A stretch of 38,303 bases of DNA from Bacteroidota bacterium (GTDB lineage Bacteria > Bacteroidota > Bacteroidia > Flavobacteriales_F > PHOS-HE28): assembly GCA_014584605.1 (NCBI GenBank), contig JACTMO010000034.1, positions 1 to 38,303 on the forward strand, read 5' to 3'. Positions 1 through 38,303 of this stretch are shown one piece after another. Position 1 is the stretch's first letter. Each line of letters begins with the position of its first letter. The notes beneath the pieces were generated by a model, which saw only the letters and a program-made list of their open reading frames with translations, ran no database searches and was not told the origin of the DNA. A program made the translations under genes and the position numbers.

Positions 1-34
1 TGCGACAAGGGACCTGAAAACGGTTGAAAACTCG

Positions 35-94
35 CCATCCCTTTTGTCCATTACCGCACATACGCTCCCAAAACACCATCCCTTTTGTCCATTA
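35..94. repeat. Two direct copies of a 19-bp sequence upstream of glnN
   Basis: The sequence ccatcccttttgtccatta occurs identically at 35-53 and 76-94, 41 bp apart, in an AT-rich stretch unlike the GC-rich surroundings. On the minus strand each copy reads TAATGGACAAAAGGGATGG. The copy at 35-53 contains an ATG (minus, start at 51) followed by an open frame that runs off the left edge (MDKRDGEFSTVFRSLVA). So the repeat may duplicate the start region of a truncated minus-strand gene, or be a paired regulator site. Too little of the left neighbour is visible to decide. Confidence 0.7.
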
Positions 95-184
95 TACCCT
101 TATGTCCTGTGACCGCACCCCCTAAAAATGAACATGGTGTTTGAAAAAATGGATGGTATTCCGTCAGACACCCCATTGAAAAGA

Positions 185-192
185 TACCTTTG
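185..192 (+). promoter_or_regulatory. Candidate -7 element for glnN
   Basis: TACCTTTG matches the Bacteroidota -7 consensus TAnnTTTG exactly. It lies 23 bp before the glnN ATG, which would give a leader of about 15 nt. No clear TTG -33 element stands at the ideal spacing; the nearest is a weak TTC around 159-161. Confidence 0.55.
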
Positions 193-215
193 CCGCCGAA
201 AACATCCAATTTTTC

Positions 216-2408
216 ATGTCTGCCCCCCATTTGCGCTCGAAGGCCCAGGAGGACGTCCTGAACCGTGAACCCCGTACGGTGGAGCCGCCCGCCATGCGCA
301 TCAGCGAGTATTTCGGTTCGCAAGTCTTCGGCGAGGAGGCCATGCGCATGTTCCTCACCGAGGAAGCCTATTTCGCGGTGCGGCAGGCCATGACCGACGG
401 CAGCCGGATCGACCGCAAGCTGGCCGACCAGGTGGCCAGCGGCATGAAGGAGTGGGCGGCCAGCAAAGGGGCCACGCACTACACCCACTGGTTCCAACCG
501 CTCACGGGCACCAGCGCCGAGAAGCACGATGCCTTCTTCGAGCCCATCGGCAACGGCCGCAGCATCGAACGGTTCGACGGCAGCATGTTGGTGCAGCAGG
601 AGCCCGACGCCAGCAGTTTCCCCAGCGGCGGCATCCGCAACACCTTCGAGGCCCGCGGGTACAGCGCGTGGGACCCCGGCAGCCCCGCCTTCCTCATCGG
701 CCGCACGCTCTGCATCCCCAGCATCTTCATCAGTTATACGGGTGAGGCCCTGGACCACAAGACCCCCCTGCTGCGGGCCATCAAGGCCGTGGACGAGGCC
801 GCCACGCCCATCTGTCAGTGGTTCGACAAGGACGTCACCAAGGTCACCTGCACCCTGGGCTGGGAGCAGGAATACTTCCTGATCGACGAGGCCCACTACT
901 ACGCCCGTCCCGACATCATGATGACCGGGCGTGCCCTCTTCGGCCATGGGCCGGCCAAGGGCCAGCAGCTGGAGGACCACTACTTCGGCAGCATCCCGGA
1001 ACGGGCCCGGGCCTATATGCGCGACTTCGAGACCGAGGCCCTGCGCCTGGGCATCCCGGTGAAGACCCGCCACAACGAGGTGGCGCCCAACCAGTTCGAG
1101 TGCGCCCCGGTGTTCGAGGAGCTCAACCTGGCGGTGGACCACAACATGCTGCTGATGGACGTGATGGAGAAGACCGCGCGCAAGCACCGGTTCCGCGTGC
1201 TCTTCCACGAGAAACCTTACGCGGGTGTGAACGGCAGCGGCAAGCACAACAACTGGAGCCTGGCCACCAACACCGGCAAGAACCTGCTGCGCCCGGCCCG
1301 GACGCCGAAGGAGAACATGCAGTTCCTCACCTTCTTCGTCAATACCATCGCGGCCATCAACGCCCACGCCGATGTGCTGCGGGCCAGCATCGCCAGCGCC
1401 AGCAACGACCATCGCCTGGGGGCCAACGAGGCGCCGCCCGCCATCATCAGCGTCTTCATCGGCGAGCACCTCGGCAAGCTGCTCGACGAGCTGGAGCGCA
1501 ACGTGAAGAGCACCATGAGCCCGGCCCTGAAGACCGAGCTCAAGCTCGACATCGGCCGCATTCCGCCGGTGATGCTGGACAACACCGACCGCAACCGCAC
1601 CAGCCCCTTCGCCTTCACGGGCAACAAGTTCGAGTTCCGCGCCGTGGGCAGCAGCGCCAACTGCGCCGGCGCCATGACCGTGCTGAACACCATCGTGGCC
1701 CAGCAGCTCATCACCTTCCGCAAGCGGGTGGACGCCCTGGTGGACAAGGGCACCAAGCGCGACGAGGCCATCCTGCGCGAGCTGCGCGACCTGATCGTGG
1801 CGAGCAAACGCATCCGCTTCGAGGGGAACGGGTACAGCGACGAGTGGAAGGACGAGGCCAGGCGCCGCGGGCTGGACAACACGCCCGACACGCCCCGCGC
1901 CCTGGACGTATGGGCCCGCAAGGAGACCAAGAAGCTCTTCGCCGACATGGGCGTGCTCACCGAGGTGGAACTGGAGGCCCGCCACGAGATCGAGCTCCAC
2001 AGCTACATGCTGAAGGTGCAGATCGAGAGCCGCGTGGCCGCCGACCTGGCCCGCAACCACATCGTGCCCCCGGCCATCACCTATCAGAACCGCCTGCTGG
2101 AGAACGTGCGCGGGCTCCGCGAGGTGCTCGGCCCTGAGCAGGCCGCCAAGGCCACCTCCGCCCAGCTCAGCCTCATCGCCGAGATCAGCGAGCACCTGGA
2201 ACGGGTCCTCTCCCTGGTGGACGAGATGGTGGAGGCCCGCAAGAAGGCCAACGCCATCACCTCCTCCCGCGAAAAGGCCATCGCCTACTGCGATACGGTG
2301 AAGCCCTACCTGGACCGGATCCGCTACCACAGCAACAAGCTGGAGCTGCTGGTGGACGACGAGATCTGGCCGCTGCCGAAGCTGCGCGAACTGCTCTTCA
2401 CCCGCTGA
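216..2408 (+). CDS. glnN: Glutamine synthetase type III (GSIII)
   Basis: ATP-dependent cytoplasmic ligation of ammonia to glutamate, giving glutamine. The 730-residue length is typical of the GSIII family of Bacteroidota (about 730 residues, against about 470 for GSI). Visible family motifs are EQEYFLID near residue 222, HNEVAPNQFECAPVFEE near 285-301, GVNGSGKHNNWSL near 337-349, the LGANEAPPAI segment near 400, and NRTSPFAFTGNKFEFRAVGSS near 459-480, which carries glutamate- and nucleotide-site residues. The C-terminal helical part (from about residue 570) is also typical of the family. The ATG at 216 is chosen because it gives the usual N-terminus ending in an ISEYFGSQVF-like segment, and because a -7 box lies just upstream. 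It is probably a single-gene unit. GSIII is usually controlled by nitrogen status, but no operator is visible here. Confidence 0.97.
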   Translation: MSAPHLRSKAQEDVLNREPRTVEPPAMRISEYFGSQVFGEEAMRMFLTEEAYFAVRQAMTDGSRIDRKLADQVASGMKEWAASKGATHYTHWFQPLTGTSAEKHDAFFEPIGNGRSIERFDGSMLVQQEPDASSFPSGGIRNTFEARGYSAWDPGSPAFLIGRTLCIPSIFISYTGEALDHKTPLLRAIKAVDEAATPICQWFDKDVTKVTCTLGWEQEYFLIDEAHYYARPDIMMTGRALFGHGPAKGQQLEDHYFGSIPERARAYMRDFETEALRLGIPVKTRHNEVAPNQFECAPVFEELNLAVDHNMLLMDVMEKTARKHRFRVLFHEKPYAGVNGSGKHNNWSLATNTGKNLLRPARTPKENMQFLTFFVNTIAAINAHADVLRASIASASNDHRLGANEAPPAIISVFIGEHLGKLLDELERNVKSTMSPALKTELKLDIGRIPPVMLDNTDRNRTSPFAFTGNKFEFRAVGSSANCAGAMTVLNTIVAQQLITFRKRVDALVDKGTKRDEAILRELRDLIVASKRIRFEGNGYSDEWKDEARRRGLDNTPDTPRALDVWARKETKKLFADMGVLTEVELEARHEIELHSYMLKVQIESRVAADLARNHIVPPAITYQNRLLENVRGLREVLGPEQAAKATSAQLSLIAEISEHLERVLSLVDEMVEARKKANAITSSREKAIAYCDTVKPYLDRIRYHSNKLELLVDDEIWPLPKLRELLFTR

Positions 2409-2480
2409 CCCGGGCCCGCGCTCCGTGGGGGCGGGAACACCGTTCGTGCCATCGACCCGGCGGCGCTTTCAACATTTGCT

Positions 2481-2488
2481 TACTTTCG
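2481..2488 (+). promoter_or_regulatory. Candidate -7-like box upstream of the PorE-like gene
   Basis: TACTTTCG differs from TAnnTTTG at one position. It lies 34 bp before the ATG at 2523. The same TACTTTCGC string occurs upstream of apt (13507) and of namZ (36930). No clear -33 element. Confidence 0.35.
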
Positions 2489-2522
2489 CCCGGACCCAAA
2501 CGGACTTATTCCGCACCACCCG

Positions 2523-4547
2523 ATGCGTACAAGCATGTTCCTGGCCTGCCTCGGCGCCGGCCTGTTGACCTCCACTGTGGCGATGGGCCAGACCAAGCTC
2601 GCCGAGGAGGCCGATGCAGCCTTCAGCAAGGGGTATTACTTCAACGCCATCGAGCTCTACAAGAAGGCCTATACCACCGAGAAGAAGGCCAGCGAGAAGG
2701 CCGGCCTGATCTTCAAGGTGGGTGAGTGCTACCGCGTGCTCGGCGATGCCCAGCAGGCCGCCATCTGGTACGAGAAGGCGAACAAGGCCCAGTATTCCGA
2801 CCCCATCACCTATTTCCACATCGGTGAGGCGCTCAAGGAGCAGGGCAAGTACGCCGAGGCCATCGCCGCCTACAACAAATACAAGGAGAAGAACCCCGGC
2901 GACATGCGCGCCGATGCCGGCATCAGCGCCTGCCAGGTCGCCCAGCAGTGGAAGGACAACCCCAGCCGCTACAGCGTGGACCCCGAGGTGCTGCTCAACT
3001 CCCAGCAGTACGACCTCACCCCCGCCTTCAGCGACAAAAAGAACGAGGACGTGGTGTTCACCTCCACCCGCGCCGCCAGCACGGGCACCAACACCGACCA
3101 GATCATCGGCGAGGCCTTCAGCGACCTGTTCGCAAGCAGCCGCGACAAACTGGGCAAATGGAGCGAGCCGGTGAAGCTGCCCCCCAGCATCAACACCGAG
3201 GGCAACGAGGGCGCGCCCATCTTCAACGCCAAGCGTTCCATCATGTATTTCACCCGCTGCGCCTATGAGAAGAACAAGGTGCATGGCTGCGAGATCTGGA
3301 TCACCAAGAAGGTGGGCAGCAACTACAGCGAGCCCGAGCTCCTGGCCCTGCGCCCGGCCAACGCCGGCAAGGAGAACAAGCTGGACACCCCCGTGGTCAC
3401 CATGGGCCACCCGGCCCTCAGCCCGGACGACAAGGTGCTCTTCTTCAGCAGCAACATGAAGGGCGGCCAGGGCGGCAAGGACATCTGGATGGTGAACCTC
3501 GACAAGGACGGCAAGCCCGTGGGCGCCCCGACCAACCTGGGCGCTGAGATCAACACCAAGAAGGACGAGATGTTCCCCTTCAACCGGCACGACGGCAGCC
3601 TGTACTTCAGCAGCGATGGACACCCCGGCATGGGTGGCCTGGACATCTTCCGCGCGGAAAAGACCGGCGACAACAGTTGGGGCCAGGTGGAGAACGTCAA
3701 GTACCCCATCAACGGCCCGGCGGACGACTTCGGGATCATCTTCGACGGCGAGGAGGAGCGCGGCTACTTCACCAGCAACCGCCCGGGCGGCAAAGGCCAG
3801 GACGACATCTGGCGCTTCTACATGCCCGACCTGGTTTTCGCCCTGCAGGGCACCGTGTTCGACAAGGAGACCAGCACCCCGCTGCCCGGGGCCAAGATCG
3901 AGGTGGTGGGCACCGACGGCACCAGCTACAACGCCCTGGCCGATGACAACGGCGGCTTCGCCTTCGCCGAGAACGGCCGCGACCGCTTCATCAAGGAGAA
4001 CACCACCTACACCATCCGCGTCAGCAAGGACGAATACCTGGTGGTGAACGACCAGATCACCACCGTGGGCCTGGACGAGAGCACCACCTTCGTGAAGGAG
4101 TACTTCCTGCAGCCCGCCCGCAAGGACGTGGTGATCAAAATGCCCGAAGTGCAGTACGAGCTGGGCAGCTTCGCCCTCACCCAGGCCGGCAGGGATTCGC
4201 TGGAGTTCCTCTTCGCCACCCTCACGGAGAACCCCACCATCGTGATCGAGCTGGCGGCCCACACCGACTCGCGCGATACCGACAAGCGCAACCAGGTGCT
4301 CTCGGAGAACCGCGCCAAGAGCTGCGTGAACTACCTCGTGAGCAAAGGCATCGACCCGGCCCGGATGCAGGCCGCAGGCTACGGGGAGACCCGGCTCCGG
4401 ATCAGCGACGCCGAGATCGCCAAGATGAAGACCAAGGAGGAGCAGGAGGCGGCCCACCAGATGAACCGGCGTACCGAGTTCCGCGTGCTCAGCTTCGACC
4501 ACGTGCCCAAGGAGCAGGTCCCGCAGGCCCCGGCGCCCAACAATTAG
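2523..4547 (+). CDS. PorE-like TPR / beta-propeller / OmpA peptidoglycan-binding protein
   Basis: 674-residue exported envelope protein. Domains in order: signal peptide (1-22, cleavage likely after AMG before QTK), TPR repeats (about 25-140), a PD40/WD40-type beta-propeller (about 155-435, with FTSTRA, LFFSSNMKGGQGGKDIW, LYFSSDG and YFTSNRPGGKGQDDIW blades), a carboxypeptidase-regulatory-like fold (about 437-535, starting LVFALQGTVFDKET), and an OmpA C-terminal domain (about 540-660) with the peptidoglycan-contact pattern HTDSRDTDKRNQVLSENRA. This order and length match PorE (PG1058) of the type IX secretion machinery, which tethers it to peptidoglycan. Unlike PorE, no lipobox is apparent in a usable position. 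Many Bacteroidota carry paralogues with this architecture, so assignment to T9SS is likely but not certain. A strong terminator follows directly. Confidence 0.85.
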   Translation: MRTSMFLACLGAGLLTSTVAMGQTKLAEEADAAFSKGYYFNAIELYKKAYTTEKKASEKAGLIFKVGECYRVLGDAQQAAIWYEKANKAQYSDPITYFHIGEALKEQGKYAEAIAAYNKYKEKNPGDMRADAGISACQVAQQWKDNPSRYSVDPEVLLNSQQYDLTPAFSDKKNEDVVFTSTRAASTGTNTDQIIGEAFSDLFASSRDKLGKWSEPVKLPPSINTEGNEGAPIFNAKRSIMYFTRCAYEKNKVHGCEIWITKKVGSNYSEPELLALRPANAGKENKLDTPVVTMGHPALSPDDKVLFFSSNMKGGQGGKDIWMVNLDKDGKPVGAPTNLGAEINTKKDEMFPFNRHDGSLYFSSDGHPGMGGLDIFRAEKTGDNSWGQVENVKYPINGPADDFGIIFDGEEERGYFTSNRPGGKGQDDIWRFYMPDLVFALQGTVFDKETSTPLPGAKIEVVGTDGTSYNALADDNGGFAFAENGRDRFIKENTTYTIRVSKDEYLVVNDQITTVGLDESTTFVKEYFLQPARKDVVIKMPEVQYELGSFALTQAGRDSLEFLFATLTENPTIVIELAAHTDSRDTDKRNQVLSENRAKSCVNYLVSKGIDPARMQAAGYGETRLRISDAEIAKMKTKEEQEAAHQMNRRTEFRVLSFDHVPKEQVPQAPAPNN

Positions 4548-4560
4548 TGAACCCATCGGC

Positions 4561-4600
4561 ACGAGCGCATCCGCCCGCAGGTGGATGCGCTCGTCTTTTC
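4561..4600 (+). terminator. Intrinsic terminator after the PorE-like gene
   Basis: A perfect 12-bp stem (ACGAGCGCATCC at 4561-4572 pairing with GGATGCGCTCGT at 4583-4594) has a 10-nt loop and is followed by CTTTTC. It starts 13 nt after the stop codon at 4547 and ends 4 nt before the purM ATG at 4605. Confidence 0.88.
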
Positions 4601-4604
4601 AGCC

Positions 4605-5780
4605 ATGAGCACCTCCGACCGCTATGCCCGGCGCGGCGTCTCCTCCACCAAGGAGGATGTGCATGCGGCCATCGCCGGCCTTGACAAGGGCCTTTTCCCC
4701 AAGGCCTTCTGCAAGGTGGTGCCCGACAGCCTCACGGGCAGCCCCGACCACTGCATCGTGATGCACGCCGACGGCGCCGGCACCAAGAGCGCCCTGGCCT
4801 ACGCCTACTGGCGGGAGACCGGCGACCTGTCCGTGTGGCACGGCATCGCCCAGGACGCGGTGGTGATGAACCTCGACGACCTGCTGTGTGTCGGCGCCAC
4901 CGACCACATCCTGCTCAGCAGCACCATCGGCCGCAACAAGCGCCTGGTCCCGGGGGAGGTGGTGGCCGCCCTCATCGAAGGCACCGAACGTTTCCTGGAG
5001 CGCATGCGCGACCTGGGCATCGACATCCGCAGCACCGGCGGCGAGACCGCCGATGTGGGCGACCTGGTCCGCACCGTGATCGTGGACAGCACGGTGACCT
5101 GCCGCATGCGCCGCGACCAGGTGGTGGACAACGCCCGGATCCAGGCGGGCGACGTCGTGGTGGGCCTTGCCAGCACCGGCCAGGCCACCTACGAACAGAC
5201 CTACAACGCCGGCATGGGCAGCAACGGCCTCACCAGTGCCCGCCACGACGTGTTCGCCAAAGCGGTGGGAGAGGCCTTCCCCGAGACCTACGACCCCGGC
5301 ACGCCGTCCGAGCTGGTGTACAGCGGCCAGGCCCGCCTCACCGACCCCCTGGAAGGCACTCCCCTGGACATGGGCAGGGCCGTGCTGTCGCCCACCCGCA
5401 CCTATGCACCGGTGGTGAAACAGGTGCTGGAGCGGATGCGATCGGATGTACACGGCATGGTCCACTGCAGCGGTGGGGCCCAGACCAAGGTGCTGCACTT
5501 CATCGATCGCCTGCGCGTGGTCAAGGACGGCCTTTTCGCCACGCCACCGCTGTTCGCCGCCATCCAGCGCATGAGCGGCACGGACTGGCGGGAGATGTAC
5601 AGGGTGTTCAACATGGGCCACCGGATGGAGCTGTACGTGCCGCCGGCCCGCGCGGAAGAGGTGGTCGCCATCTCCCGATCCTTCGGCATCGATGCACAGG
5701 TCATCGGCCGGGTGGAAGCCGCCCCGACCAAAGAGGTGCTGATCAAGGGTGCCCACGGCGAGTTCCTCTACACCGCATAG
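4605..5780 (+). CDS. purM: Phosphoribosylformylglycinamidine cyclo-ligase (AIR synthase)
   Basis: Cytoplasmic enzyme of purine synthesis that closes the imidazole ring of FGAM to give AIR, using ATP. The protein has 391 residues, the longer form typical of Bacteroidota. It opens [20 protein letters not shown] and carries the conserved [14 protein letters not shown] motif (53-66), [12 protein letters not shown] in the centre, and [14 protein letters not shown] near 286-299. I use the ATG at 4605; an in-frame GTG at 4581 lies inside the preceding terminator stem and would add a tail absent from the family. No TAnnTTTG box lies between the terminator and this start, so its promoter is unclear. 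prfA follows after 116 nt. Confidence 0.95.
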
Positions 5781-5896
5781 CCAGGCTTGTTCCGGCAACC
5801 CGTTCCCGGTCACCGCCCTTTTCATCCGTCAACATCCCTCGCGCTGGTCCACCCCTTCCGCTTACGCGCTCCAGCCTTCCCCTTTCATCCTTCCCC

Positions 5897-6979
5897 ATGG
5901 CCGACCTGCTTGCGAAGCTCTCCGCCCTGCACGACCGGCGTACCGAGATCGGCAAACAGCTCGCCGACCCTGCGGTGATCGCCGATCAGCGCCGCTTCGT
6001 GGAGCTCAACCGGAGCTACCGCGACCTGGAGCCCATGGAGCAGGCCTTTCTGCGCTACCGGAAACTGCATGCCGACCTGGCCGGGGCCGAGGAGATCCTG
6101 CGCGTCGAGAGGGACCCAGGACTGCTGGACCTGGCCCGCGCCGAGCGGGAGGAGAGCCGCAGTGCCCTCGAGGCCATGGAGGAGGAGGTGCGCCTGTTGC
6201 TGGTGCCAAAGGACCCCAACGATGCGCGCAACTGCACCATGGAACTGCGGGCGGGCACCGGCGGCGATGAGGCCAGCCTTTTTGCCGGCGACCTGTTCCG
6301 CATGTACACCCGCTATTGCGAGGGCCGGGGCTGGAAGGTGGAGGTGGCCGACCTGAGCGAAGGCACGGCGGGAGGCTACAAGGAGATCATTTTCAACGTG
6401 CTGGGCGATGGCGCCTACGGCACCCTGAAGTTCGAGGCCGGCGTGCACCGGGTGCAGCGCGTGCCCGCCACCGAGGCCAGCGGGCGCATCCACACCAGCG
6501 CCGCCACCGTCAACGTGCTGCCCGAGGCCGAGGAAGCGGATGTGGACCTCAAGGAGAGCGATGTGCGCATGGAGACCGCCCGCAGCGGCGGCGCCGGCGG
6601 CCAGAACGTGAACAAGGTGGAGACCAAGGTGCGCCTCACCCACCTGCCCACCGGCCTGGTGGTGATGTGCCAGACCGAGCGCAGCCAGCTGGGCAACCGC
6701 CTCAAGGCCATGCAGATGCTGCGCACCAAACTCTACGAGGAACAGGTGCTGCGGCAGGAGGCCGCCGTGGCCGCCCACCGCAAGAGCCAGGTGACCAGCG
6801 GCGACCGCAGCGCCAAGGTCCGCACCTACAACTTCCCGCAGAGCCGCATCACCGACCACCGCATCGAATTCACTGCGCACAACCTGCCCCAGGTGATGAA
6901 CGGCGACCTGCAGGCGTTGATCGATGCGCTCCAGCTCGCCGAGCGCACCGAAAAACTCCGTGCGGAGGCCGGTCTTTGA
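5897..6979 (+). CDS. prfA: Peptide chain release factor 1 (RF1)
   Basis: Class I release factor that reads UAA and UAG in the ribosomal A site and triggers peptidyl-tRNA hydrolysis. The 360-residue length is normal. The PAT anticodon-like tripeptide (190-192, in [10 protein letters not shown]) marks RF1 rather than RF2, which has SPF. The catalytic GGQ loop is at 234-236 in [14 protein letters not shown]; its Gln is the usual PrmC methylation target. The ATG at 5897 gives the standard N-terminal helix ([18 protein letters not shown]). A much longer open frame extends upstream through purM in another frame, but that part is not coding. pyrF starts 30 nt after the stop. Confidence 0.97.
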
Positions 6980-7009
6980 ACCCCGGTACGGCCGATCTTC
7001 GCCCCCCGA

Positions 7010-7828
7010 ATGGACCGCGCCGCCCTCGCCGCCCTGATCCGCAAGCGCCAGAGCCTGCTTTGCGTGGGCCTGGATACCGAGGAGCACCTGCTGCCCGCCC
7101 ACTTCCGCGCCGAAAGCCATCCGGTGCGCGCCTTCAACGAGTCCATCGTGGAGGTCACCCGCGACCTGGCCGTGGCCTACAAGCTCAACCTGGCCTTCTA
7201 CGAGGCCCTGGGCCAGGACGGCTGGCCGGACCTGGAAGCCACCATCGCCTTCATCCGCAGCACCGGCCCGTGCTTCATCATCGCCGATGCCAAGCGCGGC
7301 GATATCGGCAACACCGCCCGCAAGTACGCCGAGGCCTTCTTCGACCGCCTGGACGTGGACGCCGTCACCCTCTCGCCCTACATGGGCCGCGACAGCATCA
7401 CCCCCTTCCTGGGCCGTACCGGCAAATGGGCCGTGGTGCTCGGCGTCACCAGCAATCCCGGGGCGGACGATCTACAGATGCTGCCCATGCCCGGCCATCG
7501 ACCGCTGTGGGAGCACGTGGTGGAACGCTGCACCTCCTGGGGCTCGGCCGATGAACTGATGCTGGTGGTAGGGGCCACCCGGCCCGAACAGCTGGCCAGG
7601 GCCCGTGAACTGGCCCCGGACCACTTCTTCCTGGTGCCGGGCGTCGGTGCCCAGGGCGGCGACCTCGAGGCCGTGCTTCGCCTCGGCATCAACGCCGAAG
7701 GCGGTCTGCTCATCAACAGCAGCCGCGGCATCCTCTATGCCGGACAAGGGGCCGATGCCCTGCCTGCCGCACGGCGGGAGGCCCTGCGCCTGCAGCAGGC
7801 CATGGCCGGGGCGCTCCGTACCCGCTGA
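7010..7828 (+). CDS. pyrF: Orotidine 5'-phosphate decarboxylase
   Basis: Final step of UMP synthesis, decarboxylating OMP in the cytoplasm. At 272 residues it belongs to the longer (type 2) PyrF subfamily. It shows LCVGLDTE (17-24), the catalytic DAKRGDIGNTA motif (D93, K95, D98), LSPYMGRDS, and the phosphate-binding VPGVGAQGG and INSSRGILYA segments. The start is preceded at 6994-7001 by GATCTTCG, one of several box-like sequences that sit within a few bases of start codons in this window. It lies 30 nt after prfA on the same strand and may be cotranscribed with it. Confidence 0.96.
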   Translation: MDRAALAALIRKRQSLLCVGLDTEEHLLPAHFRAESHPVRAFNESIVEVTRDLAVAYKLNLAFYEALGQDGWPDLEATIAFIRSTGPCFIIADAKRGDIGNTARKYAEAFFDRLDVDAVTLSPYMGRDSITPFLGRTGKWAVVLGVTSNPGADDLQMLPMPGHRPLWEHVVERCTSWGSADELMLVVGATRPEQLARARELAPDHFFLVPGVGAQGGDLEAVLRLGINAEGGLLINSSRGILYAGQGADALPAARREALRLQQAMAGALRTR

Positions 7829-7924
7829 CCGGCCGGGCCGTCGACCATTGCAGGGGGCCGTACGGGCCGGGCGAAGAAGATCGCTATATTATACGTCTTC
7901 TGCCTGACTAAATATCCGTCAACC

Positions 7925-9322
7925 ATGAACGCTATTCCCCAATACGGGCCGCGCTGCGGACAACCTCGACCGTTCCAGGCGCCGATGCAGGTGGTCCACG
8001 GTGCTGCGCAAGGTCCGCACCTGCTTCTGGACCCGGCGTTCCCTTATGGCGAGGACCTGTTGCAGTTCATCTGGGAGGCGCGGCTCTTCAACGCGCGTGG
8101 CCTGTGCACCGTGGACGGCCGCCCGGTGGAGGTGCTGCATCCCGGGATGGTGCAGCACGACGCCGGTCCCGACCTGCGGGGTGCCCGCCTGCGCATCGAC
8201 GGCCAGGAATGGGCCGGCACGGTGGAGGTGCATGTGCGCAGCAGCGACTGGGCCCGGCATGGACATCAGCACGATCCGGCGTACGAGTCGGTGGTCTTGC
8301 ACGTGGTGTACGAGCACGACGCTGAGGCCCGCACGGTGGGTGGGCGCGCGCTGCCCACGGTGGAACTGCGGTCGCGCCTGGGTACGGCGGCGCTCGACCG
8401 GTCCGCCCGGCTGCTGCAAGGCCGGGGGGCGCTGCCCTGTGCGGCCCACCTTCCGCCCGCCGAGCCGGAGCGGATGGGCACCTGGCTGGAAAGCGTGCTG
8501 GTGGAAAGGCTGGTGCGGCGCACCGCCGCCGCCGAACAGCTTTTCGTCCAGCTGCAGCGCGATGCTGCCGCCCTGGCCTGGCACCTGCTCTGCCGGGCCT
8601 TCGGCCAGCGGGCCAACGCCGAGCCCTTCGCCATGCTGGCCCACGCCCTGCCCTGGTCCGTGCTGCGCCGCGTGCGCGATGATGTGTTCCGGGTGGAGGC
8701 CCTGCTCTTCGGGCAGGCGGGCATGCTGCAAGTGGACTTCGTGGACGAACATCCGCGCCGCCTGCAGGCCGAGCACCGCGCCCTGGCCCGTCTCTACGAC
8801 CTGCGCCCGGCCCCGGTGGCCGCATGGACCTTCGGGCGCCTGCGACCTGCCGCCTTCCCCACGGTACGCCTGGCCCAGCTCGCCGCGCTCGTGGCCCGCG
8901 CCGCCGGTGAGCTCACCGAACTGGCCGCCGTCGCCGATCCAGACACCCTGCGCCGCATGTTGCAGGCCGAGCCCGGTCCCTACTGGACCACGCACTACCG
9001 GTTCGATGCCGCCACGGCACCGAAGGCCAAGCCCCTGGGGCCCGCCACGGTGGACCAGCTCCTCATCAACGCCGTGGTACCCCTGCTCTTTGTACTGGGC
9101 AGGGCCCGGGGGAACCAGGAGCTGCGCGACCGCGCCATCGACCTGCTGGAACGCTTGCCCCCGGAGCACAACGCCCTGCTCGACCAGTGGGCGGCCCGGG
9201 GCGTGGTGGCGGACAGCGCCGCCCGTGGGCAGGCCCTGCTCGAACTGCACGCGCGATACTGCGTCCCCCGTCGTTGCTTATCTTGCGGGTTCGGACGCCA
9301 CCTGATCGCCACCCGGCCGTAG
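7925..9322 (+). CDS. DUF2851 family protein
   Basis: 465-residue protein recognised as DUF2851, a family of unknown function common in Bacteroidota. The conserved core is YGEDLLQFIWEARLFN (41-56), HPGMVQHDAGPDLRGARL (72-89), TVEVHVRSSDW (99-109) and the His-rich HGHQHDPAYESVVLHVV (112-128). The C-terminus ends with a two-Cys RRCLSCGFG segment, also characteristic of the family. The G-P-D (81-83) followed by E-V-H (101-103) spacing resembles a PD-(D/E)XK nuclease core with His replacing the usual Lys; this is my inference. The ATG at 7925 is used; M21 is an alternative nearer the conserved region. The PspC gene begins 4 nt after the stop, suggesting coexpression. A patch rich in A and T (about 7880-7920) precedes the gene without a clear promoter match. 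Confidence 0.85.
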   Translation: MNAIPQYGPRCGQPRPFQAPMQVVHGAAQGPHLLLDPAFPYGEDLLQFIWEARLFNARGLCTVDGRPVEVLHPGMVQHDAGPDLRGARLRIDGQEWAGTVEVHVRSSDWARHGHQHDPAYESVVLHVVYEHDAEARTVGGRALPTVELRSRLGTAALDRSARLLQGRGALPCAAHLPPAEPERMGTWLESVLVERLVRRTAAAEQLFVQLQRDAAALAWHLLCRAFGQRANAEPFAMLAHALPWSVLRRVRDDVFRVEALLFGQAGMLQVDFVDEHPRRLQAEHRALARLYDLRPAPVAAWTFGRLRPAAFPTVRLAQLAALVARAAGELTELAAVADPDTLRRMLQAEPGPYWTTHYRFDAATAPKAKPLGPATVDQLLINAVVPLLFVLGRARGNQELRDRAIDLLERLPPEHNALLDQWAARGVVADSAARGQALLELHARYCVPRRCLSCGFGRHLIATRP

Positions 9323-9325
9323 CCC

Positions 9326-9556
9326 ATGATCGAACGCATCAAGACCGCGCTGGAACAACAGGCCTTCGGCGTCTGTGCCTGGTGGGGCGAGAAGCTCAAC
9401 ATCAAGACCGAGCAGGTCCGGCTCAGCTTCATCTACCTCAGCTTCGTCACCGCCGGCCTCCATTTGGTGCTCTACCTCATCATGGCCTTCGTGCTGGCCC
9501 ACAAGGAGCGCATCAAGCAACCCTTCCGCAAGCGCAGCACGGTCTGGGAGTTGTGA
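9326..9556 (+). CDS. PspC-domain small membrane protein
   Basis: 76-residue protein made almost wholly of one PspC domain: a short amphipathic start, FGVCAWWGEKLNIKTEQVRLSF, then a hydrophobic transmembrane segment (about 35-60, IYLSFVTAGLHLVLYLIMAFVLA) and a basic tail. PspC proteins are inner-membrane components of envelope-stress responses in proteobacteria; in Bacteroidota the small stand-alone versions are uncharacterised. It starts 4 nt after the DUF2851 stop codon, so the two are probably cotranscribed. It ends 7 nt from the converging von Willebrand gene. Confidence 0.85.
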   Translation: MIERIKTALEQQAFGVCAWWGEKLNIKTEQVRLSFIYLSFVTAGLHLVLYLIMAFVLAHKERIKQPFRKRSTVWEL

Positions 9557-9563
9557 TCCCGCC

Positions 9564-11417
9564 TCAGTCCCGCTCCAGCACCACCTTCCCGCTCAGCCAC
9601 CGATCGCCTACCGGATACCGGATCAGGTAGATGCCCGTGGCATACGCACTCAGATCGGCATCCAGGGTACGGCCGCTTTTCAAGTCCTTCAGCACCTGCA
9701 GCACCTTGCCGCCCAGGTCCGTGATGTACAGCTCGGGGATGTTCGTGTCCGCCGTGATATGGATGAGGCCTGTGGTGGGGTTCGGGAAGAACGTCCAGCG
9801 GATCTGCGTGCTGTCCGCAGGCGTGACGCCCGTGGTGGCTAAGCTGTCGGATGGGGCCGGGGTGGTCACCACCGAATCCGGAAGTTGGAGGTCCAGGTCG
9901 GGGATCTGCCGGTCGCAATCGGGCATGTAGGTGAAGCCCTTGAGGATCCGGACCAGCAGGCCTTGGAGCGATTCCACATCATAGTGGTCCGTGGTGGGCG
10001 CCAGGTGCGCGAGGCCCACACCGCTGTGGTCCGTGAGGAAGGTATAGGTGCCGTTGGTGGCCAGGGCCAAGGTGCGCATCAGGTACTCGGTGCCCTTGTC
10101 GATGCCGCTGGCCGCCACCGGGATGATGCGGATCCCCTTGGCCGCCGCCTGGCTGGCCAAGCGCTGCATGCGAGCGGGCATTTGGCTGTCCGGGTGGGGA
10201 CCGGCATCCAGCACCAGGAACAGGATCCGCGCCCGGGCCTCGCTGCTCCAGCTGAGCCGGTTGATCGCCGAGTCCAGCGCCACATCCACCGCTTCCGGGG
10301 TGTCGCCGCCGCCATCGGCGCGCTGCGCAGCGATGAAGTTCATGGCCCGGGACAACACCCGCGTGAAATCCATGGTGCGGGTCAAGTATTCCTCCCCGGG
10401 GCCCATGTCGCGGTAGAACACGTTCGCGAAGCGGAAGTTGAGCTGGTCGCCGATCCGTTTGGAGCGGAAGATCACCTCGTTCATCTCCGCCGCCAGAAAG
10501 TCGATCTCGTCCTGCATGGAACCGGTGGCATCCACCACGAAGGCCACGTCCACTTGGTCGCTGGGGCCACAGGGCACGTCCAGCACCAGGTGGTTGATCC
10601 CGTTCCGGAACGGCTTGGGCGAAGCGATGCGGTAACGGGTGCCGGCGTAGCGCACTTCCATGGCTTTTGGAGGAGCCACTTTGCCGGCGGTGTCCAACGA
10701 GGCCCAGAGCTCGGCCTTGCCGGTGTTGTCCGTGCGGGCGCGGTACAGTTCGCGGTCCGCATCACCGAGCAGGACCACTTCCGCATCCGCGATCGGCAGG
10801 CCGCTCCGCGTCTGCAGGTCCAGGGTGTAGCGGCCGGATGGGGCGATGGGCCAGATGCTTCGTGCGTCCGCCAAGGCGCCTTTGTTCAGGTCGCCCCAGA
10901 GATCCCATTTAGAAAAATCGTTCACCTCGCCTGCGGTGAGGATGCCCGCCTCTGCTGCAGGCCCGGCACTTCTGCCCATCTTCGTTGCCAAAGGCGAACA
11001 GGCCCGTGTTTCCGCAGAGCGGATGCCGGACATCCTTGTGGCCGCGTCACCCGAAGGAGCATCCAGGCTGAATGATTCCGCCCGGGCAGGGGCGGCGAAG
11101 GCGGGCCGGTCCGGATCGGCCTTTACCGTGAAGTCGGCTTTTTCATCCCCCTTCACCCGCACTTGGCGGTCGGAGGTGACGAAGCCGTCATAGCTCACCA
11201 CGCATCGGTACAAGCCCGTGTCCAAGCGCACGTTGTAGTTACCCAGGGCATCGGTGAGCACGGAGGCCACCAGCTTGTCGCCCCGGTAAATGTCCACGTT
11301 GCCGTAGCCCAGTGCCGCGCGGGCAGCGCCGGTGTTCAGGTTGCCGCTGATGGATTGCGCCCACAGCAGCGTGGGGCATAGGATGAACTGAGCCGTGAGG
11401 AGGAATGATGGGCGCAT
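9564..11417 (-). CDS. Secreted von Willebrand factor A protein with T9SS sorting domain
   Basis: 617-residue secreted protein. It has a signal peptide (1-21, ending LLWAQ), then a carboxypeptidase-regulatory-like domain (about 22-97). A low-complexity stretch is followed by a beta-rich region (about 180-285) and a von Willebrand A domain starting near 290, with a MIDAS-type DATGS at 296-300. The tail is a type A T9SS sorting domain (about 544-617; FPNPTTGLIHI, DLGGKVLQ, YATGIYLIRY, GKVVLERD). The product is therefore expected to cross the outer membrane by T9SS and be attached or released. Ligand and role are unknown. The ATG at 11417 was chosen because it begins a good signal peptide; the open frame continues upstream but without coding character. 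It is divergent from the RmlD-like gene, with 84 nt between. Confidence 0.88.
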   Translation of the reverse strand: MRPSFLLTAQFILCPTLLWAQSISGNLNTGAARAALGYGNVDIYRGDKLVASVLTDALGNYNVRLDTGLYRCVVSYDGFVTSDRQVRVKGDEKADFTVKADPDRPAFAAPARAESFSLDAPSGDAATRMSGIRSAETRACSPLATKMGRSAGPAAEAGILTAGEVNDFSKWDLWGDLNKGALADARSIWPIAPSGRYTLDLQTRSGLPIADAEVVLLGDADRELYRARTDNTGKAELWASLDTAGKVAPPKAMEVRYAGTRYRIASPKPFRNGINHLVLDVPCGPSDQVDVAFVVDATGSMQDEIDFLAAEMNEVIFRSKRIGDQLNFRFANVFYRDMGPGEEYLTRTMDFTRVLSRAMNFIAAQRADGGGDTPEAVDVALDSAINRLSWSSEARARILFLVLDAGPHPDSQMPARMQRLASQAAAKGIRIIPVAASGIDKGTEYLMRTLALATNGTYTFLTDHSGVGLAHLAPTTDHYDVESLQGLLVRILKGFTYMPDCDRQIPDLDLQLPDSVVTTPAPSDSLATTGVTPADSTQIRWTFFPNPTTGLIHITADTNIPELYITDLGGKVLQVLKDLKSGRTLDADLSAYATGIYLIRYPVGDRWLSGKVVLERD

Positions 11418-11501
11418 GGAAGGGGGATGATGATGGACTGTACACGCGACCGTGAGCGGGGTTCGGACCGGACTACGCCGGTCGATCCGCATCTTCGCCC
11501 C

Positions 11502-12404
11502 ATGCGCATCCTTGTCACCGGCAGTAACGGCCTGTTGGGTCAGAAGCTCGTGGGCGCCCTGCGCGACCGGCCGGACATGGCCCTCACCGCCACCAGCCGC
11601 GGTGCCGATCGCAGCCCCGTGCCGCTGGGCGGTCGCTACCGCTCCCTGGACATCACGGAGGTCCGCGCCGTGGACGCCGTGTTCGATGCCGTACGCCCCG
11701 AAGTGCTGATCCATACGGCGGCCATGACCAACGTGGACGCCTGCGAGCAGGACCCCGGGGCCTGCCGGCTACAGAACGTGACGGCCACAGAAAACCTGGT
11801 ACGGGCAGCCCGGCGGCATGGCACCCACTTCATCCATCTCAGCACCGACTTCATCTTCGATGGCCTGGCAGGCCCCTACCGCGAGGAGGACGAGCCAGCC
11901 CCCCTGAGCGTGTACGGCCACAGCAAGCTGGAAAGCGAGCGGGCCGTGCGCGAAGGCGGTCTGGCGCAATGGGCCATCGCCCGCACGATCATCGTGTACG
12001 GTGTGGCCCCGGGCCTTAGCCGCAGCAACGTGGTGCTGTGGGCCAAGGCGGCCCTGGAGAAAGGCGAACCCCTGCGTGTTGTGGACGACCAATGGCGCAT
12101 GCCCACCCTGGCCGAGGACCTCGCCGACGGATGCATCCGCATCGCCCGTCGCGGTGCCACGGGCATCTTCCATCTCAGTGGTCCGGACGGCATGAGCATC
12201 CTGGAACTGGTCCACCGGGTGGGGGTGTTCTTCGGGCTGGATACCTCGGTCGTGTCCCCGGTGAAGAGCGACACCCTGGGCCAGCCCGCGCGGCGCCCGC
12301 CACGCACCGGCTTTGTGCTGGACAAGGCCCGGCGCGACCTGGGCTATGCACCGCGCGGCTTCGAGCAAGGCCTGGCCCTGCTGCGGGCGCAGCTCGCCGG
12401 GTAG
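11502..12404 (+). CDS. RmlD-like SDR family NAD(P)-dependent sugar reductase
   Basis: 300-residue extended short-chain dehydrogenase. It has the N-terminal Rossmann motif TGSNGLLGQ (6-14), HTAAMTNVDACEQDP, LSTDFIFDG, and the catalytic Tyr-Lys pair (Y138, K142 in VYGHSKLE). These are the hallmarks of dTDP-4-dehydrorhamnose reductase (RmlD/RfbD), but no rmlA, rmlB or rmlC is nearby, so the exact sugar substrate is unproven. The start at 11502 gives the standard MRILVTGSNG opening. Its TAG stop codon is formed by the end of an inserted mobile element (12402-12567); without the insertion the frame would end at the same place with TAA. CATCTTCG at 11490-11497, 4 nt before the ATG, is a possible degenerate -7 box. 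Confidence 0.9.
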   Translation: MRILVTGSNGLLGQKLVGALRDRPDMALTATSRGADRSPVPLGGRYRSLDITEVRAVDAVFDAVRPEVLIHTAAMTNVDACEQDPGACRLQNVTATENLVRAARRHGTHFIHLSTDFIFDGLAGPYREEDEPAPLSVYGHSKLESERAVREGGLAQWAIARTIIVYGVAPGLSRSNVVLWAKAALEKGEPLRVVDDQWRMPTLAEDLADGCIRIARRGATGIFHLSGPDGMSILELVHRVGVFFGLDTSVVSPVKSDTLGQPARRPPRTGFVLDKARRDLGYAPRGFEQGLALLRAQLAG

Positions 12405-12567
12405 TGTCGCAATTCGGAAGCTGGTCTTCCAAAGCTGGGCTACTGATCTTTCTGCCTGCAAGGCGGAACACGGATGCCGTAGTGGGCGCTACGGCGAAGT
12501 GGTCCAACGCCGCAGGAAGGAAAATGAGGGGCGGAGATGGTGTAAGAACTTCCGGATCGCGACACTA
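12402..12567. mobile_element. MITE-like element, 166 bp, with terminal inverted repeats and TA ends
   Basis: The left end tagtgtcgcaattcggaag (12402-12420) and the reverse complement of the right end (12549-12567) match at 17 of 19 positions. Both ends begin with TA, the target duplication of Tc1/mariner and IS630-type transposons, leaving inverted repeats that start GTGTCGC. There is no transposase frame inside, so it would be non-autonomous. Internal structure includes a perfect 7-bp hairpin (GCCGTAG at 12476-12482 with CTACGGC at 12489-12495) and a GGAAG/CTTCC hairpin next to the left end. It separates the RmlD-like gene from the helix-hairpin-helix gene. No second copy is in this window. 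Confidence 0.8.
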
Positions 12568-12598
12568 AGTTGAACGGCTACCTTGGTGCACCCCCGCC

Positions 12599-13537
12599 AT
12601 GCCCCGCACCGGTTGGAAGGATGCCTTCGCCATGCATCGCGCCGAAAGGCGTGGCCTGCTGGCCCTCCTGCTGTTGATGGCGGCCTTCGGCGTCTGGGTG
12701 GCCGTGCAGCGGAACCGTCCGCCCGACCCGGAGCTGGTGGCTGCTGCAGAGGCCCGGCTGGCGGCCTGGATGGCCGAGCAACAGGCCGCCGACAGTGCGA
12801 TGCGCAACGGCCCCACCGTTGGCACGGGGAGCGACAGCCTCTTCGCCTTCGACCCCAACCGCGCCACGGCCGAAGAGTGGTGGCGCCTGGGGCTGAGCGC
12901 GCGTCAGGTGTCCGGCGTGCTGAGCTACATCGCCCATGGCGGTCGTTTCGAGCACAGGGAGGACCTGGCCCGCTTGCGCACCCTGCGCCCCGAGCAGGTA
13001 ACACGCCTGCTGCCCTACGTGGAGCTGCCCGACCGCAGGGAGGGTGGGGGAGCACCGCGCAGCAGACGGCCATGGGAGGCTGATAGCACCCGTCGATGGG
13101 CCCGGGCGGAGCGCCCTGCCGCACCGGAACGGCGCCCCCTGGAGCTGAACGGGTGTGACAGCGCGGCCCTGGTGGCCCTGCCGGGCGTGGGCCCTTCGTT
13201 CGCACGCGGCATCCTGCGCTACCGCGAGCAGCTGGGCGGGTACCACAGCCTCGACCAGTTGGCCGAGGTGTACGTGTTGCAGGACAAGCCCGAGGCGCTG
13301 GTGCACCTGCGCCAGTTGCTGTGGGTGGACACCGCGCTGGTGCGGCAGGTGCCCATGAACAGCGGCAGCGTGGAGCAGCTGGCCGCCCATCCCTATCTGC
13401 GGTGGAAGCTGGCCAAGGCCCTGGTGGCCTACCGGCGCCAGCATGGCCCCTTCCGCACCCTGAACGACCTGCGGGGCTGTGCGTTGGTCGATGAAGGGAT
13501 GCTCCGTACTTTCGCGCCCTATTTTTCCGTGAAGTAA
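12599..13537 (+). CDS. Membrane-anchored helix-hairpin-helix (ComEA-like) protein
   Basis: 312-residue protein with a short basic N-terminus, one transmembrane segment (about 19-36, LLALLLLMAAFGVWVAV), a linker, and repeated helix-hairpin-helix DNA-binding motifs. These are FDPNRATAEEWWRLGLSARQVSGVLSY in the first third, ELNGCDSAALVALPGVGPSFARGILRYREQLGGY in the middle, and a degenerate C-terminal unit ending in RTFAPYFSVK. Such proteins resemble ComEA, which binds DNA outside the inner membrane during uptake, but no competence genes are adjacent and the role is unproven. The ATG at 12599 is used; the ATG at 12632 (MHRAERRG) is an equally plausible start. The stop overlaps the apt start (TAATG), so the two are translationally coupled. 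Confidence 0.83.
   Translation: MPRTGWKDAFAMHRAERRGLLALLLLMAAFGVWVAVQRNRPPDPELVAAAEARLAAWMAEQQAADSAMRNGPTVGTGSDSLFAFDPNRATAEEWWRLGLSARQVSGVLSYIAHGGRFEHREDLARLRTLRPEQVTRLLPYVELPDRREGGGAPRSRRPWEADSTRRWARAERPAAPERRPLELNGCDSAALVALPGVGPSFARGILRYREQLGGYHSLDQLAEVYVLQDKPEALVHLRQLLWVDTALVRQVPMNSGSVEQLAAHPYLRWKLAKALVAYRRQHGPFRTLNDLRGCALVDEGMLRTFAPYFSVK
13507..13514 (+). promoter_or_regulatory. Candidate -7-like box upstream of apt
   Basis: TACTTTCG inside the end of the preceding gene, 22 nt before the apt ATG. Identical in sequence to the boxes upstream of the PorE-like gene and namZ. It could give apt its own transcript, but position within coding sequence weakens the case. Confidence 0.25.
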
Positions 13538-14067
13538 TGCTTCTACAGGACCGGTTGCAGGCCGCCATCCGTGCAGTGCCTGACTTTCCCAAGCCCGGGA
13601 TCCTGTTCCGCGACATCACCCCCGTGATGGAGGACCCCGCCCTGAGCCAGGCGGTGGTGGACGGTTTTGTGGAGCGTCTCCTCGGTCGGCGGGTCGACGC
13701 CATCGCCGGCATCGAGAGCCGCGGCTTCCTCTACGGCATGCCGCTGGCCCTGCGGCTGGGCGTACCCTTTTTGACCGTGCGCAAGAAGGGCAAGCTGCCC
13801 CACCGCACCGTGAGCACGCGCTACGCCCTCGAATACGGCAGTGCCGAGATCGAAATGCATGTGGATGTGGTACGACCCGGCATGCATGTGCTGGTGCACG
13901 ACGACCTCCTGGCCACGGGGGGCACCGCCGCCGCCGCCGCCGACCTGATCCGCCAGCAGGGCGGGGCGGTCGCCGGCTTCACCTTCGTCATCGAACTCGC
14001 AGCCCTGTCGGGTGCCGGTCGGCTGCGCCCATACGACGCCGAGATCATCCGGCTCGTGACCTTCTGA
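13537..14067 (+). CDS. apt: Adenine phosphoribosyltransferase
   Basis: Purine salvage enzyme that makes AMP from adenine and PRPP in the cytoplasm. The 176-residue length is standard. It shows the N-terminal signature [21 protein letters not shown], the [10 protein letters not shown] segment, and the PRPP-binding motif [14 protein letters not shown] (118-131). The ATG shares bases with the previous stop (TAATG at 13535-13539). An acyl-CoA dehydrogenase gene follows after 7 nt, so apt sits inside a tight plus-strand run. Confidence 0.97.
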
Positions 14068-14074
14068 ACAAGCC

Positions 14075-15217
14075 ATGGAATTCACCACCACCGAGGATCA
14101 GACCCTCATCGCACGATCCGTGCGCGACCTGTGCGAACGCGAACTGCGCCCCCACGTGATGGACTGGGACGAGCGCCAGCACATGCCCATCGACCTGTTC
14201 AAGCAGCATTTCGGACCGGTCGGCATGCTGGGCGTGCTGGTGCCGGAGGCGTACGGCGGCGCCGGGCTGGGCTACTTCGAGTACATCGCCACGATCGTGG
14301 GCGCGGCCCGCATCTGCGGCAGCGTGGGCCTGAGCGTGGCGGCGCACAACAGCCTGTGCACCGGCCACATCCTGGCTTTCGGCAACGAGGAGCAGAAGCG
14401 CAGGTGGCTGCCCAAGCTGGCCAGCGGCCAGTGGCTGGGGGCCTGGGCCCTCACCGAGCCCAATACCGGCAGCGATGCCATGCGCATGAAGTGCACCGCC
14501 CACAAGGAGGGCAACGAATGGGTGCTGAACGGTACCAAGTGCTGGATCACCCACGGCATCAGCAGCGATGTGGTGGTGGCGATCGTGCGCACGGGCGAAC
14601 TGCTGGACAGCAAGGGCATGACCGCCTTCGTGATCGAACGCGGCACCAAGGGCTTGAAGGCCGGCAAGAAGGAGAACAAACTGGGCATGCGCGCCAGCGA
14701 GACCGCCGAGGTGATCTTCGAGGAGTGCCGCGTGCCGCAGGAGAACGTGCTGGGCGAGGTGGGCCAAGGCTTCCAACAGGCCATGAAGATCCTGGACGGC
14801 GGCCGGATCAGCATCGCCGCCCTCAGCCTGGGCATCGCCAAGGGGGCCTTCGAGGCCAGCGTGAAGTACGCCAAGGAACGGCAGCAGTTCGGCCAGCCCA
14901 TCGCCAACTTCCAGGCCATCTCCTTCAAGCTGGCCGACATGGCCACCCGCATCGAGGCCGCCGAGCTGCTCACCCTCCAAGCCGCCGACCTCAAGAACCG
15001 CGGACAGCGCATGACCAAGGAAAGCGCCATGGCCAAGTACTACGCCAGCGAGGTGGCCGTGTGGGCGAGCAACGAGGCCGTGCAGATCTTCGGCGGCTAC
15101 GGCTACACCAAGGACTTCCCCGTGGAGAAGTTCTACCGCGACAGCAAGCTCTGCACCATCGGCGAGGGCACCAGCGAGATCCAGAAGCTGGTGATCGGCC
15201 GGGAGGTGTTGAAGTGA
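14075..15217 (+). CDS. Acyl-CoA dehydrogenase (short-chain type)
   Basis: 380-residue FAD enzyme that forms the alpha-beta double bond of acyl-CoA and passes electrons to ETF. The N-terminal helical domain, the middle domain with [12 protein letters not shown] (FAD contact) and WITHGISSD, and the C-terminal helical domain with [20 protein letters not shown] are all present. The catalytic Glu is E364 in [10 protein letters not shown]. The set resembles butyryl-CoA dehydrogenases of Bacteroidota, but chain-length preference cannot be read from sequence by eye. It lies 7 nt downstream of apt. The rpsU promoter starts 7 nt after its stop codon. Confidence 0.93.
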
Positions 15218-15223
15218 ACCGAC

Positions 15224-15253
15224 TTGCACGGATCGTACGAACAACTATCTTTG
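15224..15253 (+). promoter_or_regulatory. Promoter of rpsU (TTG-N19-TATCTTTG)
   Basis: A TTG -33 element (15224-15226) and a perfect -7 TATCTTTG (15246-15253) are separated by exactly 19 bp, the Bacteroidota housekeeping arrangement. The rpsU ATG follows 24 bp after the -7 box. Confidence 0.85.
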
Positions 15254-15277
15254 CACCCCCTTCGAATAAAAGGACCC

Positions 15278-15469
15278 ATGCTGATCATCCCTGTCAAGGA
15301 AGGCGAGAGCATCGACAAGGCGCTCAAGAAGTTCAAGAAGAAGTTCGAGCGCACCGGCACCATGCGCGCCCTGCGCAAGCGCCAGAGCTTCACCAAGCCT
15401 TCGGTGGCACGGCGCAAGGAGATCATCCGCGCCGCCTACAAGCTGAAGACGTACAGCGTGGAGCAATAA
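15278..15469 (+). CDS. rpsU: Small ribosomal subunit protein bS21
   Basis: 63-residue basic protein of the 30S subunit, located near the anti-Shine-Dalgarno end of 16S rRNA. The sequence MLIIPVKEGESIDKALKKFK with an Arg/Lys-rich middle (RTGTMRALRKRQSF) and KPSVARRKEIIRAAYK is characteristic of Bacteroidota bS21. The ATG at 15278 is preferred; upstream in-frame codons start inside the promoter. It has its own promoter and is followed by a strong hairpin, so it is likely a short abundant transcript. Confidence 0.96.
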   Translation: MLIIPVKEGESIDKALKKFKKKFERTGTMRALRKRQSFTKPSVARRKEIIRAAYKLKTYSVEQ

Positions 15470-15490
15470 GCCCGCGCGTTCCGCCGTATC

Positions 15491-15531
15491 GATAGGCGAG
15501 GGGTCCATCGGACCTTTCGCCTATCTTGCTT
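15491..15531 (+). terminator. Long hairpin with T-rich tail after rpsU
   Basis: A nearly perfect 16-bp stem (15491-15506 with 15510-15525, two G-T wobbles in the middle, 3-nt ATC loop) is followed by TTGCTTT. It begins 21 nt after the rpsU stop and ends 11 nt before the xerC ATG. It probably terminates or attenuates rpsU transcription. Confidence 0.7.
15522..15529 (+). promoter_or_regulatory. Candidate -7-like box of the xerC-like gene, overlapping the rpsU terminator
   Basis: TATCTTGC shares its first four bases with the 3' arm of the terminator hairpin and ends 7 nt before the ATG at 15537. A transcript from it would have almost no leader. No TTG at 19 bp upstream. Confidence 0.3.
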
Positions 15532-15536
15532 TCCGG

Positions 15537-16433
15537 ATGTCCCTCGAGCGCTTCCTGGAGCACCTGGCCTACGAGAAACGGTGCAGCCCCCACACCCTGG
15601 CCGCCTACCGGCGCGACCTGGAGCAGTTCGCGGCGCACCTGGCGGCACAAGGGGCCGACGGGCTGGACGGCGCCCAGGGAGGTGATGTGCGCGCGTGGAT
15701 CATGGAGCGGATGACCGTGGGCGTCGGTGCCCGCACCGTCAGCCGCCAGCTGAGCGCCCTACGGGCCTACTACAGGTTCGCCCGCAGCATCGGCGCCGTG
15801 GAGGGGGACCCCACGGCCCTGGTGGAGCCCCCGAAGGTCCCCAAGCGCCTGCCCACCTTCGTGCCCGAGGGCCGCATGGCCCCCCTTTTCGATCCGGAGG
15901 GTCCCGCCGCCGACCTGCGCCCCGAGGAGCGGCTGGTGCTGGAACTGCTCTACGGCACCGGCATCCGCCTGGCGGAGCTGCTGGGCCTCACGTCGGCCGC
16001 GGTGGACCTGGACCGGGGCACCATACGGGTGCTGGGCAAGCGCAACAAGGAGCGTATCGTGCCCCTGCCCGACGGTACGATCGAGGCCGTTCGGACTTAT
16101 CTTGCACAGCGGCCCGCCACGGACCCCGGCATGCCCCTGCTGCTGGGCCCCACGGGGGAACCCCTGGCACGACGCAGCGTACAACGGCTTGTTCAACGCG
16201 TGCTCGCCACCGTGACCACCCTCGAGAAACGTAGCCCCCACGTGCTGCGGCACACCTATGCCACGCACCTGCTGGACCATGGGGCCGACCTCAACGCCGT
16301 GAAGGAGCTCCTGGGCCATGCCAACCTGGCGGCCACCCAGGTGTACACCCACAACACGGTGGAGAAGCTCCGCCAGGTGCATGCACAGGCCCATCCGCGC
16401 GGCGGGGGGCATAAGAACCCATCAACGACCTGA
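15537..16433 (+). CDS. xerC: Tyrosine recombinase, XerC/XerD-like
   Basis: 298-residue site-specific recombinase. The N-terminal SAM-like DNA-binding domain (1-95, EKRCSPHTLAAYRRDLEQF) is followed by the catalytic domain with the full set of residues: R144 (GTGIRLAEL), K168 (LGKRNKER), H235-x-x-R238 (HVLRHTYATHLLDHG), H261 (LLGHANLAATQVYTH) and nucleophile Y270. Size and a location between rpsU and hpf in a housekeeping array indicate a chromosomal Xer enzyme for dimer resolution rather than a phage integrase. Whether it is XerC or XerD, or an extra paralogue, cannot be settled here. hpf starts 6 nt downstream. Confidence 0.9.
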   Translation: MSLERFLEHLAYEKRCSPHTLAAYRRDLEQFAAHLAAQGADGLDGAQGGDVRAWIMERMTVGVGARTVSRQLSALRAYYRFARSIGAVEGDPTALVEPPKVPKRLPTFVPEGRMAPLFDPEGPAADLRPEERLVLELLYGTGIRLAELLGLTSAAVDLDRGTIRVLGKRNKERIVPLPDGTIEAVRTYLAQRPATDPGMPLLLGPTGEPLARRSVQRLVQRVLATVTTLEKRSPHVLRHTYATHLLDHGADLNAVKELLGHANLAATQVYTHNTVEKLRQVHAQAHPRGGGHKNPSTT

Positions 16434-16439
16434 GAGACC

Positions 16440-16742
16440 ATGAACGTGAACGTGCATTCGATCCATTTCGACGCAGACATCAAGCTGGTCGGTTTCATCC
16501 GTGAACGGCTCCAGAAGCTCACCCTGTTCCACGATCGCATCCTGAGCAGCGAGGTCTTCCTGCGCCTGGAGCACGACGGGGACGACCGGCGCAACAAGGT
16601 GGTGGAGGTGCGCATGGCCGTACCCGGCAGGGAGCTCTTCGCCAAGCGCAACAGCAAGAGCTTCGAGGAGGCCACCGATCAAGTGGCCGAGGCCATCCGG
16701 CGCCAGCTGGAGCGCTCGAAGACCCGCGCCAAACAGGTTTGA
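16440..16742 (+). CDS. hpf: Ribosome hibernation promoting factor (short HPF/RaiA type)
   Basis: 100-residue protein of the HPF/YfiA family that binds the 30S decoding region in stationary phase and shields idle ribosomes. The beta-alpha-beta pattern is visible: MNVNVHSIHFDADIKLVGFIRERLQKL, FLRLEHDGDDRRNKVVEVRMAVPG and the basic C-terminal helix AEAIRRQLERSKTRAK. It is the short form without the dimerising C-terminal domain. It follows the recombinase by 6 nt, so is probably cotranscribed with it. A hairpin with a T-containing tail follows. Confidence 0.93.
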   Translation: MNVNVHSIHFDADIKLVGFIRERLQKLTLFHDRILSSEVFLRLEHDGDDRRNKVVEVRMAVPGRELFAKRNSKSFEEATDQVAEAIRRQLERSKTRAKQV

Positions 16743-16745
16743 CGA

Positions 16746-16812
16746 CCGGCCGGAACGGCCGGAACACCGCGTCCGCAGGGCTCCACGTAAGGTGGGGCTC
16801 TGCGTGTGTTTG
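16746..16812 (+). terminator. Tandem hairpins after hpf
   Basis: The first is a perfect 7-bp stem (CCGGCCG 16746-16752, CGGCCGG 16756-16762, GAA loop). The second is a 12-bp stem with two wobbles (16775-16786 with 16792-16803, loop GTAAG) followed by GTGTGTTT. The second looks like an intrinsic terminator for the recombinase-hpf transcript. Its tail runs into the -33 element of the tRNA promoter. Confidence 0.6.
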
Positions 16813-16839
16813 GAGGTGCCGGGAAGTTTCCTACATTTG
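16810..16839 (+). promoter_or_regulatory. Promoter of the tRNA-tuf operon (TTG-N19-TACATTTG)
   Basis: TTG at 16810-16812 and a perfect -7 TACATTTG at 16832-16839, 19 bp apart. The first tRNA begins 67 nt after the -7 box, leaving a 5' leader of about 60 nt for processing. Confidence 0.85.
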
Positions 16840-16906
16840 CAGGCCCAATTCCCGGGGAGGCCTCTTCGGGAGGTGGGTGAAAGGCGTTCTTTCGCTTGCT
16901 GTACGT

Positions 16907-16979
16907 GCCAATGTAGCTCAGCTGGTAGAGCAGCTGATTTGTAATCAGCAGGTCGGGGGTTCGAGTCCGTCCATTGGCT
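16907..16979 (+). tRNA. tRNA-Thr(TGT)
   Basis: 73-nt cloverleaf. Acceptor stem GCCAATG pairs with CATTGGC, anticodon arm GCTGA-TTTGTAA-TCAGC carries TGT, and the T loop has GTTCGAGTC. CCA is not encoded. First of four tRNAs ahead of tuf. Confidence 0.97.
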
Positions 16980-16993
16980 CCGTGATCGGAACA

Positions 16994-17079
16994 GGGGAGA
17001 TACCCAAGCGGCCAACGGGGGCAGACTGTAAATCTGCTGCTTCACAGCTTCGTAGGTTCGAATCCTGCTCTCCCCACCA
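16994..17079 (+). tRNA. tRNA-Tyr(GTA)
   Basis: Class II tRNA with a long variable arm. Acceptor stem GGGGAGA pairs with TCTCCCC, the anticodon loop CTGTAAA carries GTA, and T loop GTTCGAATC is present. Unlike its neighbours it appears to encode its 3' CCA (17077-17079). Confidence 0.96.
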
Positions 17080-17132
17080 ATTGCTCACGGAGCCATGTCC
17101 CGGCCTGCACCCTTGGATCGGCCAACCTTCAA

Positions 17133-17205
17133 GCGGGAGTAGCTCAGTTGGTAGAGCATCAGCCTTCCAAGCTGAATGTCGCGGGTTCGAGTCTCGTCTC
17201 CCGCT
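17133..17205 (+). tRNA. tRNA-Gly(TCC)
   Basis: 73-nt cloverleaf. Acceptor GCGGGAG pairs with CTCCCGC, anticodon loop CTTCCAA carries TCC, T loop GTTCGAGTC. No encoded CCA. Confidence 0.97.
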
Positions 17206-17264
17206 CTTCCACCCAACGGAGGCCGGGCGCCCACAGGCCCGCAACGCCCTCCACCAGAACATCG

Positions 17265-17336
<72 letters not shown>

Positions 17337-17438
17337 CCGCCGGACCGGCTGCGGCTCCATCCCGCCCCAAGCGGGGAGGCACGTGCGACAGGTGAACGGA
17401 CAGATCGACAACAGAACACCCATAACGACCGAACGACA

Positions 17439-18626
<1,188 letters not shown>

Positions 18627-18647
18627 GCCAAGCAACCCAGGTGGCCG

Positions 18648-18677
18648 GGCCGGTCCGCCGAAAGGTGGACCGGCCTT
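18648..18677 (+). terminator. GAAA-tetraloop hairpin after tuf
   Basis: A 12-bp stem (18648-18659 with 18664-18675, one G-T wobble) is capped by a GAAA tetraloop and followed by only TTCG. It may be a partial terminator or a processing and stability element between tuf and tRNA-Trp. The poor T tract argues against full termination. Confidence 0.5.
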
Positions 18678-18701
18678 CGCCGCCGAAAATGGACACAACG
18701 A

Positions 18702-18774
18702 ACGGGTGTAGCTCAATTGGTAGAGCGACGGTCTCCAAAACCGTAGGCTGCGGGTTCGATTCCTGCCACCCGTG
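18702..18774 (+). tRNA. tRNA-Trp(CCA)
   Basis: 73-nt cloverleaf. Acceptor ACGGGTG pairs with CACCCGT, discriminator G. Anticodon arm ACGGT-CTCCAAA-ACCGT carries CCA, T loop GTTCGATTC. It sits directly between tuf and secE; the secE frame opens at its 3' end. Confidence 0.97.
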
Positions 18775-18792
18775 CCCAAGCAAGCGATCAAC

Positions 18793-19020
18793 GTGGCAAG
18801 CTTCAAGACATACCTGAGCGAGAGCTATAACGAGCTCGTCAACAAGGTCTCCTGGCCCACCTGGAAGGAGCTCCAGAGCAGCGCCATTGTCGTGCTCGTC
18901 ACCGCGCTCATCATCAGCCTGGTGGTGTTCGCCATGGACTACATCTTCGGGGTGCAGAACATGTCCAATACCTCCTTTTGGAAGGGGATCCTCGGTTTCA
19001 TCTACAAACTGATGAGCTGA
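18793..19020 (+). CDS. secE: Preprotein translocase subunit SecE
   Basis: Small inner-membrane subunit of SecYEG. The sequence ASFKTYLSESYNELVNKVSWPTW carries the conserved amphipathic cytoplasmic helix with the NKVSWPT motif, followed by one transmembrane helix (SAIVVLVTALIISLVVFAMDYIF). There is no ATG in a suitable place. I choose the GTG at 18793, giving 75 residues and a normal N-terminus. A GTG at 18772 would add MPKQAIN but overlaps the last three bases of tRNA-Trp. nusG starts 2 nt after the stop codon. Confidence 0.88.
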   Translation: MASFKTYLSESYNELVNKVSWPTWKELQSSAIVVLVTALIISLVVFAMDYIFGVQNMSNTSFWKGILGFIYKLMS

Positions 19021-19022
19021 CC

Positions 19023-19580
19023 ATGGCCGTAACGACCGCCAACCGCAAGTGGTACGTCATCCGCGCCATCTCCGGCAAGGAGAAGAAGGTGAAGGAGCTG
19101 ATCGAGAACGAGGTCAAGCGCTCCAACATGGGCACCTACATCACGCAGGTGCTCATCCCCACCGAGAAGTTCTACCAGATCCGCGACGGGAAGAAGGTGA
19201 GCAAGGAACGCAACTTCTTCCCGGGCTATGTGCTGATGGAGGCCGACCTGACCGGTGAGATCGCCCACAGCATCAAGAACCTCCCGAACGTGATCGGCTT
19301 CCTGGGGGCTGAGAAGGGAGGCGACCCGGTGCCCCTGCGCCAGAGCGAGGTGAACCGCATCCTGGGCACGGTGGACGAACTGGCCGAGAGCGAGGAGGCC
19401 ATCCACAACCCCTACCACGTGGGTGAGGGCGTGAAAGTGATCGACGGTCCCTTCAACGGCTTCAACGGCGTGATCGAGGAGATCAACGAGGACAAGAAGA
19501 AACTGCGGGTGATGGTGAAGATCTTCGGAAGGAAGACCCCGCTGGAACTGAGCTTCATGCAAGTGGAGAAAGAGGTCTAG
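19023..19580 (+). CDS. nusG: Transcription termination/antitermination protein NusG
   Basis: 185-residue transcription elongation factor that bridges RNA polymerase to Rho or the ribosome. The NGN domain opens [22 protein letters not shown] and includes [13 protein letters not shown]. The C-terminal KOW domain is [22 protein letters not shown] followed by [15 protein letters not shown]. The ATG at 19023 is just after the secE stop; upstream in-frame codons would overlap secE. Same operon as secE and the ribosomal genes. Confidence 0.97.
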
Positions 19581-19600
19581 AAAAGAAACCAACCGTCCGA

Positions 19601-19621
19601 GTCCCGCACCGAACGCGGGAC
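19601..19621 (+). other. Hairpin between nusG and rplK
   Basis: A perfect 7-bp stem, GTCCCGC (19601-19607) with GCGGGAC (19615-19621), 7-nt loop, lies in the 67-nt gap. No T tract follows, so it is more likely an RNA processing or translational control element than a terminator. In E. coli, L1 represses rplKA from a site upstream of rplK; no resemblance was demonstrated here. Confidence 0.45.
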
Positions 19622-19647
19622 GCCATCCAGGACACAAAACCACAACA

Positions 19648-20094
19648 ATGGCCAAGGAAGTAGCGGGGCTCATCAAGCTCCAGGTGAAAGGAGGGGCGGC
19701 GAACCCCTCGCCCCCCATCGGCCCGGCGCTCGGCGCCAAGGGCGTGAACATCATGGAGTTCTGCAAGCAGTTCAATGCGCGCACGCAGGACAAGCCCGGC
19801 AAGGTGCTGCCCGTGGTGATCACCGTTTACAGCGACAAGAGCTTCGACTTCATCATCAAGACCCCCCCGGCGGCGGTGCAGATCGTGGAGCAGGCCAAGA
19901 TCAAGGGCGGCAGCGGCGTGCCCCACACCAAGAAGGTGGGCAGCATCACCTGGGACCAGGTGAAGGCCATCGCCGAGGACAAGATGCCCGACCTCAACTG
20001 CTTCACGCTGGAGAGCGCCATGAGCATGGTGGCCGGCACGGCCCGCAGCATGGGTGTGACGGTGACCGGTACCAACCCCTTCGAGAAAGCCTGA
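19648..20094 (+). CDS. rplK: Large ribosomal subunit protein uL11
   Basis: 148-residue 50S protein of the GTPase-associated centre that binds 23S rRNA with L10. The N-terminal [19 protein letters not shown] segment has the prolines near the thiostrepton site. The C-terminal rRNA-binding part includes [21 protein letters not shown] and [18 protein letters not shown]. The length is slightly longer than the usual 141-146 residues, as common in Bacteroidota. rplA starts 4 nt later. Confidence 0.98.
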
Positions 20095-20098
20095 AGCC

Positions 20099-20791
20099 AT
20101 GGCGACCCTGACCAAGAAACGCAAGGCCGCGATGGCCAAGTACGATGCCGCCAAGAGCTATGAGCTCAAGGAGGCGGCCTCGATCGTCAAACAGATCAGC
20201 ACCACCAAGTTCGACGCCACGGTGGACATCGCCGTGCGGCTGGGGGTGGACCCCAAGAAGAGCACCGAGATGGTGCGCGGTACGGTGAGCCTGCCCCATG
20301 GCACGGGCCGCGATGTGCGCGTGCTGGTGCTGGCCGACCCCGCCAAGTGCGAGGAGGCCAAGGCCGCCGGTGCCGACATGGCCGGGCTGGACGACTTCGT
20401 GGAGAAGATCAAGGGCGGCTGGACCGATGTGGACGTGATCATCTGCACCCCCGGTGTGATGGCCAAAGTGGGCGCCCTGGGCCGTGTGCTCGGTCCCCGC
20501 GGCCTGATGCCCAACCCCAAGACCGGAACGGTCACCATGGACGTGGCCAAGGCCGTGAAGGAGGTGAAGGCCGGCAAGATCGACTTCAAGGTCGACAAGG
20601 CCGGCATCATCCATGCGGTGATCGGCAAGGCCTCGTTCGACGCCCAGAAGCTGAGCGAGAACGCCCATGAGCTGATCCAGACCCTGATCAAGCTCAAGCC
20701 CAGCACCGCCAAGGGCGCTTACATCAAGAGCATCGCCCTGAGCAGCACCATGAGCCCTGGCGTAAAGGTGGACACCCGTACCGTACAGTAA
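20099..20791 (+). CDS. rplA: Large ribosomal subunit protein uL1
   Basis: 230-residue protein of the L1 stalk, which helps release E-site tRNA. It shows [30 protein letters not shown] near 50-80 and the signature [18 protein letters not shown] near 127-144. L1 is also an autogenous translational repressor of the rplK-rplA mRNA in well-studied bacteria. It starts 4 nt after rplK, and rplJ begins 19 nt after its stop. Confidence 0.98.
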
Positions 20792-20810
20792 ACCCAAGAT
20801 CCCCAGAACC

Positions 20811-21341
20811 ATGGCAACCCGTACCGAAAAGGACCAGGCGATCGCCGTACTGGTCGAGGAGATCAAGGCGACCAACGTGCTGTACCTGGCCGACACCAGC
20901 GAGCTCACTGCCGAGGCCACCAGCAACCTGCGCCGCAGCTGCCACAAGGCCGGCATCCGCATGAAGGTGGTGAAGAACACCTTGCTGCGCAAGGCGATGG
21001 AGCGCATCGAGGGCCGGGACTACAGCGGCCTGATGGAGTCGCTCCAGGGGCAGACCTCCATCCTGTTCGCCAACAAGGGCAACGCCCCGGCGAAGGTGAT
21101 CCAGGACTTCCGCAAGAGCAACAAGAAGCCCGTGCTCAAGAGCGCCTGGATCGATGAGGCCGTCTTCGTGGGCGACGACCAGGTGGCCGTGCTGGCCAGG
21201 CTCAAGGGCAAGGAGGAGCTCATCGGCGACATCATCGCCCTGCTCCAGAGCCCCATCAAGAACGTGCTCGGTGGCCTGCAGGCCTCCGGTGGCCAGAAGG
21301 TCGTCGGCCTGGTGAAAGCCCTGCAGGAAAGGGCCGCATGA
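20811..21341 (+). CDS. rplJ: Large ribosomal subunit protein uL10
   Basis: 176-residue base of the L7/L12 stalk. The N-terminal rRNA-binding domain (TNVLYLADTSELTAEATSNLRRSCHKAGIRMKVVKNTLLRKA) and the C-terminal helix that holds L12 dimers (ending GLVKALQERAA) are present. The rplA-rplJ gap of 19 nt leaves no room for an L10 leader of the E. coli kind. A strong hairpin follows in the gap to rplL. Confidence 0.97.
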   Translation: MATRTEKDQAIAVLVEEIKATNVLYLADTSELTAEATSNLRRSCHKAGIRMKVVKNTLLRKAMERIEGRDYSGLMESLQGQTSILFANKGNAPAKVIQDFRKSNKKPVLKSAWIDEAVFVGDDQVAVLARLKGKEELIGDIIALLQSPIKNVLGGLQASGGQKVVGLVKALQERAA

Positions 21342-21353
21342 ACCTGACTAACA

Positions 21354-21380
21354 GGCGGACCCGCCCCGTGGCGGGCCGCC
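21354..21380 (+). other. GC-rich hairpin between rplJ and rplL
   Basis: GGCGG-A-CCCGCC (21354-21365) pairs with GGCGGG-CCGCC (21370-21380): 11 base pairs, one bulged A, 4-nt loop. No T tract follows. It may protect or punctuate the message so that rplL is made in the required excess over rplJ. Confidence 0.55.
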
Positions 21381-21421
21381 CATGAACGCGTTACGCACTT
21401 CCGACAGCTTCCCTTCTCTCT

Positions 21422-21443
21422 CAACCCCGCAACAACCCCGCAA
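21422..21443 (+). repeat. Tandem 11-bp repeat just before rplL
   Basis: Two perfect tandem copies of CAACCCCGCAA (21422-21432 and 21433-21443) end 2 nt before the rplL ATG. This A/C-rich unpaired stretch may act as a translation enhancer where Shine-Dalgarno sequences are absent; the role is inferred. Confidence 0.55.
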
Positions 21444-21445
21444 CA

Positions 21446-21826
21446 ATGGCAGATATCAAAGCCCTGGGCGACCAGCTCGTCGGTCTCACCGTGAAAGAGG
21501 TGAACGACCTGGCCCAGTACCTGAAGGACGAGTACAAGATCGAGCCCGCCGCCGCAGCCGTGGCCGTGGCCGCTGGTGGCGCCGCCGCCGGTGGTGGCGA
21601 TGCCGCTCCGGCCAAGACCAGCTTCGATGTGGTCCTCAAATCCGGCGGTGCCAACAAGCTCGCCGTGGTGAAGCTCGTGAAGGAGCTCACCGGCCTGGGC
21701 CTCAAGGAGGCCAAGGACCTGGTGGACGGTGCCCCCAAGCCGCTGAAGGAAGGCGTCTCCAAGGAGGAGGCCGAATCCATCAAGCAGCAGCTCACCGAGG
21801 CCGGCGCAGAGGTCGAGGTCAAGTAA
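21446..21826 (+). CDS. rplL: Large ribosomal subunit protein bL12 (L7/L12)
   Basis: 126-residue acidic stalk protein that recruits translational GTPases. N-terminal dimerisation helix (1-35), an Ala/Gly-rich hinge (about 35-55), and the C-terminal domain [12 protein letters not shown] through [27 protein letters not shown]. Preceded by a hairpin and tandem repeat and followed by a large structured gap before rpoB. Confidence 0.98.
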
Positions 21827-21834
21827 AGCCCCTG

Positions 21835-21908
21835 ACGACGAAACGACCACGGCGCTCCGGACAGACCCTTCACGGGGCCTGATCGGAAGCGTCGTGGTCG
21901 CACGTCGT
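21835..21908 (+). other. Extended hairpin in the rplL-rpoB gap
   Basis: Main stem 21844-21861 pairs with 21883-21900 (15 of 18 positions complementary). It is extended by ACGACG (21835-21840) with CGTCGT (21903-21908) across a small internal loop. The apical loop contains a further CCC/GGG pairing. The gap to rpoB is 173 nt, by far the longest in the operon. In E. coli the same gap holds an attenuator and an RNase III site; an equivalent role here is inferred. Confidence 0.6.
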
Positions 21909-21999
21909 TCCCCGCCCTCCGATGCGGGTCCGGCGCCAGGCGTCGGCCGCACCCTCAGTTCCCAGGTCCCTTCCCGTTCCTTTTCCCCGATCGCAACCC

Positions 22000-25821
<3,822 letters not shown>

Positions 25822-25869
25822 CGAGCGCCATGCGGCCACCCAACGTCGAACGCATAGCCTAGCCAACCC

Positions 25870-30165
<4,296 letters not shown>

Positions 30166-30182
30166 AACCTGATGTTGAGCAA

Positions 30183-30226
30183 GGAAGGCTGAAGGAGGGA
30201 AGACCACTTTCCACTTTCAGCCTTCC
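30183..30226 (+). terminator. Hairpin terminator after rpoC
   Basis: An 11-bp outer stem (GGAAGGCTGAA 30183-30193 with TTCAGCCTTCC 30216-30226) encloses a 6-bp inner stem (30197-30202 with 30207-30212, ACCA loop). There is no run of T afterwards, so termination may be partial or need other factors, leaving some transcription into the DUF3467 gene. Confidence 0.5.
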
Positions 30227-30258
30227 GCGTTCAACGCTTCCCATTCCAGCATCACCCC

Positions 30259-30579
30259 ATGGCAGACCAGAAGGACCAGCCGCGTTCCAACCAGCTCAAC
30301 ATCGAGATCAGCGAGGAGGTGGCCGACGGCATCTACAGCAACCTGGCCATCATCACCCACAGCAGCTCGGAGTTCGTGCTCGATTTCGTGCGCGTGATGC
30401 CGGGCGTTCCCAAGGCCAAGGTGCGCGCCCGCATCCTGCTGACCCCGCAGCATGCCAAGCGCCTCATGCGGGCCCTTGCGGACAATGTGCAGAAGTATGA
30501 GGCGGCGCACGGCGCCATCCGCGAGGGTGAGGTGCCCGAGGTGCCCATGGGCTTCGGCGGGCCCACGGCACAGGCCTGA
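30259..30579 (+). CDS. DUF3467 family protein
   Basis: 106-residue protein of the DUF3467 family, widespread in Bacteroidota and of unknown function. The core LNIEISEEVADGIYSNLAIITHSSSEFVLDFVRVMPG, then KAKVRARILLTPQHAKRLMRALADNVQKYE, is well conserved in the family. It often follows rpoC in Bacteroidota, as here, after a 93-nt gap with a hairpin. No signal peptide or membrane segment, so probably cytoplasmic. The C-terminal tail is low complexity. It converges with the patatin gene. Confidence 0.9.
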   Translation: MADQKDQPRSNQLNIEISEEVADGIYSNLAIITHSSSEFVLDFVRVMPGVPKAKVRARILLTPQHAKRLMRALADNVQKYEAAHGAIREGEVPEVPMGFGGPTAQA

Positions 30580-30615
30580 ACGCCCGCACATTCACGCGGT
30601 ACAGGCCCGCCCCGG

Positions 30616-32895
30616 TCATTCCCAGCTGCGCTGGGCAAAGATCACGTAGCCGAAATTGAGGCTCACCGCCCAGGGCTCCGGCAACCCGTCGATGTAGCTC
30701 GCGTTGAACCAGATGGGGCCCACGGGGCTGTTGTAGATCAACGAACCCGAGGCCAGGTAGGCCCGGTCGCTCACCGCCAGCCCGGCCTCCGGCGCATCGT
30801 CCGCGGACCGCAGGATGGCGCGGTAAGGCTGGAACAGGTAGCCCTCCAGCCGCAGATCGAACCGGTTGCGGGCCAGCGCCACGATGGTGCGCAGACCACA
30901 GGCGACATACTGTTGGGCCCGGAAGTTCTCCAGGAAATAGGTGCGGCTTTCCGGCGTGGGCTGGAACACGGGGGCCCGCGCCACCGTGGCCGTGTAGTTG
31001 GACAGGAACGGGTAGTTGCTGTACACGCCCTCCACCATGCCGCCGAAACGGAACACACCGCGCGGCAGGAAGTACTTGTCCAGCGTGGCCTTTACGAAGA
31101 ACCAGTCGTGCCGCGCACGCGCCGTGTTGCGCAGCGGGCTGCTCGAGCCCGGAACGGTGCGTTCCAGGCCGCTGACGAAGCGCGCCTCCACTTTCAACTG
31201 CTCACCCGCGTTGGGATGCTGCTTGCGGTTCAGCGAGTTCCGCTCGGTGATGAAACCGCTGGTCCAGTGCAGGAACTCGGTCACGTCCGCCGTGTCCGTC
31301 GGACTGAAGTCCTGCCGCTGGTAGTAGCTGTCCCGTGTCTGCCCGTATTTCACGTCGAAGCGCAGCCGTCCCTTGTTGCCCATGCCCATCCCCGCGTTCA
31401 ATCCGCCCCAGGTCTCCCGCAGCACCACGAAGGAGGGGCGCACCTCGTCGAAGAAGGTGGCGAAGCTGCGGAAGTGGTCGGTGCGGTGGATGGTGAACAG
31501 CGGCTCCAGGTAGATGGGGGCGGCCGTGGGGAGGTCCGCGCGCAGCCGCACCTGGCCCGCAGCGTAGAACTTGCCGAACCAGGACAAGGCCTGCAGCGAG
31601 GCGCTCCAGCGACCGAAGAGGTTGTAGCGCAGCCCCACCATGCCCGTGTTGATCGGACGGGAGGAGAACATGCCGCCGAAACGGGCATGCAGCTCCTTCT
31701 CGGCGGCCACGTCGAGCCGCAGGTCGAAGTCGCCGCGGTCCGGTCGGTAGCGCGCCATGGGGTAGAGCCGCCCGATGTTGTCGTCGTCGTGCAGGCGGAA
31801 GTACAGGCTCTTGAACCGCCGCATGTCGATGCCGCCGTCACGATCGGTGAGCGTGCGTTGCACATATTGCGCCCGCCCCTTGCGCAGGCCGGTGACCTCC
31901 AGCGCGCCGAAGCGCAGCGGCGGCCACTTCGCCCGGAACACCGCCCGTCGCGCCTCCAGCGCGGCTTGGTCCACCCGGCGGGCCACCAACGCCTTGATCT
32001 CCGGCATCCGCGCCACGGCCGCAGCATAACCGTCCTGGATGGTGGGCCCGATGCGGCTGAAGTCGAAGAGACCCGTGCTCGTCCGCGGCTCGATGATGAG
32101 GCCGTCCGAGCAGTACACCGAATAATCCGTTGGCTCCTGCAGCATGGCCCGCAGCTGGCTCAGCAGGTCGTCCTCGTCCGGTGGGGCCGAGTTGCTCGAG
32201 ACGTTGCTGCCGATGATCACGTCGGGCATGAACTCCTCGTACATGACATCGCTGGGAAAGTTGTTGTACAGCCCGCCGTCCATCATCAGATGGCCATCGA
32301 CCCGGATGGGCTTGAAGTAGAACGGATAGCTCATGCTGGCCCGGACCGCTTGGGCCAGGTCGCCGCGCCGGAACAGCACCGGCCGCTGGGCCGTGATGTC
32401 GCTCGCCACGCAGCGGAACGGCACGAAGAGGCTGTCCAGGTCGTAGCCGCTGGCGGCGCTGGCACCGGCGAACCCGCGCATCTGTTCGAGATCGATGAGC
32501 ACCGGGCTGCGCAGGTTGGTGGGCAGCGAGGTCTGCAGCAGGGTGTCCAGGTCGATCTTCACATTGATCACCGAAGCGTCCGGCTGGTCGTGCTTGAAGA
32601 AATAGGTGTAGCGTTCCTCCACGCCACCCTCGGCCATGGTGCGGTACAGGTCCGAGCGGAACAGGCTGTCGATCTCGCGGGGGGCATATCCCGCCGCGTA
32701 CATCGCGCCGACCAGGGCCCCCATGCTGCTGCCCGCGATGTGGTCGATGGGAATACGGTTGTCCTCCAGCGCCATCAGCACCCCGATATGCGTCATGGCG
32801 GTGGCGCCGCCGCCGCCCAGCACCACGCCCACCCGCTGCCCGTGTGCAGGGCGCACCAGCGCAAGCAGCAGAAGGGGCAGGACGAGGATGCGCAT
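30616..32895 (-). CDS. Patatin-like phospholipase with C-terminal Omp85-type barrel
   Basis: 759-residue outer-membrane protein. It has a signal peptide (1-20, ending PAHGQ). A patatin domain (about 21-330) has nucleophile elbow GSSMG (S57) and catalytic Asp in DGGLYNNFP (D206). A POTRA-like segment (about 350-420, LRFGALEVTGLRKGRAQYVQRTL) leads into an Omp85/FadL-like beta-barrel to the C-terminus (SLNFGYVIFAQRSWE). This is the architecture of PlpD-type (type Vd) autotransporters. The oxyanion-hole motif is unusual: GGGGATAMTH where most family members have GGGARG or GGGAKG. The ATG at 32895 follows a TACTTTTG box by 10 nt; the open frame upstream overlaps the next gene and was rejected. Confidence 0.9.
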   Translation of the reverse strand: MRILVLPLLLLALVRPAHGQRVGVVLGGGGATAMTHIGVLMALEDNRIPIDHIAGSSMGALVGAMYAAGYAPREIDSLFRSDLYRTMAEGGVEERYTYFFKHDQPDASVINVKIDLDTLLQTSLPTNLRSPVLIDLEQMRGFAGASAASGYDLDSLFVPFRCVASDITAQRPVLFRRGDLAQAVRASMSYPFYFKPIRVDGHLMMDGGLYNNFPSDVMYEEFMPDVIIGSNVSSNSAPPDEDDLLSQLRAMLQEPTDYSVYCSDGLIIEPRTSTGLFDFSRIGPTIQDGYAAAVARMPEIKALVARRVDQAALEARRAVFRAKWPPLRFGALEVTGLRKGRAQYVQRTLTDRDGGIDMRRFKSLYFRLHDDDNIGRLYPMARYRPDRGDFDLRLDVAAEKELHARFGGMFSSRPINTGMVGLRYNLFGRWSASLQALSWFGKFYAAGQVRLRADLPTAAPIYLEPLFTIHRTDHFRSFATFFDEVRPSFVVLRETWGGLNAGMGMGNKGRLRFDVKYGQTRDSYYQRQDFSPTDTADVTEFLHWTSGFITERNSLNRKQHPNAGEQLKVEARFVSGLERTVPGSSSPLRNTARARHDWFFVKATLDKYFLPRGVFRFGGMVEGVYSNYPFLSNYTATVARAPVFQPTPESRTYFLENFRAQQYVACGLRTIVALARNRFDLRLEGYLFQPYRAILRSADDAPEAGLAVSDRAYLASGSLIYNSPVGPIWFNASYIDGLPEPWAVSLNFGYVIFAQRSWE

Positions 32896-32905
32896 GGCGG
32901 ACGGG

Positions 32906-32913
32906 CAAAAGTA
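32906..32913 (-). promoter_or_regulatory. Candidate -7 element of the patatin gene
   Basis: TACTTTTG on the minus strand matches TAnnTTTG exactly and ends 10 nt before the ATG, which would make the transcript nearly leaderless. No TTG at 19-bp spacing. Confidence 0.45.
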
Positions 32914-32932
32914 GCCCCGTCCCACCCGCTCT

Positions 32933-33721
32933 TCAGGCCGTCCGCCCCCCCAACAGGCCGCTGAAGTAAGCCGGAGCCTCCAGCAACCGGCTGCCGTACC
33001 AGCAGAAGGGTTCGCCTTCCACCAGCCGGACGGAGGCCGCAGGCAGGGCGCGTTGCAGTTCCGGGATGTGCCGGGCCTTGAACGGATAGGGCTCCGAGGA
33101 CAACAGGACCAGGTCCGGGCCGGCGGCTGCCAGTTCCTCCAGGCCGATCGTGGGATAGCGCTCCGCGCGGTCCTCGAAGACATTGACCAGCCCGCAGCGC
33201 CGCAGCATGTCGCCGATGAAGGTGCCCGGACCTGCCCCCATCCAGGGCTCACGCCAGATCAGGTACGCCGCCTTGCGCGGTGGACCGGGGACGTGCAGCG
33301 CGGCGAACCCGGCCTCGATCCCCTTCGCGATCCGTTCGGCCGCCGCCGCCGCATCGGTCAGGTCGCCCACCCGGCGGACCATGTCCAGCGCCCCGCCCAG
33401 GTCGTCGATGTCGCTGATCCATACCGGGAACTCCCGCTCGAGGGCCTCCACATCCGCACGCTCGTTCTCTTCCTTGTTGGCGATGATCAGATCGGGCCTC
33501 AGGGCACGCACCTTTCCGAGGTCCACCTTCTTCGTGCCACCCACCCGTGGTTTGCTGCGGAACCACGCCGCAGGGCGGATGCAGAACCTGGTGATGCCCA
33601 CAACGCGATCGCCGAGACCCAGGTCGTGCAGCAGCTCGGTCTGGGAGGGGACGAGGGAGATGATGCGCCGGGGGAGAGTGGGGACCGCGATGGTGCGGTG
33701 CATCTGGTCGGTGGAGGGCAT
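32933..33721 (-). CDS. BtuF-like helical-backbone metal receptor protein, no signal peptide
   Basis: 262-residue protein of the class III substrate-binding (BtuF/FhuD/TroA) fold: RRIISLVPSQTELLHDLGLGDRVVGITRFC at the start, VDLGKVRALRPDLIIANKEEN, a long alpha linker, and GPDLVLLSSEPYPFKARHIPEL. Family members usually bind cobalamin, haem or ferric siderophores in the periplasm for an ABC importer. Here the chosen ATG (33721) gives no signal peptide or lipobox; the alternative M7 (33703) gives none either. No permease or ATPase gene is adjacent. A cytoplasmic or non-classical role is possible. It ends 37 nt before the patatin start. Confidence 0.8.
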   Translation of the reverse strand: MPSTDQMHRTIAVPTLPRRIISLVPSQTELLHDLGLGDRVVGITRFCIRPAAWFRSKPRVGGTKKVDLGKVRALRPDLIIANKEENERADVEALEREFPVWISDIDDLGGALDMVRRVGDLTDAAAAAERIAKGIEAGFAALHVPGPPRKAAYLIWREPWMGAGPGTFIGDMLRRCGLVNVFEDRAERYPTIGLEELAAAGPDLVLLSSEPYPFKARHIPELQRALPAASVRLVEGEPFCWYGSRLLEAPAYFSGLLGGRTA

Positions 33722-33860
33722 GATCGGAGGGGCGGAAAATGAGACGATCAGAAGATCAGATGACCCGATGACCCGACGATCAGTAGCCCGTTCGTCTTGC
33801 CCACAGCATTCATAACCACCCGTAGCCGCGAACCACCGGGTCACCCGTGCCATTGGGCCG

Positions 33861-33946
33861 CCATACCACGCAGCCGGTGCGATCCGATGCGGCGCTGGTA
33901 TGGGTGCATGGGCCGATCATTGGGGTCGGGCGACCCAGCGGGTCGC
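33861..33946. repeat. Two palindromes in the spacer between the BtuF-like gene and cbs
   Basis: CCATACCA (33861-33868) pairs with TGGTATGG (33896-33903), with an inner GCCG/CGGC pair. GCGACCC (33930-33936) pairs with GGGTCGC (33940-33946) around AGC. The second lies 20 nt downstream of the cbs stop on the minus strand and could end that transcript, though it lacks a T tract. An imperfect direct repeat (33897-33921 and 33949-33972, GGTAyGGGTGCAT then ATCATT) overlaps both, its second copy ending inside the cbs stop region. Confidence 0.55.
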
Positions 33947-33966
33947 AGGTACGGGTGCATTGCCCA

Positions 33967-35322
33967 TCATTTCAGTTTCCCGATGATGTCCTGCTTGGTG
34001 AGGATCCCGTAACCGTTCGCCTGTTCCACCAGCACCGCCGGCGAACCATTGCCCAGCTTCGCCGCCACTTCGTCCAGGGTGGCGTCCATCTGTAGAACGG
34101 GCAGGGCCGGGCCCATCACCACCCGGGCCTTCTGGGTACGCACATCGGCATCCTCCAGGATCGCGTCGAACAGCCGTGCGTCCGTGATGGTGCCCACCGG
34201 CTTACCGCCTTCGAACACGGGCAGCTGGTCGATGTTGTGCTTGCGCATCCGGTCGATGGCGGCCAGCACCGGCTCCTCGGCCTCCACGCTCAACAACTGC
34301 AGGTCCTTGCCTTTCAAAAGGTCGCCCGCCGTCGGCTTCTCCTCCACCAGGAAGCCGCGTTCACGCATCCAGTCGTCGTTGAACATCTTGCCCACGTACC
34401 GGCTGCCGTGGTCGTGGAAGATCAGCACCACGGTCTCGCCCTTCTTGAAGTTGGCCTTGAGCTGGATGAGGCCGGCCATGGCCGCACCCGCACTGTTGCC
34501 CACGAAGATGGCCTCGTCCCGCACGATCTTCCGGGTGTAGATCGCCGCATCGCGGTCCGTCACCTTCTCGAAGTGGTCGATGAGGGACATGTCCACGTTC
34601 TGCGGCACGAAGTCCTCGCCGATGCCTTCGGTGATGTACGGGTAGATCTCGTTCTTGTCGAATTCGCCCGTCTCCTTCAGCTTCTTGAAGACCGAGCCGT
34701 AGGTGTCGATGCCCCAGACCTTCAGCTTCGGGTTCTTCTCCTTGAGGAACCTGGCCGTGCCGCAGATGGTGCCGCCGGTGCCCACGCCCACCACCAGGTG
34801 GTCCACCCGGCCGCCGGTCTGTTCCCAGATCTCGGGGCCGGTGCTCTCGTAATGGGCCTGTGCGTTGCTCGGGTTGTCGTACTGGTTGGCCTTCCAGCTG
34901 TTGGGCGTCTCCTTCACCAGCCGGCTGCTGACGCTGTAATAGCTCCGCGGGTCCTCGGGGTCCACATTGGTGGGGCATACGATCACCTCGGCACCGAAGG
35001 CGCGCAGGATGTCCACCTTCTCCCTGCTCTGCTTGTCGGTGGTGGTGAAGATGCACTTGTAGCCCTTGATGATGGCCGCGATGGCCAGGCCCATGCCCGT
35101 GTTGCCGCTGGTGCCTTCGATGATGGTGCCGCCGGGCTTCAACAGTCCGGCTTTCTCGGCATCCTCCACCATCTTGATGGCCATGCGGTCCTTGATGCTG
35201 TTGCCGGGGTTGAAGGTCTCCACCTTGGCCAGGACGGTGGCGGGGATGTCCTTCACGATCTTGTTGAGGCGTACCAGGGGCGTATGGCCGATGGTGCTGA
35301 GGATGTTGTCGTGGATCTGCAT
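33967..35322 (-). CDS. cbs: Cystathionine beta-synthase with C-terminal CBS domain pair
   Basis: 451-residue PLP enzyme that condenses serine (or O-acetylserine) with homocysteine. PLP lysine is K44 in NPGNSIKDRMA, the cofactor phosphate loop is GTSGNTG (70-76), and GVGTGGTICG follows. NSWKANQYDNPSNAQAHYESTGPEIW is typical of this subfamily. A Bateman module of two CBS domains (about 325-445) probably senses adenosyl compounds. The N-terminal haem-binding extension of animal CBS is absent, as usual in bacteria. The ATG at 35322 starts MQIHDNILSTIGHTPLVRLN; upstream codons overlap the permease. Cotranscription with the upstream permease is possible. A cysteine-synthase activity cannot be excluded. 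Confidence 0.93.
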   Translation of the reverse strand: MQIHDNILSTIGHTPLVRLNKIVKDIPATVLAKVETFNPGNSIKDRMAIKMVEDAEKAGLLKPGGTIIEGTSGNTGMGLAIAAIIKGYKCIFTTTDKQSREKVDILRAFGAEVIVCPTNVDPEDPRSYYSVSSRLVKETPNSWKANQYDNPSNAQAHYESTGPEIWEQTGGRVDHLVVGVGTGGTICGTARFLKEKNPKLKVWGIDTYGSVFKKLKETGEFDKNEIYPYITEGIGEDFVPQNVDMSLIDHFEKVTDRDAAIYTRKIVRDEAIFVGNSAGAAMAGLIQLKANFKKGETVVLIFHDHGSRYVGKMFNDDWMRERGFLVEEKPTAGDLLKGKDLQLLSVEAEEPVLAAIDRMRKHNIDQLPVFEGGKPVGTITDARLFDAILEDADVRTQKARVVMGPALPVLQMDATLDEVAAKLGNGSPAVLVEQANGYGILTKQDIIGKLK

Positions 35323-35342
35323 GGCGGCACCGGGGATGCTGT

Positions 35343-35365
35343 CCGCGAAGGTACCGGCTTCGCGG
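35343..35365 (-). other. Hairpin between the permease and cbs
   Basis: A perfect 8-bp stem (CCGCGAAG 35343-35350, CTTCGCGG 35358-35365, 7-nt loop) lies in the 67-nt gap. Without a T tract it is more likely an RNA stability or attenuation element than a terminator. Confidence 0.45.
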
Positions 35366-35389
35366 CGGTGCCGGGCCGGTCCAGGCTCT

Positions 35390-36898
35390 TCAGTCGAACC
35401 GGATGGCACGGGCCGGGGCGATGCGGGTGACCAGCAGGCTGGGCAGCACCAACGCCGACACGCAGACGACCAGGGTGCCCGCGTTCAGCAGCAGGATGGG
35501 GGCCAGGTCCAGGTCCACCGGCACCACGTCCACGTAGTAGCTCTCCACGGGCAGCCGCACCCAGCCTGTCCACCGCTGTACCAGGGCCAGCAGGATGCCG
35601 AGCGCATCGCCCCCGAGGATGCCGATGCCCAGGATGTAAGCCCCGTCCAGCAGGAAGATCCGGCGTACCTGCCCGTTGGTGGCCCCCAGCGCCTTCAACA
35701 CGCCGATCATGGGGGTGCGTTCCAGGATGATCAGCAGCAGCGCGCTGGTCATGTTGATCACGGCCACCAGCACCATCAGCACGATCACCACCGCCACATT
35801 GGTGTCCAGCAGTTCCAGCCAGGCGAAGATCTCCGGGCTGCGTTCGCGCACGGTGGTGAGCCGCTGATCCGGCCGCATCACCTGGTCGTGCACCAGCGCT
35901 TCCAGTTCATCCAGCCGGTCGAAGGAGCGCAGGTCCACTTCGATGCCGCCAACGTAGTGCCGGTGGCTTCCGCCGCTTCCGCCGCGCTGCAGACCGGCCG
36001 GGCCCGCGCCGAACCGGACCCAGGCCGTGTCCGGCAGGGTGCCAGCGGCATCGGCCACCACCAGGGTGAGGGGGCGGTCTTGCATCCGCGCCCGCAGCGC
36101 GGCATCCACCGGGTGTGGCCCGGGACCCGACCAGCCCGCCACCGACCATTCGAACGTGTGGTGGGCGTCGCCCCCGAAGGCCAGCCCTTCCACGGTCGGG
36201 TTCCCGCCCACCGTGTCCACCAGCACTTCGGCGGTGAGGCCCCACTGCGCGAAGCGCTGCAGGTGCCCCAGGTCCACCACCACCACCTGCTGGTCCACCT
36301 GTTCGAGCCCGGTGCGGTAGGTGCCGGTGACGATGAACTTGCGCGGACGGATGTCGTCCCGGTCCTTCACCAGGTAGATGGTGACCGTGTCGCCCACGGT
36401 GATGCGCAGACGGTAGGCCAGGTAGTTGCTCACCAGCACCTCGTTGGGCCGCTCGGCCGCACCCAGCACGGGCAGGCGGCCTGCGGTCAGATGCTGCGCG
36501 AGGTAGGTGGGGTCCAGGTCGCCGCCCAGCCCGCGCACCACCACACCTTCCAGGTCGCCATCGGTCTCCACGATGCCCGGCTTGGTGGCATAGGTCTGCA
36601 CGTGGGCCACGCCGGGAAGCGCGCCCAGGGCCGCCAGCTGTTCGGGATCCAGCACCATGCGCGGGGTCTCCTTGGGGTCGTTCTGCTCGATGGCCGTGAG
36701 CTGCAGGTGTCCGCCGACCCCCACCACTTTGGCCCGGATCTCGCGTTGGAAACCCCGCGTGATGCCCACGGTGAGCACCATGACGGCCATGCCCAGGACG
36801 ATGCCGGCCATCGCGATCAGCACGATCGGACGCGACAGCCGGTCCTGCCGCTCGGGATCGGCCAGGATGCGGCGTGCGACGAAGGTGGCCAGGCCCAT
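35390..36898 (-). CDS. ABC transporter permease, LolC/LolE (FtsX-like) type
   Basis: 502-residue inner-membrane protein of the MacB/LolCE class. One N-terminal transmembrane helix (about 25-48, RPIVLIAMAGIVLGMAVMVL), a large periplasmic domain (about 50-370), and three C-terminal helices with the FtsX signature LLIILERTPMIGVLKALGATNGQVRRIFLL. In LolCDE the complex extracts lipoproteins from the inner membrane; the LolD ATPase is not in the window, so substrate is inferred only. Bacteroidota often have a single LolC/E homologue. The periplasmic domain has a Gly/Ser/His-rich insert near 325-340. The ATG at 36898 lies 5 nt after a TACCTTGC box. Confidence 0.87.
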   Translation of the reverse strand: MGLATFVARRILADPERQDRLSRPIVLIAMAGIVLGMAVMVLTVGITRGFQREIRAKVVGVGGHLQLTAIEQNDPKETPRMVLDPEQLAALGALPGVAHVQTYATKPGIVETDGDLEGVVVRGLGGDLDPTYLAQHLTAGRLPVLGAAERPNEVLVSNYLAYRLRITVGDTVTIYLVKDRDDIRPRKFIVTGTYRTGLEQVDQQVVVVDLGHLQRFAQWGLTAEVLVDTVGGNPTVEGLAFGGDAHHTFEWSVAGWSGPGPHPVDAALRARMQDRPLTLVVADAAGTLPDTAWVRFGAGPAGLQRGGSGGSHRHYVGGIEVDLRSFDRLDELEALVHDQVMRPDQRLTTVRERSPEIFAWLELLDTNVAVVIVLMVLVAVINMTSALLLIILERTPMIGVLKALGATNGQVRRIFLLDGAYILGIGILGGDALGILLALVQRWTGWVRLPVESYYVDVVPVDLDLAPILLLNAGTLVVCVSALVLPSLLVTRIAPARAIRFD

Positions 36899-36903
36899 GG
36901 CGC

Positions 36904-36911
36904 GCAAGGTA
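36904..36911 (-). promoter_or_regulatory. Candidate -7-like box of the permease gene
   Basis: TACCTTGC on the minus strand, 5 nt before the ATG at 36898. Same form as the box preceding the xerC-like gene (TATCTTGC). No -33 match. Confidence 0.3.
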
Positions 36912-36929
36912 GCGCCGCCGCACTCGGCC

Positions 36930-36937
36930 TACTTTCG
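36930..36937 (+). promoter_or_regulatory. Candidate -7-like box of namZ
   Basis: TACTTTCG on the plus strand, 46 nt before the namZ ATG and only 18 bp from the divergent permease box. Third occurrence of the same octamer upstream of a gene in this window. Confidence 0.35.
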
Positions 36938-36983
36938 CTCCCGCCGTGGCGCGCAGCGGCCGCCGGCCTTCATCCTCTTCCGC

Positions 36984-38192
36984 ATGTCCGACCACCTCAC
37001 GTTCCTGCTTCTCCTATGGACGCTCGGTGCCTGCTGTGAACGCGTGCCCGCCCAGGTGGAGCCGCTGCCGCCCACGCGCACCGAGGCCCTCCGGGTGGGG
37101 GCCGAGCGGACCGCCGAATACCTGCCCCTGCTGAAGGACAGGCGCGTGGCCGTGGTCACCAATGCCACCGGCCGCATCGGTGAGCGCCACCTGGTGGATT
37201 CCCTGCTCGCCGTCGGGGTCCGGATCGTGAAGGTGTTCGCTCCCGAGCACGGCTTCCGGGGCGATGCGGACGCCGGGGAACATGTGCAGGACGACCGGGA
37301 CGCACGCACCGGCCTGCCGCTGATCTCGCTCTACGGCGCGCATAAGAGGCCCGGTCCCAAGCAGCTCCGCGATGTGGACCTCATCCTGTTCGACATCCAG
37401 GATGTGGGCGTGCGTTTCTACACCTACATCGGTACGCTGCATCACGTGATGGTGGCGGCGGCCGATGCCGGCTTGCCCGTCGTTGTGCTGGACCGGCCCG
37501 ACCCCAACGGTTTTTATGTGGACGGCCCGGTCCTGGACACCGCGTACCGCTCCTTCGTGGGCATGCATCCCGTGCCCCTGGTGCACGGCATGACCGTGGG
37601 CGAGTTCGCCCGGATGATCCTCGGCGAGGGCTGGCTCGGCATCGGGCGTACGCTCGACCTCACCGTGGTGCCCTGCACGGGATATGATCACCGCATGGCC
37701 TACGCGCCGCGGGTGCGCCCAAGCCCCAACCTGCCCAACCCCTCGGCCATCCTGCTCTACCCCGCGCTCGGTCTCTTCGAGGGCACCATCGTCAGCGTGG
37801 GCCGGGGCACGGACATGCCCTTCCAGTGCATCGGCCACCCCGGTTGCACCATGGGCTCCTTCCGCTTCACCCCACGCTCAATGTCGGGGGCCAAGGAGCC
37901 GCCCTACAAGGACCGGGAGTGCACCGGGCTTGACCTGCGGGAATACGGGACCTTCTACAGTCGGCTGGAACCGCGCCTGCATCTGAGCTGGCTCATCGGC
38001 ATGTACCAGGCGGCGCCGGACAAGGACGCGTTCTTCACACCCTTCTTCGACCGGCTGGCCGGCGGACCGGACCTGCGGGCACGCATCCGTCGCGGCGAGA
38101 GCGAACAGCAGATCCGGGATTCGTGGGGACCGGCGCTCGAGGCCTTCCGCGCCGTCAGGGCCCGCTACCTCTTGTATCCGGAAGGACGCTGA
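36984..38192 (+). CDS. namZ: Exo-beta-N-acetylmuramidase NamZ (DUF1343) lipoprotein
   Basis: 402-residue lipoprotein of the DUF1343/GH171 family, which removes non-reducing terminal N-acetylmuramic acid from peptidoglycan fragments in cell-wall recycling. Lipobox LGAC with C17. Family motifs: VVTNATGRIGERHLVDSL, FAPEHGFRGDADAGE, LILFDIQDVGVRFYTYIGTLH, VVLDRPDPNGFYVDGPVL, RPSPNLPNPSAILLYPALGLFEGT and VGRGTDMPFQCIG. A Glu in APEHGFRG is the expected catalytic region. The ATG at 36984 gives a good signal; the longer open frame upstream overlaps the permease start region. It is divergent from the permease and ends before a bidirectional terminator. Confidence 0.93.
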   Translation: MSDHLTFLLLLWTLGACCERVPAQVEPLPPTRTEALRVGAERTAEYLPLLKDRRVAVVTNATGRIGERHLVDSLLAVGVRIVKVFAPEHGFRGDADAGEHVQDDRDARTGLPLISLYGAHKRPGPKQLRDVDLILFDIQDVGVRFYTYIGTLHHVMVAAADAGLPVVVLDRPDPNGFYVDGPVLDTAYRSFVGMHPVPLVHGMTVGEFARMILGEGWLGIGRTLDLTVVPCTGYDHRMAYAPRVRPSPNLPNPSAILLYPALGLFEGTIVSVGRGTDMPFQCIGHPGCTMGSFRFTPRSMSGAKEPPYKDRECTGLDLREYGTFYSRLEPRLHLSWLIGMYQAAPDKDAFFTPFFDRLAGGPDLRARIRRGESEQQIRDSWGPALEAFRAVRARYLLYPEGR

Positions 38193-38208
38193 AGGTCCGA
38201 CCCCTCAA

Positions 38209-38246
38209 GCCGAAGGGGCCGCCCCATTCGGGACAGCCCCTTCAGC
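38209..38246. terminator. Bidirectional hairpin between converging genes
   Basis: An 11-bp stem (38209-38219 with 38236-38246, one mismatch tolerated as wobble on one strand) has a 16-nt loop holding a CCC/GGG pairing. It lies between the namZ stop and the stop of the minus-strand gene at the right edge. T tracts are weak on both strands. Confidence 0.6.
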
Positions 38247-38266
38247 ATGAGCCGTACGCTGGTGCG

Positions 38267-38303
38267 TTACTGCACCACCAGGCGCAGCGTGTGCTCGGTG
38301 TCG
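38267..38303 (-). CDS. C-terminal end of a minus-strand protein (partial)
   Basis: Minus-strand reading from the right edge gives DTEHTLRLVVQ followed by TAA. The sequence resembles the last strand of a T9SS type A sorting domain (a hydrophobic strand ending LVVQ), and its position after a shared terminator fits a gene converging with namZ. Only eleven residues are visible, so both identity and reality are tentative. Confidence 0.45.
   Translation of the reverse strand, partial: DTEHTLRLVVQ

Follow-up and report, generated by a model that had tools for sequence, protein, structure and literature searches.

A genus-specific family of probably non-autonomous mobile palindromes associated with CTAG sites in a Bacteroidota bacterium

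Introduction

A 166-bp segment with inverted ends lies between two genes on contig JACTMO010000034.1 (assembly GCA_014584605.1) of a Bacteroidota bacterium, and the question raised by this locus is whether the segment is a local regulatory palindrome or a copy of a mobile element and, in the latter case, which kind of enzyme may have moved it. The window analyzed here is the whole stretch of 38,303 nucleotides in which the segment is found. Small gene-less elements of bacterial genomes offer several models for comparison. RUP, NEMIS/Correia and Nezha are linked to IS630, whereas ERIC (RU-1) sequences are extragenic, full-length imperfect palindromes of constant length for which, to our knowledge, there is no autonomous partner. 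The former three are listed as MITEs (PMC3733652), and PMC2759123 gives a size of 127 bp for the ERIC/RU-1 sequences of enterobacteria. The original prediction, made from the letters of the window, assigned the segment to the Tc1/mariner or IS630-type MITEs.

Results and Discussion

The ends of the segment (12402-12567) match in inverted orientation at 17 of 19 positions, TAGTGTCGCAATTCGGAAG at 12402 against the reverse complement of the 3' end TAGTGTCGCGATCCGGAAG, as had been predicted, and a scan of the window for inverted ends of this quality at a spacing of 150-199 bp returned this pair alone, block-shuffled windows giving a mean of 0.125. Including the flanking TA dinucleotides the element occupies 12402-12567 on the forward strand, with a core of 162 bp (12404-12565) bounded by a left terminal inverted repeat, GTGTCGCAATTCGGAAGCT (12404-12422, forward strand), and a right one, GTGTCGCGATCCGGAAGTT (12547-12565, reverse strand). 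The location between an RmlD-like and a helix-hairpin-helix gene was borne out by domain matches: the former (11427-12404, forward strand; PF04321, E 3.7e-64) ends with an in-frame TAG at 12402-12404, which forms the left boundary of the element and whose G is the element's first base, and the latter (12599-13537, forward strand; HHH_3, E 6.1e-28) starts about 33 bp past the element. In the same window five tRNA genes are clustered at 16907-18774 (Rfam), and a neighboring ORF displays, by eye, a sorting-type C-terminal sequence.

The prediction had also described an interior with hairpins and no gene. The segment is indeed gene-less, but the separate hairpins proved to be parts of one imperfect, interrupted hairpin that extends over its full length, with a folding energy of -74.4 kcal/mol for the 166 nt (z = -5.5; none of 200 shuffles was equally stable). 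On the forward strand, a terminal helix is formed by a 5' arm at 12406-12427 and a 3' arm at 12542-12563, followed by an internal loop whose two sides face each other at 12428-12439 and 12530-12541, by the middle helices (5' arm 12448-12471, 3' arm 12499-12523) and by an apical hairpin at 12475-12496, in which 12475-12483 pairs with 12488-12496.

The element is not confined to this locus. Searches covered 45 draft genomes of the genus, among them the window's own genome (G000) and a congener (G016), and, outside the genus, 23 genomes that belong to other families within the class. G000 carries about 26 copies and a few remnants, and G016 about 25 copies; another 12 genomes of the genus hold one to three degenerate copies each, which gives 14 of the 45 with the element, and none of the 23 genomes from other families contains it. 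Almost every complete copy has the same length, 162 bp from one flanking dinucleotide to the other, and the similarity of any two compared copies stops at the element boundaries. As similarity between species is likewise confined within the boundaries, the loci differ from one species to another. Moreover, for six of the G016 copies relatives were found with continuous flanks and the element absent, at 70-80% identity, a level too low for reading off a target duplication; at two of these sites (L107 and L111) the relatives have an ordinary stop codon where G016 carries the insertion. The window copy itself had no orthologue of its locus among the retrieved loci. Multiple copies, fixed length, sharp ends and element-free sites together point to a dispersed mobile element and contradict a single-copy local regulatory palindrome, so that both the multiple copies and the empty sites anticipated in the original prediction were observed, and the non-autonomous mobile character of the element is supported. 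Dispersed copies with common boundaries, inverted ends, non-coding sequence, a length within 70-300 bp and absence from orthologous sites are all displayed by this family, as in MITEs in the broad sense.

The copies in G016 deviate on average by 2.4% from their own consensus and share a mean pairwise identity of 96%, which indicates that amplification there was recent. The window copy, in contrast, is among the older ones, with 76% identity to the G016 consensus, and clusters together with one on contig C50. No match to the element was obtained in Rfam, nor in viral contigs or plasmids, and an exact match to the 19-base end occurred once in the genome_contigs collection, in Rosenbergiella, about the chance expectation in 257 Gb. 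Irregular copies include a mini-derivative of about 50 bp in G016 (L126, C81, 492-541), which consists of the two ends only with CTAG on either side, and a 309-bp copy in G000 (L079, C15, 1172-1485) with about 147 bp of extra sequence ahead of the right end. At three contig ends of G000 (C8:31170-31295, L076; C44:77999-78222, L012; C2:1, L280) one copy is split by an IS1634-like insertion sequence, where the contigs break; the single ends on C8 and C44, which had looked as if they might belong to a longer element, correspond to the two sides of this split copy.

Overall, we consider it likely that the window element represents an old member of a family of mobile palindromes that is restricted to the genus and non-autonomous (MITEs in the broad sense), inserted at the TA of CTAG by a transposase acting in trans. 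Copies are flanked as CTA-G...C-TAG (hyphens mark the element boundaries), and the TA noted earlier at both ends is present in the window copy and in most copies of the family, being replaced at about a quarter of ends. In G016, 33 of 44 ends read CTA-G and the others mostly CTC-G or CCA-G, the non-CTAG ends of young copies being CTCG, CCAG or similar; G000 ends read TTA-G, CTA-G, CTG-G and others. A preference of IS630 for TA within CTAG is stated in the title of a reference listed in PMC2170065. However, since TA is its own reverse complement, a duplication and fixed ends look alike, and the left and right dinucleotides of G016 agree in 13 of 22 copies against a shuffled expectation of 13.1. 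For G000 the agreement is 10 of 18 against 7.5 (p 0.10), with two 3-bp matches against 0.4 expected (p 0.02). CTAG is itself rare: 400 kb of G016 (L243-L262) contain 68 sites where models expect 390-1393, a 6-20 fold deficit for which restriction or repair may be responsible. The boundaries may reflect either a duplication that was later eroded, CTAG being avoided in the genome, or an insertion without duplication.

The independent variation of left and right boundary sequences in G016, and the fact that mismatched copies mostly retain CTAG at one side, would also suit a site-specific recombinase, of the tyrosine or serine type, that exchanges a short CTAG or TA core through a circular form, one flank then being the core of the previous site. 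Yet nothing is conserved outside CTAG, no recombinase is linked to the element, and a few copies in G000 show direct matches that are not palindromic (TCA/TCA, TTA/TTA, TG/TG). Since CTAG is so rare in the genome, CTAG ends may simply disappear quickly once the element has inserted; we regard a recombinase as quite improbable.

The stop codon at the left boundary of the window copy is not an isolated case. According to a simple and crude codon-usage gene caller, trained on 400 kb of G016 and run on the flanks, 11 of the 25 G016 copies begin or end exactly on the stop codon of a gene (L111 being counted via its relatives), in one case a stop common to two converging genes (L127), and so do about seven copies in G000, that of the window among them. 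Compared with all CTAG sites, for which the background was taken from G016 only (9 of 68), the G016 copies are in excess at stop codons (p 0.003). Likewise, a single G016 copy of 25 (L120, judged by eye) lies within coding sequence, against 37 of the 68 background sites (p 4e-6). When only non-coding positions are compared, 11 of 24 copies against 9 of 31 CTAG sites, the difference vanishes (p 0.26), and specific targeting of stop codons is not needed beyond that of CTAG: the pattern is accounted for by CTAG targeting and the loss of those insertions that break genes. In L120 (G016, C45) the element sits directly after the cysteine in what is likely a lipoprotein signal peptide, and the gene is probably broken.

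For the preferred reading, a trans-acting transposase, we hypothesize the following course. The enzyme would have recognized the element by its inverted ends and placed it at the TA inside CTAG, as IS630-type enzymes do. This rare target includes the stop codon TAG on either strand; insertions within genes would be lost, and the surviving copies would accumulate at gene ends, where the TAG of the host gene, for example that of the RmlD-like gene, would be rebuilt from TA and the first G of the element. The enzyme would now be absent from G000 and G016, or would have been missed in them.

The gene-end location and a strong compensatory change in the stems may alternatively suggest a structured element of use to the host, either a hairpin protecting the 3' end of mRNA or a boundary, selected in place and mobile only secondarily. 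In an alignment of 27 copies from eleven genomes (A1), double compensatory changes were found in 30 of 48 stem pairs (98 cells against 24 when shuffled), including 15 of the 20 pairs of the terminal helix, and 93.7% of cells are paired, a proportion that falls to 39-53% when the arms are slid by 1-3 columns; in the apical hairpin it reaches 98% over the 27 copies. Even species with one divergent copy keep 43-48 of the 48 pairs, the G024 copy keeping 37. Nevertheless, the orientation relative to the stop-bearing gene is about half each way, the loci differ between species, and the window element displays neither an Rfam match nor a U-run of the terminator type, and we regard a host function kept by selection at these sites as very improbable.

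Alignment columns 28-39 and 130-141, the central stretch that forms the internal loop, are unpaired in all 27 copies, with 2-7 of 12 positions pairable, and consequently the arms are not merely copied onto each other; hairpin-templated repair was accordingly rejected as the only cause of the covariation. The stem may be conserved because transposition depends on pairing, through a shifting specificity for the ends, or for tolerance by the host. A covarying hairpin over the full length exceeds what the terminal repeats of a MITE require; an ordinary MITE would not be expected to show such compensatory change, which counts against one. The enzyme may read the whole folded shape, as a single strand or a cruciform, in place of an end sequence, and insert at CTAG without duplication, stop codons being safe sites; we judge this unlikely.

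Several searches were directed at the moving enzyme. A longer transposon of this family would carry the ends GTGTCGCAACCCGTAAGTT or GTGTGGTGGCCCCTAAGTT, and the transposase families covered were IS481, Y1, DDE_3 and DDE_Tnp_1. A full-length transposon with the same ends, which would identify the enzyme, was not found by end pattern in the 45 draft genomes of the genus, in whose assembly gaps it could lie; the paired ends are about 162 bp apart and none are spaced as in a transposon. Likewise, no transposase with matching ends emerged from the end pattern or from the IS630, IS4/IS5-type and IS481 searches. The IS630-type transposases of G000, G016, G001, G024 and others have unrelated terminal repeats, TTGAGTCGGCGG... 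or TACTGAGCCGGTG.... IS481 elements target CTAG and have TGT...ACA ends, and the corresponding search gave only weak IS3/IS630-like matches. As for PF01609, G000 contains one IS1634-like element, that which interrupted one copy, and elsewhere fragments were found. A further copy in G000 (L078, C34, about 3740-3885) is interrupted by a nested small IS630-type MITE with ends TTGAGTCGGYGGATCAA (TTGAGTCGGTGGATCAA ... TTGATCCGCCGACTC) resembling those of the resident IS630, which suggests, from the resemblance of these ends, that the resident IS630 may serve another family than the CTAG palindrome. The assignment to Tc1/mariner-IS630 is therefore partly supported: the TA/CTAG boundary makes it plausible from the target, the unrelated ends of the resident IS630 and the failure to find a longer element with these ends in the 45 genomes leave it unproven from the enzyme, and the flank agreement in G016 is at the shuffled level.

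A different enzyme, a RAYT (TnpA-REP tyrosine transposase), would move the folded single strand with cuts at CT-AG at both feet and with no need for a target duplication, as in REPINs. Full hairpins with compensatory changes are reported for REPINs (PMC3116915), TnpA-REP cuts at CT (PMC8266576), and G000 and G016 have exactly one Y1_Tnp match each. In G000 this RAYT-like gene ends with a TAG at the boundary of an element copy (L223, C43, 2057-2674 and 2675-2825), a coincidence that, given about 26 copies and a genome of several thousand genes, is unlikely by chance, but not extraordinary. That copy, however, is placed between the RAYT stop and the RAYT's own REP pair CAGGCGTCCCGCCTG, as expected of a secondary insertion; the inverted REP pairs that border RAYTs in this genus, such as CAGGCGTCCCGCCTG or CACCGGCTTCCAGCCGGTG, are their own and bear no relation to the element, and the adjacency is one-sided and seen in G000 only, no copy lying near the RAYT of G016. 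In addition, G059, G060 and G061 have the element and no Y1 match, many genomes have Y1 genes and no element, and flanks such as CTCAG/CTCAG and CTTAG/CTTAG better fit a duplication. The RAYT was rejected as the cognate enzyme, and a REPIN-like mode of movement appears rather improbable.

The palindrome represents a new family within an established type of element, the mobile non-autonomous palindromes. It resembles the IS630/Tc1-mariner-derived MITEs (RUP, NEMIS/Correia, Nezha) in being short and gene-less, with inverted ends, TA boundaries and the CTAG context preferred by IS630, and differs from them in that no IS630 with matching ends was found in its hosts, TA duplication is indistinguishable from fixed ends, and covariation extends over the whole length and not the ends alone. 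With ERIC/RU-1 it shares a full-length imperfect palindrome, extragenic location, fixed length and the lack of a known autonomous partner; by description, not by sequence, the differences are the hosts, the CTAG target and the stop-codon placement. Like REPINs it is dispersed outside genes, folds into a long hairpin with compensatory changes and has CT at the possible cut site, but its ends lack a GTAG-type REP, its terminal repeats are not themselves hairpins, and different REPs flank the RAYTs of the genus.

The family adds recently active small mobile palindromes to a high-GC genus, in which the CTAG rule makes insertion at stop codons nearly harmless, and the compensatory changes along its whole stem point, in a way open to testing, to a role of the folded shape in spread or in tolerance by the host. 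The element is an ordinary one if a DDE transposase moves it, whereas any other enzyme would imply a new mechanism. Among the IS630 elements encountered, one appears identical in two species together with one flanking gene (L264, G024:C96; L274, G020:C53), which suggests recent transfer or cross-contamination.
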